Shown here in pieces: positions 1-64,000 of a stretch of DNA of 64,000 nt. The position numbers were made by a program, and so were the translations under genes. Position 1 is the first letter of the stretch. Each line of letters begins with the position of its first letter. Source of the DNA: Cohaesibacter intestini (lineage in GTDB: Bacteria; Pseudomonadota; Alphaproteobacteria; Rhizobiales; Cohaesibacteraceae); assembly GCF_003324485.1 (NCBI RefSeq), contig NZ_QODK01000004.1, positions 186,001-250,000 on the forward strand. The letters run 5' to 3'. Below the pieces are notes generated by a model. The model saw nothing but the letters and a program-made list of their open reading frames with translations. It did not search any database and had not been told where the DNA came from.

Positions 1-1540
1 ATGCATCGGCCCCCTTCTTGTGGCCAGCCATCAAAATGCCGAGCTCTTTGATGCTGCGTTCGCCGCGCGCCGATGGGGCGGACAATTTGCCCTGACTGAT
101 GACAACGATCTTGTCGGACAGCAGGCGGATTTCGTCGAGATCCTCGGAAATCAGCAGAATAGCCGCGCCGTTGCTGCGAGCTTCGAGTAGCTTTTGGTGG
201 ACATAATTGACCGCGCCGACATCAAGGCCACGGGTCGGCTGGGCGGCGACGATCAATTTGGGGTGGCTGTCGAGCGCCCGGGCGAGAATGAGCTTTTGCA
301 TATTGCCGCCGGATAGCAGCCGGATGGGGGCGTCCGGTGACGGGCATTTGACATCATAATCGGCGATGGCCTGCTCGGTGAAGGCGCGGGCCTTGGCTTT
401 GTTCATCCAGCCCAAACGGGAATAGGGGGCGTCGCGGTAATTTTCCAAAATGGTATTTTCGAGGATCGACATGTCGCCGATGGTGCCGGTGCTGTGGCGA
501 TCTTCGGGGATGCGGCCAATGCCTGCGGCCAGTGCCTTTTGTGGCGACCAGTCTTCGATATAGGAACCGCAAAAGAGCATGTCGCCGCTTTCGGGCGCCA
601 GCATGCCGGACAGCAAGGCCGACATGGCAACCTGCCCATTGCCGGAGACGCCTGCAAGGCCGGTGATTTCGCCTTCATGCAGGGTGAGGGTGATGTCATC
701 AAGGCGGGTGGCGGTGCCGATTTGCGGGGTGGTGACCGCCATCAATTCAAGCACCGGCGCGCCGGGTTCCTTGCTTTCGACGACGGGCAGCGGGATTTCT
801 TCGCCGACCATCAATTCGGCCAGCTCGTGGCGGTCGGTCTCAGTGGTGACGCGCTCGCCGGACAATTTGCCGGAGCGCAGGACCAGCACGCGGTCGCTGA
901 TTTGCATCACTTCGTTCAATTTGTGGGAGATGAAGACCACGGACAGGCCGTCACGGATCAGATGGCGCAGGGTTTCGAACAGCGCGTCTGTTTCCAGCGG
1001 GGTGAGCACTGCGGTCGGCTCATCAAGGATTAGAATGCGGGCATTGCGATAGAGCGCCTTGAGGATTTCGACCCGCTGGCGTTCGCCAACCGTCAGATCG
1101 GAAATCATCGCATCCGGGTCGACCGTCAGGCCGAAATTGTCCGACAGCTCTAGAATGCGCTTGCGGGCCGCCTTGCGATCAAAGCGCAAAGACCAAAGGC
1201 TCTGGGTGCCAAGGGCGATATTGTCGAGGACAGAAAGATTGTCGGTCAGGGTGAAATGCTGGTGCACCATGCCGATGCCTGCCTCCAGCGCGGCTGACGG
1301 ATCACCGGGCGTCAGGGGTGTGCCAAAGGCTTCGACATGGCCCTCATCGGCGACATAATGGCCGAAAAGGATATTCATCAGGGTGGTTTTGCCCGCGCCA
1401 TTCTCGCCCAATAGGGCAATGACCTCGCCCTTCCGCAAGTCAAAGCTGACGGAATCGTTGGCGATCAGGGGGCCGAAGCGTTTGGTGATCGCATCGAGGC
1501 GGAGAACAATCTCCGCCTCTTGCATCTTGTCTTTTGTCAT
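1..1540 (-). CDS. ABC transporter ATP-binding protein (BMP-associated nucleoside/simple-sugar importer), 3' end off the window
   Basis: Energises uptake of a nucleoside- or sugar-like solute by the importer whose binding protein lies just upstream. Translating the reverse strand from the ATG at 1538-1540 gives about 513 codons without a stop before the window edge, close to the usual 500-530 aa. It has two ABC modules. The first has a full Walker A (GENGAGKTTL), the signature TVGERQRVEI and Walker B ILILDEPT. The second has a degenerate P-loop (GVSGNGQ) but a clear LSGGNMQ signature, which is normal for the RbsA/YufO type. The start codon overlaps the stop of the binding-protein gene (TAATG), implying translational coupling. 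Permease genes are presumably beyond position 1. Substrate cannot be told from this subunit alone. Confidence 0.93.
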   Translation of the reverse strand, partial: MTKDKMQEAEIVLRLDAITKRFGPLIANDSVSFDLRKGEVIALLGENGAGKTTLMNILFGHYVADEGHVEAFGTPLTPGDPSAALEAGIGMVHQHFTLTDNLSVLDNIALGTQSLWSLRFDRKAARKRILELSDNFGLTVDPDAMISDLTVGERQRVEILKALYRNARILILDEPTAVLTPLETDALFETLRHLIRDGLSVVFISHKLNEVMQISDRVLVLRSGKLSGERVTTETDRHELAELMVGEEIPLPVVESKEPGAPVLELMAVTTPQIGTATRLDDITLTLHEGEITGLAGVSGNGQVAMSALLSGMLAPESGDMLFCGSYIEDWSPQKALAAGIGRIPEDRHSTGTIGDMSILENTILENYRDAPYSRLGWMNKAKARAFTEQAIADYDVKCPSPDAPIRLLSGGNMQKLILARALDSHPKLIVAAQPTRGLDVGAVNYVHQKLLEARSNGAAILLISEDLDEIRLLSDKIVVISQGKLSAPSARGERSIKELGILMAGHKKGADA

Positions 1541-2565
1541 TAGCTTGATTTTGGCTCGGTGTCGTTGATTTCGACCACGAAGGATCCGTCCTTGATGGCG
1601 GCTTCCTTCTCGGCGACCAGCTTGAGGGCCGCTTCAGGGATTTTGCCTTCAAAGGTGCCGAATGGAGCAAGCGAGCAGCCGCCTTCTTTCATGAAGGAAT
1701 AGATGCCGTAATTTTCGGCCTTGAAGTTGCCAGCTTTCAGCTGAGCGATGGCATGGTCGAGGGTTGGCTCGAAATGCCACAGGGCAGAGGCCACCACGGT
1801 CTCTGGATAATCGGCCTGGGTGTCGATGACGTTGCCAACGGCCAGCAAGCCTTTTTCCTTGGCGGCATCGGACACACCAAAGCGCTCGGCATAAAGCAAG
1901 TCAGCGCCAGCTTCGATCTGGGCGAAGGCGGTTTCCTTGGCTTTCGGAGGATCGAACCAAGAGCCGATGAAGGCGACCTGGAAGGTGATGTCCGGAGCGA
2001 TTTCTTTGGCGCCTGCCATGAAGGCATGCATCAGGCGGTTGACTTCCGGGATCGGATAGCCGCCGACCATGCCGATGTTTTTGGACTTGGTCATGGCCCC
2101 GGCAATGATGCCGGACAGGTAGGAGGCGTCCTGAATGTAATTGTCAAAGACGGCGAAGTTTGGCGCATCGTCTTTTGGCATGAAGCTCGAGCCAAGCAGG
2201 AAGGAGACGTCCGGATAGTCGGCAGCCACGGCGCGGGCGGCTTTCTCAACGGCAAAGGCTTCGCCGATGATCAGCTTGTGGCCGGATTCGCAATATTCGC
2301 GCATGACGCGCTCATAATCGCTGTTGGAGACATTCTCGGAATAGACATAGGTGATGTCGCCACGGGCCTTGGCGGCTTCGGCGGCAACATGGATGCGGCT
2401 GACCCATTGCTGTTCAACCGGCACGGTATAGATGGCAGCGGTCGGAATCGGCTCAGCGGCCCATGCCTTCTGGCCAAAGGCCGCAAGGCTCAAGGCGAAG
2501 CCGCCAGAAAGCTGCATGAAGTGGCGACGTGAAAGCGAAGGCAGGAGGTTGGTGTCTTTGGCCAT
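1540..2565 (-). CDS. BMP family ABC transporter substrate-binding protein
   Basis: Periplasmic binding protein of 341 aa in the basic-membrane-protein (PnrA/Med) family, which captures purine nucleosides or related solutes for an ABC importer. The N-terminus has a twin-arginine motif (SRRHFMQ, about residues 13-19), then a hydrophobic stretch ending near KAWAAEP, so Tat export is likely. The mature part keeps the BMP fold pattern, such as IIGEAFAVEKAARAVA and a GMVGGYPIPEVNR segment. It is the first gene of the operon with the ATPase at 1-1540, overlapping it by one base. A 19-bp palindrome lies about 100 bp upstream. Purine-type substrates are typical for the family, but flavins and other ligands are also known. 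Confidence 0.9.
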   Translation of the reverse strand: MAKDTNLLPSLSRRHFMQLSGGFALSLAAFGQKAWAAEPIPTAAIYTVPVEQQWVSRIHVAAEAAKARGDITYVYSENVSNSDYERVMREYCESGHKLIIGEAFAVEKAARAVAADYPDVSFLLGSSFMPKDDAPNFAVFDNYIQDASYLSGIIAGAMTKSKNIGMVGGYPIPEVNRLMHAFMAGAKEIAPDITFQVAFIGSWFDPPKAKETAFAQIEAGADLLYAERFGVSDAAKEKGLLAVGNVIDTQADYPETVVASALWHFEPTLDHAIAQLKAGNFKAENYGIYSFMKEGGCSLAPFGTFEGKIPEAALKLVAEKEAAIKDGSFVVEINDTEPKSS

Positions 2566-2662
2566 GTCAAATCCCTAAATGTCTGGTTGGTTTCCGGCAG
2601 CTTTGAGCAAATTGTGCCGTTTGACAAGTCGAATGTGATTATATTTTTATCAGCGAATTCTA

Positions 2663-2681
2663 TTGCATACAATTTATGCAA
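2663..2681. promoter_or_regulatory. Palindromic operator candidate upstream of the BMP importer
   Basis: Perfect 7-bp arms TTGCATA and TATGCAA are separated by CAATT, 98 bp upstream of the binding-protein start. The size and AT-rich dyad resemble operators of GntR- or LacI-type regulators, which often control nucleoside and sugar importers. No regulator gene is visible next to it, so the binding protein is unknown. Confidence 0.45.
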
Positions 2682-3133
2682 CGTCCACTGACTTCGCCTA
2701 TTCCTATGGCAGCCGGATTGGAAAATCCTTCATGTAGACAAAGTTATCCAGAATGATGTGACTTGTCGGTGTCGCCAACCGCCTTCAGTGGAATGTTGTC
2801 AGAAGGAAAAAAGACCTCAAACCCGCTGGCGATGAGGAAAAGGAACCAGGTTGCAATAATTTTCCACGTTTCTTTTGATTGAAAAGGTGTGGTGAAGGAT
2901 GTGCGCATAAATACTTAGCAATTAAAGGTGTTGAGAGGTTGCAATTCAATCTTTGCGTGCTTTTTGCGGTGTTTGGCTGGACTAATACTAATGATATTAA
3001 ACGGAATTCCGAAGTTTTTGGTCTTTTTCTCCCAATATTTGCTAACCAATTGTATTGGTCATTGAAACTCGAAACGAATTTTTAAAATTTGAAATTTAAT
3101 CTGGTGCTAACTCAAACATAGGTGGGCACCCTT

Positions 3134-3253
3134 ATGATTACGTTCGTTTTCCTCGCCACGTCGCTTCTCATGACCTGTGCCATTGCGGCACGCAAGTCGG
3201 CACTTGAGCCTGTTGCGGTGAAGGCATGCGGGCGAAAAGACCGACGTTTGTGA
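3134..3253 (+). CDS. Possible 39-aa membrane or secreted small protein
   Basis: A short frame of 39 codons starts with ATG after a good purine-rich site (AGGTGGG at 3120-3126). The peptide begins with a hydrophobic run (ITFVFLATSLLMTCAIA) and ends in a basic tail (CGRKDRRL), the layout of a small single-pass membrane protein or a signal-peptide-bearing peptide. It lies 164 bp upstream of the chemoreceptor on the same strand. I recognise no family. Length alone makes chance plausible; the ribosome site and the hydrophobic-then-basic pattern are the only support. Confidence 0.3.
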   Translation: MITFVFLATSLLMTCAIAARKSALEPVAVKACGRKDRRL

Positions 3254-3417
3254 TCCGTCAGGACGTTCTCCGGGTAGAATCCTCCAATAAGCAATAACCA
3301 GCCAAAGGTGCGGCCATCAGAGCTCGCCTTCAACAGGAATGTCTGAGCCTTCATTTTGGACGTTCTAAATCGTTTTGGCGTCATAAAAAAAGGCGTGAAG
3401 ACAAAAAGGACCAAGCG

Positions 3418-5076
3418 ATGCTTAAAAATGTTTCTCTGACAATCAAGAGCCTGCTGTTCTTCATTTTGCTGGCGGTGATCGGTATCGGCGTGGGTGCCGT
3501 AGGTTTCTGGCAATCAGGTGCGGTCAAGGTGGCTGTGCAAGAGCGTCAAAGCATCGATAAACGGATCGGTGCCTTTGATGAGCTGCAAATGGAACTGGCC
3601 AATGAAGCCATTTCTCTCAAGAGTTTTCTGTTGACCGGTGATCTCAAAGAACTGGACGCGATGCGAAAGATTGACGCCGTCCTGACCGAACAGTTCCAGA
3701 AAATGAATTCGGAGAAAGGCATCGCGGAAATCGAAAAACTCTGGCTGACCTGGTCGGATGAGTTCGCCAAAAAACAGATTGATCATATGAGCGATCCGAT
3801 GCGGGTGGATCTGGCGCGTGCCATCGAAGTGTCCGGTCAGAGCAACAAGCGCATCGAAGAAATGGTTGCCTTGATCGACAAACAGATTGCCGATCTGGAA
3901 AGCGTGCAGGGCCAGCTGACCATCAAGCAGAATGCTAAACTGGAATCGGTTTACAACTCGGCGGCCATCGGTCTGGTGTTGTTGGTGATCGCCACCGTGG
4001 TGCTGGGCGTGGTCAACAATATCGCAGTCTCTAAACCATTGCGCCAATTGACTGAAACGACTGAGTTCCTGTCTCAGGGCCATCTCGAAGTTGAAATTCC
4101 GCAGGAAAAACGTGCCGATGAAATTGGCCGCATGAACAGCGCCTTGACCGTGTTCCGCAACAGTCTTGCCCAAAACAGGCAGATGGAGGAAGAGGCCAAG
4201 CGCATTCAGGAACAAAGCGAGCTGGACAAAAAAGCCGAAATGCAGCGCATTGCCGGTGAGTTTGAACAAGCCGTTGGCTCCATCGCCCGGACGCTAGCTC
4301 AGACCTGTGGCAGCTTGCAGGACAAATCGCACGAATTGTCGAGCATCTCCAAAGATACCGCTTCGAAGTCCGAGGCCGTGACGCGTGCCTCTCAGGAAGC
4401 CAGCAGCAATGTGCAGGCGGTGGCTTCAGCGACCGAGGAACTGGCCGCTTCGATTGGTGAGATCAGTCAGCAGGTTGCGGATTCCGCTTCCCTTTCGGCA
4501 GAAGCGATGGCCGAGGTTGACGTCTCCAGTCAATCCATGGTGGCCTTGCAGAATGTGCTTCAGGAAGTGGGCAACGTGACCCGCCTGATCAATGATATCG
4601 CTGAACAGACCAACCTTCTGGCCCTGAACGCCACCATCGAGGCTGCGCGTGCCGGGGAAGCAGGGCGTGGGTTTGCCGTGGTTGCCGCTGAAGTGAAGGA
4701 TCTGGCCAACCAGACCTCGAAAGCAACCGAGCAGATCGAGCAGCAGGTGGCAAACATGCAGTCTGTTGCCGGTCAGTCGATTGCCGCAACCAGCAATGTG
4801 ACCGAGCGGGTCAAGGCGATCAATGAGCGGGTCAGTGAAATGGCCATTTCTGCTGATCAGCAGAATGTTGCCACCACAGATATTGCGCGCAATGTCAATG
4901 AAGCGGCCCAAGGCACCAGCCACGTGAATGAATCGATGGTCACGGTCGCAGGTGGTGCGGTCAATACCGGAGAGGTCTCTGCGACGATGAATGACCTTAT
5001 CTCGAAAATGAACCAGCAGAATGAAACCCTGCAGCATGAGCTTGATGGCTTCATCAAGCGGTTGTTGGCGGCCTAA
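3418..5076 (+). CDS. Methyl-accepting chemotaxis protein with HAMP domain
   Basis: Transmembrane chemoreceptor of 552 aa that signals to CheA/CheW arrays. TM1 is about residues 9-31, a periplasmic helical region of about 150 aa follows (4-helix-bundle-like, with no obvious Cache signature), TM2 is about 179-204, then HAMP to about 257 and a long signalling coiled coil. The hairpin tip is clear at about 392-430 ([23 protein letters not shown] region). There is no C-terminal CheR-tethering pentapeptide. The start follows an AAAGGA ribosome site. A secreted protein follows at 5169 on the same strand with only 92 bp between, suggesting the two are used together. The main che operon is 26 kb away. 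Confidence 0.95.
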
Positions 5077-5168
5077 AGGCCGACGGGACCCCATTCAAGA
5101 CAAAGAATAAACCTGAGGCCGGATCCCTCGACTGGATCCCTCTGAATGGCCGAAGCAGGGAGAAGAAA

Positions 5169-5777
5169 ATGCGAATTTTGAGATTTTTCACGGTGATCTG
5201 TGCAATGGTCTGGGCCAATCTGGCTGTTGCTGCCGAGGCGCCTGACTTCAAGAAGATGGATTCCAAAGAGCTGTTTGCCATGATTGACAAATGGCTCGAC
5301 AACGAAATTGTTCGGGTCAGCGTTCACGCCCACAATGCACTCTATGGCGATCTCGCGCAGGCCGAGGTAGACGCGCTGGACAAACAGTGGCGTGCCGAGC
5401 GCAAGCAGGTGATGAAGCCTCTGATTGCCTCCACCCTGTCGAGCCCGCTGTCGGTCTATCTGACCCGTATGCAGGGCCAAAATCTGGGTCTGTTTGTCGA
5501 GATCTTTGTGATGAACAAGAAGGGCCTCAATGTGGGGCAGTCTTCGATCACTTCGGATTTCTGGCAGGGCGACGAAGCCAAATTCCAGAAGACTTATGAT
5601 GTCGGTCCTGATGCCGTCTTTGTTGATGAGCCTGAATGGGATGAAGACAACCATATTTGGCGGATGCAGATCAACAAGAGCCTTGTTGACCCGTCAACCA
5701 AGGAGCTGATCGGGGCGGCGACCATCGAGGTCAACCTGACCGAACTGGAACGCCGGTTGAAGGCGAAGGCCAACTGA
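5169..5777 (+). CDS. Secreted PDC/Cache-like sensor-domain protein
   Basis: A 202-aa exported protein. Residues 1-22 form a signal peptide (hydrophobic core, cleavage near AVAA/EAP). The mature part has an N-terminal helical segment, then a segment with the look of a small Cache/PDC ligand-binding domain: VEIFVMNKKGLNVGQSS, a SDFWQGDE stretch, and a final strand pair around IGAATIEVNLTELE. It has no transmembrane helix or signalling domain of its own. It directly follows the chemoreceptor and is closed by a terminator at 5802-5834. I infer that it is a free periplasmic sensor or ligand-presenting partner of that receptor. The domain call rests on pattern recognition and is moderately sure. 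Confidence 0.7.
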   Translation: MRILRFFTVICAMVWANLAVAAEAPDFKKMDSKELFAMIDKWLDNEIVRVSVHAHNALYGDLAQAEVDALDKQWRAERKQVMKPLIASTLSSPLSVYLTRMQGQNLGLFVEIFVMNKKGLNVGQSSITSDFWQGDEAKFQKTYDVGPDAVFVDEPEWDEDNHIWRMQINKSLVDPSTKELIGAATIEVNLTELERRLKAKAN

Positions 5778-5801
5778 TCAATCGACACCGATGAACAACA
5801 A

Positions 5802-5834
5802 GCCCCTGCATCCGGATGATGCGGGGGCTTTTGT
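5802..5834 (+). terminator. Rho-independent terminator after the MCP/sensor pair
   Basis: An 11-bp stem (GCCCCTGCATC with GATGCGGGGGC, one G-U pair) closes on a CGGAT loop and runs into a T-rich tail. It ends the chemoreceptor/sensor unit. Confidence 0.85.
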
Positions 5835-5936
5835 CATTTTGGGGCGGGACTATTGCCTGACGGTGTTGATTTCCCGCTTTTGCTCTGGCCATTAGGGCGC
5901 TAAGGTGGGCGCACCACAGGTTGAAAGAGGTTCGAC

Positions 5937-6368
5937 ATGGTGTCCCGATCCGGATTTGATGAATGGGTGCTCGACTGCGCCGAGGCTGTTTCCAAACGCA
6001 GCCGCGATCCCTCCACCAAGGTGGGCTGCGTCATCGTGCGGCCCGACAAGAGTTTTGCCGCGGTGGGCTATAATGGCTTTCCGCGCGGTATGGAAGATCG
6101 GGATGAATGGTATGAGGAGCGCGAGGAGAAATATGATCGCGTTGTTCATGCGGAGATGAATGCGCTCGCGGCGATGAAGGAAACCGCCAAGGGCTGCATC
6201 GTCTATGTCACCCATCCGCCGTGTAAGGAATGCACCAAATTCCTCGCCGCCCATCAGGTGGCCAAGGTCGTCTGGCGCCACAATGAGGGCATCCAGAACC
6301 GCTTTGATACCACGCGGTCCGAACAGATCCTGAATGACTGCGGTATTGCATTTTCCGTGGTGGGGTGA
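5937..6368 (+). CDS. dCMP/cytidine deaminase family protein
   Basis: Zinc-dependent deaminase of 143 aa in the dCMP deaminase/ComEB branch, which converts dCMP to dUMP for thymidylate synthesis or acts on related cytosine nucleotides. The zinc and catalytic residues are present: HAE with His71 and Glu73, and PCKEC with Cys96 and Cys99. The DPSTKVGCVIV and YNGFPRG segments are typical of this branch. The deaminase and the acetyltransferase at 6381 are 12 bp apart on the same strand and are probably co-transcribed. Length is normal. Substrate (dCMP versus a modified nucleotide) cannot be settled from sequence. Confidence 0.9.
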   Translation: MVSRSGFDEWVLDCAEAVSKRSRDPSTKVGCVIVRPDKSFAAVGYNGFPRGMEDRDEWYEEREEKYDRVVHAEMNALAAMKETAKGCIVYVTHPPCKECTKFLAAHQVAKVVWRHNEGIQNRFDTTRSEQILNDCGIAFSVVG

Positions 6369-6380
6369 AGGGAAATCGAA

Positions 6381-6842
6381 ATGAAGACAAGGCCCGCCAC
6401 CTTGGCTGATGCCGACGCCATGAGCGATGTGCTGGATGAAATCTTTCGCGTGGGAAAACGAGCGTCCGCCGGTGATGCCGCAATGGTGCGTGAGTTTTAT
6501 ATCGAAGATCCGGATCGGGTATGCTGCACAGTGATGGAGGCGGATGACGGTTGCGTTCTGGGGTTTCAATCCCTCAAGCTGGTGCGGGCTGGCAATATCT
6601 ATAACGCGCCCGTGGGCTGGGGCGTTATCGGCACGCATATTCGCCCCTCAGCTGCCCGGATGGGCATCGGCAAGCGACTGTTTGCAGTTTCGCTGAAGGC
6701 GGCGCAAGAGGCTGGCTTGAAGGACATCGAAGCGCAAATCGGGGCGGACAATGGGGAAGCTTTGGCCTTTTACGAAGCCATGGGCTTCCACACCTATCGT
6801 TATGAAGACACCAATATGTGCAAGCAGTTCAAGGTTGGGTGA
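6381..6842 (+). CDS. GNAT family N-acetyltransferase
   Basis: A 153-aa single-domain acetyltransferase that moves an acetyl group from acetyl-CoA to an unknown amine. The acetyl-CoA-binding motif A is visible as HIRPSAARMGIGKRLF (about residues 90-105), and the C-terminal motif is NGEALAFYEAMGF, both classical for GNAT enzymes. It lies 12 bp after the deaminase gene and is likely its operon partner. It converges on ybaK, whose stop codon lies 25 bp away on the other strand. The substrate is unknown. Confidence 0.88.
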   Translation: MKTRPATLADADAMSDVLDEIFRVGKRASAGDAAMVREFYIEDPDRVCCTVMEADDGCVLGFQSLKLVRAGNIYNAPVGWGVIGTHIRPSAARMGIGKRLFAVSLKAAQEAGLKDIEAQIGADNGEALAFYEAMGFHTYRYEDTNMCKQFKVG

Positions 6843-6867
6843 GGCAAGATACGTTCTTTTTTGAACC

Positions 6868-7341
6868 CTACCGCACCAAGTCCTCGACCTGACAGCCCAG
6901 AAGCTTTATCAGATCGTCCGGTTTCAGCTTCACTTGCAGGCCGCGTTGGCCGCCATTGAGGAAGATTGTGTCATAACTCTTGGCGGAAGCGTCCAATGCT
7001 GCAGGCAGGCGTTTGCGGCTGCCCAGCGGGCTGATGCCGCCGACCTTGTAACCGGTCAGGCGCTCGGCTTTTTGCGGGTCCATCATGGCAGCGGACTTGC
7101 CCTTGAGCGCCTTGGCGCATTTTTTCATGTTGAGTTCACGGTCAGATGGAAGAATGGCACAGACCGGTTTGCCATCCAACTCGACCATCAGCGTTTTGAA
7201 AACTTGGCCGGGCGGCGCGCCGATTGCATCGGCGGCTTGCAGACCCACGCGGTCGTTGCCCGGTGCATAATCATACTGCACCAGCTCGAATGCGATGCCT
7301 GCTTTTTCCAGTGTCTTGGTTGCCGGGGTGCTGGTGGCCAT
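6868..7341 (-). CDS. ybaK: Cys-tRNA(Pro)/Cys-tRNA deacylase YbaK
   Basis: Trans-editing factor of 157 aa that hydrolyses mischarged Cys-tRNA(Pro), protecting the proteome from misincorporation. The family hallmarks are all there: QVFKTLMVEL with the conserved lysine (Lys49), the KKCAKALKGK helix, GYKVGGISPLGSRKRLP, and GGQRGLQVKL. Length matches the E. coli protein (159 aa). It faces the GNAT gene tail to tail. The upstream 292 bp to the cold-shock start must contain its promoter. Confidence 0.93.
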   Translation of the reverse strand: MATSTPATKTLEKAGIAFELVQYDYAPGNDRVGLQAADAIGAPPGQVFKTLMVELDGKPVCAILPSDRELNMKKCAKALKGKSAAMMDPQKAERLTGYKVGGISPLGSRKRLPAALDASAKSYDTIFLNGGQRGLQVKLKPDDLIKLLGCQVEDLVR

Positions 7342-7633
7342 TTGCGTTTCGCCTCATTGTTGGCTCGAAGCCATTTTGTTCGAAATTAATGGAAAATACA
7401 TGCCAATTTCAGTTGTTTTGCAGTCTTTTTTGATTTGGCCTTGAAATTGTCACATTAAGGGGCCATGTAAGCAAAATACGTTTACTGCCATCATTGGCAA
7501 ACTGATCTTCCAATTTTATTGGACTGCTTGGCTTCCCCTGATTTTTGCGAACGTTTTCATCCCTTCACATGTCGTGCAAGGGACATCTACTCGTTCGCCT
7601 ACGGCTTCGGGTTCTTACACAAAGGTAATCGCC

Positions 7634-7843
7634 ATGACAATCGGCACCGTAAAATTCTTCAACACCACCAAAGGTTTCGGCTTCATTCAACCAGATGATG
7701 GCGGCAAAGATGCTTTCGTTCATATTTCTGCTGTTGAAAATGCAGGCATGCATAGCCTCAATGAAGGTCAGAAAGTTTCCTACGATCTGGAAAGTGGTCG
7801 TGACGGCCGGGCTTCCGCAGTGAACCTGCAGCCTGCTGACTGA
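7634..7843 (+). CDS. CspA-family cold-shock protein
   Basis: A 69-aa single cold-shock domain that binds single-stranded RNA or DNA as a chaperone. RNP1 is KGFGFIQ (about residues 13-19) and RNP2 is DAFVHI (about 26-31). I placed the start at the ATG after AAAGGTAATCGCC, because the encoded protein then begins with the standard [10 protein letters not shown]; an in-frame upstream extension has no family support. The long non-coding stretch before it (about 290 bp) could include a structured cold-shock leader, common for csp genes. A strong terminator follows at 7955-7983, before another small gene. Confidence 0.95.
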
Positions 7844-7954
7844 TACGCGGTCTGCAAGAGACATGTCTCTTGCCTATTACGCGAAAAAAGGTGACGCGCG
7901 TGTTCATTGAGATGACTAGTCCGACTGAACAAACCGCGCGTTGACCTGATATTT

Positions 7955-7983
7955 GGGCCATCTGTCTCAGATGGCCCTTTTTT
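7955..7983 (+). terminator. Strong rho-independent terminator between csp and the small basic gene
   Basis: A perfect 10-bp stem (GGGCCATCTG/CAGATGGCCC) has a TCT loop and is followed by seven T. It sits only 15 bp before the start of the next gene on the same strand. Confidence 0.92.
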
Positions 7984-7998
7984 GTGACGGGAGTCCCT

Positions 7999-8211
7999 AT
8001 GATTAAAATTTCCAGAAATCACGCGGAAGAACGGTTCGCTGCGACACGTAAGAAGCAGAAAGCTGTGCTCAGTGAAGAGCAGGAAAAAGTGCTCAAGCAG
8101 CGCGAAAATACCGCACGCCTGAAGGCGCTGCGGCTCGAAAAAGAGGCCGCCGACGCAAAGGACGCAGCCGACAAAAAGCCGGCTTTGGCGCGCAAGAAAC
8201 GCACGAAATAA
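7999..8211 (+). CDS. Small highly charged protein of unknown function
   Basis: A 70-aa protein, very rich in Lys, Arg, Glu and Ala (about one third Lys/Arg). It is predicted to be mostly helical and ends in a basic tail (KKPALARKKRTK). I chose the ATG at 7999 because GACGGGAG precedes it at good spacing. There is no signal peptide or membrane segment. The composition would suit RNA or ribosome binding, but I recognise no family. The gene starts immediately after the csp terminator, so expression should depend on read-through of that hairpin, or on a promoter within 7844-7954 that would also have to pass it. Confidence 0.6.
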   Translation: MIKISRNHAEERFAATRKKQKAVLSEEQEKVLKQRENTARLKALRLEKEAADAKDAADKKPALARKKRTK

Positions 8212-8339
8212 CAACTTGATCGGCGGCTTATGAGCGTTTGGCTCGCAGTGGTTCCGGCCCTGCTAGAGGAAGCTGATCAGCATCGTTGATGATGCGCGGA
8301 GGTCTCCGGCCTTGCGCTGTTCCCGCGGTATATTGTCGT

Positions 8340-9224
8340 TCATGCGTTGCCGTCTGCGACCAAGCCCATCAGACGGTAGGTCAGGTTCGCGGCGGTGAAA
8401 TCCCACGCCCATTGGCCCTCAATCGGCGCCAGCTCCACCACATCCATACCGACGCAACGACGACCCTTGAGCGCATGGGCAACGAGATTGAGACTCTGAT
8501 AGTAGCTCAGGCCGCCGGGAACTGGTGTACCGGTGGCTGGCATGATGGACGGGTCAAGGCCGTCCACATCGAAGGTGATATAGACATCCTGCGGGAAGTC
8601 TTCCGGCAAATCAAAGGCATTGATGTTGCCAGTGACCAGCTCTTCCGCATCCACATGGTGAATATGTGGCGTGGCAAGGCGGGCTTCCTGCTCTTCGATG
8701 CAAAGGGCGCGAATGCCGAACTGGATCAGTGGCAATTGTTCTTCCACGGCACAAAGATGCATCACCGAAGCGTGGGAATGTTTGTGGCCCTGATAGGCAA
8801 CGCGCAAATCCGCATGGGCATCGACCTGAATGATGCCGATTGGGTGTTCAAGCGCATCCACCACGCCCATGATGGCGGCATAGGACAGGCTATGCTCACC
8901 ACCCAGCGTGACGGGCACGCGGCCTGCGGTAACGCTGTTGCGGGTGGCGCGACGTAGATTGTGCATGACTTCTTCAATCGTCAGACTGCAATCAATCGGG
9001 TCGGCAGTGATGATGCCTTTTTCAATCGGGAAACCCTTGCCATCGAACCGTTCCAGCTCCTGGCTGGCTTCGAGCAAAGCTGACGGACCCGCACCGGTGC
9101 CCGAGCCATAGGAGACGGTTTTCTCCAGCGGGCAAGGGATCACTTCAAACAAGGCAGTGTCCGGATTGCGCTCGTCGTCGCTGAGCTCAGAGCCGAGAAA
9201 AGCGGGATAGTTGAGGTCGGCCAT
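8340..9224 (-). CDS. speB: Agmatinase (ureohydrolase)
   Basis: Hydrolyses agmatine to putrescine and urea in a binuclear manganese site. The 294-aa protein keeps all ureohydrolase motifs: GGEHS (108-112), DAHAD (135-139), the His151 segment KHSHAS, DVDGLDP (219-225) and TGTPVPGGL (231-239). It is the last gene of the reverse-strand cluster speA, carboxynorspermidine dehydrogenase, nspC, speB, separated from nspC by 26 bp. The arginine decarboxylase upstream supplies agmatine, which supports agmatinase over other ureohydrolases such as guanidinobutyrase. Confidence 0.9.
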   Translation of the reverse strand: MADLNYPAFLGSELSDDERNPDTALFEVIPCPLEKTVSYGSGTGAGPSALLEASQELERFDGKGFPIEKGIITADPIDCSLTIEEVMHNLRRATRNSVTAGRVPVTLGGEHSLSYAAIMGVVDALEHPIGIIQVDAHADLRVAYQGHKHSHASVMHLCAVEEQLPLIQFGIRALCIEEQEARLATPHIHHVDAEELVTGNINAFDLPEDFPQDVYITFDVDGLDPSIMPATGTPVPGGLSYYQSLNLVAHALKGRRCVGMDVVELAPIEGQWAWDFTAANLTYRLMGLVADGNA

Positions 9225-9250
9225 GGGGAGGATCCTTTCGTCTGCGCGCC

Positions 9251-10444
9251 TCAGGACAGGCGGTCGCGAAATTCTTCATAAGGGAAGCGGCGGATGATTT
9301 CCAGATCGTCCGTTTCCGAATCCCAAAGGGCAATCGAGGGCAAGCGGACACCATTGAAGGTGTTGGTTTTGACCATCGAATAGTGGGCCTGATCGAGAAA
9401 GGCGATGCGCTGACCGATTTCAAGGTCCTGTGCAAAGCTGTAATCGCCGATCACATCCCCCGCAAGGCAGGACGGGCCGCCCAGACGGAATGTCAGTCCG
9501 TTGTCTGCTTCGCCCAGCAGGGCGGGCCGATAGGGGGCCTCGATCACGTCGGGCATATGGCAGGTCGCGGAAATGTCCATGATCGCCAGCCGTACATCGC
9601 CATTATGGGTCACGTCGAGCACTTCACCAACCAGAATCCCCGCATCAAGGGCCACGGCCTCACCCGGTTCGAGATAGATCTCGACATCATATTTGGCGCG
9701 GATCGTCTTGAGGAAGGCCACCAGTTCGTCGCGCTGATAATCGTCGCGGGTGATATGATGCCCACCACCGAAATTCAGCCATTTGAGCTTGTGCAGCCAT
9801 GGGCCAAGCGTGTCTTCGACCGCCTCGAAGGTGCGCTTCAAAGGCGCGAAATCCTGCTCGCACAAAGTGTGCATATGGATGCCGGAGAAAGGCGCGAGAT
9901 CAGCTTCACTCAATTGACTGATCGGGGTTCCGAGGCGCGATCCGGCAGCACAGGGATCATATTTGGCAATCGAGCCTTCGGAATGTTCTGGGTTTATGCG
10001 CAGGCCGAAATCCGGCACGTATCCCCAATTGCGAGCTGCGATAATTTGCGGTGCAAATCGCTGCATTTGGGCGGGGCTGTTGAAGATCAGGTGATCGGAC
10101 AGCTCAAGGATTTCCGGCATTTCATCTGATTTGAAGCCTGCGGAATAGGTGGCCAGCTCACCCTTGAATTTCTCCCGTGCCAGTTTGGCTTCCCACAGGC
10201 CCGAGGCGCAAGTGCCATCGAGATAGTCGCCAATCAGATCGCCCAGCGACCAGCAGGAAAAGGCCTTCAGCGCCAACAGCACCTTGACGTCCGCCTGTTT
10301 TCCGACCTCAGAGAGGAGGGAGAGGTTGCGGCGGATGGCGGCCTTGTCAATGACAAAGCAGGGGGAGGGCACACGGCTAAGGTCGAAGTCCTTGAAGGCT
10401 CCGGCATCGCCGGCCTGGGTTTCCATGATTGGGGCGTCGGTCAT
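9251..10444 (-). CDS. nspC: Carboxynorspermidine/carboxyspermidine decarboxylase
   Basis: PLP enzyme of the fold-III (alanine racemase-like) decarboxylase group that removes CO2 from carboxyspermidine to give spermidine, or from carboxynorspermidine to give norspermidine. The 397-aa protein shows the PLP lysine in LLALKAFSCW (Lys60), the GGGHHITRDDY glycine loop and the C-terminal catalytic segment GGPSCLAGDVIGDY. Its partner dehydrogenase is 202 bp upstream. Because the cluster makes putrescine rather than diaminopropane, spermidine is the expected product. The gap to the dehydrogenase gene holds complex inverted repeats. Confidence 0.92.
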   Translation of the reverse strand: MTDAPIMETQAGDAGAFKDFDLSRVPSPCFVIDKAAIRRNLSLLSEVGKQADVKVLLALKAFSCWSLGDLIGDYLDGTCASGLWEAKLAREKFKGELATYSAGFKSDEMPEILELSDHLIFNSPAQMQRFAPQIIAARNWGYVPDFGLRINPEHSEGSIAKYDPCAAGSRLGTPISQLSEADLAPFSGIHMHTLCEQDFAPLKRTFEAVEDTLGPWLHKLKWLNFGGGHHITRDDYQRDELVAFLKTIRAKYDVEIYLEPGEAVALDAGILVGEVLDVTHNGDVRLAIMDISATCHMPDVIEAPYRPALLGEADNGLTFRLGGPSCLAGDVIGDYSFAQDLEIGQRIAFLDQAHYSMVKTNTFNGVRLPSIALWDSETDDLEIIRRFPYEEFRDRLS

Positions 10445-10494
10445 TGGACACTGGCTCCGGGAAAGGGGCGTGAAAAGGGCTCATTCAAGAGTGG

Positions 10495-10519
10495 AAAGCC
10501 CCCCGAAATGGGGGGCTTT
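10495..10519. terminator. GC-rich hairpin between the dehydrogenase gene and nspC
   Basis: A perfect inverted repeat AAAGCCCCCC / GGGGGGCTTT around a GAAAT loop lies 50 bp upstream of the nspC start. It could act as an attenuating or partial terminator inside the polyamine operon. The T tract is short, so it may be leaky. Confidence 0.55.
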
Positions 10520-10534
10520 GCGCTTCATTCTCGA

Positions 10535-10640
10535 TGCAACAGGCTCTCGATACATAAGGCTTTGGGTGGTTTTGGCAAACCACCTGTCGCTGCGTGTGAG
10601 AGCCGCGTTGCACCTTCTGGCGCGTTTGCTTTGCAAACGC
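10535..10640. repeat. Nested inverted repeats (structured intergenic element)
   Basis: Three nested complementary arm pairs occur: TGCAAC (10535-10540) with GTTGCA (10607-10612), GGCTCTC (10542-10548) with GAGAGCC (10598-10604), and GGTGGTTT (10565-10572) with AAACCACC (10577-10584). A separate hairpin follows, GCGTTTGC / GCAAACGC (10622-10640, loop TTT). Together they predict a long interrupted stem plus a second stem. It may be a REP/MITE-type repeat or a structured RNA within the operon mRNA. Confidence 0.7.
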
Positions 10641-10646
10641 TTGGGT

Positions 10647-11852
10647 TCAAAAATCGAGTGGCTTGTCGAGGTCGACGGTCTGCCATGGCAGGCCATGCTT
10701 GTTGAGCATGTCCATGAAGGGATCCGGATCCATCTGTTCCATGTTGAAGACACCCTTGCCCGACCATGCACCGGTCAGCATCAGAGCGGCACCGATCATG
10801 GCTGGTACACCGGTGGTGTAGGACACGGCCTGGGAGCCAACCTCTGCGAAGCATTCTTCGTGGTCGCAGATATTGTAGACATAGACGGTTTTCTCGTTGC
10901 CGTCTTTCTCACCGGTCATAATGTTACCGATGCAGGTCTTGCCTTTGGTGGTCTTGCCCAGATCGCCCGGATTTGGCAGGACGGCCTTCAAGAACTGCAG
11001 TGGAATGATTTCCTTGCCTTCATAGAGGACCGGATCGATGCGGGTCATGCCGACATTTTGCAGCACTTCGAGATGCTTGATATAGGCATCGCCGAAGGTC
11101 ATCCAGAAGCGGGCGCGCTTGATTTCCGGCAGATGCTTCACAAGGCTTTCCAGCTCTTCGTGATACATCTGATACATGTTCTTCTCGCCAACAGCGGGGA
11201 AGTCATAAGGCTGTTTGTTGGACATGGCGGGTGTGGTGACCCATTCGCCATTTTCCCAGTGGTGGACCGGGGCCGTCACTTCGCGGATGTTGATTTCCGG
11301 GTTGAAGTTGGTGGCAAAATGCTGGCCATGGTCGCCGCCATTGCAATCGAGAATGTCGAGAGTGTCGATGCGGTCGAGCAGATGCTTTTTGGCATAGGCG
11401 GTGTAGACGTTGGTGACGCCCGGGTCAAAGCCAGAGCCGAGCAGAGCCATCAGACCTGCTTCCTCAAAGCGCTGCTGATAGGCCCACTGCCAGCTATATT
11501 CGAACTTGGCCACATCGCGCGGCTCATAGTTGGCGGTGTCGAGATAGTTGGTGCCGGTTTTCAGGCAAGCATCCATGATGTTGAGGTCCTGATAAGGCAG
11601 GGCCACATTGACCACCAGCGACACGCCGAGTTTTTCGATCAGGGCTGCGGTTGCATCCACATCATCGGCATCGACTTCTGCGGTGTTGATGGTGACGCCG
11701 GTGCGTTCCTTCACCGAGGTCGCGATCTCGTCGCATTTGAAAATGCGGCGGGAGGCAAGGGTGATCTCGCCGAAGATCTCGCTGAGCTGGGCCATTTTGT
11801 GGACGACAACCGAACCGACGCCGCCTGCGCCGATGACCAGAATCTTGTTCAT
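10647..11852 (-). CDS. Carboxynorspermidine/carboxyspermidine dehydrogenase (saccharopine dehydrogenase family)
   Basis: NADPH-dependent reductive condensation of putrescine (or diaminopropane) with aspartate semialdehyde, giving carboxyspermidine (or carboxynorspermidine). The 401-aa protein starts with a Rossmann loop (ILVIGAGGVGSVV, about residues 4-16) and has the saccharopine-dehydrogenase-family layout, for example DTANYEPRD and LGSGFDPGVTNVYTAYA. The pairing with nspC and with a putrescine-making route identifies it over a true saccharopine dehydrogenase. It lies 64 bp downstream of speA. Confidence 0.9.
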   Translation of the reverse strand: MNKILVIGAGGVGSVVVHKMAQLSEIFGEITLASRRIFKCDEIATSVKERTGVTINTAEVDADDVDATAALIEKLGVSLVVNVALPYQDLNIMDACLKTGTNYLDTANYEPRDVAKFEYSWQWAYQQRFEEAGLMALLGSGFDPGVTNVYTAYAKKHLLDRIDTLDILDCNGGDHGQHFATNFNPEINIREVTAPVHHWENGEWVTTPAMSNKQPYDFPAVGEKNMYQMYHEELESLVKHLPEIKRARFWMTFGDAYIKHLEVLQNVGMTRIDPVLYEGKEIIPLQFLKAVLPNPGDLGKTTKGKTCIGNIMTGEKDGNEKTVYVYNICDHEECFAEVGSQAVSYTTGVPAMIGAALMLTGAWSGKGVFNMEQMDPDPFMDMLNKHGLPWQTVDLDKPLDF

Positions 11853-11916
11853 GTCAGTTCCTCTTTCTCAAAGTCTTCATCCCCACAGTCAAATGGGGGG
11901 CGCGCCAAGCGCGGGC

Positions 11917-13836
11917 TTAGTGGTCAAATTCGAAATAGGTATAGCCGTTGAGGCTTTCCTTGAAGGCATTCATCATGGCCTTGCGCTCTTTGAGCGTCAG
12001 GGCCTTGCGGGACACCGCTTCCTCGACCATCATCTTGAAGGAGTTGGACATAGCAAGCGGGTCATATTCTACATAACGCAGAACTTCGGCAATTGTGTCA
12101 CCCTCGACCTCGTGAATGAGGTCGAAGCCGCCGTCAGGGCGGATTTCAATGGTCGCCACATTGGTATCGCCGAACAGATTGTGCAAGTCACCCAGCGTTT
12201 CCTGATAGGCGCCGACAAAGAAGACCGCAAGGGAGTAATGCTCACCCTGCGCCAGCGCATGGACCGGCAGGGACTGGGAAATGCCGTCAGCCAGCACAAA
12301 CTGATCGACTTTGCCGTCGCTGTCGCAGGTGATATCCGACAGGATCGCCCGGCGGGTTGGTTCCTCATTCAGGCGCTGGATCGGGATGATCGGGTGCAAC
12401 TGATCGATCGCCCAGACATCCGGCAGAGACTGGAACAGCGAGAAGTTGGAATGATAGATGTCGGCGGTGGCTTCCAGTGCACTGACAACATCATCGGAAA
12501 TCCACTCGTCGGTGCGGGCCACCTTGCGCATCTTGGAAATCAGGTGGAGATAGAGCTGCTCTGCCTTGGCCATGTCGCGCAGACCGCATTCGCCGCGACC
12601 GAAATTGCGGCGCACTTCGTCGCGATAGAAGGTGACGTCGTTGAGACATTCCTGTAGACGGGCCGGGGTGAGATAGCTTTCCACATCGCGCATGTCGCGC
12701 AGGGAGCGGCTGTCTTCCTCGGTGACTTCCACTTCTTCATCTTCGTCATATTCGGTGACGTCGAGAATGTTGAACAGCAGCATCGAGCTGTAGGCAACCG
12801 TTGCGCGGCCGCTTTCGGTGACGATGATTGGATGCTTTTCGCCCGCATCATCCATCGTGTTGCGCACCGCTTCGACGATATTGTAGCAATATTCATCGGT
12901 GGTGTAGTTGATGGAGTTTTCAGTCGATTTGTGCTCGCCGGTATAGTCGATGCCCAGACCGCCACCCAGATCGATATAATGGAGCGGCGCGCCTTCCTTG
13001 CGCAACTCGACAAAGAAGCGGCAAGCTTCGGCGGTGGAGCGGCGCACATCGAGAATATCCGGTACCTGACTGCCGAGATGGAAATGCTGCAACAGCAGGC
13101 AATCGAGATAGCCCTCATCGCGCAGACGATCGACAACGCGCAGCACGTCCGGAGATGACAGGCCAAAGGCCGAACGGTCGCCCGATGAGGAGGCCCAGTT
13201 GCCGGTGATGCGGTTGTTCAGCTTGATGCGAATGCCAAGGGCCGGACGGATTTTCAGCTTCTTGGCTTCCTCGAGAACCAGCTCCAGTTCGGACGCGCTT
13301 TCCAGCACGATGATGGTGTTGAAGCCGAGCTTGCGGGACAGAAGTGCCAGATTGATGAATTCGCTATCCTTGATACCATTGCAGATCAGCAACGCTTCGC
13401 GGGACAGGCGCTGGGACAGGGCAATGATCAGTTCGGGTTTCGAACCAACTTCAAGACCGAATTCGTGCGGCGCGCCATATTCGACGATCTTTTCGATCAC
13501 ATGGGCCTGCTGGTTGACCTTGACCGGGAAGACACCGCGATAGGCGGCGCTGTAGTCCAGTTCCTTGATGGCATTCTTGAAGCCATTGTTGATGCGGTCA
13601 ATTTGTTGTTTGAGGCTGTTGGCCACACGCAACAGGATCGGCGAGGCAATGCCGCGTTCCTCCAGCGAGTGGAGGATCGACGTCAGATCGGTGCTCGTGG
13701 TGTCCTGACCATGGTGGGTGATCAGTCCAATATTGCCATTGTCCAGGATTTCAAAGCGTCCATTGCCCCAACGTTCAATGCCATAGATGGCTCCGGGGGT
13801 CTGTTCGTCCAAGATGCTCAATCGCCTATCCCTCAT
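11917..13836 (-). CDS. speA: Biosynthetic arginine decarboxylase
   Basis: PLP-dependent decarboxylation of arginine to agmatine, the entry step of this polyamine cluster. With the ATG at 13834-13836 the protein has 639 aa, close to the E. coli enzyme. Visible features are the N-terminal YGIERWGNG segment, the PLP lysine in GVFPVKVNQQ (Lys106), the GGGLGIDY loop and the C-terminal catalytic cysteine in SDITCDSDGKV. A GTG 63 bp further upstream is in frame but would add a basic extension not usual in the family. Neither start has a strong ribosome site, so the exact N-terminus is uncertain. Confidence 0.92.
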   Translation of the reverse strand: MRDRRLSILDEQTPGAIYGIERWGNGRFEILDNGNIGLITHHGQDTTSTDLTSILHSLEERGIASPILLRVANSLKQQIDRINNGFKNAIKELDYSAAYRGVFPVKVNQQAHVIEKIVEYGAPHEFGLEVGSKPELIIALSQRLSREALLICNGIKDSEFINLALLSRKLGFNTIIVLESASELELVLEEAKKLKIRPALGIRIKLNNRITGNWASSSGDRSAFGLSSPDVLRVVDRLRDEGYLDCLLLQHFHLGSQVPDILDVRRSTAEACRFFVELRKEGAPLHYIDLGGGLGIDYTGEHKSTENSINYTTDEYCYNIVEAVRNTMDDAGEKHPIIVTESGRATVAYSSMLLFNILDVTEYDEDEEVEVTEEDSRSLRDMRDVESYLTPARLQECLNDVTFYRDEVRRNFGRGECGLRDMAKAEQLYLHLISKMRKVARTDEWISDDVVSALEATADIYHSNFSLFQSLPDVWAIDQLHPIIPIQRLNEEPTRRAILSDITCDSDGKVDQFVLADGISQSLPVHALAQGEHYSLAVFFVGAYQETLGDLHNLFGDTNVATIEIRPDGGFDLIHEVEGDTIAEVLRYVEYDPLAMSNSFKMMVEEAVSRKALTLKERKAMMNAFKESLNGYTYFEFDH

Positions 13837-14126
13837 CTGAAAGTGATGCTGTGGGTGTGATGTCGGTCCAAAGGTGCGACGTTTCCTCTTGCTTCGCACG
13901 GAACTTTGTCATTTCGTTGCTGCATATGGCGAGTAGTGAGCCAGTGCAAGGGAAAACTGGATTTGCACCCAGTCTCCTTCCAAGGTCTTATGGACGCGCG
14001 ACAATTATGTCGGCCCCACGTGTTTGCCGGTACTGTTCAGCCCTGTCTTTCTTGGTTAGGTTGAGTCTACGGATTTTACCGGTATCAAGACAATGATAAA
14101 AACGATCAACTGACTGGAGAGTGTTC

Positions 14127-15338
14127 ATGGGTTATTTGAAGCAAGTCCCGAGCAAGGACGGATATTTTGGTGACTTTGGCGGCTCATTCATTCCGCCACA
14201 GCTGGAACCGCATTTCAAGGAAATCGCCGCCGCCTATGAGCGCCTCGCTGTTGATAGCTCCTATATTGCGGAACTGCGCTATATTCGCAAGCATTTCCAA
14301 GGCCGACCAACACCGGTGCAGCATGCCAAGAATCTGTCCGAGAAAATGGGCGGGGCACAAATTTATCTCAAGCGTGAAGACTTGAACCATACAGGGGCCC
14401 ATAAGCTCAATCACTGTATGGGCGAAGCCTTGCTTGCCAAATTCATGGGCAAGAAAAAGCTGATTGCGGAAACCGGCGCTGGCCAGCATGGGGTGGCTCT
14501 GGCGACGGCGGCAGCCTATTTCGGTATGGAATGCGAAATCCATATGGGTGAAGTCGATATCGCCAAGGAGCATCCCAATGTGATCCGCATGAAGCTTTTG
14601 GGCGCACAGGTGGTGCCAGTGAGCTTTGGGGGTAAAACTCTGAAAGAAGCGGTCGATAGTGCCTTCATGTCCTATCTGGAACAGGCGGAAGATGCCATTT
14701 ACGCCATCGGCTCGGTCGTTGGGCCACATCCTTTCCCGAAAATGGTGCGAGACTTCCAGTCTGTTGTCGGCTTTGAGGCACGGGACCAATTCTTCGAGAT
14801 GACCGGCAATAATCCTGATCATGTTATGGCTTGTGTTGGTGGCGGGTCAAACGCCATGGGACTGTTTTCCGGTTTCATCGACAATGACGAGGTTCAGCTG
14901 CACGGGGTTGAGCCGCATGGCACGGGGACCGAGCTTGGCAAACATGCAGCAACCATCACCTATGGCAAACCTGGCATGATCCATGGGTTCAAATGCCTCG
15001 TGCTGACCGATGAGGCGGGTGAGCCTGCGCCGGTTCATTCCATTGCTTCTGGTCTTGATTATCCGGGTGTTGGGCCGGAGCATTCCTATTTGCATACCAT
15101 CGGCAAGGTCCAATATGGCTCGGCCAGTGATGATGAAACCCTGCGTGCTTTCTACGCTCTGGGCAAATATGAAGGCATCATTCCGGCGCTTGAAAGCTCA
15201 CACGCGGTTGCCTATGCCATGCGGATGGCGCCGGATCTGCCCGGGGAGAGCATTCTGGTCAATCTGTCCGGTCGTGGCGACAAGGACATCGATTATGTGA
15301 CCGAGAAGTTCGGCTTCGGCGAAGATTTTGAGCTATAA
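14127..15338 (+). CDS. trpB: Tryptophan synthase beta chain-like PLP enzyme
   Basis: A 403-aa TrpB-family protein; canonical members condense indole with serine to make tryptophan. Conserved are the PLP lysine in HTGAHKLNH (Lys93), the AETGAGQHG loop with the catalytic glutamate (Glu115), [10 protein letters not shown], the CVGGGSN phosphate loop and the C-terminal NLSGRGDKD. The COMM-domain stretch ([21 protein letters not shown]) and the [19 protein letters not shown] segment differ from typical proteobacterial TrpB. No trpA or trpF is adjacent, and it is a single-gene unit with its own terminator. It may be a second or stand-alone TrpB. The start follows CTGGAGAG. Confidence 0.88.
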
Positions 15339-15361
15339 TCCAGAGCGCTTGCGTGATTGGG

Positions 15362-15390
15362 AAAGCGGCCCTCATGAGGGCCGCTTTTTT
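15362..15390 (+). terminator. Rho-independent terminator after trpB
   Basis: A near-perfect palindromic stem (AAAGCGGCCCTC paired with GAGGGCCGCTTT, almost no loop) ends in a T tract. Confidence 0.9.
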
Positions 15391-15528
15391 GTTTTCTGTG
15401 GCTATGAGGGCTATGGTGCGGGAGCTGAGCCCGCTTGGTGATTGCGATCCTCTCTCTGGCTCGCTTTGCGAAAAATACAAATAGGCGTTGATTTTTGAAA
15501 CAAACGCTATTGTCTCCCCTCCATGGAA

Positions 15529-15550
15529 TGGTCTAAACAGGTTTGGACCA
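15529..15550. promoter_or_regulatory. 22-bp dyad upstream of ilvD
   Basis: The arms TGGTC-T-AAAC and GTTT-G-GACCA flank a central AG, matching at 9 of 10 positions. The dyad ends 91 bp before the ilvD start. The TGGTC/GACCA ends resemble GntR/FadR-class operators. The binding protein is unknown. Confidence 0.45.
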
Positions 15551-15641
15551 ATGCGTAGCCTTCCTGATCCCCGTGCAAGGCTCGACCATCTCACCGACAT
15601 ATCCGGACGGTTCCGAGACTCGTCCTGAAGGAAAGACTACC

Positions 15642-17495
15642 ATGCCAGATTATCGTTCCAAGACTTCGACCCATGGCCGCAACATGGCTGGCGCGCGCGC
15701 TCTTTGGCGGGCGACCGGTGTTGGCAATACGGATTTCGGCAAGCCGATCATCGCGGTCTGCAACTCCTTCACCCAGTTCGTACCGGGTCATGTGCATCTG
15801 AAAGATCTGGGGCAGATGGTAGCGCGTGAAATCGAGGCAGCGGGTGGCATTGCCAAGGAGATGAACACCATCGCGGTGGATGACGGCATCGCCATGGGCC
15901 ATGACGGCATGCTCTATTCCCTGCCATCACGCGAGATCATCGCGGACTCGGTGGAATATATGGCCAATGCCCATTGCGCCGATGCGCTTGTTTGCATTTC
16001 CAACTGTGACAAGATCACCCCGGGCATGCTGATGGCCGCGATGCGCCTCAATATTCCGGCGGTCTTTGTCTCCGGTGGTCCGATGGAAGCGGGCCGCGCG
16101 GAAGGCATTGACCATGGTCTCGATCTGGTTGACGCGATTGTCATGGGTACCGATCCGACCGTGTCGGACGAAATGGTCCAGAAGGTTGAGGAAGAAGCCT
16201 GCCCGACCTGTGGCTCCTGCTCGGGCATGTTCACGGCCAACTCGATGAACTGTCTGGCCGAAGCCCTTGGTCTGGCCCTGCCGGGCAACGGCACCATTGT
16301 CGCAACCCATGCAGATCGCAAGGAACTGTTCCTGAAAGCCGCCCGCACGGCGGTTGATCTGTGCAAGCGCTATTATCAGGACGAAGATGAAAGCGTTCTG
16401 CCGCGCAATGTCGCCAGTTTCAAGGCGTTTGAGAATGCGATGACGCTCGACATCGCGATGGGTGGATCGACCAACACGGTGTTGCATATTCTCGCCATGG
16501 CGCGGGAAGGGGAAATCGACTTCACCATGGCCGACATTGACCGCCTGTCACGCTCCGTACCATCGGTCTGCAAGCTGGCGCCAATGACCCAGAATTATCA
16601 TATTGAAGATTGCCACCGGGCGGGCGGTATCATGGCCATTCTGGGCGAGTTGGACCGTGCGGGACTGATGCATCGGGATTGCTCGACCGTTCATCTGCCG
16701 ACGCTTGGCGATGCGATCGATGCCTATGACATCATGCGTTCGCCAACGGCCGAGGTGGAACAGCTTTACAAGGCGGCACCGGGCGGTGTGCGCACGACGG
16801 AGGCCTTCTCGCAGGCCAAGCGCTACAAGGAGCTGGATCGCAACCGCGAAAGCGGCTGTATCCGCAACAAGGCCCATGCCTATAGTCAGGATGGCGGCCT
16901 TGCGGTCCTGTCCGGCAACATTGCCGAAGATGGCTGCATCGTGAAGACGGCAGGGGTTGATGAGAGCATTCTGAAATTCTCTGGCCCGGCCCACATTTTT
17001 GAAAGTCAGGATGATGCGGTGAAAGGCATCACCAAAGGCCATGTGAAGGCCGGTGAAGTGGTTGTCATCCGTTATGAAGGGCCAAGCGGCGGTCCGGGCA
17101 TGCAGGAAATGCTCTATCCAACCTCTTATTTGAAAGCCATGGGGTTGGGCAAAGCATGTGCCTTGATCACCGACGGGCGCTTCTCTGGTGGCACGTCCGG
17201 CCTGTCCATCGGTCACGCCTCGCCTGAGGCGGCTTCCGGTGGAGCGATTGCCCTGATCGAGCAGGGTGACATGATCGAGATCGACATTCCGAACCGCTCC
17301 ATCAATGTCGCCATTTCGGATGCAGAGCTGCAGGCCCGTCGCGATGCGATGAATGCAAGGCCTGATGGTGGCTGGAAACCGGTCGAGAAGCGTGATCGGA
17401 TTGTGTCCCGCTCGCTCGAAGCCTATGGCCTGATGGCCACCTCGGCCGACAAGGGCGCTGTGCGCGACATCTCCAATCTCAAGCGGATCGACTAG
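15642..17495 (+). CDS. ilvD: Dihydroxy-acid dehydratase
   Basis: Iron-sulfur enzyme of valine, isoleucine and pantothenate synthesis that dehydrates 2,3-dihydroxy-acids to 2-keto-acids. The ATG at 15642 follows GAAGGAAAG and gives 617 aa, matching E. coli (616). Cluster-binding and metal motifs are present: [10 protein letters not shown] with Cys122, and [12 protein letters not shown] with cysteines near 187-193. The C-terminal [14 protein letters not shown] loop is also present. It is a single-gene unit, with a dyad upstream and a terminator right after the stop. Confidence 0.97.
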
Positions 17496-17525
17496 AGATA
17501 TTTTGCTTGTGTGACGACATTTTGG

Positions 17526-17560
17526 ACCCGGCCTTGCACCAGTGAGGCCGGGTTTTCTTA
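17526..17560 (+). terminator. Rho-independent terminator after ilvD
   Basis: A 9-bp stem (ACCCGGCCT/AGGCCGGGT) with a 10-nt loop leads into TTTCTT. It touches the stop codon of the convergent YbaY-like gene. Confidence 0.88.
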
Positions 17561-18019
17561 TCCCACTGGCACCAATTGCAGTCGGACAAAGGCCTCGGTC
17601 GTTGAGGTGAAAACCAGCTGAATACAAGCATTGCCGAATAGCAATTTGCCACCCACGCGAATGGTGGCTGAAATCGCATAGATGTTGCCACGCCGAATGG
17701 CATGGTGATTGTAGTTGAGGCTGAAAGCATGGGGCAGGCGGTGAATGTCGCTGATGCTCTCATTGCATAAAATGATGACCGGCGCGTCTATGTCCGAGAG
17801 GTCAAGCAATCGCACCTCCAGCTTCGCCCCGTCAGGCAAAGCCACGGGGGTGGCGGTGACCACTTCGCCCTGCAATTCACCATTGAGGATCTTGTCGAGA
17901 ATGGCGTCTGCCTCATCGACCTCGTTGGGCAGGGAAAAGGGGCCAAAAGGAATGGCTGGTTCGCATGGGATGCGATCCGAGATGATGCGTTTTGGCGTGG
18001 ATTGTTCTGAAAGGGCCAT
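17558..18019 (-). CDS. YbaY/YscW-like domain protein without a lipoprotein signal
   Basis: A 153-aa protein. Residues from about 50 to the end match the pattern of the YbaY (type III pilotin-like) domain: a TPVALPDGAKLEVRLLDLSDIDAP strand pair, then HAFSLNYNHHAI and IYAISATIRVGGKLLF. Known members are outer-membrane lipoproteins with a lipobox, but here the N-terminus is polar with no signal peptide or lipobox cysteine. The ATG follows a GGAGTGA ribosome site. It converges on ilvD. The role is unknown; a cytoplasmic version of the fold is inferred. Confidence 0.6.
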   Translation of the reverse strand: MALSEQSTPKRIISDRIPCEPAIPFGPFSLPNEVDEADAILDKILNGELQGEVVTATPVALPDGAKLEVRLLDLSDIDAPVIILCNESISDIHRLPHAFSLNYNHHAIRRGNIYAISATIRVGGKLLFGNACIQLVFTSTTEAFVRLQLVPVG

Positions 18020-18229
18020 GGGTCACTCCAGATAGACATGCATTTGACTTGCCTGTCAGTCTGGCGATCAATTGCGGCGGGAAATCTGAGGTGAATTGGG
18101 TCATTTCAGGGTCATTTTGTGGCAACCCGAATGCGTCGGGGCCTGTCAGTGAGGTGGCTGGTGAGAAGAGGATACGCCTGCCCTGCCTGTAGGGTCGGCG
18201 TATCCAATGGCACTGGTGTGGTCCGCGAC

Positions 18230-18949
18230 CTATTCGGAATCGCTTATGCCGGTATAGGCGTCGTTCTTGGTGATCCTGATCAACGCCTGCTCCTGAGCGA
18301 AGGCCAGATACTCAAATTCGATACCGAATTTTTCACTAGCCTGATTGAGAGCCAGAAACTCGCCATTGCGCCAGTTCGGATAGCCGTGATGCTCATCGAG
18401 AATGATCAGGGCGCCGGGGCGAATGACTGAGGCCATCTCTTCCAGAATATAGTGGGCTGATTCATAGGTGTCGCTGTCGATGTGGATCAAATCCGGTACG
18501 GCGTCGATTTCTTCAAGGAAACCGGGAAGTGTATCCTGAAACCAACCGTCGATCAGGCGCACATTGCTTTCAACGGTCGGATGATTGCCTTGCATGGACA
18601 GGCGACCTGCCTCGATCATGCCTTTCCAGTCTTCCTTTAGACCAACAAAGCTGTCAAAGCCGTGCCAGGTGTAATCGGGTGTGCGTTGGGCCATATAATT
18701 GACCGATACACCTTTATAGACACCAAATTCGATGGCCATCATGCTCTGACGGTCGAGCTTGCTGATGGCATATTTCCAAAGTGGCTCTTTGGCACCATAT
18801 AGCAGCGCATTGTTCAAATGTGGCTCGATGAACTCGACAGAATCGAGAACGGCCCGCTCCCATGCTAGATGATAGATATTGAGCTGATAGGGAGCCTTGC
18901 GCAGCTCCTCATACTTCATGATTTCCAGTTGGTCGCGCGTCACTTCCAT
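18230..18949 (-). CDS. TylF/MycF-like SAM-dependent O-methyltransferase
   Basis: A 239-aa class I methyltransferase resembling the TylF/macrocin O-methyltransferase family, which modifies sugars on natural products or surface glycans. Motif I appears as AIEFGVYKGVSVN (about residues 71-83), followed by WHGFDSFVGL, the LIHIDSDTYES metal/SAM segment and LIILDEHHGYPNWRNGEF. It stands alone, 210 bp from the YbaY-like gene and pointing away from the PNPOx-type gene. The sugar or glycan substrate is unknown. Confidence 0.8.
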   Translation of the reverse strand: MEVTRDQLEIMKYEELRKAPYQLNIYHLAWERAVLDSVEFIEPHLNNALLYGAKEPLWKYAISKLDRQSMMAIEFGVYKGVSVNYMAQRTPDYTWHGFDSFVGLKEDWKGMIEAGRLSMQGNHPTVESNVRLIDGWFQDTLPGFLEEIDAVPDLIHIDSDTYESAHYILEEMASVIRPGALIILDEHHGYPNWRNGEFLALNQASEKFGIEFEYLAFAQEQALIRITKNDAYTGISDSE

Positions 18950-19186
18950 GTGTCAAAGCCTTTGCCGTTGCTGCTGTTGCCATAGATTAAATTTGATTCT
19001 GGCGCGAAACCAAAGCCTGTTTGTGTAGTATTCCTGCAGCAAAGGGGCGAATGAAGGGACGTATGAAAGCTGCTGGCGGGATGCGGTGGAGCGACATGTG
19101 ACGTCTGCTCATTGAAATCACTGCAGCTTCATGCCTCCTCTGCCGCTTGCAGTGGGGCCATGGCAAAACAAGGGCATGCCTGATGA

Positions 19187-19242
19187 TTGCATTCTCCTTA
19201 CCCTGATTTATACTCCTCGTCTCAATCAGGGTAAGGAGAATG
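19187..19242 (+). promoter_or_regulatory. Promoter embedded in a perfect 19-bp inverted repeat covering the SD and start codon
   Basis: The left arm is at 19190-19208 and the right arm at 19224-19242, perfectly complementary over 19 bp with a 15-nt spacer. The right arm contains the Shine-Dalgarno TAAGGAG (19232-19238) and the ATG of the next gene. A sigma-70-like promoter overlaps the left arm: TTGCAT at 19187-19192, a 16-bp gap, and TATACT at 19209-19214 in the spacer. Transcripts from it would start near the right arm. Longer transcripts would fold and hide the ribosome site. Confidence 0.8.
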
Positions 19243-19809
19243 AGCAAGATGGCCAAGCAGTTTGAAACCCTCAACGAGAAGCTGACACATTTTATTTCCA
19301 AACAGCATATCTTCTTCACCGCATCTGCGACGGCGGATAGCCGGATCAATGTTTCACCCCGCGAAATCGGGGCTTTCAGGGTGGTTGACGAGTCTTGCGT
19401 TCTCTATCTCGATCGAACCGGAAGCGGCAATGAAACCTCAGCGCACCTGCTGGCTGATGGCAGGTTGACGATCATGTTCTGTGCCTTTTCCGGTGCACCG
19501 AATATCTTGCGGCTCTATGGCAAGGGCGAGGTGATCGGATGGCACGAGGATGAATTCAAAGCCCTGATTGACCAGCATTTTGACGGGGAGGTCCCCCTTG
19601 GAGCCAGAAAAATTGTCAGGCTGTCGATCGACCTGGTGCAGACATCCTGCGGCTATGGTGTCCCGCTGTTCGACCATCAGGGGGAACGCCCGTCGCTGAT
19701 CAACTGGGCCGAGAATAAGGGGCCTGAAGGCATCAAGGCTTATTGGCAGGAAAAGAATCTCGAAAGCATGGACGGCCTGCCAACCGGGCTTGAGATCCCG
19801 GCTGATTGA
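19240..19809 (+). CDS. Pyridoxamine 5'-phosphate oxidase-fold flavin/heme-binding protein
   Basis: A 189-aa protein of the split-barrel PNPOx family, whose members bind FMN, F420 or heme and carry out varied redox reactions. Recognisable parts are the N-terminal KQHIFFTASAT strand, INVSPRE, LYLDRTGSGNETSAHLL and the IMFCAFSGAPNILRLYG segment, a pattern common to small proteobacterial PNPOx-like proteins. The gene stands alone with a hairpin terminator at its stop codon. The unusual inverted repeat over its start suggests special control. The true substrate is unknown, and it is not the PdxH vitamin B6 enzyme. Confidence 0.85.
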   Translation: MSKMAKQFETLNEKLTHFISKQHIFFTASATADSRINVSPREIGAFRVVDESCVLYLDRTGSGNETSAHLLADGRLTIMFCAFSGAPNILRLYGKGEVIGWHEDEFKALIDQHFDGEVPLGARKIVRLSIDLVQTSCGYGVPLFDHQGERPSLINWAENKGPEGIKAYWQEKNLESMDGLPTGLEIPAD

Positions 19810-19835
19810 GGCTGCCATTCAATGACAGCCTCTTT
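19808..19835 (+). terminator. Terminator hairpin at the end of the PNPOx-type gene
   Basis: Stem GAGGCTG/CAGCCTC with an 11-nt loop and a short T run overlaps the stop codon. Confidence 0.65.
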
Positions 19836-19877
19836 GGGCGCCACGCAGGGGCGCTGACTGGCCACGCTTGATGCTGA

Positions 19878-21479
19878 TCATTCGCCGGTTTGCACCAGCT
19901 CCCTTGTTTTCATGAAGGTGATGTCCGGGTTGCGCTCCTTGGTATAGTCGAGCTCCCACTGGCTCTTGGCAAGGAAGACCGGGCTGCCTTCTCGGTCGCG
20001 GACAATGTTGGAGGCATTGGCCGTGAGGAAGGTTTTCATCTTGGCTTCATCAGCGCATTTCACCCAGACGGCCATATTGTAGGACAAAGGCTCGAAGTCG
20101 ATATCGACGCCATATTCGGCCTTGGCGCGGGATTTGATCACGTCCAGCTGCAGGATACCGACCAGGCCAATGATCCAGTTGGAGCCGATATTGGGTTTGA
20201 AGACCTGTGTCAGGCCTTCTTCAGCCAGATCCTCCAGCGCCCGGCGCAGCTGTTTGACCTTGGAGGTATCCGGCAGACGGACGCGGCGCAGGATTTCCGG
20301 CGCGAAGGCCGGCAGGCCGGTAAACTGGAAGGTTTCGCCTTCGGTGAAGGTGTCACCCACCCGGATGGTGCCATGGTTGGGGATGCCGATCACGTCGCCC
20401 GGACCTGCGCCATGCACCACTTCGCGGTCCTGAGCAAAGAACATGATCGGGCTGTGAACCATGACATCCTTGCCGGTGCGGACCTGCTTGAGCTTCATGC
20501 CACGCTTGAAGTCGCCAGCGCAAATGCGCATGAAGGCAACACGGTCGCGGTGGTTGGAATCCATGTTGGCCTGCACCTTGAAAACAAAGCCGGAGACTTT
20601 CTTCTCGTCTGGCGTCACGATGCGCTCGGTGGTCGGGGCCGGGCGCGGGGAAGGGGCGATCTCTGCGATCAGATCGAGCAGGGCGGTCGGGCCGAAATCC
20701 TTCAGCGCCGAGCCAAAGATGACCGGCGACAAATGGCCTTCGCGGTAGCTCTCCAGATCAAATTCGGTATAACCGACCTCGGCCAACTCGATCATTTCGC
20801 GGCATTCTTCGAGCAACTGTCCATCGACCAGCGCGTCGAGCTTTTCGTCATGGATGCCGGAAGTCTCGACCACCTTGTCAAAGGCATCGCCCTTGGTACT
20901 GGCGGTGTAATATTCGCCATTGGTGATGTTGAAGCAGCCATGGAACTGGGAGCCTGAGCCGATGGGCAGGACCATTGGCGAGACATCGAGCGCCAGCGTT
21001 TCCTGAATCTCGTCCATCAGCTCGAACGGATCCTTGGCCTCCCGGTCGCATTTGTTGACCAAGGTGATGATCGGGATATCACGCAGGCGGCAGACCTCAA
21101 ACAGCTTGCGGGTCTGGGTTTCGATCCCCTTGGAGGCATCGATCACCATGATGGCGCTGTCGACCGCCGTCAGGGTGCGGTAGGTATCTTCGGAAAAGTC
21201 TTCGTGGCCCGGGGTGTCGAGCAGGTTGAAGATCAGGTCGTGATGCTCAAAGGTCATGACCGACGAGGTGACCGAAATGCCGCGTTCCTGTTCGATCTTC
21301 ATCCAGTCGGACTTGGCGCGCCTTTTCTCGCCGCGGGCCTTGACCTGCCCGGCCATGCGGATGGCGCCGCCGAAATAGAGCAGCTTTTCCGTCAACGTGG
21401 TCTTACCGGCATCCGGGTGGGAAATGATCGCGAAGGTGCGGCGTTTGTCGTGGCTTGCTTGCGCAGTATTGGCGGACAT
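19878..21479 (-). CDS. prfC: Peptide chain release factor 3
   Basis: Translational GTPase that recycles RF1/RF2 after stop-codon release. The 533-aa protein (E. coli 529) has the G1 loop SHPDAGKTTL, the switch segment SVMTFEH, DTPGHEDF and NKCDR, then the RF3-specific C-terminal domain (KSQWELDYTKERNPDI). It is a monocistronic reverse-strand gene. The 178 bp upstream to the XRE regulator tail must hold its promoter. Confidence 0.97.
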   Translation of the reverse strand: MSANTAQASHDKRRTFAIISHPDAGKTTLTEKLLYFGGAIRMAGQVKARGEKRRAKSDWMKIEQERGISVTSSVMTFEHHDLIFNLLDTPGHEDFSEDTYRTLTAVDSAIMVIDASKGIETQTRKLFEVCRLRDIPIITLVNKCDREAKDPFELMDEIQETLALDVSPMVLPIGSGSQFHGCFNITNGEYYTASTKGDAFDKVVETSGIHDEKLDALVDGQLLEECREMIELAEVGYTEFDLESYREGHLSPVIFGSALKDFGPTALLDLIAEIAPSPRPAPTTERIVTPDEKKVSGFVFKVQANMDSNHRDRVAFMRICAGDFKRGMKLKQVRTGKDVMVHSPIMFFAQDREVVHGAGPGDVIGIPNHGTIRVGDTFTEGETFQFTGLPAFAPEILRRVRLPDTSKVKQLRRALEDLAEEGLTQVFKPNIGSNWIIGLVGILQLDVIKSRAKAEYGVDIDFEPLSYNMAVWVKCADEAKMKTFLTANASNIVRDREGSPVFLAKSQWELDYTKERNPDITFMKTRELVQTGE

Positions 21480-21657
21480 GAAATGCGTTTCTCTTGTGGT
21501 TGTGATCGCTTCGCTCGGCGCTCAAACGGGATTGCCCCGTGAGGCGATCAGAAGCGGACGGCCTCGAATTTGGCCGGGACAATAGGGGAGATGGGGAAAG
21601 ATTGCCAGAGGAAAGATCCCCAGATTATGCGGAAGGCCTTCAATATGCTCGAAAGGG

Positions 21658-21894
21658 TCAATCTGGTCCTGTTAGCTGTTCTTTCAAGGGAAGGGAAAAA
21701 ATGTCTTCCACCGGGCGGTCCATCAATTGGCTGATGCGCAAGGCGAGGGCAAGAGAGGGCGCATAGCGCCCATTCTCGATGGCAATGATGGTTTGTCTGC
21801 TCACATTCAATGCATCGGCGAGTGCCTGCTGGGTCATCTTGGGAGGCCCTTGACGTAACTCTCTTAAGCGGTTGACAATTTTGGACTCTGTCAT
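21658..21894 (-). CDS. XRE/Cro-type transcriptional regulator
   Basis: A 78-aa compact helix-turn-helix protein, essentially one HTH_3 domain: MTQQALADALNVSRQTIIAIENGRYAPSLALALRIS. It resembles the short YozG-like regulators usually paired with a small membrane protein. The start codon overlaps the stop of the membrane-protein gene (ATGA), so the two are co-translated. The pair sits downstream of two matching 20-bp operators that overlap the likely promoter, so it is probably autoregulated. Confidence 0.9.
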   Translation of the reverse strand: MTESKIVNRLRELRQGPPKMTQQALADALNVSRQTIIAIENGRYAPSLALALRISQLMDRPVEDIFSLPLKEQLTGPD

Positions 21895-22346
21895 GCAACT
21901 CTCGCCAGATAGAAGGCCAAAGTGAAGCGGGTGAGATAGGAGATTGCGACCATTGTGGTCAGCGTGAATACCAGACCTACCGGGTTTAACAATGAAAGGG
22001 GGCCGAAGAAATCCGGAGCATAGAGGGTTTCCAAAACAATGGCGAAAACCAGAAGCGTGATCATAAGGTCCAGAGCGCGATATCCGATTTTCTCGGCGTT
22101 GGCTTCGATCGCTTGCTCGCGCTCGTCCAACGGGTTTCTTGCGCGAGAAGTCTTTGACCAAAGCGTTGTTGCTGCCGCTGCAAGGGCTGCGGAGTAAACA
22201 ATGGTCAGCAGTAAAACCGTGATCATCATGTGTTTGGCGGAGATATCGCTCCAAGCAAAGCCATCCCAAAATTGCCAGACAAGGACAGACAAAACACCAA
22301 GTGTCAAACTTGCAGCGATCAGATTGAATCTTTGAAAATGAGACAT
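21891..22346 (-). CDS. Small multi-pass membrane protein paired with the XRE regulator
   Basis: A 151-aa protein with four likely transmembrane helices (about residues 9-27, 39-60, 89-107 and 120-140) and a charged loop RNPLDEREQAIEANAEKIGYRALD after TM2. This DERE-type loop is common in DUF2178-like proteins encoded beside short XRE regulators. The ATG at 22346 follows GGGAGTG; a start 18 bp further upstream is less likely. It is the first gene of a two-gene unit controlled from 22367-22423. Function is unknown; membrane-stress sensing coupled to the regulator is a guess from context. Confidence 0.75.
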   Translation of the reverse strand: MSHFQRFNLIAASLTLGVLSVLVWQFWDGFAWSDISAKHMMITVLLLTIVYSAALAAAATTLWSKTSRARNPLDEREQAIEANAEKIGYRALDLMITLLVFAIVLETLYAPDFFGPLSLLNPVGLVFTLTTMVAISYLTRFTLAFYLARVA

Positions 22347-22366
22347 GAGACACTCCCTGCACAAAA

Positions 22367-22423
22367 ATGTAAAGCATGCTTTACATAGTTTGGTTTCGAG
22401 AAAATGTAAAGGGTGTTTTACAT
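22367..22423 (-). promoter_or_regulatory. Promoter flanked by two near-identical 20-bp palindromic operators
   Basis: Operator 1 (22367-22386) is a perfect palindrome, ATGTAAAG-CATG-CTTTACAT. Operator 2 (22404-22423) reads ATGTAAAG-GGTG-TTTTACAT. Their centres are 37 bp apart. On the reverse strand a promoter fits between and within them: -35 TTTACA (22405-22410), a 17-bp gap and -10 TATGTA (22382-22387). A regulator bound at both sites would block RNA polymerase, as expected for XRE autorepression. Confidence 0.8.
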
Positions 22424-22442
22424 TTTGGTTGGAAAGGTGGTC

Positions 22443-22952
22443 TCAGGGAATGTCGAAATCCGTATGGTGGATGATGGTGAATCCTTCGGTTGCTTGAGGC
22501 GGCTCGAAATGTTTGGTCATCTGGTCAAACTGCGCTTCTGTCGGGGCGAATGCGTGCTCGCCGCTCGCATTGCGGGCCAGCAGACGTTGTTTGCAAATGG
22601 TATCGGGCAGGTCAAGAAAATGCAGGCTGTGGGCACAGCTGGTCCTGTCAATCACCGCCTTCATCCAGCGACGCTGGCCAAATGTGTTGGCAGCAAAATC
22701 AAGAATGACAGGGAGGTCCTGTGCCAGTAGCTGGCCGAGCAATGGCTCCACAGCATGACGCAGCTTGGCGGAATAGGTCACATAATCGGCGATGGTTGCC
22801 ATATGGTCGCCGAACAGGTCGGCGAGCCATTGGTCCTCACTGATCAGGATTGCGCCTTCAGTCGCCGCCAGATTTTTGGCAAGCGTTGATTTGCCGGACG
22901 CCATTTTCCCGGCGAAGAGGTGCAGATGGCCTTGTGGGCCTGTCTCAGCCAT
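22443..22952 (-). CDS. P-loop kinase/ATPase (AAA_33-like)
   Basis: A 169-aa small nucleotide-binding protein. Walker A is GKMASGKSTL (about residues 15-24), and a lid and downstream segment DLPDTICKQRLLARN resembles small-molecule kinases of the zeta-toxin/AAA_33 group. The start at 22952 is supported by the 8-bp overlap with the end of the ABC-F gene, implying coupled translation. The substrate is unknown. Zeta-type toxin activity cannot be excluded, but no antitoxin gene is adjacent. Confidence 0.75.
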   Translation of the reverse strand: MAETGPQGHLHLFAGKMASGKSTLAKNLAATEGAILISEDQWLADLFGDHMATIADYVTYSAKLRHAVEPLLGQLLAQDLPVILDFAANTFGQRRWMKAVIDRTSCAHSLHFLDLPDTICKQRLLARNASGEHAFAPTEAQFDQMTKHFEPPQATEGFTIIHHTDFDIP

Positions 22953-24774
22953 CACCCATTTCCTCTTGCAGGATTTCCAGCTCAAGCCATTTTTCTTCGG
23001 CTTTGGCGAGCAGTTCTTCCTGTGCTTCGAGTGCCTTGGCGGCCTTGTTGAAGGTTTCCGGGTCTTTGGCGAAAAGCTCTGGGTCTTCGAGGCGGCTGCG
23101 TAGGCGGGTGATCTTGGCTTCGATCTCTTCCATCTTGGCAGGCAGAGTTTCAAGCAGATGTTTGTCCTTGAAGGTCAGCCCCTTTTGCTGTTTGGGCTGC
23201 TGGGGCTTTTCCTTGGCAACGGATTTGTCCTCAGCCCTGACGCCTTTTTCCTTCTTGGCTGACTTGCGGGCCCCGATCCCTTCGCCACGCTGGGCGACCA
23301 TGTCACTATAGCCGCCGGCATATTCCGTCCAGCGTCCATCGCCTTCGGCAAACAGGGTGGTTGAGCAGATGCGATCGATAAAGTCTCGGTCATGGCTGAC
23401 CAGCAGAACGGTGCCGGAATAGTCATTGAGCACTTCCTGCAGCAGATCGAGGGTTTCAAGGTCAAGGTCGTTGGTCGGCTCGTCGAGCACCAGAAAATTC
23501 GAGGGTTTGGCGAGGGCCCGCGCCAGCATCAGGCGACCCCGTTCGCCGCCCGAGAGGACGGAAATCGGGCTGCGCGCCTGTTCGGGACGGAACAGGAAGT
23601 CCTTCATATAACCCACTACATGACGGGACGTGTCGCCCACCTGCACCATGTCGCCGCTATGGGTGGTCAGTGCTTCTTTCAGGGTCCAGTTTGGGTTGAG
23701 GCTCTCGCGTTTTTGATCAAGGGTCACCATTTGCAAATTGGTGCCGAGCTTGACCTCGCCTCGGTCCGGCTGAAGGCCTTCAGTCAACAGATTGATCAGG
23801 GTCGACTTGCCTGCTCCGTTGGGGCCGACAATGCCGATCCGGTCGCCGCGCAGGATCTCGATGGAGAAATCCTTGACAATGTCGCGGTCCCCATAGCGTT
23901 TGGCGATCTGCTTGGCCTTGATCACTGACTTGCCGGAGCTATCGCCCTCGGAGGCGTTCAGTTTGACATCGCCTTGGGGGCGGTTTTGCGCCATATGCTG
24001 TTTCTTGGAGCGCAGATTGTGCAACTCTCCAAGACGGCGGACATTGCGCTTGCGGCGGGCGGTGACGCCATAGCGGATCCAGTCTTCTTCGACGAGGATC
24101 TTCTGTTTGAGCTTCTGCTCCTCGACCTGTTCCTGTTCGAAGGTTTCGTCCCGCCACGCTTCGAAATGGGCGAAGCCACGGGAGGACCGGCGGGCCGTGC
24201 CGCGATCGATCCAGACCGTGTTGCGGGTCAGATTTTCCAAAAAGCGCCGATCGTGGCTGATGATCACCTTGGCCGACCGCATCTGTTTCAGCTCGCTTTC
24301 GAGCCATTCGATGGCAGGCAGATCAAGATGGTTGGTGGGCTCATCGAGCAGCAGAATGTCCGGCTCCGGAGCCAGTACACGAGCGAGTGCTGCCCGTCTG
24401 GCTTCCCCGCCGGAAATGTCGGACGGCTTTTCCTTGCCGGTCATGCCCAGCTCATCAAGCAGATACTGGGCGCGATAATGATCGTCGCCCGGGGCAAGGC
24501 CTTCCTCGACATAGTCCAGCACGGTGGCATAGGCAGACAGGTCCGGCTCCTGCGGCAGATAGCGCAACGTGGTGCCGGGCTGGAAGAAACGCTCGCCGTG
24601 ATCAGGCTCGACAAGGGCAGCTGCGATCTTCAATAGGGTGGATTTGCCCGATCCATTGCGCCCCACCAGCGCGATGGCATCATCTTCATGCACCGCAAGT
24701 TCTGCGCCCGATAGCAGAGCCTGACCGCCAATGGCGAGGTGGATGTCCTGAATATGCAGAAGAGGAGGGGCCAT
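22945..24774 (-). CDS. ABC-F family ATPase (Uup-like)
   Basis: A cytosolic 609-aa protein with two ABC modules and no membrane segment, which acts on ribosomes or DNA rather than transport. Module 1 has GRNGSGKSTL and ISGGEARRAALARVL; module 2 has GPNGAGKSTL and LSGGERGRLMLARAL; both have LLDEPTN or LVLDEPTN Walker B sites. A charged linker (ARRKRNVRRLGELHNLR) joins them. The C-terminus is a coiled coil of about 80 residues typical of Uup. The gene overlaps the P-loop kinase gene by 8 bp. Confidence 0.93.
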   Translation of the reverse strand: MAPPLLHIQDIHLAIGGQALLSGAELAVHEDDAIALVGRNGSGKSTLLKIAAALVEPDHGERFFQPGTTLRYLPQEPDLSAYATVLDYVEEGLAPGDDHYRAQYLLDELGMTGKEKPSDISGGEARRAALARVLAPEPDILLLDEPTNHLDLPAIEWLESELKQMRSAKVIISHDRRFLENLTRNTVWIDRGTARRSSRGFAHFEAWRDETFEQEQVEEQKLKQKILVEEDWIRYGVTARRKRNVRRLGELHNLRSKKQHMAQNRPQGDVKLNASEGDSSGKSVIKAKQIAKRYGDRDIVKDFSIEILRGDRIGIVGPNGAGKSTLINLLTEGLQPDRGEVKLGTNLQMVTLDQKRESLNPNWTLKEALTTHSGDMVQVGDTSRHVVGYMKDFLFRPEQARSPISVLSGGERGRLMLARALAKPSNFLVLDEPTNDLDLETLDLLQEVLNDYSGTVLLVSHDRDFIDRICSTTLFAEGDGRWTEYAGGYSDMVAQRGEGIGARKSAKKEKGVRAEDKSVAKEKPQQPKQQKGLTFKDKHLLETLPAKMEEIEAKITRLRSRLEDPELFAKDPETFNKAAKALEAQEELLAKAEEKWLELEILQEEMGDG

Positions 24775-24974
24775 GATGTTGTCTTTTGGTTGTTCGCGGG
24801 TGCGATGCCTGCAGAATTGGTGACCCTGCCTTTACCCAATGTGGAAAGTAATGACAAGTCCAATAGGCACTTGCTGCCTTGTGGGCTCGGCCGTCGTTGC
24901 AAGGGACGCAGCAGATTTTTTCCGCCAGTGACATGCGCAGACACTGTCAGAGTGGCTGTTCAGAGAAGCGGGAG

Positions 24975-26516
24975 TCAGGGGGCGGTTTTCTTGTCTTCAC
25001 CGGGTTTGCGCATCTGCTTGATGCGGTCGGTGAGAGAGAAGACCTGCTCCCAAGGATTTTGGGCTGGGGTCGCCGCCTCGATATTGGCGGTGGAGGTGGC
25101 AGCCGCAGATGTGTCAGGGGCATCGGCCTTGGCCTCAGCCTGATCCGCCTTTTGATCGTCACTCTGGCCTGTCGTCTTGCCGTTGGATTGGCCAGTCGCC
25201 GGATGATCATCCCCGGAGGCTGTCATCTCGCTTTCAGAGGGTGCCGTTTTGGGAATGTCCTTCTCAGGTCCCTTGGCTGCTTTTTCGATGCTTGCGTCGG
25301 CCTGCTTCAGCAGGGATGGAATGGGTGATTTGACCCCTTCCTGTCTGGCTGCCATTTCGGTGATGATCGCTGCCATCGACTTCATCTGGTTGCGCAGGGC
25401 AATCTCGCCTGAGGTCAGGGGAGTATCGCTGAGTCTGGTATTGTCTTTGCCAGCCTCTTTGTCCGCTTGCTTCTTCACTTTGCGGTCCAGACGGTCGATG
25501 ATCTGGTGGGCCGCTTTCAATGTGCTTTCCAGATCCGCCTTCTCCTGCTTGAGCGTGGCGATGATTGTGTCCTGTTCGTCAGATGCGCTTGTGTCGGGCT
25601 CAACCTTTTTCTGGTCTTCCAGTTGGCCGGACAGGCTGGCAATCTTGGCTTCTGCTTCCGCCCGGCGTGCTTCGGATTCCTCAAGGCGTTCGGCGGAATC
25701 ATCAACCGTTGCGTTGCTCTGCTCCAATGCCCGTTCCAGACGGCGCGTGAGCGTGTCGATTTCACTGTCCTTGTCGGCCAGCTCTGATTGCAGGGCATCG
25801 ATCTTTGTTTGCTGCTTGTCCTGCCGTTCCTTGAGATGCTCGTAATCGGAGCTTTTCTGTGCCAGCAATCCCTTCGTCTCGGCCAGAAGATCGGATTCCT
25901 TGGTCAGTTTGGCATTGAGCTCGTTGATTTCCTGCTTGTCGGATTCGATGCGGGCCATCTGGGCGGCCAGTTCGATTTTCTGCTCGTTGATATGGTTTTC
26001 ACGCTCATCGATCGTCTCTTGCAGGGTCGCCTTGGTGTCGGCAAAGTCCTGCTCGATGTCGGCTTTGGCCTCTTCAAGCGTTGCGATGTCCGTCCGTGCG
26101 CCTGCCAGTTCTTCGGCGGTGGCTTGCCGCTTGGCCTCTGTGTCGGCAGTGGCCTGTTTCTGGTTTGCCAACGCAGTCTGCAGGTCTTCAATCTCCGCAA
26201 GGCGCTCGGTGATGGTCTGATCGCGACTTGCAAGCTTTTGGTTGAGATTGTCAATCTTCAGGGTTTGGTTGGACACCTCCTCGTGGCGGGTCTCAGCCAA
26301 GACCTCAAGGCGGCGCAACTCAATCGCCTGTTCGGCGCGTTGCATGTCCTTCTCAGCCTGCAATTCGCCATAACTGATCGGCATCTCCGCGGTGATGCGC
26401 TTTTCGGTCAAACGGACTGCACGTCGCCAGATCATGGGCAGCGCCAGCAACACCAGCAAAAGAGTGCCAACCACTCCTAGCGATATATACAATGCGATGG
26501 CAATCACGGCGCCCAA
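24975..26516 (-). CDS. Membrane-anchored coiled-coil protein of unknown function
   Basis: A 513-aa protein with one N-terminal transmembrane helix (about residues 5-30, ending in a basic IWRRAVRLTEKR). A very long coiled coil follows (about 60-340), rich in Glu, Lys, Gln and Ala with heptad-like spacing. The last 100 residues are low-complexity (Ser, Thr, Asp, Ala-rich), ending in an EQVFSLTDRIKQMRKPGEDKK tail. The N-terminal segment ITAEMPISYGELQAEKD looks conserved in related alphaproteobacteria. It is likely an inner-membrane scaffold with the coil in the cytoplasm. It stands alone between uup and eipA. The function is unknown. Confidence 0.8.
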   Translation of the reverse strand: MGAVIAIALYISLGVVGTLLLVLLALPMIWRRAVRLTEKRITAEMPISYGELQAEKDMQRAEQAIELRRLEVLAETRHEEVSNQTLKIDNLNQKLASRDQTITERLAEIEDLQTALANQKQATADTEAKRQATAEELAGARTDIATLEEAKADIEQDFADTKATLQETIDERENHINEQKIELAAQMARIESDKQEINELNAKLTKESDLLAETKGLLAQKSSDYEHLKERQDKQQTKIDALQSELADKDSEIDTLTRRLERALEQSNATVDDSAERLEESEARRAEAEAKIASLSGQLEDQKKVEPDTSASDEQDTIIATLKQEKADLESTLKAAHQIIDRLDRKVKKQADKEAGKDNTRLSDTPLTSGEIALRNQMKSMAAIITEMAARQEGVKSPIPSLLKQADASIEKAAKGPEKDIPKTAPSESEMTASGDDHPATGQSNGKTTGQSDDQKADQAEAKADAPDTSAAATSTANIEAATPAQNPWEQVFSLTDRIKQMRKPGEDKKTAP

Positions 26517-26723
26517 TTCCTTGTTTCTGTGCGGCTTCTATCCAGCTTTTGGCAGACTACAACAGTTAGCAGTCAATCCGGATGAGTGAAATACAAAAAA
26601 GCATCACGCGCGTACATTTTGCCGGACATTTGCGAATTTGCCCGACAAAACCCTGCCAATCTGCCTCTCACTGCTTGAGGCGATATGCGCCGCATCCTGT
26701 CGTCTTGCTATCCGGGAGGCCGT

Positions 26724-27332
26724 TTAGAACGGGTTCCAGGTTGGCTTGCGGGTGAATTTCAGATAGCCGACATTGACCCCCAGACGGGCGCCGACACCAG
26801 AGCGGATTGGTAGGATATATTTCCTGCTCTCGGTTGCCAACACCGTGAAACCGAGACCGCCAACCAGATAGGCAGAGCCGTTCACGCCACCCCAACGACG
26901 AAAGACATAGTCGACGCTTGGAATGTTGTAGACCAGCATCATGGTGCGGTTGCCATCGGCTCCGAGGTCCCAGCCGATCGAGGGACCTTGCCAGAAGATC
27001 TTGTGGGCCCCCATATTCTTGGTGTGCAGCATGCCTTCGCCGAACCGGCCGCCGACAATCATCGCGCCGCTGCCTTCTTCACCCAGTATGTAGCCGTTAG
27101 GCAGGCCGAAGCGGGAAATGGCCTTCTCGACCAGCGAGGCCAGCTCACCGGTGACGCCGCCGAAAAAGACGTGGCCTGCATTGACGATTTCATCGGCTGA
27201 GTAATGATTATCGTTTGGCGCGCTTTGCGCCCGGGCCTGCATTGGCGTTGTAATCGTGACGGTGAGAAGGGCGACCAGCAACAGTGTGGTGCGCCAGAAA
27301 TGAGCCATCAGGGGCAAAGTCTTATGAGGCAT
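26724..27332 (-). CDS. eipA: EipA-like envelope integrity protein (DUF1134)
   Basis: Secreted 202-aa protein of the DUF1134 family; in Brucella the homologue EipA is a periplasmic factor needed for envelope integrity and is linked to the CtrA regulon. A signal peptide covers about residues 9-36 (LLLVALLTVTIT, cleavage near ARAQSA). The mature part shows SADEIVNAGHVFFGGVTGELASLVEKAI, the glycine-rich GEGMLHTKNMGAHKIFWQGPSIGWDLGADGNR and a C-terminal GVGARLGVNVGYLKFT. The start follows AAGGAAAAG. It sits at the edge of the cell-cycle/motility island with chpT and ctrA. Confidence 0.92.
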   Translation of the reverse strand: MPHKTLPLMAHFWRTTLLLVALLTVTITTPMQARAQSAPNDNHYSADEIVNAGHVFFGGVTGELASLVEKAISRFGLPNGYILGEEGSGAMIVGGRFGEGMLHTKNMGAHKIFWQGPSIGWDLGADGNRTMMLVYNIPSVDYVFRRWGGVNGSAYLVGGLGFTVLATESRKYILPIRSGVGARLGVNVGYLKFTRKPTWNPF

Positions 27333-27656
27333 TGCATCTTTTCCTTTGAATCATCGCATCTAAAGAGTGTGACCCTCACAACAATGTGCCAAACCGGTGT
27401 TGGTTCCAGAACGGGCAGCAGGAGCGATCGTTTCTATGCCTGTCGGCTCTGAGGCGCGGCAAGCTTTTGTTTACCATACGGGTGGGATCTCGCTTAATTA
27501 TTAACGAAATGATTATGGCCACCAGATTAGTCTGGATTGTGAAGAAATGATGGTCATTTCGGGTTTTGCCCGCTCCGTACCAGTCAAGCCACTCATGGGG
27601 CTTGGGTGAAAGATGGAGGGGAAATCCGTTTGTGTGATGGCAGAATGGACAGGACG
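27333..27656. other. Intergenic region between eipA and the YHS-domain gene
   Basis: The region is 324 bp and should hold the divergent promoters. It contains two TTAA half-sites at 27494-27497 and 27501-27504, but their 3-bp spacing is not that of a standard CtrA box (7 bp). I see no further gene or strong hairpin. Confidence 0.5.
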
Positions 27657-28163
27657 ATGAAGACCGCTAGGAATATGTTCTGCGATGCAAGGGGTTTTAT
27701 CGGCCTGACCGTCATGAGCTTGTGCCTGCTGACAGGGTTTTGGGCCACGGAAGCCATGGCCACGGCGCAATCGCGGCGCGTGGTAACAGACTCCTTCTCC
27801 GGCTATGCCATTTACGGATATGATCCGGTGGCCTATTTCACAGATCATGCCGCCAAGCGTGGCAAACGAGAGTATGAATTTGTCTGGAATGGGGTGAGTT
27901 GGCTGTTCGAAACGCGCGCCAATCTTGAAGTCTTCAAGGCTGACCCGGACGTGTATGCGCCCGCTTATGGGGGACATGGCGCCCTGGCCATGGCACGCGG
28001 ATATGCGGCGGGGTGCAATCCCACGGTCTGGGCGCTTTACGGAGACCGCCTGTTTCTGTTCTACACCCACACATCCCGTGCGGCCTGGGCCGAAGCGGTT
28101 GAGGCCCATATTCGCAAATCTGACGAGGTCTGGACCGTGCTGGAAGGCACCTTGTCGCGCTAG
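27657..28163 (+). CDS. Secreted YHS-domain protein
   Basis: A 168-aa protein with an N-terminal signal-anchor or signal peptide (about residues 12-34) and one YHS-type domain: IYGYDPVAYFTDHAAKRGKREYEFVWNGVSWLFETRANLEVF, then PDVYAPAYGGHGALAMARGYAAGCNP. YHS domains are small, often metal-associated modules. Several in-frame starts exist (GTG 27606, ATG 27645, ATG 27657); I used the last because GGA precedes it at workable spacing and the signal sequence remains intact. It is transcribed away from eipA. The function is unknown. Confidence 0.8.
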   Translation: MKTARNMFCDARGFIGLTVMSLCLLTGFWATEAMATAQSRRVVTDSFSGYAIYGYDPVAYFTDHAAKRGKREYEFVWNGVSWLFETRANLEVFKADPDVYAPAYGGHGALAMARGYAAGCNPTVWALYGDRLFLFYTHTSRAAWAEAVEAHIRKSDEVWTVLEGTLSR

Positions 28164-28413
28164 ACAAGGTGCAGTGCAGCACGACTGGCCTGTGGACCGG
28201 CCATCTTTCCCGTGAAACTCCTCGGTTGCGGCAAGTCCGGTCTTGGCAGGGGACCTGCTTGAAGGTAATCCTCATAAAAGGAATTTTGGTCTGATTCGCG
28301 CCGGTTGCGGATCGATGCGCCCTTTGAAGCGCAAGTCGCTTGCGGTCTGTCTTCTGTCCAGATGATCAGAGACGGCAAAAGTGGTGAAGGGTGTGACAGC
28401 TTTCGAGGATGCA

Positions 28414-29118
28414 ATGACTGGTATCGACACGCTTTCTTCCATGGACCTTGCCGCGCTGCTTTGTAGCCGCGTTTGCCATGATATTATCAATCCGGTTGGT
28501 GCAATCGCCAATGGTCTGGAAGTGCTTGAGGAAGACAATGGCGAGGAAATGCGAACCTTCGCCATGGAACTAATCGTTAAGAGCACCAGAACGGCCTCGG
28601 CAAAGCTGCAATTTGCCCGTCTGGCCTTTGGTGCTGCCGGATCCGCCGGGGCCGAAATTGATACTGGAGATGCGGAAAGCGTTGCCCGCAATTTCATGGC
28701 AGGCGAGAAAGCAGATCTGGAATGGCAAGGCACCCGTGTCCTGATGCCAAAGAATTTGGTCAAACTCTTGCTGAATCTGGTCCTGATCGGTGGGTCCACC
28801 ATTCCACGGGGCGGGGTGATTAACGTGTCTTTGGAAGGGGATGCTCGCTATCCGACCTTCCGTCTGGTGTGCGAAGGCAAGCATGCGCGCATTCCCGCGC
28901 AGCTGGATCGTCTGCTGCGTGGTCGTCCTGCGGATGATCAGGGCATCGATTCCCATTCAATCCAGCCTTACTATACCGGCCTGCTCGCCCGCGAAAGCAA
29001 AATGGATCTGTCATTTGATTGGAAAGATGACGTGATTACCATTGAGGCCAAACCCGTTCACATTCCCAGCCCTGATGAAATGATCGGGGTGGCTCAGCCA
29101 TCTGAAACGATTGGTTAG
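28414..29118 (+). CDS. chpT: ChpT histidine phosphotransferase
   Basis: Passes phosphate from CckA to CtrA and CpdR in the alphaproteobacterial cell-cycle phosphorelay. The phospho-accepting helix is LLCSRVCHDIINPVGAIANGLEVL with His22, nearly identical to known ChpT, followed by a degenerate ATP-binding-like domain (KNLVKLLLNLVLIGGSTIPRGG). The chosen ATG, preceded by GAGG, gives 234 aa; a GTG at 28381 would add 11 residues. Its target gene ctrA lies 6.4 kb downstream, and a terminator separates chpT from cheA. Confidence 0.92.
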   Translation: MTGIDTLSSMDLAALLCSRVCHDIINPVGAIANGLEVLEEDNGEEMRTFAMELIVKSTRTASAKLQFARLAFGAAGSAGAEIDTGDAESVARNFMAGEKADLEWQGTRVLMPKNLVKLLLNLVLIGGSTIPRGGVINVSLEGDARYPTFRLVCEGKHARIPAQLDRLLRGRPADDQGIDSHSIQPYYTGLLARESKMDLSFDWKDDVITIEAKPVHIPSPDEMIGVAQPSETIG

Positions 29119-29157
29119 CGGGTAGAATTTCGCAGTAAAATACGCCTTAAGATGGTT

Positions 29158-29185
29158 AAAGGGTCAGCATAGTCTGGCCCTTTTT
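29158..29185 (+). terminator. Terminator after chpT
   Basis: Stem GGGTCAG/CTGGCCC (one G-U pair) with a 6-nt loop and TTTTTC tail separates chpT from cheA. Confidence 0.75.
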
Positions 29186-29356
29186 CTTATTATTTTTCCG
29201 TGCTTTATGGTGAAATACCAACAGGTTATAGGCGTATCTCTAAAGTTTATGAAATTAAGTGATTTGTTTCAGTCTAAATTAACAGTTTAGGCCGACACTG
29301 AGGCGGAATAGCTGTATTTAAGGGCTGGTTTCCGCCAAAAATCAGGGTTTTAGGCC

Positions 29357-32167
29357 ATGGATGATCTGTTACGCGAATTTATCGAGGAAACGAACGAGAG
29401 CCTTGACGTCGTAGACGTTGAGCTGGTGAAGTTCGAGCAAGAACCGAACAATGCTCAGATTCTCGATAATATTTTCCGACTTGTGCATACCATCAAGGGA
29501 ACCTGCGGGTTCCTCGGACTGCCGCGGTTGGAAAGCCTGGCACATGCCGCAGAGACGTTGATGGGCAAGTTCAGGGACGGCGCGCCGGTTACGGGAGAAT
29601 CCGTGTCGGTGATCTTGTTGTCGCTGGATCGTATTAAAGAAATCATGAGCGAGCTTGAAGCGAACGAGGCGGAACCGGATGGCTCGGATGAGGATCTGAT
29701 CGATCAGTTGGATCGACTGGCAGGGGTTGGCAAATATGTCGGCCAGTCCACTGCAGTGGATGCCGCTGAGCCAGCGGAAGACGCCGTAAGCGATACAACT
29801 CCTGTTGAAGCGTCAGCAGCTGAAGAAGGCAAGGACAATGCGCCGGTTGAAGTCTATCAGGTGCTTGAGCGCGAGTTGAAAGCGGGCGAGGTGTCGCTGG
29901 ATGACTTGGAGCGGGCTTTCCGCGAAGCAGACGGCCCTGATGGTTTTGACGTCGCCCAAAGCGCCAAGGAAGCCGCAGAAGAAGCCGTTGCTGATGCCGC
30001 TTCGATGAAGCGTCATGGTAAGATGCCTGCTGCCAAGGCACCTGAAAAGCCGGTTGCTGCCAAGAAGAAGCAAGAGCCGAAGGCTGCTGACAAGGAAACC
30101 AAGTCTGTTGCCAATCAGTCGATCCGCGTCAATGTGGAGACGCTGGAGCATCTGATGACGATGGTGTCCGAGCTGGTGCTGACCCGCAACCAGTTGCTGG
30201 AAATTGTCCGTCGCCACGAAGATTCCGAGTTCAAGGTGCCTCTGCAGCGTCTGTCCAATGTGACCGTGGAATTGCAGGAAGGGGTCATGAAGACCCGGAT
30301 GCAGCCGATCGGCAATGCCTGGCAGAAGCTGCCGCGTATCGTACGCGATCTGGCCAACGACCTGCACAAGGATATCGATCTGGTGATGGTCGGTCAGGAT
30401 ACCGAACTAGACCGTCAAGTTCTGGAACTGATCAAGGATCCGCTCACCCACATGGTGCGCAACTCCGCTGACCATGGTCTTGAAACCTCCGACGAGCGTG
30501 TCGCGATGGGCAAGCCTGTCAAAGGCACCATCAAGCTGTCCGCTTATCACGAAGGTGGCCATATCATCATCGATATCGAAGATGATGGTCGTGGTATCAA
30601 CACCGAGAAGGTGAAAGAAAAGATCCTCAAGAACGAGCTGGCGACCGAAGCCGAGCTCGACAAGATGTCCGAACAGCAGATCAACAAATTCATCTTTGCT
30701 GCTGGCTTCTCCACCGCCGAGAAGGTGACCAATGTCTCAGGTCGCGGCGTTGGCATGGATGTCGTGCGCAACAATATCGAAGTGATCGGTGGCTCGGTTG
30801 ACCTGAAGTCGGTGCCTGGCAAGGGGTCGATCTTCTCGATCAAGATCCCGCTGACGCTGGCCATTGTTTCGACCTTGCTGGTCGAAGCGTCCGGCGATCG
30901 GTTCGCAATCCCTCAGCTGTCCGTTGTTGAGTTGGTGCGTGTCCAGAACAATTCCGAGCACAAGATCGAGCGGATCAAGGATACGCCGGTTCTGCGCTTG
31001 CGCAACAAGCTGCTGCCGCTCATTCATCTGAGCAATCTGCTCGGGATCGAAGAGAAATCCGAAGAAGAGCTCAAGCTGGATGACAATGGCTTTATCGTTG
31101 TCATGCAGGTCGGTGCACAGACCTTCGGCGTCGTGGTTGATGCGGTCTTCCATACCGAGGAAATCGTCGTCAAGCCGATGGCCTCCATGCTGCGGCACCT
31201 GACCATGTTCTCCGGCAACACCATTCTGGGTGACGGGTCGGTGATCATGATCCTCGATCCGAATGGCGTCGCACAGGCCTTTGGCAGCCATGTTGGAACC
31301 GATATGGAAACCAACAAAGAACAGGCTGAGAAGGAAGCCCTGCCGGAAGAGAAGAACACCGTTTCGCTGTTGATCTTCCGTGCCGGCTCCGCAGAACCAA
31401 AGGCGGTTCCGCTGTCGCTCGTCACGCGTCTTGAGGAATTCGAAATCGAGAAGATCGAATTCTCCAATGGTCGCGACATGGTGCAGTATCGTGGTGCCCT
31501 GATGCCACTGGTTCAGGTCAACGACTTCGTTCAGCGCCGGACCGAGGGATCCCAGCCGATGCTGGTCTTCTCCGATGCCGGTCGTTCGATGGGCCTGGTG
31601 GTCGATGAGATCGTCGATATTGTCGACGAGCAGCTCAATATCGAGGTGTCGTCCGAAGTTCCGGGTATCTTGGGTACAGCCGTCATCAAGGGCAAGGCGA
31701 CCGAGATCATCGATGTCGGCCACTTCCTGCCACAGGCCTTCGAGGACTGGTTCCATCGCAAGGAAATGGGCATCGAGGACGTGGTGGCCAAGAAACTGCT
31801 CTTTGTCGACGACTCGAGCTTCTTCCGCAATATGCTCGGCCCGGTCTTCAAGGCAGCTGGTTATGAAGTGACCATTTGTGCGAGTGGCAAGGAAACCCTC
31901 GCCGTACTTGAACGGGATCCGAGCTACGAAATCGTCGTCTCCGATATCGAAATGCCGGAAATGAATGGCTTCGAGCTTTGCGAGGCTATCCGTCGCCAAC
32001 CGGCAACCCGTGATATTCCGATCATCGCCCTGTCATCGCTCTGCACGCCAGCTGCGATCGAACGGGGACGTCAGGCAGGCTTTAACGACTATGTGGCGAA
32101 ATTCGATCGTCCGGGTCTGATTGCTTCTCTGAAAGAACAGCATATTGAACTGGGAGCTGCAGCATGA
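29357..32167 (+). CDS. cheA: Chemotaxis histidine kinase CheA with two CheW-like modules and a C-terminal receiver
   Basis: Central chemotaxis kinase of 936 aa that phosphorylates CheY and CheB. P1 (about 1-110) carries the phospho-histidine in HTIKGTCGF (His44). A long acidic and Ala/Lys linker (about 125-255) follows in place of an obvious P2 domain. Next come dimerisation helices, the ATP domain (HMVRNSADHG, DDGRGIN, GRGVGMDVV), two CheW-like regulatory modules (about 510-650 and 680-805), and a receiver domain (about 812-930) with DD near residue 820, a predicted phospho-Asp near 863 in VVSDIEMPEMNG, and a conserved Lys near the end. The gene overlaps cheW by 4 bp and begins the che operon. 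Confidence 0.96.
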   Translation: MDDLLREFIEETNESLDVVDVELVKFEQEPNNAQILDNIFRLVHTIKGTCGFLGLPRLESLAHAAETLMGKFRDGAPVTGESVSVILLSLDRIKEIMSELEANEAEPDGSDEDLIDQLDRLAGVGKYVGQSTAVDAAEPAEDAVSDTTPVEASAAEEGKDNAPVEVYQVLERELKAGEVSLDDLERAFREADGPDGFDVAQSAKEAAEEAVADAASMKRHGKMPAAKAPEKPVAAKKKQEPKAADKETKSVANQSIRVNVETLEHLMTMVSELVLTRNQLLEIVRRHEDSEFKVPLQRLSNVTVELQEGVMKTRMQPIGNAWQKLPRIVRDLANDLHKDIDLVMVGQDTELDRQVLELIKDPLTHMVRNSADHGLETSDERVAMGKPVKGTIKLSAYHEGGHIIIDIEDDGRGINTEKVKEKILKNELATEAELDKMSEQQINKFIFAAGFSTAEKVTNVSGRGVGMDVVRNNIEVIGGSVDLKSVPGKGSIFSIKIPLTLAIVSTLLVEASGDRFAIPQLSVVELVRVQNNSEHKIERIKDTPVLRLRNKLLPLIHLSNLLGIEEKSEEELKLDDNGFIVVMQVGAQTFGVVVDAVFHTEEIVVKPMASMLRHLTMFSGNTILGDGSVIMILDPNGVAQAFGSHVGTDMETNKEQAEKEALPEEKNTVSLLIFRAGSAEPKAVPLSLVTRLEEFEIEKIEFSNGRDMVQYRGALMPLVQVNDFVQRRTEGSQPMLVFSDAGRSMGLVVDEIVDIVDEQLNIEVSSEVPGILGTAVIKGKATEIIDVGHFLPQAFEDWFHRKEMGIEDVVAKKLLFVDDSSFFRNMLGPVFKAAGYEVTICASGKETLAVLERDPSYEIVVSDIEMPEMNGFELCEAIRRQPATRDIPIIALSSLCTPAAIERGRQAGFNDYVAKFDRPGLIASLKEQHIELGAAA

Positions 32168-32655
32168 CCGAGCAGTTTGTAAACGACGCTGAAGTCGAAA
32201 ACATGGATGAAACCATCCAGTATGTCACCATCTACATTTCCGAACAATTGTTCGGCCTGCCGATCAGCCGGGTCCATGATGTGTTCGTGCCGGAATCCGT
32301 GACACGGGTTCCGCTGTCCCAGACAGAAATCGCTGGGGTTCTGAACCTGCGTGGGCGGATCGTTACGGCCATCGACATGCGCAGGCGGTTGGGGATTCGT
32401 CCTCTGGAAAAACAGTCCAGCATGATGGCGATCGGTATCGAGTTCAAGGAAGAATCTTATGGTCTGATCATCGACTCTGTCGGTGAAGTTCTGGATTTGA
32501 GTGAGAATAGCCGCGAAGCTGTTCCCAGCAATCTGGATCAACGCTGGGCGAGCATCGCTGCCGGGGTCCATCGGCTCGAAAATGACCTGATGGTTATTCT
32601 GGATGTCGATAAGGTGCTCGGTGAAATGGTTACAACCACCACTGTCGCGGCTTAA
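32164..32655 (+). CDS. cheW: Chemotaxis adaptor CheW
   Basis: Couples chemoreceptors to CheA in the polar array. The 163-aa protein has the two SH3-like lobes seen in YVTIYISEQLFGLPISRVHDVFV and GVLNLRGRIVTAIDMRRRLG (the conserved NLRG-I-P/T region), then YGLIIDSVGEVLDL. Start and cheA stop overlap as ATGA. It is a normal single-domain CheW. Confidence 0.95.
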   Translation: MTEQFVNDAEVENMDETIQYVTIYISEQLFGLPISRVHDVFVPESVTRVPLSQTEIAGVLNLRGRIVTAIDMRRRLGIRPLEKQSSMMAIGIEFKEESYGLIIDSVGEVLDLSENSREAVPSNLDQRWASIAAGVHRLENDLMVILDVDKVLGEMVTTTTVAA

Positions 32656-32688
32656 TTGCTGAGATAAAGGTGTCTCTGGAGAGTGAAT

Positions 32689-33054
32689 ATGAAGACGTGT
32701 CTGGTTGTCGACGATTCCAGCGTTATCCGCAAAGTGGCGCGGCGGATTCTCGAAGATCTCGATTTCGAGATTTTGGAAGCAGAAGATGGCAGGGCGGCGC
32801 TGGATAGCTGCGCTGGCAACATGCCTGATGCTGTTCTGCTGGATTGGAACATGCCTGTCATGGACGGCATGGATTTTCTGGTCGAGTTGCGCAAACTCGA
32901 ACGCGGCTCTGACCCGAAAGTGATTTTCTGTACCACGGAAAATGACGTTGCGCATATTGCCAAAGCCATCCGCGCGGGTGCCAACGAATATATCATGAAG
33001 CCGTTTGATCGAGAAATCGTTGAAGCAAAATTGCAGGAAGTCGGACTGATCTGA
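32689..33054 (+). CDS. cheY: Chemotaxis response regulator CheY
   Basis: A single receiver domain of 121 aa; when phosphorylated by CheA it binds the flagellar switch (FliM/FliN). It has the acidic pocket VVDDSS (Asp9-Asp10), the phospho-Asp in LLDWNMPVMDG (about residue 53) and the terminal Lys in YIMKPF. The ATG at 32689 follows CTGGAGAG; a GTG two codons upstream is possible but less likely. Confidence 0.95.
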   Translation: MKTCLVVDDSSVIRKVARRILEDLDFEILEAEDGRAALDSCAGNMPDAVLLDWNMPVMDGMDFLVELRKLERGSDPKVIFCTTENDVAHIAKAIRAGANEYIMKPFDREIVEAKLQEVGLI

Positions 33055-33089
33055 TCCTGCTTTTTGGTCCCTTATGAAAGTTGAATAAC

Positions 33090-34316
33090 ATGGGTCTGAT
33101 GTCCGCAACCGCTCCGGCTGCCAAGGCTGCATCGCGTCAAATCAAGGTGATGATTGTTGACGATTCTGTGGTTATTCGCGGATTGATCAGTCGCTGGGTC
33201 GAGGAAGATCCCGCTCTGGAACTGGTCGGATCGCACCGCAATGGTCGCCTCGCGGTTGAAAATATTGCCAAGAGCAAACCGGACATCGTCGTTCTCGATA
33301 TCGAAATGCCGGATATGGACGGCCTGACAGCTCTGCCACTGTTGTTGCGTGGCTGTCCTTCCACCAAAATCATCATGGCGTCGACATTGACGCGCCGCAA
33401 TGCCGAAATCAGCTTGCGCGCTCTGTCGCTGGGGGCAACCGACTATGTGCCCAAGCCGGAATCGAACAGTGAAATTACAACGTCCAAGAGCTTCCGCAAT
33501 GAGTTGGTCGACAAGATCAAGGCGATTGGCGGCATCGAGGACGGCACTGCACCGACCTTCCGCGCGTCCCGCGGTGGCGCACCTGTCGCAAGGGCAGGGG
33601 GGGCACGGGCACTGCAAAGTCGCAAAACGCTTGCAAGTGAAGGCCCAAGACCGTCTGCTGCTGCGGCGACACCTCGAGCTGCTGCGCCGGTGGCTGGGGC
33701 CAATGGCATCGCCTTGCGCAAGCTTGGATCCGCGCGGCCGCGTGCCTTGCTGATTGGTAGCTCTACGGGAGGGCCACAGGCACTCGAGAAGCTGCTGCAA
33801 GAAATTGGCCCGCAAATGCGGTCCGTCCCTATTCTGATCACCCAGCACATGCCCGCCACTTTCACCGCTATTTTGGCGGACCATCTGGCGCGTGCTTCCG
33901 GCATGCCTTCCGCTGAGGCCAAGGATGGCGAAGTGGTGCAGAACGGGCATATCTATGTGGCGCCGGGCGGCAAGCACATGAAACTTGTCAAACAGGCCGG
34001 GCAAGCGGTCGTCAAATTGACCGATGAGCCGCCTGTCAATTTTTGTAAACCTGCCGTTGATCCATTGTTCGAGACCGCCGCCACCGTTTATGGGTCGGCT
34101 ACTCTGGCAGTGATTTTGACCGGTATGGGACATGATGGCACTGCAGGTGCTCAGTTTATTGTCGATGCGGGTGGCAGTGTTCTGGCTCAGGATCAGGCGA
34201 CCAGCGTTGTTTGGGGTATGCCGGGTGCGGCCGCGAATGCCGGTGTCTGTGCGGCGGTTCTGCCTCTCAACCAGATTGGCTCCAAAGTATTGCGAATTTT
34301 CAAAGGGGAGCGATAA
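33090..34316 (+). CDS. cheB: Protein-glutamate methylesterase CheB
   Basis: Removes methyl groups (and deamidates glutamines) on chemoreceptors for adaptation. A receiver domain (about 20-140, VMIVDDSVVIRG, VVLDIEMPDMDG) is joined by an Ala/Arg-rich linker of about 70 residues to the methylesterase domain with the catalytic triad regions GSSTGGPQAL, TQHMPATFTA and GMGHDGTAG. The stop overlaps the cheR start (TAATG). The linker DNA contains a run of seven G at 33597-33603, a possible slippage site. The ATG at 33090 was chosen over an upstream TTG. Confidence 0.96.
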   Translation: MGLMSATAPAAKAASRQIKVMIVDDSVVIRGLISRWVEEDPALELVGSHRNGRLAVENIAKSKPDIVVLDIEMPDMDGLTALPLLLRGCPSTKIIMASTLTRRNAEISLRALSLGATDYVPKPESNSEITTSKSFRNELVDKIKAIGGIEDGTAPTFRASRGGAPVARAGGARALQSRKTLASEGPRPSAAAATPRAAAPVAGANGIALRKLGSARPRALLIGSSTGGPQALEKLLQEIGPQMRSVPILITQHMPATFTAILADHLARASGMPSAEAKDGEVVQNGHIYVAPGGKHMKLVKQAGQAVVKLTDEPPVNFCKPAVDPLFETAATVYGSATLAVILTGMGHDGTAGAQFIVDAGGSVLAQDQATSVVWGMPGAAANAGVCAAVLPLNQIGSKVLRIFKGER

Positions 34317-35275
34317 TGACACCACAAGACTATGCTTTCTTGCAGGGCTTTTTGAAACAAAAGTCCGGACTTGTGCTCTCTGAAGACAAGCAATATCTGA
34401 TTGAAAGCCGTCTCATGCCTGTCGCGCGCAAAGCCGGGCTTGGGACCATTGCTGATTTGATCGTTAAGCTGCGGTCTTCAGGAGATCGCGCCTTGCAGAC
34501 GGCGGTCGTCGAGGCGATGACCACCAACGAGTCCTTCTTCTTTCGCGACAAAACACCCTTTGAGCATTTCGTCGAAACGATCATTCCGCATTTGGTGCAA
34601 AATCGTCAGCGGGGCCGCGTGCGGATCTGGTGCGCGGCTGCATCAACCGGGCAGGAGCCTTATTCTCTGGCCATGTGCCTGAAGGAAAATGCTGCCAAGC
34701 TTGGTGGTTTGAGCTTCGAGATCATTGGTACCGATATTTCCCATGAAGTGCTGGAGAAGGCCAAAGCTGGCTTCTATACCCAGTTTGAGGTACAGCGCGG
34801 GCTGCCGGTGCAGTTGTTGCTTAAATATTTCAAGCAGCATGGTGAAATGTGGCAGATCTCTCCGGAGATCCGTTCGATGGTCAGCTATCGTCACTTCAAT
34901 CTGCTCGACAGCTTCGCCTCGATGGGTCAGTTTGACGTGATTTTCTGCCGTAACGTGTTGATCTATTTCGATCAGGCAACCAAAACCGATATCATGAACC
35001 GTCTCGCCAAGCAGATGCCAAATGATGGCTATCTATTGCTCGGTGCAGCTGAAACCGTGGTTGGATTGACGACCTCTTTCCAGTCGGTGCCTGGTAAACG
35101 TGGCCTTTATACCAATGCTGCTGGTGCGCAGACTGGCTCTGCCGGTGGATTTGGTCAGCGGGCGCTTGCTGCCGGTGGTAGCCTTTCAGCCCAGTCTTCG
35201 GGTGCTGCGCCGGGCGCGGGCGCATCGACTTTTTCCGCCTCACGCTTTTCAAGCATCAATGGCGGTCGGAAGTAA
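34316..35275 (+). CDS. cheR: Chemotaxis protein methyltransferase CheR
   Basis: SAM-dependent methylation of glutamates on chemoreceptors, opposing CheB. The 319-aa protein has the N-terminal helical domain, NESFFFRDKTPFEHF, the SAM loop RIWCAAASTGQEPYSLAM, IIGTDISHEVLEKAK and VIFCRNVLIYFDQATK. The C-terminal 50 residues are a Gly/Ala/Ser-rich tail not needed for catalysis. The start overlaps the cheB stop. It is the last gene of the che operon; terminators follow at 35303 and 35413. Confidence 0.96.
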   Translation: MTPQDYAFLQGFLKQKSGLVLSEDKQYLIESRLMPVARKAGLGTIADLIVKLRSSGDRALQTAVVEAMTTNESFFFRDKTPFEHFVETIIPHLVQNRQRGRVRIWCAAASTGQEPYSLAMCLKENAAKLGGLSFEIIGTDISHEVLEKAKAGFYTQFEVQRGLPVQLLLKYFKQHGEMWQISPEIRSMVSYRHFNLLDSFASMGQFDVIFCRNVLIYFDQATKTDIMNRLAKQMPNDGYLLLGAAETVVGLTTSFQSVPGKRGLYTNAAGAQTGSAGGFGQRALAAGGSLSAQSSGAAPGAGASTFSASRFSSINGGRK

Positions 35276-35302
35276 CCCAAGCCACTATCTGACAAGAATT
35301 CA

Positions 35303-35336
35303 AAAAGCCGTTCCCCTCAAGGGAGCGGTTTTTTGC
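35303..35336 (+). terminator. Terminator of the che operon
   Basis: Stem CCGTTCCC/GGGAGCGG (one G-U pair) with flanking A and T runs lies 30 bp after cheR. Confidence 0.85.
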
Positions 35337-35412
35337 TTGGCGTTCTGCAATCTGTGCCGAGGAGGGAAGATGGCGGCTGCCGATAAGGTCGAGTCAGGGG
35401 AGTTAGGCAAAA

Positions 35413-35442
35413 AAAAGCCGCCCTTTTGCAAAGGCGGCTTTT
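35413..35442. terminator. Bidirectional terminator between cheR and ctrA
   Basis: A perfect stem AAAAGCCGCC/GGCGGCTTTT has A and T runs on opposite sides, so it can stop transcripts of both convergent units. Confidence 0.85.
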
Positions 35443-35523
35443 AAGGAATAGGGGAGCATTGCCAGTTTCGGGCCGTGTCAGGAGCGGGATTTGGTCGCCC
35501 TTCCTGACAGGGACTGTCCGAAG

Positions 35524-36225
35524 TTAGGCGCTTTCTCGCATTCCATCTTCATCTGGTTCGCGCAGAACATAGCCGCGGCCCCATACCGTTTCGATATAGT
35601 TGCGGCCGCCGGTCGCGGTTGCGAGCTTCTTGCGCAGTTTGCAGATGAATACGTCGATGATTTTCAGTTCAGGCTCGTCCATGCCACCATAAAGATGGTT
35701 GAGGAACATTTCCTTGGTCAGCGTGGTGCCTTTGCGCAAGGAAAGCAGTTCGAGCATCTGATATTCTTTGCCGGTCAGGTGGACGCGCTGGCCCTGAACT
35801 TCAACAGTTTTGGTGTCGAGATTGACCGTCAATTCGCCGGTGTTGATGACCGACTGGGCATGGCCCTTGGAGCGGCGGACGATCGCATGGATACGTGCCA
35901 CCAGCTCATCCTTGTGGAATGGCTTGGTCATATAGTCGTCAGCGCCAAATCCAAGGCCACGAACCTTGTCTTCAATGCCCGCCAGGCCAGAAAGGATGAG
36001 AATAGGAGTCTTGACCTTGGAGACGCGCAAAGTGCGGAGCACTTCATAGCCGCTCATGTCTGGCAAGTTCAGATCCAGAAGAATAATGTCGTAGTCGTAC
36101 AATTTGCCGAGGTCGACGCCTTCCTCACCAAGATCGGTGGTATAGACATTGAAACTCTCGGACTTGAGCATCAACTCGATGCTCTGTGCTGTGGCGCTAT
36201 CGTCCTCAATTAGCAAAACTCGCAT
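35524..36225 (-). CDS. ctrA: Cell-cycle master response regulator CtrA
   Basis: OmpR-type regulator of 233 aa that controls flagellar, chemotaxis, division and replication genes in Alphaproteobacteria. The receiver has LLIEDD and the phospho-Asp51 ([12 protein letters not shown]), at the same position as in Caulobacter. The winged helix has the nearly invariant [37 protein letters not shown]. The ATG follows AAAGGGG. The protein ends in MRESA, a small hydrophobic tail comparable to ClpXP-recognised CtrA ends. It diverges from fliI across a 368-bp control region with six GANTC sites. Confidence 0.97.
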
Positions 36226-36341
36226 GCCAATCCCCTTTGTTTGCCTTTCCTGGGCTCGGAGCAACCTGCCTTTCTGGCGATTGCTTAGGACCAAATTTCA
36301 TCCCAGTTGTTAAGGCTAGTCCATAATGGTTAACAAATCCT

Positions 36342-36578
36342 GATTCCATCGTGCAAGCCTCGTCTCGTAACTTTACAAAAAAAATGCTATCTCGTTGATT
36401 CCTAGGAAATCTTTTCCTACCAGCTTTCTTAATGTTTTACTTTAAGAAACGTTCTTAAGTGATTCACGAGACTCAGCTACGCAAGCGATTACCCAGCTGG
36501 GAAATATTTGCCGGTCAAAATCCCTCGAGATAATAATTAACCAATCGGGTAAACGAATCATTACCATGCAGTAGAATC
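36342..36578. promoter_or_regulatory. GANTC-rich control region between ctrA and fliI
   Basis: GANTC sites lie at 36342-36346, 36397-36401, 36461-36465, 36470-36474, 36555-36559 and 36574-36578. That is six in 237 bp, where about one is expected by chance. GANTC is the CcrM methylation site, and its state regulates the ctrA promoter through GcrA in Caulobacter. The region also has several TTAA half-sites and a perfect dyad TTAAGAA-ACG-TTCTTAA at 36442-36458. It is AT-rich and holds no gene. Confidence 0.7.
36402..36420. promoter_or_regulatory. Dyad operator candidate shared with the fliF promoter region
   Basis: It contains a perfect 17-bp dyad, TAGGAAA-TCT-TTTCCTA. Extended to 19 bp it matches the element at 52608-52626 at 16 of 19 positions. 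One GANTC site abuts it. Protein unknown. Confidence 0.65.
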
Positions 36579-36593
36579 ATTAAAGGCTTAGCA

Positions 36594-37934
36594 ATGGTCC
36601 AGGAACTTATCGGTAAGGTAGATGACATCTCGCCCAGACACGCCTATGGCCGCGTGACGTCGATTCAAGGGCATCTGGTCGAGGTGGCCGGTCCCTTGTT
36701 CGAAATGAGCGTGGGCTCGATGCTGACGATTCATGCGGATGGACGGGAGCCTGCCAAGTGCGAAGTGGTCGGCTTTTCGACCGATCGGGCCCTGTGTTTG
36801 CCTTTCTCTGAGCTTGATGGCATTCGTCTTGGCTGCCGAGCCGTGCTCAACGGTCCTGCGGTGATCCGGCCCACCAAGGCGTGGTTGGGACGGATGATCA
36901 ATGCCCATGGGGAGCCGATTGATGGTAAGGGTCCCTTGCCCCGCGGCCACCATGCTGTGCCGCTGCGACGCAAGCCACCCGCCGCGCATAAGCGGACCCG
37001 GGTCGGCGGGCCGATGGATCTGGGGGTCAGGGCGCTCAATACCTTCATTACCCTTTGTCAGGGCCAGCGCATGGGCATCTTTGCTGGTTCCGGTGTTGGC
37101 AAGTCGGTGCTGCTTTCGATGTTGGCGCGCAACGCCAGTTCCGAGGTCAATGTGATTGGCCTGATCGGGGAACGCGGGCGCGAGGTGCAGGAGTTTGTCG
37201 AGGATGATCTGGGCGAGGAGGGGCTGAAACGCTCCATCGTCGTGGTGGCCACTTCGGATGAAATGGCCTTGATGCGGCGGCAGGCTGCCTATCTTACTTT
37301 GGCATTGGCCGAGTATTTTCGCGAAGATGGTAAACAGGTTCTTTGTATGATGGACTCGGTCACCCGTTTTGCTCAGGCGCAGCGGGAGATTGGCTTGGCT
37401 GCCGGCGAACCCCCCACCTCTAAGGGCTATACCCCCACAGTCTTCGCAGAACTGCCAAAACTTCTGGAAAGAGCCGGTCCGGGCGAAAAAAATGAGGGAG
37501 CCGTTACAGGTCTTTTTACTGTTTTGGTGGAAGGTGATAACCACAATGAACCCGTTGCTGATGCCGTCCGGGGTATTTTGGATGGACATATCGTCATGGA
37601 ACGGGCCATTGCCGAGAGGGGAAGGTACCCGGCGATAAACATTTTGAAATCTGTTTCGCGTACACTTCCCAATGCTGCCGATCCGGCCTTCTGGCCCAGT
37701 GTGTTGAAGGCCCGGCAGCATATGGCGACCTATTCGGATATGGAAGAGTTGATCCGATTGGGAGCCTACAGGCAGGGAAGCGATCCAAGTGTGGATCTGG
37801 CCATCGCTCTTCATGAGCCTCTGGAAGCATTTCTCTCTCAAGGAAAGGGAGAGGCGACCAGCTTGGAAGAGGGATACCAAAGGCTGGAAGCCATCGTTGG
37901 GGCGCGGTCAGAACAGGGCAATACGGGGCTTTAA
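36594..37934 (+). CDS. fliI: Flagellar export ATPase FliI
   Basis: Hexameric ATPase that powers loading of substrates into the flagellar type III export gate. The 446-aa protein shows the F1-beta-like P-loop [14 protein letters not shown] (about 161-174), [12 protein letters not shown], the Walker [26 protein letters not shown] and the [10 protein letters not shown] segment. The start follows AAAGG. It is the first gene of a short fliI-fliJ unit that diverges from ctrA, and probably shares its control region. Confidence 0.96.
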
Positions 37935-37947
37935 GGAGTATTGAGTA

Positions 37948-38358
37948 ATGAAGTCGCGCGAGAGTCTAATCCGTCTGAAACGTTTTCAGGTTGATGAAAA
38001 GCGTCGTCAAGTCGGACAGATTGAGTTGATGGTCACGGAATTTCAGGGAATGATCCGTGATCTGGATGCACAAATCGCGGTTGAGGAAGAAAAAGCGGGC
38101 ATCGATGATATCGGGCATTTCGCTTATCCGACCTTTGCCAAGGCAGCCTTGCAGCGCAAGGAAAATCTGCAGGTTTCCATTGCTGATCTTAATGAACAGC
38201 TGGAGCGGGCACAGGACCAATTGCGCGAGGCAATCGGCGAGCTGAAGAAAGTCGAGAAGCTCGAAGAGCGCGACCACCAGCGTGAAATGGCTGCCCGTGA
38301 ACAGGCCGAGCAGGACGAGCTGGATGATTTCAGCACAATCGGACGGCGCCGCCGCTAA
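37948..38358 (+). CDS. fliJ: Flagellar export chaperone FliJ
   Basis: A 136-aa, almost wholly helical coiled-coil protein with the profile of FliJ, the stalk that links FliI to FlhA. The N-terminal SRESLIRLKRFQVDEKRRQ and the central LQRKENLQVSIADLNEQLERAQDQL fit. It lies 13 bp after fliI with its own AAGGAG site. Sequence identity in this family is low, so the call leans on position and coiled coil. Confidence 0.88.
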   Translation: MKSRESLIRLKRFQVDEKRRQVGQIELMVTEFQGMIRDLDAQIAVEEEKAGIDDIGHFAYPTFAKAALQRKENLQVSIADLNEQLERAQDQLREAIGELKKVEKLEERDHQREMAAREQAEQDELDDFSTIGRRRR

Positions 38359-38733
38359 TTATGATGCTCGCCCATCCATGGGCACATCGCGCAAAGCGCC
38401 GATCATTGTTCCTGGTCTTCTGCATCAGATCTGCGCTTCGTATGAAGCTGCGGGACTGATGCGGTATGACGATGGGGTGTGACCTGCCCCCCCATGATCC
38501 GATCTTCGCGAGGGAGCTGTGTACCCCGCGCGAGGCCAACGCAGCATTGTTTCAGACATTTCGATCCGTTCCGCACAATGGCGCGGCCTCCGGGGATGCT
38601 CCCTGTTTGGCTTTGGCCATGTGTTTGCCTCGGGTTGGCCCTTGCTCTTGCCCGGTAAACTGCGCTAGAGGGGGCAGGCGCCTTGTTTGGCCACGCCTGT
38701 TTCGGGCGCTTGCTGTTTGTCGGGTTGGATCAG
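38359..38733. other. Intergenic region between fliJ and the PqiA-like gene
   Basis: The region is 375 bp. A small palindrome GCCCAT-CC-ATGGGC at 38370-38383 just after fliJ may help end that transcript, though it lacks a T tract. A long open frame crosses the rest but has no family resemblance or ribosome site, and looks like chance in GC-rich DNA. Confidence 0.5.
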
Positions 38734-39165
38734 ATGTCCTTTCTCTTGCCCCTTTTGTTGGCAATTTCCAGTTTTTCCTTCGCCCTCGGGCTGACCCTGC
38801 CGCTGGTTTCCCTCGACCGATTGCTGTTCTTCACCGAAACGCCGTCACTGATGAGCATCGTTGTTGGGCTGTGGTACGACCATGAGAAATTGCTGGCGGT
38901 GATTGTCTGTGCCTTTTCTGTGGTGTTTCCGGCTGTCAAAATTCTCCTTCTGCATATTGCCGCCTTTCGTGGCAAACGGTCCCGGTCGGTGATCCTGCTG
39001 GGGCTGGCGAGCAAATGGTCGATGATGGATGTATTGCTGGTGGCTCTGGTGGTCTTTTCCGCCAAGACCAGCGGGTTGGCTGAGGCCAGTGCCTTGCCGG
39101 GACTATGGTTCTATGGCACCGCCACCACCGCCTCGGTTCTCGCGTCGGTGATGATCAAGAAGTAG
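38734..39165 (+). CDS. PqiA-like (paraquat-inducible protein A) membrane protein
   Basis: A 143-aa protein with about four transmembrane helices, matching one half of the duplicated PqiA family: GLTLPLVSLDRLLFFTETPSL near the N-terminus, then IVVGLWYDHEKLLAVIVCAFSVVFPAVKILLLH and a KWSMMDVLLVALVVF segment. Full-length PqiA has two such units plus zinc ribbons; this short single-unit form is common in Alphaproteobacteria. An upstream TTG at 38683 has a stronger ribosome site but would add a non-conserved extension. It probably acts in envelope lipid homeostasis; this is inferred. Confidence 0.8.
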   Translation: MSFLLPLLLAISSFSFALGLTLPLVSLDRLLFFTETPSLMSIVVGLWYDHEKLLAVIVCAFSVVFPAVKILLLHIAAFRGKRSRSVILLGLASKWSMMDVLLVALVVFSAKTSGLAEASALPGLWFYGTATTASVLASVMIKK

Positions 39166-39187
39166 GGCAGCACCAAACGGCAAGAGA

Positions 39188-40045
39188 TCAGGCAGAGACC
39201 AGTATGGACATGCCAATCAGGATCACCAGTGCCCAGACGAGCCGATGCTTGAGATTGCCTTCTCCCAACAACAGGCTGCCCGCCAACACGGTGAGCAACA
39301 CGCTGATTTCGCGCAACGGGGCGACAAGAGCCACCGGCGTGAAGGTGAGCGCATAGAGTACGAGAATATAGGCTAAAGGATTGAAGACCGCGATGGCAAT
39401 GACACCCCATTTGTGCTGTTGCCAGTGCTGGCGTATGAGGCCGTGACTGCGCGATGCCACAGGTGCCAGAACCACCATTCGCCCGGCGCTGGATCCATAG
39501 TCGATCAGCAGGGGCGGGACGAGATGGACCGACACCGCATAGGCGTCCCATGCGGTATAGCTGCCGATCAGCACCCCTGCAGCCAGTCCGAAGAGGAGGG
39601 ACGTGCTGACATTACGGGCACCGGATCTGAAGCCCCCGGTCAACATAAGAACGCCAAACACGATTGCGATGGCGCCGGCCGCCATTTGCGGAGTGATGCT
39701 TTCATCCAGCAACAGAATCGCAAAGGTCGTGGAGAGCAGTGGGCCGGTCGCGCGGGCTATTGGATAGACCAGCGACAATTCTCCCTTGCGATACCCGGTT
39801 TGCAACAGCAGAAAATAGCCGAGATGAAAGGTCGCGCTGCCGAGAATCAGCAAAAAAGTCATGGCATCGAGCTGGGGACGCTCGACAAGCAGGATCCAGA
39901 GGGCAAGCGGAAAATAGAGGATGACCGTTACCGTGGAAAAGAGCCAGATCAATTCTGGCCCGCCATTGATCCGCTTGATCAAGACATTCCAGGTGGCGTG
40001 ACAGAATGCGGCGGTGAGAATGAGGGCAAAGCCAGTGATGGACAT
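39188..40045 (-). CDS. EamA-type DMT family transporter
   Basis: A 285-aa integral membrane protein with ten predicted helices in two EamA repeats (the first ends near MLTGGF, the second has PVALVAPLREISVLLTVLAGSLLLGEG). Members export amino acids, purines or other metabolites. The conserved repeat ends PIARATGPLLSTTFAILLLDESIT and PLREISVLLTVLAGSLLLGEGN are clear. It converges on the PqiA-like gene. The substrate cannot be predicted. Confidence 0.88.
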   Translation of the reverse strand: MSITGFALILTAAFCHATWNVLIKRINGGPELIWLFSTVTVILYFPLALWILLVERPQLDAMTFLLILGSATFHLGYFLLLQTGYRKGELSLVYPIARATGPLLSTTFAILLLDESITPQMAAGAIAIVFGVLMLTGGFRSGARNVSTSLLFGLAAGVLIGSYTAWDAYAVSVHLVPPLLIDYGSSAGRMVVLAPVASRSHGLIRQHWQQHKWGVIAIAVFNPLAYILVLYALTFTPVALVAPLREISVLLTVLAGSLLLGEGNLKHRLVWALVILIGMSILVSA

Positions 40046-40495
40046 TTGAGACTCCAGACAAAATATAGACGTGTTTCATCACGCCCTGTCCATCCCCTCT
40101 GGTCTTTTCGTCCTCGGGTGTCTGCCACCGGCTCATAACGGCGCTCGGACCAGCTTGCCCAATGGCAACGGAACCCTAGCCGCACATGGAAAGGCTGGCA
40201 CCAAGACTAGAAGGGGATCGGCGTCAAATCAATCCCAGATCGGGGCGCATGTCTCCGTGCTATGGGACATGCCATTCCAGTGGAATTGTCTGCGGAGGCT
40301 GACGGTTACGGATTTTGAGGATGCAAGTGGGGACTTGTACGAATGCGACGATTCGATGCAGCTCGGATACGGTGCATCTTGGTTGTTTTCTGCGCTATAT
40401 CCCTTTTGATTTTTTCCTCCAAGAGTCTGTTCCGATTTGGAAAGTCAGGACAAGACGCGTAGAGGCATGACACTTTTGCAAAGGAAGGCAAATTC
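40046..40495. other. Intergenic region between the DMT transporter and the AGCS symporter
   Basis: This 450-bp gap holds the divergent promoters. A short inverted repeat (GATGCA ... TGCATC, about 40354-40377) and an A/T-rich run before 40430 are the only structures I see. The symporter start has an AAAGGAAGG ribosome site. Confidence 0.5.
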
Positions 40496-41860
40496 ATGGA
40501 AGCGTTGAATGCTCTTGTCAGTTCCATCAACGGAGTCGTCTGGGGACCGTTGATGCTGGTTCTTATCCTAGGGGTTGGCCTGTTTTTGCAGGTGGGTCTG
40601 AAATTTATGCCGATCCTCAAGCTGGGCACCGGCTTCAGTCTGCTGTTCAAGGGGCGCGCCGGGCAGGGGGAAGGGCAGATCAGTCCTTTCAATGCTCTGA
40701 TGACCTCGCTTTCGGCCACTATAGGCACGGGCAACATTGCCGGCGTGGCGACGGCTGTCTTTCTGGGTGGACCCGGCGCTCTGTTCTGGATGTGGATGAC
40801 GGCCCTGATTGGCATGGCAACCAAATATGCCGAGGCCGTTTGCGCCGTCAAATATCGTGAAACCGACGAGTTGGGCAACTTTGTCGGCGGCCCGATGTAT
40901 TACATCAAGAATGGTCTGGGCAAGAATTGGCGCTGGCTGGGCTTTGCCTTTGCCCTGTTCGGTGCGATTGCCGCCTTTGGCATTGGTAATGGTGTGCAGG
41001 CCAATGGTGTGGCGCAGGTGTTGGAAAGCAACTTTGGTGTCAATACATCCGTCACCGGCGTGGTGCTGATGCTGCTGACCGCCATGGTTATTCTGGGGGG
41101 CATCTCCCGCATTGGGGCCGTTGCTGGCAAGCTGGTGCCGTTCATGGCTGTTGCCTATATCATTGCCGGCTTCCTGGTTCTGCTGATCAATATCGGTAAT
41201 ATCGGCGAAGCACTTGGTCTGGTCTTTGCTCATGCCTTCACCCCTTCGGCTGCAGAAGGTGGCTTTGCGGGCGCTGCTGTCTGGGCCGCCATCCGCTTTG
41301 GTGTGGCCCGTGGTGTCTTCTCCAACGAAGCCGGTCTTGGCTCCGCCCCGATCGCCCATGCGGCGGCGGCCACCAAAGGGCCGGTCAACCAAGGTCTGGT
41401 CGCCATGCTGGGCACCTTCATCGACACCATCATTGTTTGCTCGATCACCGGTCTTGCCATCATCTCTTCTGGTGCGTGGACGTCTGGTGAATCCGGAGCG
41501 GCGTTGACCTCGTTGGCTTTTGAAACCACGCTACCGGGCATCGGGGGGACCGTGATTGCGCTGTCGCTTTCGATCTTTGCCTTCACCACCATTCTGGGCT
41601 GGTCCTTCTATGGCGAGAAATGCGTTGGCTATCTGATGGGCCATCGCATCCTGATCGTCTATCGTCTTGCCTGGATCGTGATGATTTATTTCGGCGCAAC
41701 GGCGGATCTTGGTTTCATCTGGCTTCTGGCAGATACGCTCAATGCGATGATGGCCATCCCGAACCTGATCGCTCTGGCTCTGCTCAGCCCGGTTGTGTTC
41801 AAACTGACGCGAGACTATTTCGCAACCAATGGTGCCTCGGAAGAAAATTCGGGCGAGTGA
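40496..41860 (+). CDS. Sodium:alanine symporter (AGCS family)
   Basis: Sodium-coupled uptake of alanine, glycine or related amino acids across the inner membrane. The 454-aa protein has about eleven helices and the family signature GGPMYYIKNGLG, plus FNALMTSLSATIGTGNIAGVATA, FGVARGVFSNEAGLGSAPIAHAAA and FTTILGWSFYGEKC. The length is normal. A hairpin and then a UspA gene follow within 72 bp on the same strand, so partial co-transcription is likely. Confidence 0.94.
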   Translation: MEALNALVSSINGVVWGPLMLVLILGVGLFLQVGLKFMPILKLGTGFSLLFKGRAGQGEGQISPFNALMTSLSATIGTGNIAGVATAVFLGGPGALFWMWMTALIGMATKYAEAVCAVKYRETDELGNFVGGPMYYIKNGLGKNWRWLGFAFALFGAIAAFGIGNGVQANGVAQVLESNFGVNTSVTGVVLMLLTAMVILGGISRIGAVAGKLVPFMAVAYIIAGFLVLLINIGNIGEALGLVFAHAFTPSAAEGGFAGAAVWAAIRFGVARGVFSNEAGLGSAPIAHAAAATKGPVNQGLVAMLGTFIDTIIVCSITGLAIISSGAWTSGESGAALTSLAFETTLPGIGGTVIALSLSIFAFTTILGWSFYGEKCVGYLMGHRILIVYRLAWIVMIYFGATADLGFIWLLADTLNAMMAIPNLIALALLSPVVFKLTRDYFATNGASEENSGE

Positions 41861-41870
41861 TCGCAATCCG

Positions 41871-41892
41871 GGGAGCCGGCTTGACGGCTCCC
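41871..41892 (+). terminator. Hairpin between the symporter and the stress-protein gene
   Basis: Stem GGGAGCCG/CGGCTCCC with loop GCTTGA is followed by a pyrimidine tract (TTCCTCCTTTCC). It may be a terminator or an attenuator or processing stem, since the next gene is 40 bp on. Confidence 0.6.
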
Positions 41893-41932
41893 TTCCTCCT
41901 TTCCAATCCCAGTTTATGCAAGGACAAGACCC

Positions 41933-42346
41933 ATGGTCACAAAAATCCTGCTGCCGATTGATCACACCGACTCCCGGTCCTGGAAAAAGGCTCTGCCGAT
42001 GGCTCAGGAGCAGGCGAAATTCTACGGGGCCGAGCTTCATGTTGTTTCGGTCATTCCCGAAATCATCAAGCTGCCAAACCTGCCGGACAATTATGGTGAC
42101 GGGGCAAAGGCGCATGTGCGTAAGGTCATCGAAGGCATTTTAGCGGAGCAGGGAACAAGCGATATCGCCATCCATATCGAGGAAGGCAGCGCCTATCGCG
42201 AAATCCTCAAGCTGGCCCATGCTGACCATTTTGACATGATCGTCATGGCTTCGGCCAAGGGGGACTTCCCTGATTTTGAAATGGGTCCGCATTTGGGTCG
42301 CGTGGTGCGCAACGCCCATTGCACGGTGATGGTTATCCGCGATTGA
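41933..42346 (+). CDS. Universal stress protein (UspA family)
   Basis: A 137-aa single-domain UspA protein, a cytosolic ATP- or AMP-binding stress factor. It has the N-terminal KILLPIDHTDSRSWKKAL and the C-terminal segment DMIVMASAKGDFPDFEMGPHLGRVVRNAHCTVMVIRD. The usual ATP-binding G2xG9xGS motif is altered (the final part reads LGRVVRNAHC), so nucleotide binding may differ. The ATG follows AAGGA. Proximity to the sodium:alanine symporter suggests a linked role, which is not proven. Confidence 0.92.
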   Translation: MVTKILLPIDHTDSRSWKKALPMAQEQAKFYGAELHVVSVIPEIIKLPNLPDNYGDGAKAHVRKVIEGILAEQGTSDIAIHIEEGSAYREILKLAHADHFDMIVMASAKGDFPDFEMGPHLGRVVRNAHCTVMVIRD

Positions 42347-42369
42347 GTGGTGCGGCGCAGAGCAGCATT

Positions 42370-43278
42370 CTATGACAGGGGTGAAGGCGAGCGGGGTTGT
42401 TCCTGCTCGCCTTTCTCGTTCAGAAGGTGCAGGTCCTGCGGATATAGGGCGTCGAAGGCATTTCTGAGAAAGAGAGGGGTTTCGATAACGCGCCGGGGGT
42501 CGCGCCGATGCGCAACCAGTCCATCGATCAGCGTATGATTGTTCGTTCGTTCGCGTGCCAACATGCCGAGGGTTTCACAATGCTGCCACCAGCCGGATAC
42601 CAGCATGTCGGGGGGGATCTGCTCCCAACTGGCGTGGGTGTTGGTTTCGTGTAAAGTCTTGAAGTAAAGGGGTTGCCGCACGCGACGCAGCGCGCCCAAC
42701 AGGGTTTGCTGGAGGATCCAGGTGGTGTCGACACAGCAATCTGTGGGCGGATTGTGACGCAGGGCAAGGGCAGGCCAGTCGGCGGGCCGTCGGCGCATCA
42801 GGGCTCGGAAGCTGTATCCATTATAGAGATTTTCCATCATATGGCCGATTCGCTCGTCAAGCGTGCCCAGCAGTTCGGACGGCTCCATAATGCCGCCGTG
42901 ATACTCGATGTCGCTGTAGGCTGCAAAGGTGTCAGGCTCGCTTTCAAGGCAAGAAAGGCATGCTTCCAGATAGGTTGGTGCCAACAGGTCGTCGTGGGGC
43001 AGGACCATGAAATACTGGCCTCTGGCCTTGGACAGAACGGTGTTGGTATTGGCCACCCAGCCCAGCCGTTTGCGCTGATTGATCACCCTGATCTTGGGGT
43101 GTTTTCGATAGGACTGCAGATCCGGCGTTGGAAGGGCACCGTCATTGGAGACAATGATTTCGATATCGTCCACGCTCTGGGATAGCGCAGACTCCAGCAC
43201 CCGGGCAATGAAGGGCTGGGCGTCATAGGCGGGGATGCAGATCGAGACGAGGGGGCGAGGCCTTAAAAACCGGAACAT
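42370..43278 (-). CDS. Family 2 glycosyltransferase
   Basis: A 302-aa GT-A-fold glycosyltransferase that adds a sugar to a surface glycan or other acceptor. It starts with LVSICIPAYDAQPFIARVLESALSQ, has the nucleotide-binding IIVSNDGA and the DxD-like PHDDLLAP (about residues 94-101). A long C-terminal region (about 110-302) has no known domain that I recognise. The start overlaps the preceding FAD-oxidoreductase gene by 16 bp. Donor and acceptor are unknown. Confidence 0.85.
   Translation of the reverse strand: MFRFLRPRPLVSICIPAYDAQPFIARVLESALSQSVDDIEIIVSNDGALPTPDLQSYRKHPKIRVINQRKRLGWVANTNTVLSKARGQYFMVLPHDDLLAPTYLEACLSCLESEPDTFAAYSDIEYHGGIMEPSELLGTLDERIGHMMENLYNGYSFRALMRRRPADWPALALRHNPPTDCCVDTTWILQQTLLGALRRVRQPLYFKTLHETNTHASWEQIPPDMLVSGWWQHCETLGMLARERTNNHTLIDGLVAHRRDPRRVIETPLFLRNAFDALYPQDLHLLNEKGEQEQPRSPSPLS
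42384..42415. terminator. Terminator between the stress-protein gene and the convergent glycosyltransferase
   Basis: Stem AAGGCGAGC/GCTCGCCTT with a 12-nt loop lies partly inside the end of the glycosyltransferase gene and can work in both directions. Confidence 0.75.
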
Positions 43279-44495
43279 GGTTCCCGCTCCAAAATTGCCC
43301 GGACGCAGTCCTCGGCACAGCGGGCCGCAGAGGTATATTTTCCGGTTTCAACGCTCCAGTAACCGGGCGCTAACTGCATGGCACCATATCCGTGCCGCTC
43401 ATGCAGGCGGCTGTTCGGGTCCTGAATGTCCGTTTTGGCTTTGGCGGCGATATAGTCTCCGACGATCCGGGCCTTGGAGATCGGCTGTGTTTCCAACAGG
43501 GTCTTGAAGGTTGGGTCAATGGTGGCATAGCCTTGCCAGGTCTTCAGGATCGCAGCTTCATGATCGTCTAACCTTGGAGGCTGATCGCTGACCAGTTCTG
43601 CGCAACTGAAACACATACCGACCGGGTACCAACTGCAATAAAGACTGTCTTGAGCCGCACAATAGACGCTGTCGCCATAGGCGCCAAGCATCGCTGTGCT
43701 GTTGCGGGGAAGCGCACCGCCAAATGCCGCTCGGGCATTGGACAGCACGACACCGAATTTGTAGCGGTAGAACCATTGCGCATGGTCCGGATGGCCTGAT
43801 GCGGCATCGAGGTGCCTGCGTCCCGCCCAGGCACAATTGATCACCGTCTCAAACGGCCCTTCTGTGGTCTGCTCTGCCTTGTCTGATGGCATGAGGTCCA
43901 GATGCCATTGTTGCTTTTGCGGTCGGATTTTGGTGACAGTCGTGTCCAGACGAATGTCAACCCTTGGGTGGCTGTGGACGCAACGGCGTATTTCCTCAGC
44001 GATGGAGGCTGGCCATACGCCCTGTTCGGGTGTGTGAAACAGGGCCTGAAGTGTGTCGTGTGGCGGGGCTGAGGGAGAAACCGGTGCAAAATCCCTGCGG
44101 CCCAGATAGGAGGCAGCATTGCGGTTTGTTTGGACGTTAAGATACTGGATCACTTTGCCAAAATGGGCATTGATGGCTTTAACGGACAACATCGAGCTGT
44201 GCGGAACGAAATAGTCGAAGCGGTCGTAGATCATTGCCTCGAAGACACGAGACGGGATCCAGCGTTCGAGCAGCGGTCTGAAGCGCAAGGCATCATCAAT
44301 CATGCGGCGGGCTGTCTGGAAGCTGGTGTCTGCGGCATAGACAAAGCCGAGATGGATTTTCCCTTCATTGGCAAAAGAGGCCCGGGCCATTAACTCAGAA
44401 GCCCTGTCAAACAGCACGACCTTGTGCCCTGCTTCGGCCAGCTCCAGGGCGATCAGACATCCGGTCAGGCCACCCCCAATAATCGAAACGGACAT
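43263..44495 (-). CDS. FAD-dependent oxidoreductase (DAO family)
   Basis: A 410-aa flavoprotein. The dinucleotide-binding loop VSIIGGGLTGCLIALELAEAGHKVVLFDRAS begins at residue 3, and the C-terminal FAD contact appears as GYWSVETGKYTSAARCAEDCVRAIL. The fold is that of D-amino-acid-oxidase-type enzymes that oxidise C-N bonds or sugars. It overlaps the glycosyltransferase gene by 16 bp, so the two act together, plausibly making or modifying an unusual sugar. It lies 299 bp downstream of flhA on the same strand. The substrate is unknown. Confidence 0.82.
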   Translation of the reverse strand: MSVSIIGGGLTGCLIALELAEAGHKVVLFDRASELMARASFANEGKIHLGFVYAADTSFQTARRMIDDALRFRPLLERWIPSRVFEAMIYDRFDYFVPHSSMLSVKAINAHFGKVIQYLNVQTNRNAASYLGRRDFAPVSPSAPPHDTLQALFHTPEQGVWPASIAEEIRRCVHSHPRVDIRLDTTVTKIRPQKQQWHLDLMPSDKAEQTTEGPFETVINCAWAGRRHLDAASGHPDHAQWFYRYKFGVVLSNARAAFGGALPRNSTAMLGAYGDSVYCAAQDSLYCSWYPVGMCFSCAELVSDQPPRLDDHEAAILKTWQGYATIDPTFKTLLETQPISKARIVGDYIAAKAKTDIQDPNSRLHERHGYGAMQLAPGYWSVETGKYTSAARCAEDCVRAILEREPCSGF

Positions 44496-44794
44496 TCGCT
44501 TCCTCTAACCGGCTTCGCTCGGGCATGCCTTCAAAGCGCGGTGAAGAAATCTGCCCGGATTGGTTGCTTTGTGCTTTTACATCTACCCGGAAGCTACAAT
44601 TCTTCAGGCGTCAGGGTCAATCGATTATGTGCAGTCTGGTCCAATGAAATGGCTTTGATACAAGCGCTTCGTTGATGGGACGATTTTCATCCCGTTGCCT
44701 TTTGGTCAAGGTCGCCCCACCTCCGCTGCCCTTTGGCTTGGCAGCAGAAGTGGGATGGCCCTGTCGCAAACTGGATTGGGTTTGTTCTCAGAGG

Positions 44795-46975
44795 TTAGAT
44801 CGTGCCGACAGTCTTCAGCCGGACCCGGGTGTGGATTTCATTCTGGCTCAGAACCGTGGTGTGAGCGCGGAAGCGTTCTATGATCGAGCGCACGAAGGGG
44901 CGATTGCCCGGAGAGGTGAGCAGGACAGGAATTTCACCGATCTGGGCGGCATCTTCAAAGCCGTCGCGAACGCTGGCAACGAATTCCTGCAATTTGGTCG
45001 GTGCCATGGCCAGCTGTCGATCGTCTCCGTCGCCGATGAGCGCGCTGGCAAATTCCTGCTCCCATGCTGGCGACAGGCTGAGGATCGGCAGATAGCCGCC
45101 CGGCGCTTGGTGGCTGGCGCAGATTTGCAGCGACAGACGGGCGCGCACATGTTCGCTGATGGTCTGAATTGAACGGGTGAAGCCAGAGGCATCTGCAATG
45201 CCTTCGAGGATCGAGGACAGATCGCGGATCGAGATGCGTTCCGCCAGCAGGGTCTGGAGCACACGCTGGATGCCGGATACCGTGATCTGGCTCGGAACGA
45301 TGTCATCGACCAGCTTCTTCTGTTCGGACGGCAGCTCATCAAGCAGACCCTGTACGACCGCGTAGGAGAGCAACTCGTCCATGTTGGCCTTGATGATTTC
45401 GGTCAGATGGGTGGAGATGACCGTCGCCGGGTCGACAACCGTCAGGCCGAGAATGGCGGCTTCCTCACGCAGGGAACCGTCGATCCAGGTGGCAGGCAGG
45501 CCGAAGGTCGGCTCGGTGGTCTTCACGCCGGGCAGGGCAATGTCGCGGCCGGTCGGATCCATCGTCATATACTGGTTCGGATAGACCACACCACGCCCGA
45601 CTTCGACCTCCTTGACCTTCAGGACATAGTCATTGGCCTGCAACTGGACATTGTCCATGATGCGGACTGCGGGCATGATGAAGCCCATTTCCGAGGCAAG
45701 CTGGCGACGCAACGCCTTGATCTGGTCCGTGAGGGCCTGTGAAGCCGAGCCATTGGCCATGCTGATCAGGCCATAGCCCAGCTCAAGGCGCAGCTCGTCC
45801 ATTTTGAGAGCGGAACTAATCGGTTCTTCCGCAGGTGGGGCTGCTTCGGCCAGTTCTACCTGCTTCTCCTGAATGACCTTTTCAAGGGCTTCGCGTTGCT
45901 GCTTCTTGGTGGCCTTATAGGCAAAGTAGCCAGCGGCACCACCGAGTGTGAAGAAGGGGATCAACGGCATGCCGGGCAGGAAGGCCATGATGATCATAAT
46001 TGCCGACGACATGCCAAGGGCCTTGGGATAGCCGGACAACTGGCGAATAACTGCCGCGTCAGCGGAGCCGGAGACGCCAGCCTTGGAGACGAGAATACCG
46101 GCTGCGGTGGAAACGATCAGGGCCGGAATCTGGGAAACGAGGCCGTCACCGATGGTCAGCAGGGTATAGGCCTGTGCCGCATCGCCAAAGGCCATTTCCT
46201 TCTGCACCACGCCGATGATGATGCCACCCAGTACGTTGATGAAAGTGATGACCAGTCCAGCAATGGCGTCACCACGCACGAACTTTGAGGCACCATCCAT
46301 GGCCCCGAAGAAGGCGCTTTCGTCAGACAGATCCTTACGGCGCTGCTTGGCTTGCTCTTCGGTGATCAGGCCGGCGGAGAGGTCGGCATCAATTGCCATC
46401 TGCTTGCCGGGCATCGCATCAAGAGTGAAGCGGGCGGCGACTTCGGCGATACGGCCCGAACCCTTGGTGATGACGACGAAGTTGACGGTTACAAGAATCG
46501 CAAAGACGATCAAACCGATGATGAAGTTGCCACGGGTGACGAAATTGCCAAAGGCCTCGATGACATTGCCAGCCGCACCGCCCCCTTCATGGCCATAGGA
46601 CAGGATCAGTCGGGTCGAGGCAAGGTTCAAGGACAGCCGCAGCATGGTGGCGACCAGCAGAACCGTCGGGAAGGCGGAGAATTCCAGCGGCGCGCGAATG
46701 AAGAGTGACGTCATCAGGATCAGGACGGAGAAAATGATCGAGATGGCAAGGAACATATCAAGGAAGGCTGCCGGCATCGGCAGGATCATCACGACCAGAA
46801 TGGTCATGACACCAACGGCAAGGCCCAGATCCCCCTGACGCAGGAAGGTGACAATGCCACCCAGCTGTGCAAGCACAGACGGGCCAGCCGGGGCTGTCCC
46901 TTCCGGGGCAGCACCATCAGGGGCTGGAGCCGGGGCGATGGGGGCGTCAGCCATTGTCGCGTCTGCTTCGCTCAT
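44795..46975 (-). CDS. flhA: Flagellar export gate protein FlhA
   Basis: Inner-membrane export-gate component of the flagellar type III apparatus, 726 aa (normal 690-730). About eight transmembrane helices fill residues 45-340 (LAVGVMTILVVMILPMP, RLSLNLASTRLIL), with the FHIPEP-type cytoplasmic loop GSGRIAEVAARFTLDAMPGKQMAIDADLSAG. The C-terminal cytoplasmic domain binds chaperones. A Pro/Ala-rich N-terminal extension of about 35 residues precedes TM1. It is the last gene of the fliF-fliG-fliH-fliN-flbD-flhA operon, 78 bp after flbD. Confidence 0.96.
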   Translation of the reverse strand: MSEADATMADAPIAPAPAPDGAAPEGTAPAGPSVLAQLGGIVTFLRQGDLGLAVGVMTILVVMILPMPAAFLDMFLAISIIFSVLILMTSLFIRAPLEFSAFPTVLLVATMLRLSLNLASTRLILSYGHEGGGAAGNVIEAFGNFVTRGNFIIGLIVFAILVTVNFVVITKGSGRIAEVAARFTLDAMPGKQMAIDADLSAGLITEEQAKQRRKDLSDESAFFGAMDGASKFVRGDAIAGLVITFINVLGGIIIGVVQKEMAFGDAAQAYTLLTIGDGLVSQIPALIVSTAAGILVSKAGVSGSADAAVIRQLSGYPKALGMSSAIMIIMAFLPGMPLIPFFTLGGAAGYFAYKATKKQQREALEKVIQEKQVELAEAAPPAEEPISSALKMDELRLELGYGLISMANGSASQALTDQIKALRRQLASEMGFIMPAVRIMDNVQLQANDYVLKVKEVEVGRGVVYPNQYMTMDPTGRDIALPGVKTTEPTFGLPATWIDGSLREEAAILGLTVVDPATVISTHLTEIIKANMDELLSYAVVQGLLDELPSEQKKLVDDIVPSQITVSGIQRVLQTLLAERISIRDLSSILEGIADASGFTRSIQTISEHVRARLSLQICASHQAPGGYLPILSLSPAWEQEFASALIGDGDDRQLAMAPTKLQEFVASVRDGFEDAAQIGEIPVLLTSPGNRPFVRSIIERFRAHTTVLSQNEIHTRVRLKTVGTI

Positions 46976-47053
46976 GCCGATGTCGTCCTGTCAGTGACCT
47001 GTTGGTCTGGTTGAGGGGGGCGGACCCGTTCCCGTGAGATCCGACCTTGTCGT

Positions 47054-48427
47054 TTAGCTGGCGATGCGCCCTTCACCCGGTTGCGGGATCGAGACGCCTT
47101 CTTCGGAATATTGCTTCAATTTGTTACGCAGGGTCCGGATGGAAATGCCCAGAATGTTGGCGGCATGGGTCCGGTTACCAAGGCAATGGTCGAGGGTGTC
47201 AAGGATCAGTTCCTGTTCCACTTCGGCGACCGTGCGACCAACGAGATTGCGGGTCACGCCTTCTGCTGCCATCACGGCCTGTGCTGCGGGACCTGAGGCC
47301 ATGCCGATGATGGTCTGATCCATCCGGCTGCCGTCCGGCATACGCAGGGCTTCGGGTCCGATTTCGGTGCCGGTTGCCAACAGAACCGCGCGGTGCATGG
47401 TGTTTTCCAGCTCGCGGACATTGCCTTCCCACTGGTTTGCATGCAAATGGCGGGAGCATTCCGCACTCATCCGGCGCTGTGGCAGGCCATTGGCTTGCGC
47501 ATATTTGTCGGCAAAATGCTCGGCCAACAGGTCGATATCCTGCGGGCGATCACGCAAGGAAGGGATTTGCAGGTTGATGACATTGAGGCGGAACAGCAAA
47601 TCCTCGCGGAAGATGCCCGAACGCACTGCGTCGGCCAGATTGCGGTTGGAGGTGGCAATGATGCGGATGTCGACCGATACCGGTTTTGACCCGCCGACCC
47701 GGTCAATGGTCCGTTCCTGAATGGCACGTAGCAATTTGGCTTGCAGCCGGATATCCATCTCGGAAATCTCGTCGAGCAACAGGGTGCCGCCATTGGCTTC
47801 CTCGAATTTACCGATCCGGCGAGCGACAGCACCCGTGAAGGCGCCTTTTTCGTGACCGAACAGCTCGGACTCGAGCAGATTGTCAGGAATGGCGGCGCAG
47901 TTGACCGAGACGAATGGAGCGGAAGCCCGGCGGGAGTTGGTGTGCAGGTGGCGGGCCAGAACTTCCTTGCCGGTGCCGCTTTCGCCGGTGATCAACACCG
48001 AAGCGTCACTCGGGGCGATCTGGTTGGCCAGCTGAACAACGGCTCCCATGGCCGGGTCGCGATAGATCAGCGCCCCCTGATCCTGCGAGACAGCTTCCAG
48101 AACGGCAGCGATGATGGCCGGATCCGGTGGCAGCGGGATATATTCCTTGGCACCTGCCCGGATGGCATTGACCGCGGCGCGAGCGTCATTTTCGATGCCA
48201 CAGGCGACGACGGGCAGGGTGATGCGTTCGCTTTCCAGATCGGCAATCAGGCTGGCAATGTCGAGCCGGACATCAACCATCATCAGATCTGCACCGCGAC
48301 CGGCCCGCAAATGGCTGAGCGCCATGGCGGTGGTTTCGGCATGGGACACCTGTGCCCCCCGGTCAAGGGCAATCTTGGTGGCCTGGGAAAGCTGACCATT
48401 CAATGTTCCGGCAATCAAAAGGCGCAT
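47054..48427 (-). CDS. flbD: Sigma-54-dependent flagellar regulator FlbD
   Basis: Bacterial enhancer-binding protein of 457 aa that activates sigma-54 flagellar promoters. The N-terminal receiver (1-120) keeps the phospho-Asp position (VDVRL, Asp52) and a Lys (GAKEY) but lacks the acidic pair near residues 6-8 (it reads IAGTL), so it is degenerate. The AAA+ domain has GESGTGKE, the sigma-54 contact loop GAFTGA and a full arginine-finger region, followed by a Fis-type HTH (NRTHAANILGISIRTLRNKL). It is placed between fliN and flhA, as in Caulobacter. A matching promoter is found upstream of fliK. Confidence 0.94.
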   Translation of the reverse strand: MRLLIAGTLNGQLSQATKIALDRGAQVSHAETTAMALSHLRAGRGADLMMVDVRLDIASLIADLESERITLPVVACGIENDARAAVNAIRAGAKEYIPLPPDPAIIAAVLEAVSQDQGALIYRDPAMGAVVQLANQIAPSDASVLITGESGTGKEVLARHLHTNSRRASAPFVSVNCAAIPDNLLESELFGHEKGAFTGAVARRIGKFEEANGGTLLLDEISEMDIRLQAKLLRAIQERTIDRVGGSKPVSVDIRIIATSNRNLADAVRSGIFREDLLFRLNVINLQIPSLRDRPQDIDLLAEHFADKYAQANGLPQRRMSAECSRHLHANQWEGNVRELENTMHRAVLLATGTEIGPEALRMPDGSRMDQTIIGMASGPAAQAVMAAEGVTRNLVGRTVAEVEQELILDTLDHCLGNRTHAANILGISIRTLRNKLKQYSEEGVSIPQPGEGRIAS

Positions 48428-48440
48428 GGTTCTCTCCCAA

Positions 48441-48785
48441 TCACTTCTCTGATTTGATGATTTCGGTCATGGTGACGCCGAGTTTGTCTTCGACAAGCAC
48501 CACTTCGCCACGCGCAACAAGGCGGGCATTCACATAGATATCGACGGCTTCCCCGACCTTGCGATCAAGCTCCAGCACGTTGCCGACATCAAGGTTGAGC
48601 AATTCGCTGACGGGCATTTTTGCCCGGCCTAGAATGGCCGACACACGGACCGGCACATCGAAAACGGCTTCCAGATCCGCTGCATTCTTCTGCACATTCT
48701 CGACATCCATCGCGCCATTGGCTGCGAGGGACTGGCCATCCTGTTCTTGCAGAGCGAGGCCATCATCTTGATCGTTATCACTCAT
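48441..48785 (-). CDS. fliN: Flagellar motor switch protein FliN
   Basis: Switch-complex component of 114 aa. The C-terminal SpoA domain is clear: VPVRVSAILGRAKMPVSELLNLDVGNVLELDRKVGEAVDIYVNARLVARGEVVLVEDKLGVTMTEI. The first 35 residues are an acidic, Gln-rich tail. The start overlaps the fliH stop by 8 bp, and flbD follows 13 bp later. Confidence 0.95.
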   Translation of the reverse strand: MSDNDQDDGLALQEQDGQSLAANGAMDVENVQKNAADLEAVFDVPVRVSAILGRAKMPVSELLNLDVGNVLELDRKVGEAVDIYVNARLVARGEVVLVEDKLGVTMTEIIKSEK

Positions 48786-49764
48786 TGTTCATCTCCATCT
48801 GCATCTGGCCGGTCGAGGCAGGTATCTCTGGGTCTTGATCTGGTTGATTGATCTGGGACGGATCATCCAGCTCCGGGTCGGTCGAGAGCGAATCCGCAGA
48901 ACTGGCGTCAGTCGGGATCGGTTCTTGGTTTGGGATGAAATCTTCGGCTTGGTCCTGTTGCCCCGATGTTTCGACCGGCATCGGTTCAGGGCTGACCTCC
49001 CCGTTCATTTCGGAATTCTGGTCGATATTCTGGTCTGAAGGCTCTGACGCCGTTGGCATGTCACTGTCTGCGGCTGCCTCGGTTTCCGCGTCTGCGTCGC
49101 CTTGCATGTCATCTTCTGCGTCCGGAATGTGGGCAAAATGATCTTCGAGCAACTGGTCGACCTGACGGATCGCCGAACGCAGATTGCGACCAATGCCGCC
49201 ATCGGCCCATTCCACTTCGCAGTCACCTGCCAGGATGGTGGAATCCGGAATGATGGTCAGTTTGCCGCTGAAACCCAGCTCCGTCATCTGCTGGTCCACC
49301 AGTTCCTTGATCTCGTCGGCAATTTCATCATTCAGGCGAATGGAAATGTGCGGAACCTTTCGCAATGGAGCCAGGACCTGATGCAGCAGAGCCAGAATTT
49401 CCGTTTTCGGCTCCTGAGCGACCAGACGTTCTGCAAAGCGCGAGGCAAAGGCGAAGGCAAGGTTGGAAGCATCCTTCTCAAGCCGTTGCAGCAGGGTGCC
49501 GACCTCGGTGTAGATCATTGCGATCTCGTCAAACATGGTTCGCTGCAGGCTGAGGCTCTCCTCGCTTGCCAGACGCTCGCGCTGTTCAAGCGCAGCTGCC
49601 TCGCCTTCGGCGCGGGCCGCTGCCACTGCCTCCGCAAGCAGGCGCTCATGCTCGGCAACCGTGATCATCGGTTCGGGCGGGATTTCCTCGATCTCTTCCT
49701 CGATTTCCGGCTCCGGTGGAGCGGAAAAATCCAGATCAAACAGATAGCGAGCAGCCTGTTGCAT
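48778..49764 (-). CDS. fliH: FliH-like flagellar assembly protein with an acidic C-terminal extension
   Basis: Regulator that binds FliI and docks it at the export gate. I used the ATG at 49764 (MQQAARYLFDLDFSAPP), the usual alphaproteobacterial FliH beginning, preceded by GGAA; starts at 49788 and 49812 (TTG) are possible. The core (about 1-215) has the coiled coil AEHERLLAEAVAAARAEGEAAALEQRE and the FliH/HrpE-like domain ending in SAIRQVDQLLEDHF. The last 115 or so residues are low-complexity, acidic and Gln/Pro/Ser-rich, not seen in ordinary FliH. Neighbours fliG and fliN confirm the role. Confidence 0.85.
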   Translation of the reverse strand: MQQAARYLFDLDFSAPPEPEIEEEIEEIPPEPMITVAEHERLLAEAVAAARAEGEAAALEQRERLASEESLSLQRTMFDEIAMIYTEVGTLLQRLEKDASNLAFAFASRFAERLVAQEPKTEILALLHQVLAPLRKVPHISIRLNDEIADEIKELVDQQMTELGFSGKLTIIPDSTILAGDCEVEWADGGIGRNLRSAIRQVDQLLEDHFAHIPDAEDDMQGDADAETEAAADSDMPTASEPSDQNIDQNSEMNGEVSPEPMPVETSGQQDQAEDFIPNQEPIPTDASSADSLSTDPELDDPSQINQPDQDPEIPASTGQMQMEMNNE

Positions 49765-49863
49765 CTTGCGGGTTCCAGTTTGCCCCATTGTTTGGTTTTG
49801 GGGGCGGGTCAAGTAAGGATCAACGGTTTGATCGTCGGGTTTGGATTTGGTCAGACGGTTGGC

Positions 49864-50919
49864 CTAGTAAACCAGCTCGTCGTCGTTGTTGCCTTTGGAA
49901 ATCATGATTTCGCCGCGCGCGGCGAGATCCTTGGCCATGTTGACCATGGTGCCCTGTGCCTCGTCGACATCGCGCAGGCGGACTGGACCCATCGTGTCCA
50001 TGTCTTCCTGCAACATGGCACCAGCACGCTGGGACATATTGTCGAAGAAGAGTGTGCGGATCGTCTCGTTGGCACCCTTGAGGGCGAGAGCGAGAACGTC
50101 TTTCTCGATGTTGGCCAGCACAGCCTGAACACCAGCGGCGTCGAGCTTGGAGAGATCTTCGAAGGTGAACATCAGCTGCTTGATCTTCTCTGCCGACTCG
50201 CGGTTTTCCTCTTCGAGAGCGGCCAACAGGCGGGCTTCGGTCTGACGGTCGAAATTGTTGAAGATATCTGCCATCACTTCGTGCGCATCGCGGCGTTGGG
50301 TGGTCGACAGGTTCGACATGAATTCGACACGCAGGGTCTGTTCGACTTTCTCGAGAATTTCCTTCTGAATGGCTTCCATCGACAGCATGCGGTTGATGAC
50401 TTCGAGGCCGAAATCCTCCGGCATGATCGACAGGACGCGGGCCGCATGGTCTGGCTTGATTTTCGAGAGCACCACCGCAACGGTCTGTGGATACTCGTTC
50501 TTGAGATAGTTGGCGAGCACGTTTTCCTGAACGTTGGACAGTTTTTCCCACATGTTGCGACCGGCCGGACCTCGGATTTCCTCCATGATCACATTGACGC
50601 GTTCATGCGGCAGGAAGGAGAGCAGCAGGCGTTCGGTGGAATCATAGTTGCCGTTGACCGAGCCTTTGGACGACAGGCGGGCGACGAAATCGACGATCAG
50701 ATTGTCGAGCATGTTGGGCGTGATGCCGCCCAGCTTGGACATGGCAATGGAGACCTGCTTGATCTCGATGTCATCAAGACGCGCCCAGATCGGACCGCCA
50801 AATTCATCTCCAAGCGCCAGCAGCAGAATGGCAGCTTTCTCCGCGCCATCAAGGTCGCGTTCTTCATTGCTTGAGGAGACATTGGCAAGGGAGTTCGTTA
50901 CATTGGTAAGTGCTGACAT
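49864..50919 (-). CDS. fliG: Flagellar motor switch protein FliG
   Basis: Rotor protein of 351 aa that converts stator action into torque. The N-terminal [15 protein letters not shown], the ARM-like middle with [28 protein letters not shown] and the C-terminal torque helix region ([50 protein letters not shown]) are all present, the last containing the conserved charged residues. It begins 11 bp after fliF. Confidence 0.97.
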
Positions 50920-50930
50920 GATCTTCTACC

Positions 50931-52577
50931 TCACGCTGCATCCTGAAGCCATAGACGCACGATCTTGGCAGCTTCTTCAGGGTTTTCTTTGACCAGTTCA
51001 CCAACCTTGAGCAGGGTGTCCATCTGCAGGGCTCCTTGAAGCTGGGCATTCTCGATTGCCTGCATGGTTGGGTGCGGAGTGTCTTCCCCGTCAGGGGCCG
51101 GGACAAGTTCCCCATTCTCACCGACAATCATCGGGACGCCATCTGCGCCAATCACAATGTCCGGACTTGCTTCTTCCTGCTGCTTTTCAAACATCCGCTT
51201 CATCATTGGACGCAGGACGAAGAACAAGATCAACAGGGTCATCAGGAAGAATGTGCCAAGTTCAACCATGCGGATATAGTCATCCTTGGTGAAGGCAAAC
51301 AATTCGTCGCCAGAATCGTCGAAAACTTGCTCCGGCCCTTCGGCGAACTGCATGTTGATGACTTCGATCTTGTCCCCACGGGTCTGGTCGTAGCCAACCG
51401 CAGAGCGAACGAGGGTTGCAATCTTTTCCAGTTGCTCTGGGGTGCGCGGCTTATATTCCAGCTCACCATTGGCATTCTTTTCATAAACACCGTCCACCAG
51501 AACCGCGACCGACAGGCGCTTGATGCGGCCACCCTGAACCACTTCCGTGGTGGTTTTGCGCGAAATCTCGTAATTGACCAGCTCTTCGGTGATGTCGGTG
51601 GCTTCCTGACGACCCGGGCCGTTGGCATTGTTGGCATTGGCGTTGGGCAGTTCGTTGCCGACGGTCACGCCTTCATTGCCTTCCTTTTCCTGACTTTTGG
51701 CGGTTTCGCTGCGGGTCTGGGTTGAGCGAACCACCTGTCCATCGGGATCAAAGGTGTCGGAGGTCTGGGTGATTTTGTTGAAATCCATCTCGGCGGCGAC
51801 CTCGATGCGGGTCCGGCCCTGACCGACGATGGAGGAGACAATGTCTTCGACCTGAGTGCGCAAGTGGCTTTCCATTTCGGTGCGGCGCTCTTCAAGACGG
51901 GTGGAGAGATAATTGTCATCATTGCCACGGCCCGATGCCAACAGACGGCCACGACCGTCGATGATGGTGACATTTTCGGGGTTGAGGCCTTCTACTGCCG
52001 AAGCGACCAGATGCTGGATCGCCTGAATCTGAACCGGGCTCAGATTGCCCTGCAGCTTGACGGCAATGGAGGCGGAGGGCGGTTTCTGCTCGCGCTTGAA
52101 CAGCGCACGCTTGGGCAACACCAGATGGACCCTGGAACTGCGGACATTGCGAATGGTGCGGATCGAACGGGACAGCTCACCTTCCAGCGCCCGCAGGTGG
52201 TTTACATTCTGCACGAAGCTGGTGGTGCCCAGAGTTTCGCTCTTGTCAAAGATTTCATAACCGACATTGCCACCGGTTGGCAGGCCGCTCTCAGCCAGTT
52301 GCATGCGCAGGCGCAGGATCTGCTCCTTTGGTGCCAGAATGACTGCGCCTTCATTGCGCACTTCGTGATTTACATTCTGGGATTCCAGCAATTTGGTGAT
52401 CTGGATGGAATCTTCGAATGACAGGTCGGTATAGAGCGGCGACAGCACGGGCTCGGTCACGCGCATCATGATGAAGGCAAAGAAGCCAATCAGCACAGCG
52501 GTCACAACGCCCATAGCGGCAAGTCTTGCCGGGCCCAATGCCTTGATGAATTCCAAAATGCCGTTCACACCACTCAC
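50931..52577 (-). CDS. fliF: Flagellar MS-ring protein FliF
   Basis: Builds the membrane MS ring. The 548-aa protein has TM1 (about residues 16-38, MGVVTAVLIGFFAFIMM), the RING domains with VLSPLYTDLSFEDSIQITKLLESQN and LPKRALFKREQKPPSASIAVKL, a Gly/Asn-rich periplasmic linker, TM2 (about 435-457, LGTFFLMTLLILFFVLR), and the C-terminal FliG-binding tail ending VRLWLQDAA. It is the first gene of the operon. A CtrA-type box and a dyad shared with the ctrA/fliI region lie just upstream. Confidence 0.97.
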   Translation of the reverse strand: MSGVNGILEFIKALGPARLAAMGVVTAVLIGFFAFIMMRVTEPVLSPLYTDLSFEDSIQITKLLESQNVNHEVRNEGAVILAPKEQILRLRMQLAESGLPTGGNVGYEIFDKSETLGTTSFVQNVNHLRALEGELSRSIRTIRNVRSSRVHLVLPKRALFKREQKPPSASIAVKLQGNLSPVQIQAIQHLVASAVEGLNPENVTIIDGRGRLLASGRGNDDNYLSTRLEERRTEMESHLRTQVEDIVSSIVGQGRTRIEVAAEMDFNKITQTSDTFDPDGQVVRSTQTRSETAKSQEKEGNEGVTVGNELPNANANNANGPGRQEATDITEELVNYEISRKTTTEVVQGGRIKRLSVAVLVDGVYEKNANGELEYKPRTPEQLEKIATLVRSAVGYDQTRGDKIEVINMQFAEGPEQVFDDSGDELFAFTKDDYIRMVELGTFFLMTLLILFFVLRPMMKRMFEKQQEEASPDIVIGADGVPMIVGENGELVPAPDGEDTPHPTMQAIENAQLQGALQMDTLLKVGELVKENPEEAAKIVRLWLQDAA

Positions 52578-52607
52578 CCTATCATTTCGGGAGTTCGCTC
52601 CAAATCA

Positions 52608-52648
52608 CTAGGCAATATTTTCCTAGGAGATGGTTAACAAGATGTTAA
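52608..52648 (-). promoter_or_regulatory. fliF control region: shared dyad plus CtrA-type box
   Basis: The dyad CTAGG-CAATATTTT-CCTAG lies at 52608-52626, 31 bp upstream of the fliF start. It is 16/19 identical to the element at 36402-36420. Next to it a CtrA consensus box TTAA-CAAGATG-TTAA occupies 52634-52648 (exact 7-bp spacing), with a third TTAA at 52657-52660. CtrA control of fliF is established in Caulobacter. Confidence 0.75.
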
Positions 52649-52868
52649 GGATTTGGTTAACGAGTGGTTGATGCTGCAGATTGCACCGATGAAAATGACT
52701 CAAAAGCGGTCTTTTTTTTCCATTCAGTCGAAAAAGAATTGGGTCACCCTGTGGGAATGTATGGCTAGAACGCCTTTGAGGGGCAGCTGCCTTGTTAATT
52801 ATAACAGGGTGTCATCGCGTTTCTTTGGGGGAGGTGAGGGGGGCAGAAATGAATGCCTTGCCACACGT

Positions 52869-52898
52869 AAAAAGGTCGAGGGAAGCCCCTCGACCTTT
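52869..52898 (-). terminator. Terminator after sciP
   Basis: A perfect 13-bp stem AAAAGGTCGAGGG with CCCTCGACCTTTT has a tiny loop and A/T runs on either side, so it can stop reverse-strand transcripts from sciP. Confidence 0.88.
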
Positions 52899-52939
52899 TC
52901 GCAAGGTTTGCCAGTCCGAAATGCCCCGGGCTGGAACTG

Positions 52940-53212
52940 TTACCGATATTGCTGAATCCGTGTGGCACGGAGACCGGCCAGACCATGTTGATCAATAGAG
53001 CTTTGCCAACTGAGAAACTCCTCAACGGTCAAAGTGTATTTATCACAGGCCTCTTCCAGGCTCAGCAGTCCACCGCGGACGGCAGCAACAACTTCGGCTT
53101 TGCGCCTGATCACCCACCGTCTCGTATTTTCTGGTGGAAGATCAGCCACAGTCAAAGGACTCCCATCGGGGCCGATGACATATTTTACTCTCGCACGTAC
53201 TTGATCGGTCAT
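52940..53212 (-). CDS. sciP: SciP, CtrA inhibitory protein (DUF1153)
   Basis: A 90-aa HTH protein that binds and restrains CtrA at its promoters late in the cell cycle in Caulobacter. The sequence is very close to the DUF1153 consensus: RVKYVIGPDGSPLTVADLPPENTRRWVIRRKAEVVAAVRGGLLSLEEAC and FLSWQSSIDQHGLAGLRATRIQQYR. It sits between the fliF and flgD units, so CtrA targets, CtrA and its inhibitor are all in one island. A strong terminator follows. Confidence 0.95.
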   Translation of the reverse strand: MTDQVRARVKYVIGPDGSPLTVADLPPENTRRWVIRRKAEVVAAVRGGLLSLEEACDKYTLTVEEFLSWQSSIDQHGLAGLRATRIQQYR

Positions 53213-53470
53213 TGTACTCTCACACTCAACCTGACCTCATCATGGAAGAGCATAGGACAATGCCTTTAAAAAAAGCCTAAGCCTCTGGATACACTTTGGT
53301 AATAGTTTTTTTCAATTTGAGGCAGTTGTTGCAGATTGAGAGCCTGGCCTTCATTTTTTTCCTTTTGCGCCAACGGGGGCAGGCTGCAAAGAAGGTTAAC
53401 ACAATCCTACCTCAGGCCTCCAGACTGGGGCCAAGCCGCAAATTGCATCACTTGTCGTGTGCAAAACGGA

Positions 53471-54148
53471 TCAGGCAGTGCCGCTGTCGGTGGGTCGGGC
53501 GACGGATTTGATTTGTGAGGTGGGAACCGACTTGCCGTTGATGATCAGCATGGGTTGGCTTGAGGACAGATCGACATTGTCGACCACGCCGGTCATATCC
53601 GTGTCGACCGAGATGGCGGCGCCTTCGGCATCCTTGGCGTTGATCTGGATCCAATAGGTGCCCGGTGCCATCCGGTTGCCGGAGCTGTCTGTGCCGTCCC
53701 ACTTGAAGGTTTGTTGGCCTTCTGTCAGCGAGACGTCGGCTTCATTGTAGACGATATCGCCCGCATCGTTGCGGATGGTGATTTCAGCAGAGCCGGCGCT
53801 CTCGGACTCCAAACTGTAATCGACACTGCCATAACTCGACAGATTGCCACGTGAGCCATCAACGGTAACGGTCGTGCCAACGAAATTGAGGACGCCCAGT
53901 GCGTTGGACGACGTCATCATGTTCGCCAGATTTTCAAGCTGCTCGTTTGACTTGATCTGCTGTTCGATGGCGGAAAACTGCACCAACTGCTCGGTGAATT
54001 TCGAAGAATCCATCGGTTCCATCGGATCCTGATTCTGCAACTGTGTGGTCAGCAGGGTCAGAAAGGTCTCGTAATTCTGTACGAGTCCCGTTTTGTCCTG
54101 CGCACTGTTGGAAACGGCTTGCGATGTGATGTTACCGATGGTGGTCAT
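53471..54148 (-). CDS. flgD: Flagellar hook cap protein FlgD
   Basis: Hook-capping scaffold of 225 aa needed to polymerise FlgE. The N-terminal TFLTLLTTQLQNQDPMEPMDSSKFTEQLVQFSAIEQQIKSN is the FlgD family hallmark and secretion region. The C-terminal part (about 105-200) forms the FlgD Ig/tudor-like domain (GTDSSGNRMAPGTYWIQINA). It lies 22 bp after fliK and probably shares its sigma-54 promoter. Confidence 0.94.
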   Translation of the reverse strand: MTTIGNITSQAVSNSAQDKTGLVQNYETFLTLLTTQLQNQDPMEPMDSSKFTEQLVQFSAIEQQIKSNEQLENLANMMTSSNALGVLNFVGTTVTVDGSRGNLSSYGSVDYSLESESAGSAEITIRNDAGDIVYNEADVSLTEGQQTFKWDGTDSSGNRMAPGTYWIQINAKDAEGAAISVDTDMTGVVDNVDLSSSQPMLIINGKSVPTSQIKSVARPTDSGTA

Positions 54149-54170
54149 GATCGTTACTCCAGAGACGCGG

Positions 54171-56537
54171 TCAGATTACCAGATTGACGCCAGTCGACGC
54201 GACATAGCTGCCTGAATGGGTGGGGTGGGTGAGGGATGGTGTAGCCTGTTCCTCGGCGAACCCATCTGACTTGGTGCTTGAGCCGAAATTTTCCTGCTCC
54301 ATGGCTTGTTGCTGGTCATGAGCCATCTGTTGGCCACTATCCTGCTGATCCATTAGCGAAAATTCGAGGCCTTGTTTGTCGAGATTAAGGCCGCTTTGCA
54401 GCAGGCTGCGTTCCATCATCCGCTGGTCACGCATGAACATGTCGAGGGTCTCGGGCCGTTCGACAAACAGATGTGCCCGGGTCTGACCATCCGAGCCAAT
54501 GGTCAGGCGGACATCGACCTTGCCCAGATCCGCCGGGTCAAGGCGGATTTCGAAGCGGGTTTCACCACGCATGGCGAATTTGGAAATCTGGGCGGCCATG
54601 GCCTGTGCGTTGGCAGCTGCCGCCTGTTGCGGCACATGGCCGGTCCGGGCAAAGTTTTCCATGCCGGTCAGGCGCACGGTGGAGCCGTCACCCTGTATCG
54701 GGGTCATGCCGTCGACCTTCAATGTCGGGTCAGACTGCATAGCCATATCCTTGAGACCTGCCTGATTGTCGATTCCTGCCATCATTTTGGTGAAGGCATC
54801 GGCTTTCGGGGCCTGACGCAGTGTGCCGCTTTCCACCGATGCCACGGTCAGAGGATTGACCGTTTTCGGGCGTGCGGGTTCGTCACCGGCATCCGCATCG
54901 GCGTTGGCCGTGTCATCGGACGCCGTCGTTTGCTGTGGGTCGTTGGTGACCTGCTCTGCGCCCTTGCGGCCTTGGGTCATGGCGTTGAGAGCAGCCTGAG
55001 TCTGGCTTTGCTGAGCCTCCGGCGTGGCTGACTGCTTCGTCGTGCTGGCAGCCTGATCAGTGCGCTCAGAGACAGGAGCGTCCTGCTGTGCAGACTGAGG
55101 CTGAGTTGACGATGGTGTCTGTTGCTGGGTGACCTGCGGGCTGTCTTCATGCTGCTGTATGGTCACCATCTTGGCCAGAGCATCTGCTGATTGATCAGAC
55201 GATGCCTCGCCAGTCTCCGTCTGTGGTTGAGACTGGGCAGTGTCGATCGAAACGGTTTCACCCGTGACGGTCTGGACCTGATGGCTGCTGACCGATTGGC
55301 TCACCGGTTCTGCGATGGCGTCAGATAGAGGGGCCTGTGCCAGTTCGGTCTGTACGGGATCGATTGGCGCTGGGGTAACCTGCTGTCCATCTGCGTCCAG
55401 CACGGGTTGGGCTTGGATATTTGCCTTTCCCTCGGTGTCAGCCTGTTCGGTCGCTGGTTGTTGTCCTGTTGTCTGGGCGCTGGCGTCTTGCGTGGTCGGA
55501 GAGGCACCGGCTTTGGTCGTGGCAACCAGTTCGGCGGCTTTCGCTGCGGATTCTTCGTTTGCCGGTTGCTGTGGCGTGCTCTCACCAGTCAATCCATCGG
55601 CAAGGCCAGACGGTGCTTGCCCTTCGGAGGCCTGCGAAGAGGCGAGCTGCGGCGTTGTTACCGGGTCGATGGTCGGGGTTTGGGCCGCATTCTGAGATGT
55701 ACTCAGGGGCGCGTTGAGGGCCGCATTCTGGGTCACCGTCTGGGTAGAAGCCTGATCCGCATCCTGACTTGCGGGCTGGGCCGCATTTGCCACAGTGGTC
55801 TGCTGGCCTGTTGCGCCTGTCCCTGTCTGCTCCGAAGCAGCAATGTTGGCGTTAGCTGCATCATTCAACGCCTGTGCCAGTGCATCGGCAGATTGGCCAG
55901 CATCGGGAGCATTGGGTGTCTGAGCAGCTGCCGGTTGGGCCGCCAATGTGAGGTCCGGCTGTGAGCCTTCGGCCTGCTCTTTGACCACTGCATCAGTGTC
56001 AGGCTTGTCATTTGATGTGGGCGTCTCGTCGGACTGCGCTGTCGGGCGCGGCTGTGATTGATCCGTGCCTGATGGGGCCGCATCCGTTTTGCGTGCCTCA
56101 TTGGCCTCTGTCCGTGGCTGATCCGAAGCGTCTGGACGCGTGTTGGCGGTTCTGGTGTCTTGCGCTGGCGCTTCCGTGCTGGCCTTTTCATTTGGTCGCG
56201 TGTCTGGACGGGTATCTGGACGGGTATCTGGCCGTGTGTCCTGCGCGGCAGTCCGGACCCCTTCATCCGCACGTGCACGCCGTGCCTCGGCCCGCTCATT
56301 GTGGGCGCGATCATTCTGTGCACGGATATCCTGTGCGCGCGCATCCTGAGCACGTTCATTGCGCTCGAATGCTTGCCGGTCTTCGCGTTGCAGGGAGGCC
56401 TCGCGCCGGTCCTGATTGCGCAAATGGCTCTCGAAACTGGACGCGGATGCATCCTGTTTTGGGGAAGACTGTTTGTTCGCAGCCGGATTGGTCGGAGCTG
56501 TGAACGGGTCTGAAATGACGGAATACTGAGATACCAT
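54171..56537 (-). CDS. fliK: Flagellar hook-length control protein FliK
   Basis: Molecular ruler for the hook and export-specificity switch. The ATG at 56537 follows AGGACAGG and gives 788 aa. The first 580 residues or so are low-complexity (Gln, Ala, Thr, Asp, Pro), including a run of RPDT repeats near residues 100-115. The conserved FliK C-terminal domain is about 625-730 (RGETRFEIRLDPADLGKVDVRLTIGSDGQTRAHLFVERPETLDMF). It is unusually long compared with enteric FliK (405 aa); ruler length often varies. It is first in the fliK-flgD unit. Confidence 0.92.
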   Translation of the reverse strand: MVSQYSVISDPFTAPTNPAANKQSSPKQDASASSFESHLRNQDRREASLQREDRQAFERNERAQDARAQDIRAQNDRAHNERAEARRARADEGVRTAAQDTRPDTRPDTRPDTRPNEKASTEAPAQDTRTANTRPDASDQPRTEANEARKTDAAPSGTDQSQPRPTAQSDETPTSNDKPDTDAVVKEQAEGSQPDLTLAAQPAAAQTPNAPDAGQSADALAQALNDAANANIAASEQTGTGATGQQTTVANAAQPASQDADQASTQTVTQNAALNAPLSTSQNAAQTPTIDPVTTPQLASSQASEGQAPSGLADGLTGESTPQQPANEESAAKAAELVATTKAGASPTTQDASAQTTGQQPATEQADTEGKANIQAQPVLDADGQQVTPAPIDPVQTELAQAPLSDAIAEPVSQSVSSHQVQTVTGETVSIDTAQSQPQTETGEASSDQSADALAKMVTIQQHEDSPQVTQQQTPSSTQPQSAQQDAPVSERTDQAASTTKQSATPEAQQSQTQAALNAMTQGRKGAEQVTNDPQQTTASDDTANADADAGDEPARPKTVNPLTVASVESGTLRQAPKADAFTKMMAGIDNQAGLKDMAMQSDPTLKVDGMTPIQGDGSTVRLTGMENFARTGHVPQQAAAANAQAMAAQISKFAMRGETRFEIRLDPADLGKVDVRLTIGSDGQTRAHLFVERPETLDMFMRDQRMMERSLLQSGLNLDKQGLEFSLMDQQDSGQQMAHDQQQAMEQENFGSSTKSDGFAEEQATPSLTHPTHSGSYVASTGVNLVI

Positions 56538-56571
56538 ACCTGTCCTCATTGCGCAGTGTCTGATCTAAGTA

Positions 56572-56587
56572 TTCAAGAATTGTGCCA
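56572..56587 (-). promoter_or_regulatory. Sigma-54 promoter for fliK-flgD
   Basis: The reverse strand reads TGGCAC-AATTC-TTGAA, a strong match to the -24/-12 consensus TGGCAC-N5-TTGCW (only the final C differs). Transcription would start about 25 bp before the fliK ATG. FlbD, a sigma-54 activator, is encoded in the same island. Confidence 0.75.
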
Positions 56588-56653
56588 GAAATTTTCAGAA
56601 AAATTAGTCTATTAATTCAAAGGCTTGTGTTTCTACTTAGTGAGAGTTCCGCG

Positions 56654-56697
56654 CTTGGCAGGTCAAAAACTGCCGGGGCTTGGCAAAAACTGCCGGG
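56654..56697. repeat. Tandem direct repeat, likely activator (FlbD) binding sites
   Basis: Two copies of CTTGGC...AAAAACTGCCGGG occur: 56654-56677 (with a 4-nt insertion) and 56679-56697. The AAAAACTGCCGGG part is repeated exactly 20 bp apart, two helical turns. The second copy is a partial dyad (TTGGCA/TGCCGG). It lies about 70-125 bp upstream of the sigma-54 promoter, the usual enhancer distance. Confidence 0.65.
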
Positions 56698-56844
56698 TCA
56701 TGCAGGGGGCATGGACAACGAAAATTCTCCTTTTCCCTTCCAAAATCAGCCAAAGACGCTATATATGAGCCAAAACACATACCGGCAGTTATGCATGCAG
56801 GACCAGAGCTGTTTGCCGGAGACAAGAAAGAATGGAATCGATTG

Positions 56845-58020
56845 ATGTTAAACAGTCTCGATTTGCCTGGTCGCCCAGAAGACACCCGTGTTGTCGTTGC
56901 CATGTCCGGCGGAGTAGATTCCTCGGTTACCGCAGCTTTGTTGAAGCATCAGGGGTATGATGTCATCGGCGTGACCCTGCAGCTCTATGATCATGGCAAG
57001 GCCATGCACCGGGCCGGTGCCTGTTGTGCCGGGCAGGATATTCAGGATGCGCGCCGGGTGGCAGAGCATCTGGGCATTCCGCATTATGTGCTGGATTATG
57101 AAAGCCGCTTCAAGGAAGCGGTGATCGACCGCTTTGCCGAAAGCTATCTGGCAGGGGAGACACCCGTGCCCTGTGTGACCTGCAATCAAACGGTCAAGTT
57201 CGAGGATCTGCTGGCCACCGCCAAGGAGTTCGGCGCCGATTGTATGGCGACCGGGCACTATATTTCTTCCAAGATTGTGGGCAACCGCCGGGTGCTATTC
57301 CGCCCGTCCGATGAAGACAGGGATCAGACCTATTTCCTGTTTGCTACAACACAGGACCAGATCGACTTTTTGCGCTTCCCATTGGGTGGCATGCCAAAGC
57401 CGGAGGCCCGTGAGTTGGCCCGTGAGCTTGGTTTGGCGGTTGCGGACAAGCAGGACAGTCAGGATATCTGTTTCGTGCCGACGGGCAAATATACCGATGT
57501 GATCGAGCGCCTGCATCCCGGTGCTGCCGAGCCGGGGCAGATCGTGCATATCGATGGCCGCGTGCTGGGCGAGCATCAGGGCATCATCCGCTTCACAGTC
57601 GGTCAGCGTCGGGGGCTTGGTATTTCGTCCAGCGATCCGCTGTATGTTGTCAAGCTCGATGCCGAGCGCAAGCAGGTGATTGTTGGCCCGCGCGAGGCGC
57701 TGGTGACCCGTCGCCTGAAGTTGCGTGAAGTCAATTGGCTTGGGCCGCAATCGATTGCCGAAATCCCTGATACCGGGCTTGAGATCTTTGCCAAGGTCCG
57801 TTCGACACGGCCGCCGAAAGAAGCTTTGCTGTTTGCAATGGCTGACGGCTCGTTCGAGGTCGAATTGCTCGATGGTGAGCAAGGGGTGGCGCCCGGTCAG
57901 GCTTGCGTCTTCTATAATGGCGTTGAGAAGGAAGCCCAGCTTTGGGGCGGCGGCTGGATTGCCAGCACGACCACCGAAGTGGCCATTCCTGCCTCGATCG
58001 GCATCAGTGCTGCTGAGTGA
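56845..58020 (+). CDS. mnmA: tRNA-specific 2-thiouridylase MnmA
   Basis: Thiolates uridine 34 of Lys, Glu and Gln tRNAs. The ATG at 56845 gives 391 aa. It has the PP-loop [11 protein letters not shown] (about residues 19-29), the catalytic cysteine segment [22 protein letters not shown], the second cysteine in DSQDICFVP, and the C-terminal GQACVFYNG. The upstream region is shared with divergent fliK regulation. A bidirectional terminator follows. Confidence 0.96.
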
Positions 58021-58043
58021 TCGAGAACGTTACGATGGTGTAG

Positions 58044-58073
58044 AAAAGCCGGCTCAAACTAGCCGGCTTTTTT
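58044..58073. terminator. Bidirectional terminator after mnmA
   Basis: Stem AAAAGCCGGCT/AGCCGGCTTTT with loop CAAACT lies between convergent mnmA and the sulfotransferase gene. Confidence 0.9.
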
Positions 58074-58092
58074 CGTTTGGAGCTTGTGATGA

Positions 58093-59805
58093 TCAGGGGC
58101 TATCGCTCAGCAAGGGGTCAAAGGCCCCTTCAAGGTAGGGTTCGAACTTGCGCCATTGTTGTGAGCTGTCCTGATAGACGCTTTGACGGACCTGTTGTTG
58201 CGAGGCTGTGCGTACGACACGCTGGTTCTCCTCTGGCGACAAAAGGCCATCTTCCCAGCTGAGGTTCAGATAGTCCGCCAACCGGTGGGTTTCTGCTTCC
58301 TGATCGGCGACCAGCTGGTCATAATTGAGGCGGTAAATCTGGCCGGGATATTCCGCGTGCCAGACCTCCATCAGGTCGCGATAAAGACCGTAATAGGCGA
58401 TCAGGTCCTTGATATTGTAACAATAGCCAAGGCCTTGATTGCCGAATGTGTGCTTGTAGTTCGACCAGCAGGTGGCGATCGGGTCGCGCTCGACATGGAC
58501 GATTTTGGCTTCGGGATAGAAGATCCGGATCAGATTGAGAAAGCGGAAATTCTGCGGCATCTTGTCGGTTACAAAGGCCTCACCCTTGGTGAGTTCCTGC
58601 AAAACCTGATCGAAAATACTCCGGAAACCATCGATGGTTTCAGATGTCAGAAGGCTTCGCTCGCTGACCAGTGCATTGCCCAACGTGCCGAATTGATCGA
58701 GCTCTCCTGCCGCACCGACCGTAGAGTGGGACGAGACAATCTGCTCAACCAGAGAGGTGCCAGAGCGCGGCATGCCGACAATGAAGATTGGCACCGTTTC
58801 AGTGGGAGCAGGTGTCGGTAGATCCAGTTGTTTGATGAAATCGGTATGGTATTGCTTGATATTGGCAAACAGTGCCCGGTCCGTTTCTATTGAATAGTCC
58901 AGCATCCGGCTTCGGATGTCGTTGCCCTGATGCAGATAGGTGACGGCGACGTCCAGCTGGCCGAGATCTTCATAGGCCTTGGACAGGGCGAAGGACAGGC
59001 AAAAGCGGCCTTCGTCGGACAGGTCGCCTTCCTCAAGCAAGGCGCGCATGGCTTGGACTTGCCAATCCTCTGCGGTAAATGTCTTGATCGGGCTCAGCTT
59101 GTGATGGGCGCCGATATGGCGCGGATTGTGCTGCAGCGTATCATGGAAACCGCTGCGGGCGGCGTCGAGATCACCCATCTCAAGCAAGGCGAGCGCGCGA
59201 TTATAATGGGTCGAGGCCTCATCAGGATTGAGAGCCAGTGATTGCTGAAAGCTTGCAATGGCCGCTTGATGCTGATCGAGGCGGGCAAGGGCGCTGCCGC
59301 GCACATTGTGCAACAAAATCGAGCTGGGAAAATGGGGTAATAGTTTTTCAGTGGCCTCAAGAGCTTCGGCAAACTGTTTTCGCTCCAGCAATTGGCCCAG
59401 TTGGACAGCGGCGGCATGTGGCAGGTCTGCTGTGGCTGACTGATCTGTGTCGCTGGTGATCAGGGCTTCCAGTTTGGCGAGATCCTTGTTCATCACTCCG
59501 TGCAGTTTGGCTTGTTCAAGCACCGCAGTTGCCTCGGGGAACATGCTCAGTGCAATCAGCGTGTCGATATAGCTGATCCAATATTGGGGCAGGTCGGGGC
59601 GCTGTTTGAGCGCAGCGCCAAAAAACTGGATCGCTTCGGCGGGTTTGCCGACCGCGACCGCGAGGCTACCCATATGATGATTGGCGATGGGGTGATCCGG
59701 CTCGCTGTTCAGTACTTCAGCGAAGGCCTGTTCAGCTGCCTGCCACTGCCCGTTGGCCTGCGCTTTCGCGCCTTTGGTAAGCAGATCATCCGTGCTTTGT
59801 GTCAT
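58093..59805 (-). CDS. TPR-repeat sulfotransferase
   Basis: A 570-aa two-part protein. Residues 1-300 or so are tetratricopeptide repeats (for example ALNPDEASTHYNRALALLEMGDLDAARSGF). Residues from about 335 on are a PAPS-dependent sulfotransferase with the 5'-phosphosulfate loop IFIVGMPRSGTSLVEQIVSSH and the 3'-phosphate segment KIVHVERDPIATCWSNY. Such fusions are common in marine Alphaproteobacteria. The acceptor is unknown; the TPR part probably binds the partner. It is a single gene with a promoter in the following gap. Confidence 0.93.
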   Translation of the reverse strand: MTQSTDDLLTKGAKAQANGQWQAAEQAFAEVLNSEPDHPIANHHMGSLAVAVGKPAEAIQFFGAALKQRPDLPQYWISYIDTLIALSMFPEATAVLEQAKLHGVMNKDLAKLEALITSDTDQSATADLPHAAAVQLGQLLERKQFAEALEATEKLLPHFPSSILLHNVRGSALARLDQHQAAIASFQQSLALNPDEASTHYNRALALLEMGDLDAARSGFHDTLQHNPRHIGAHHKLSPIKTFTAEDWQVQAMRALLEEGDLSDEGRFCLSFALSKAYEDLGQLDVAVTYLHQGNDIRSRMLDYSIETDRALFANIKQYHTDFIKQLDLPTPAPTETVPIFIVGMPRSGTSLVEQIVSSHSTVGAAGELDQFGTLGNALVSERSLLTSETIDGFRSIFDQVLQELTKGEAFVTDKMPQNFRFLNLIRIFYPEAKIVHVERDPIATCWSNYKHTFGNQGLGYCYNIKDLIAYYGLYRDLMEVWHAEYPGQIYRLNYDQLVADQEAETHRLADYLNLSWEDGLLSPEENQRVVRTASQQQVRQSVYQDSSQQWRKFEPYLEGAFDPLLSDSP

Positions 59806-60139
59806 CTTCGAGCCTCACACGCTTCTGGGTCCCTGCCGCGAAACAACCGAATCAACGACAGGCGGCGCCTGAGGGCACGGTGAGGGAGGTCAACACAGAT
59901 GGCAAGAGGGCGGCGTGTGTGTATGTGGAAGGCCCGGCCGTGAGGGCGCATGCGACCGGCGCGCAAGCGGCCGACACGCACCCCAAAAGCCCATACGCAT
60001 GTCTCGTAAAGGCATAAGCAGGTGCTTACGGAGCGGCAAAGCAGCTTTTGTGCAATCGACCAGAGGGAGGGGACGCTTCATTTTGGGGTCATCCGGTTTG
60101 GACCGGGCAACCTCACTCTGTTTAGAAGGACATTCCTTG
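59806..60139. other. Intergenic region upstream of the PepSY/cytochrome operon
   Basis: This 334-bp, GC-rich stretch contains the promoters of the divergent sulfotransferase gene and the PepSY operon. The ribosome site AGAAGGA precedes the PepSY gene. I find no gene with family resemblance and no strong hairpin. Confidence 0.5.
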
Positions 60140-60400
60140 ATGAAGAAAACCATTCTGTTTGCTGCCGCCGCTATCGCTCTTCCATTTGCTGCTCATGCCA
60201 TGCCTGTCGTTGGTGATCATGTCGGCACCTCCCCTGATGCGGCGCGCACCGCCCTTGCCTCCGCTGGCTGCACAGTCAGCAAGTTCGAAGCAGAAGGGGG
60301 CAAGATCGAAGCCAAATGCCATGACGCTTCCAACAAACGTTGGGAAATCTATATTGATCCAAAATCCGGCAATGTCACCAAAATCAAGGCAGACGACTGA
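60140..60400 (+). CDS. Small secreted PepSY-domain protein
   Basis: An 86-aa protein: signal peptide 1-20 (MKKTILFAAAAIALPFAAHA), then one PepSY-like domain (SPDAARTALASAGCTVSKFEAEGGKIEAKC, WEIYIDPKSGNVTKIKADD). Two cysteines (about 44 and 60) may form a disulfide. The stop overlaps the cytochrome gene start (TGATG). Small PepSY proteins beside cytochromes b561 occur in several proteobacteria; the joint role is unknown but suggests periplasmic redox or metal sensing. Confidence 0.85.
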   Translation: MKKTILFAAAAIALPFAAHAMPVVGDHVGTSPDAARTALASAGCTVSKFEAEGGKIEAKCHDASNKRWEIYIDPKSGNVTKIKADD

Positions 60401-61044
60401 TGTCATCGTGTCGTGAAAAGAATGAGGGCGACGTCGCGTCGCCCGCTCTTTGGGATCCGCTGGTGCGGTTGACCCATTGGGCCATAGCGGCCTGTGTCAT
60501 TGTCAATGGCCTGATCAGCGATCCCGGCAAGGCGCTCCATGTCTGGATTGGTTGGGCGGTGCTTGGAATCCTTGCCGTGCGATTGGTGTGGGGCCTGATC
60601 GGACCTTCCGAGGCTCGCTTTGTCTCGTTCCTGCCTGATCCGCGGGCTGCCGTACTGTATGTCATTGATTTGATTCAGGGAATTCGGCCGCGTGACTATC
60701 CCTCGCATAATCCCGCAGGGGCGTTGATGGTCTATGCTCTGTGGGCCTCATTGGGTATCGTGATTGCGACCGGGTTGATCATGACCGATGCCGGTTCTCC
60801 CATGCAGGTTGCGGCGGAGCAGGCGGCTGTTGAGGCCGGAGACTGGTCGCTGCTTGCGCAGAATGCTCTGGATGTTGACAGCGAAATCTACATGGCGATC
60901 AAGCATGCTGCAGGCTTTGTGCATGAGGTGACCGCCAATCTGCTTATGTTCCTTGCTGCTCTGCATGTGGTAGGGGTGTTTGTGGAAGGGCGCGTGATGC
61001 GACGCAACCTTGTCAAACCCATGCTTCTTGGAGACAGAAAGTGA
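60400..61044 (+). CDS. Cytochrome b561 family protein
   Basis: A four-helix membrane di-heme cytochrome of 214 aa. Candidate heme ligands are His in VRLTHWAI (helix 1), KALHVWIGW (helix 2), and FVHEVTANLLMFLAALHVVGVF (helix 4). The loop between helices 3 and 4 is long and acidic. It probably passes electrons between the quinone pool and periplasmic partners such as the PepSY protein. It overlaps both neighbours (TGATG upstream, GTGA downstream), so the three genes form one tight operon. Confidence 0.9.
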   Translation: MSSCREKNEGDVASPALWDPLVRLTHWAIAACVIVNGLISDPGKALHVWIGWAVLGILAVRLVWGLIGPSEARFVSFLPDPRAAVLYVIDLIQGIRPRDYPSHNPAGALMVYALWASLGIVIATGLIMTDAGSPMQVAAEQAAVEAGDWSLLAQNALDVDSEIYMAIKHAAGFVHEVTANLLMFLAALHVVGVFVEGRVMRRNLVKPMLLGDRK

Positions 61045-61547
61045 CTGTGACGATTTCCTCGAAAGGCAAAACGGCCGCGTTGACCCTGTTGATCATTCTG
61101 CAGGGGATTGCGGCCATTTTCTATCTGGCCGATGCGATCGGCGATACCTTTCGAGGTGCCGAGACCGTCGAGACTGCGATGGAGTTCTTTGCGTCCCTGA
61201 TGCTGCTTGCTGGGCTTGTCTCCGGCATTCTTCTGTTGCGCAATCTGATGGCGCAGCTTGCAGACACAAACCGTGCCCTCGACGTTGCCCGAGGGCATCT
61301 GTCCAGCGTGGTCACTCGGCAATTCGAGCTTTGGGCCTTGACGCCTGCGGAGCGGGAAGTGGCTTTGTTTGCCCTCAAGGGGCTGGATGCTGCGGAAATC
61401 GCTACTCTTCGCAGTGCTGCCAAAGGCACCGTTCGCGCACAATTGACCCGGATCTATGCCAAGGCCGGGGTTTCCAATCGGGCGCAGCTGGCGGCCTTCT
61501 TTGTCGAAGATTTGCTCTCAGGGCCAGTCGAGACGTTGCAGGAATAA
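61041..61547 (+). CDS. Membrane-tethered LuxR-type transcriptional regulator
   Basis: A 168-aa protein with two N-terminal transmembrane helices (about residues 12-32 and 46-68) and a C-terminal LuxR/GerE HTH (LTPAEREVALFALKGLDAAEIATLRSAAKGTVRAQLTRIYAKAGVSNRAQL). There is no receiver or sensory domain besides the membrane part. It begins with GTG overlapping the cytochrome stop. A DNA-binding domain held at the membrane next to a cytochrome suggests a redox-responsive one-component system. The target genes are unknown. Confidence 0.85.
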   Translation: MTVTISSKGKTAALTLLIILQGIAAIFYLADAIGDTFRGAETVETAMEFFASLMLLAGLVSGILLLRNLMAQLADTNRALDVARGHLSSVVTRQFELWALTPAEREVALFALKGLDAAEIATLRSAAKGTVRAQLTRIYAKAGVSNRAQLAAFFVEDLLSGPVETLQE

Positions 61548-61550
61548 GGT

Positions 61551-61572
61551 CAAGCGCCATTTTCGGCGCTTG
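61551..61572. terminator. Hairpin after the LuxR-type gene
   Basis: Stem CAAGCGCC/GGCGCTTG with loop ATTTTC lies between convergent genes. There is no T tract, so it may be a weak terminator. Confidence 0.5.
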
Positions 61573-61599
61573 AACGGGGGTGGCGGGCAGTGATGGCGG

Positions 61600-62565
61600 T
61601 CACGCTCGAACACCCAAAGTGGCAGACTGAAAGAAGGAAAGGCAGCCAAAGAGCGCCACATGGTCGTCCTGCAGCAGGTGAATCGGAAAATTCTCCATAT
61701 GCTCTGCCATGCGCCCCTTGCTTTTGAAGGCCCGAAGAAACGGCCCCTCCGGCTGCATCAGGATCGGCGCCAAGGCGCGCGTGATGCCCCCGGTCAGGAA
61801 AACCCCAGAATAGGGAAGCATCAAAAGGGAGAGGTCACCGGTCAATCGTCCCAGAATACGGGCAAATTCTTCGCAAGCCCTGGTCGCCGCAGCATTGGTG
61901 CCAGCCAGTCCGACGTCGACGATGTCATGACTATTTGTCAAGAGCGCAGGAGAGCCCATGTCTTCACACACGGCTGTGTAGAGTTCGAACATGCCCTTGC
62001 CCGATAAAACACGCTCGGTGGAACAACGCCCATAGCGCGAGATGAATGTGTCCTGAAGGCGCCGGTCAAAGGGGGTCTCAGTGACCAGTGAGCTGTGACC
62101 TGCTTCACAACAAACGACCTCTTCCCCACCAGTCAGAAGCGCACAATTAAAGCCCGTTCCCGCTCCCAAAACCAGCTTCGGGCTATGATGGCGTGGTTCT
62201 GTAGGCACAACGATGGGGCTTGACTGAAGCCGGTCAGAGAGACGCAAGGCATATCCCAATGCTTCAAAATCATTGATGAAATGGATATGAGGGGCATCGA
62301 AACATTCTGCAAGCTCGGTCTTGTCCAGTTTCCAGTCCCGATTGGTCAGCCATATGCAGTCTCCTTCAATGGGGGCAGCCAGAGCAATCACCATTGTGTC
62401 TAGGCTGGACAACTTCCACTGGGCCAGATAGGCCGATACCAGATCCACAAAAGAGGCAAATCGGTCATTGGGGACGCTGTCAATTCTCTCCAGTTCCTTG
62501 CCATTGGCAGAAACAAGGGCAAGGCGGCAATTGGTGCCACCCAGATCACATAGAAGGCTGGTCAT
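61600..62565 (-). CDS. Glucokinase-family sugar kinase
   Basis: A 321-aa Glk-type kinase phosphorylating a hexose or amino sugar. Typical motifs are LLCDLGGTNCRLAL at the N-terminus, HFINDFEALGYAL (catalytic Asp), LVLGAGTGFNCALL, EAGHSSLV and ERVLSGKGMFELY, with the GGITRALAP phosphate loop. It overlaps the SIS gene by 4 bp. With that neighbour (GlcN6P-type enzyme), glucosamine or N-acetylglucosamine could be the substrate rather than glucose. Confidence 0.88.
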   Translation of the reverse strand: MTSLLCDLGGTNCRLALVSANGKELERIDSVPNDRFASFVDLVSAYLAQWKLSSLDTMVIALAAPIEGDCIWLTNRDWKLDKTELAECFDAPHIHFINDFEALGYALRLSDRLQSSPIVVPTEPRHHSPKLVLGAGTGFNCALLTGGEEVVCCEAGHSSLVTETPFDRRLQDTFISRYGRCSTERVLSGKGMFELYTAVCEDMGSPALLTNSHDIVDVGLAGTNAAATRACEEFARILGRLTGDLSLLMLPYSGVFLTGGITRALAPILMQPEGPFLRAFKSKGRMAEHMENFPIHLLQDDHVALFGCLSFFQSATLGVRA

Positions 62566-63581
62566 AGAGTCACCGTGACTTTCGAAAGATGGGCGGGCGC
62601 ATCGGGGTTGGTGCCAAGGCGCACGGTCAGTTGTTCAACTGCCTTGTAGAAGCTGGTGATATGGCAGATCGGATCCAGCAGGATATGGGATGCCGAGGCG
62701 ACCGGCAAGGTGGCATTGTCGACCTGATCAAAACCGGTCTGCAAGGTCTGAATGCCTGCATCTCGCAAATGTCCGACCGTCTCCTCAATGCCGGGGCCAG
62801 CCTTGTCCCGACTGGCGAAACAAAGGGCCGCAAAGTTGCTTTGTGCCAGTGCAATGGGGCCATGGCGCACTTCCGCCGCGCTGAAGGCTTCGGCGTGCAA
62901 TCCGCAGGTTTCCTTGAATTTGAGTGCGGCTTCCTGTGCAATGGCGTAACCCGGCCCGCGGGAAATCACGAATAGGCCCTTCACGGCGGTCAGCGCCTCC
63001 AGCTCCGATTGCCAGTCACATGCCAGGGATCGTTCGAGCGCGTCAGGCAGTGCCGTCAACGCATCGATGAATGCCTTGTCTTTGCGCCAGCCCGCATAAA
63101 TTGATGCCAGTGCCACGAGCGAACAAACAAAGCTTTTTGTGGCTGCAACTGCCTGTTCCTTGCCTGCCTGCAAGGGCAGAACGCGCTTTGCTGTGCTGCC
63201 CAGCAATGACTGCTTCTCATTGACCTGCGCGATGGTTGTCAGACCGGATTCGGTGGCTTTGTTGCAAAGCGCAGCAATATCCTTGCTGCCCCCGGACTGG
63301 GAGACAGCCAGAAAGACTGCCTTTTTTGTGGCAAGACCCTGATCATAGATTGAGGCAATCGAGGGCCCCATGGAGCAGACCGGCACGCCCAACTGGCTTT
63401 CAACCAGATATTTGAAGTAAAGCGTGGCATGGTCAGAGCTTCCCCGCGCGCATGTGATCAGGCAGGGGGGATCCAGTCTGCCCAACTGTTCCCCTTGTTC
63501 AAGATAGAGCGGAAGGGTCTGCCTGATTTGCTTCGCCACGACGTCCGGGATGGATGCGATTTCCTGGGCCATGATGGTCAT
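62562..63581 (-). CDS. SIS-domain sugar-phosphate enzyme (GlmS isomerase-like, NagB-II type)
   Basis: A 339-aa protein with two SIS domains resembling the isomerase half of GlmS but lacking the glutaminase part. Motifs are ITCARGSSDHATLYFKYLVE, LAVSQSGGSKDI, and ALKFKETCGLHAEAFSAAEVRHGPIAL. Such proteins act as glucosamine-6-phosphate deaminases (NagB-II) or related ketose/aldose isomerases. The start follows GGAGAA. It lies between a sugar kinase and a Gfo/Idh oxidoreductase in one operon, which suggests amino-sugar catabolism. Confidence 0.85.
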   Translation of the reverse strand: MTIMAQEIASIPDVVAKQIRQTLPLYLEQGEQLGRLDPPCLITCARGSSDHATLYFKYLVESQLGVPVCSMGPSIASIYDQGLATKKAVFLAVSQSGGSKDIAALCNKATESGLTTIAQVNEKQSLLGSTAKRVLPLQAGKEQAVAATKSFVCSLVALASIYAGWRKDKAFIDALTALPDALERSLACDWQSELEALTAVKGLFVISRGPGYAIAQEAALKFKETCGLHAEAFSAAEVRHGPIALAQSNFAALCFASRDKAGPGIEETVGHLRDAGIQTLQTGFDQVDNATLPVASASHILLDPICHITSFYKAVEQLTVRLGTNPDAPAHLSKVTVTL

Positions 63582-63640
63582 GGGTGAGTTCTCCTTGATG
63601 GAACGCGGTGCCAGATGGCGCCGCGTTCCTTTGCAACAGG

Positions 63641-64000
63641 TCAGGATGGAATGCGCGCCACGACAGGCACATAGGTCTCCAGATCATCGGCAGGGAAGGA
63701 AACGGTTTGACCGATTTCTGCCGAGCGATAAAGACCGATCAGCATCTGGACAACAGCCAGCCCATCTTCGAATGTCTCAGACGGACGCTCGCCCTTGCGG
63801 AACGCTTCGACCATGTGACGGTTTTCATCGGTATATCCATAGACACCCGCCTCATCTTCAAGCACCGGCATCAGACCCTGCTCTGCCATTTGTTTCTCGA
63901 CCAGATCCTCCCCTTCTTCACCGGAGACTTCCCGCGACATGAAGATTTTCAGACCGGTCGCGAGGGAGTTGAACTCCATGGAATATTCTGGCCCCAGCAG
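63641..64000 (-). CDS. Gfo/Idh/MocA family oxidoreductase, 5' end off the window
   Basis: The last 119 codons of a reverse-strand gene continue past position 64000. The visible tail reads as the C-terminal domain of Gfo/Idh/MocA dehydrogenases (NSLATGLKIFMS, ENRHMVEAFRKGERPSETFEDGLAVVQMLIGLYRSAEIGQTVSFP), NAD(P)-dependent enzymes acting on sugars or cyclitols. It is upstream of the SIS and kinase genes in the same operon. The N-terminal nucleotide-binding part and substrate are not visible. Confidence 0.85.
   Translation of the reverse strand: MLGPEYSMEFNSLATGLKIFMSREVSGEEGEDLVEKQMAEQGLMPVLEDEAGVYGYTDENRHMVEAFRKGERPSETFEDGLAVVQMLIGLYRSAEIGQTVSFPADDLETYVPVVARIPS

Follow-up and report, generated by a model that had tools for sequence, protein, structure and literature searches.

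A dyad repeated at the ctrA/fliI and fliF control regions of Cohaesibacter intestini is most likely an FlbD site

The dyad that recurs in flagellar and cell-cycle control regions of Cohaesibacter intestini is most likely a docking site of the ftr type for FlbD, a known flagellar regulator. We hold it to be highly probable that the dyads are FlbD sites of this type, with repression at fliF, a layout for activation at fliK and a genus-specific pair between ctrA and fliI. This last pair is the new part, and it suggests a genus-specific input of FlbD to ctrA, fliI or both. The features concerned lie in one window, by which we mean the whole 64 kb stretch of DNA analysed:

35524-36225, minus strand: ctrA
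36402-36420: dyad 1 of the ctrA/fliI gap (17-bp core unit 36403-36419), matrix score 18.4
36498-36514: dyad 2 of the ctrA/fliI gap, TGGGAAATATTTGCCGG, matrix score 18.3, from the alignment of 17 congeners
36594-37934, plus strand: fliI
47054-48427, minus strand: flbD, candidate dyad binder (Pfam: weak receiver, sigma-54 AAA+ and Fis-type HTH domains)
50931-52577, minus strand: fliF, at the head of the operon containing flbD
52608-52626: fliF dyad, 8 bp past the CtrA box when read towards fliF, matrix score 23.2
52634-52648, minus strand: TTAA-N7-TTAA resembling a CtrA box, upstream of the fliF dyad, as read from the letters
54171-56549, minus strand: fliK (Pfam Flg_hook)
56572-56587, minus strand: sigma-54-like promoter TGGCACAATTCTTGAA before fliK
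56660-56676 and 56680-56696, minus strand: two tandem dyads upstream of fliK

A rare dyad and its place at fliF

An initial annotation of this DNA had reported two 19-bp dyads, one at each control region, and re-reading the letters confirmed that both are real and lie where it had put them: CTAGGAAATCTTTTCCTAC at 36402-36420 and CTAGGCAATATTTTCCTAG at 52608-52626, alike at 16 of 19 positions. The flanking genes are likewise CtrA, FliI and FliF as it had named them, and the CtrA of the window is 97% identical to the CtrA of a Cohaesibacter MAG. The window contains the pattern TAGG-N9-CCTA twice, where 0.08 occurrences would be expected; none of 100 dinucleotide shuffles reached two. Scanning the whole 4.79 Mb genome for it, as the annotation had proposed, gave only four places rather than many random copies, and the centres of the other two are unrelated. 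When a merged 19-mer was allowed up to 3 mismatches, both dyads were found as exact matches together with two places at 3 mismatches; no further place in the genome matched the shared 19-mer with 2 mismatches or fewer. The dyad is best described as a 17-bp unit with the core GG-n-AA-n3-TT-n-CC. That it is not a CtrA box, as had been stated, was borne out: TTAA is absent from both 19-mers, and TTAA-N7-TTAA, which we take to be the CtrA box consensus, adjoins the fliF dyad without being part of either dyad.

All 18 genomes of the genus, counting that of the window, share the fliF 17-mer letter for letter. Across the genus, the letters flanking the fliF and ctrA/fliI dyads vary while the dyads stay. 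Conservation in relatives, the lack of which would have counted against the annotation, is genus-wide at both loci. The spacing from the CtrA-like box also recurs: by a simple rule, the last TTAA or TTTA lies exactly 8 bp before the dyad in 12 of 22 fliF promoters, and reading the rows added L141, as well as L236 with CTAA. In L191 the dyad is upstream, not downstream, of the CtrA-like box. A Caulobacter sp. fliF promoter carries TGGGTAAATCCTGCCTA at the same place after a CtrA-like box. If the CtrA box is at -35, which we assume from Caulobacter, the fliF dyad would cover the -10 region, which fits repression. Of the 18 genomes of the genus, 12 have a second fliF, about 31% identical and part of a second flagellar system, whereas the genome of the window carries just one; the three second copies that were read (L146, L147 and L148) are without the dyad.

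Association of the dyad with FlbD

The fliF operon runs fliF, fliG, a fliH-like gene, fliN and then flbD, whose product is, as judged from its sequence, FlbD. Among 20 named genomes, 12 gave orthologues, 13 genes in all, whose products are 65-72% identical to it; the 12 include Roseibium, Devosia, Caulobacter, Brevundimonas, Phenylobacterium and Hyphomonadaceae, and a fliF gene lies upstream of the orthologue in 12 of the 13 stretches, the thirteenth being only 394 bases long. An HTH stretch, GNRTHAA-x-ILGISIRTLRNKL, is the same in all seven FlbD C-termini that were read. The genome also encodes FliX, the partner of FlbD (PF10768, E 3.6e-32, 114 bits against a cut-off of 25); among 14 control genomes, this family matched in Caulobacter only. 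In the available parts of PMC3930126 and PMC3096577, FlbD is described as binding ftr4 at fliF and repressing fliF, and as activating later flagellar genes under the control of FliX.

If FlbD is the binder, the dyad should travel with it, and we compared one fliF promoter per lineage, 23 from FlbD-bearing operons and 20 controls. The controls comprised 6 fliF genes of second systems in FlbD-bearing genomes and, from genomes without an FlbD-level match, 14 more; sites were chosen from all promoters, and scoring was leave-one-out. Seventeen congeners were collapsed into the window's row, and L142 (whose contig starts inside fliF), L183 (394 bases) and the partial fliF matches L253-L255 were omitted. 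Scores of 13.2-23.1 were obtained for 22 of the 23 FlbD-bearing promoters and for none of the 20 controls, the best of which reached 11.0 (L145) and the next 4.5. The one miss, L185 (Brevundimonas SSC2), has a motif that is seemingly one base shorter. In 860 shuffles, 1% scored above 9.2 and the best was 14.0; the positives at 13.2 and 13.8, the two lowest, are therefore not beyond chance when taken alone. The fliF promoter of L234 scored 22.7, and those of Tardiphaga and Methylobacterium, both outside the 17-site matrix described below, scored 20.6 and 17.4. FlbD was found in Tardiphaga, Methylobacterium and Bradyrhizobium, and in none of nine other genomes searched. These data yield a candidate FlbD motif that may be usable across Alphaproteobacteria.

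The initial annotation had left two options, an undescribed shared regulator or an element recognised by a known one. One shared regulator is supported, and a flagellar activator, which FlbD is, had been among the candidates named. An undescribed regulator is not supported, as the fliF dyad tracks FlbD-bearing operons and FlbD at fliF is already in print (the accessible portion of PMC3930126). The arrangement resembles that of Caulobacter ftr4, at which repression of fliF by FlbD is described (PMC3930126 and PMC3096577, each in part): flbD in the fliF operon, FliX, and a CtrA box followed by the site. Here, however, the outer letters are A+T-rich (TAGG/CCTA); the likeness that we draw concerns the arrangement, and FlbD binding and repression are what we infer from sequence.

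The dyads might instead be bound by another dimeric regulator, whose gene lies elsewhere or within the same operon family, with FlbD only travelling alongside that regulator. The co-occurrence is also compatible with another operon partner, because FlbD and this fliF are co-inherited and the controls are distant copies; it does not separate FlbD from other genes inherited together with the operon. We nevertheless regard such a binder as unlikely. FlbD alone has a DNA-binding family match among the scanned proteins of the fliF-flhA stretch, it is known both at fliF and at flagellar promoters of the sigma-54 type (in the available text of PMC3096577 and PMC3930126), and the dyads sit at exactly those two kinds of promoter.

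The best named rival is NtrX, whose HTH is related to that of FlbD, and we rate it a step less probable again. According to the portion of PMC9223101 that is available, NtrX binds ctrA promoter DNA of S. meliloti, lowers ctrA expression and recognises palindromic CAAN2-5TTG. The variant CAA-N3-TTG does lie inside many of the GC-rich versions of the dyad, in 7 of 20 listed fliF sites, but GG/CC is present in 20 of 20 (in a list partly picked by GG/CC), and CAAN2-5TTG is absent from either strand of both 19-mers of the window. Moreover, the 13 control fliF promoters from genomes without FlbD, S. meliloti's genus included, score at most 4.5.

A pair of sites between ctrA and fliI

The gap between ctrA and fliI holds a second, weaker dyad that the initial annotation had missed; in the window it lies 95 bp from dyad 1, towards fliI. 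Seventeen further genomes of the genus were compared; G008 was without a matching fliI, and the count omits L033, in which no ctrA start was found. Both sites are present in all 17 congeners with a readable gap, 94-95 bp apart and every one with a score of at least 15.2. A plain pattern skipped L025 and the first site of L012, and the matrix recovered both. Mean column identity is 0.91 for site 1 and 0.85 for site 2 against 0.75 between them, and the core GG, first A, last T and CC are invariant in both sites across the congeners. Two other blocks of the gap, 36322-36350 and 36528-36572, exceed the dyads in conservation (mean identity 0.96 and 0.93); they contain TTAACC and GANTC-like letters and are probably the ctrA and fliI promoters.

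Outside the genus, the pair was found in none of 19 FlbD-bearing genomes, against 17 of 17 congeners. No comparable site was seen in the ctrA/fliI gap of seven FlbD-bearing genomes of other genera (L026-L032, which include the one sister-genus genome available; best score 8.7). In 12 FlbD-bearing genomes from other families, the 600 bp before ctrA held none either (best score 8.8). It thus looks as if the pair was gained in this genus, with one sister-genus genome compared. As the fliF site spans families and the ctrA/fliI pair was seen in this genus only, the pattern looks like a recent rewiring of a known regulator.

Site 1 is about 175-180 bp from either start codon, and its position therefore does not reveal whether ctrA or fliI is the target. 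On the ctrA side of the window, a TTAA is followed by site 1 at 9 bp; the two TTAA there are spaced by 9 rather than 7, which makes a ctrA promoter at that place a guess. No sigma-54 promoter was seen by eye at the pair, which sets it apart from the ftr sites of Caulobacter middle genes, and a stricter sigma-54 pattern found a single site across the window, at 41215, away from the pair. Repression at ctrA/fliI is likelier than activation because no sigma-54 promoter was seen there.

CtrA turns on the early flagellar genes; together with FliX, FlbD reports that an early structure has been built. We propose that FlbD, a product of the fliF operon, would bind the fliF site after completion of the early basal body, as reported through FliX, and would there shut off CtrA-driven transcription of fliF. 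FlbD probably holds the two ctrA/fliI sites as a cooperative pair, the spacing of 94-95 bp being close to nine helical turns, and the DNA between them may be looped. Bound there, it would most likely repress fliI, ctrA or both. A narrower proposal, which we put forward tentatively and consider somewhat doubtful, is that FlbD in Cohaesibacter acts directly on ctrA transcription: the two sites would serve as operators in helical phase and close a repression loop, as a genus-specific feedback. If this is true, completion of the early flagellar base would turn down CtrA, the very regulator that started it, and an FlbD pair at ctrA would close the loop of flagellar assembly onto the cell-cycle regulator itself. 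No FlbD-ctrA link in print was found in the open-licence literature, among the matches listed. In S. meliloti, CtrA only weakly activates its own P1 promoter, and other regulators are still being sought, according to the available part of PMC4433202.

Sites at fliK and elsewhere in the genome

Two tandem dyads, 20 bp apart, precede fliK; they start 109 and 89 bp before TGGCACAATTCTTGAA. In standing as a tandem pair some 90-110 bp ahead of a sigma-54-like promoter, the fliK sites resemble the FlbD/sigma-54 enhancers (ftr sites) of Caulobacter middle genes, and they appear to be laid out for activation by FlbD; here the -12 element is TTGAA rather than TTGC. The single fliK sites score 14.7 and 9.0, and 14.7 alone is not above the Markov null given below. 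Of 13 relatives compared at fliK, 5 have both the pair and the promoter in readable form, and a sixth has a weaker version. L210 gave no match, the stretches of L212, L213 and L215 end short of the upstream sites, and L216, L217 and L219 have no sigma-54 motif at fliK. Among 14 places in the genome with TGGCAC-N5-TTGAA, only the one before fliK has a dyad scoring at least 14 within 200 bp; for TGGCAC-N5-TTGCW, also with 14 places, one does (L199, score 16.1, 193 bp downstream). Beyond fliK, these scans for perfect-consensus promoters tell little about the dyad.

Two further flagellar control regions outside the window carry the dyad. In one (L259:3991-4105), a CtrA box is followed at 8 bp by a site scoring 23.2; this site precedes a gene that we read as flgB and that has flhB and fliR (by Pfam) downstream. 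A weaker site lies 98 bp from the flgB-like one, towards a fliO-like gene whose Pfam match is just below the cut-off. In the other (L259:13815-13930), fliL and a flgF-like gene have a site scoring 17.9 between them, with a sigma-54-like motif about 100 bp away.

To place these sites against the rest of the sequence, we used a matrix whose 17 training sites come from fliF in other genera. Scanned over the 64 kb window, it ranked 52609 first (23.2), 36403 second (18.4) and 36498 third (18.3), and the best score among 30 first-order Markov sequences was 15.55. The matrix is not fully independent of the window's dyads, because its training sites were chosen by their match to the GG-AA-TT-CC core. 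Scores of at least 14 were reached at 12 places in 164 kb (the window and five stretches of the genome). Six are those at fliF, ctrA/fliI (two), fliK, flgB and fliL/flgF; three are inside coding ORFs, at 29463 (a cheA-like gene), L259:17252 and L260:5285; and the rest are L261:101 (17.0), L262:6870 (14.2) and L263:8606 (15.1).

That the dyads are a chance resemblance or a transcript hairpin with no shared protein is scarcely credible: perfect dyads can fold and strong matrix matches occur within coding sequence too, but the shuffles never gave two dyads, both loci are kept across the genus amid changing neighbouring letters, and sites of this kind also occur ahead of a sigma-54-like promoter, where they would be part of no leader.

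A more degenerate pattern was also tried on the whole genome and was dropped, as it gave 220 places, fewer than the 418 of its reversed control. The match at L261:101-117 (score 17.0) lies immediately past the window's right end. Chemotaxis genes (cheA-like, cheW and cheR by Pfam) at 29357-35275 adjoin ctrA.
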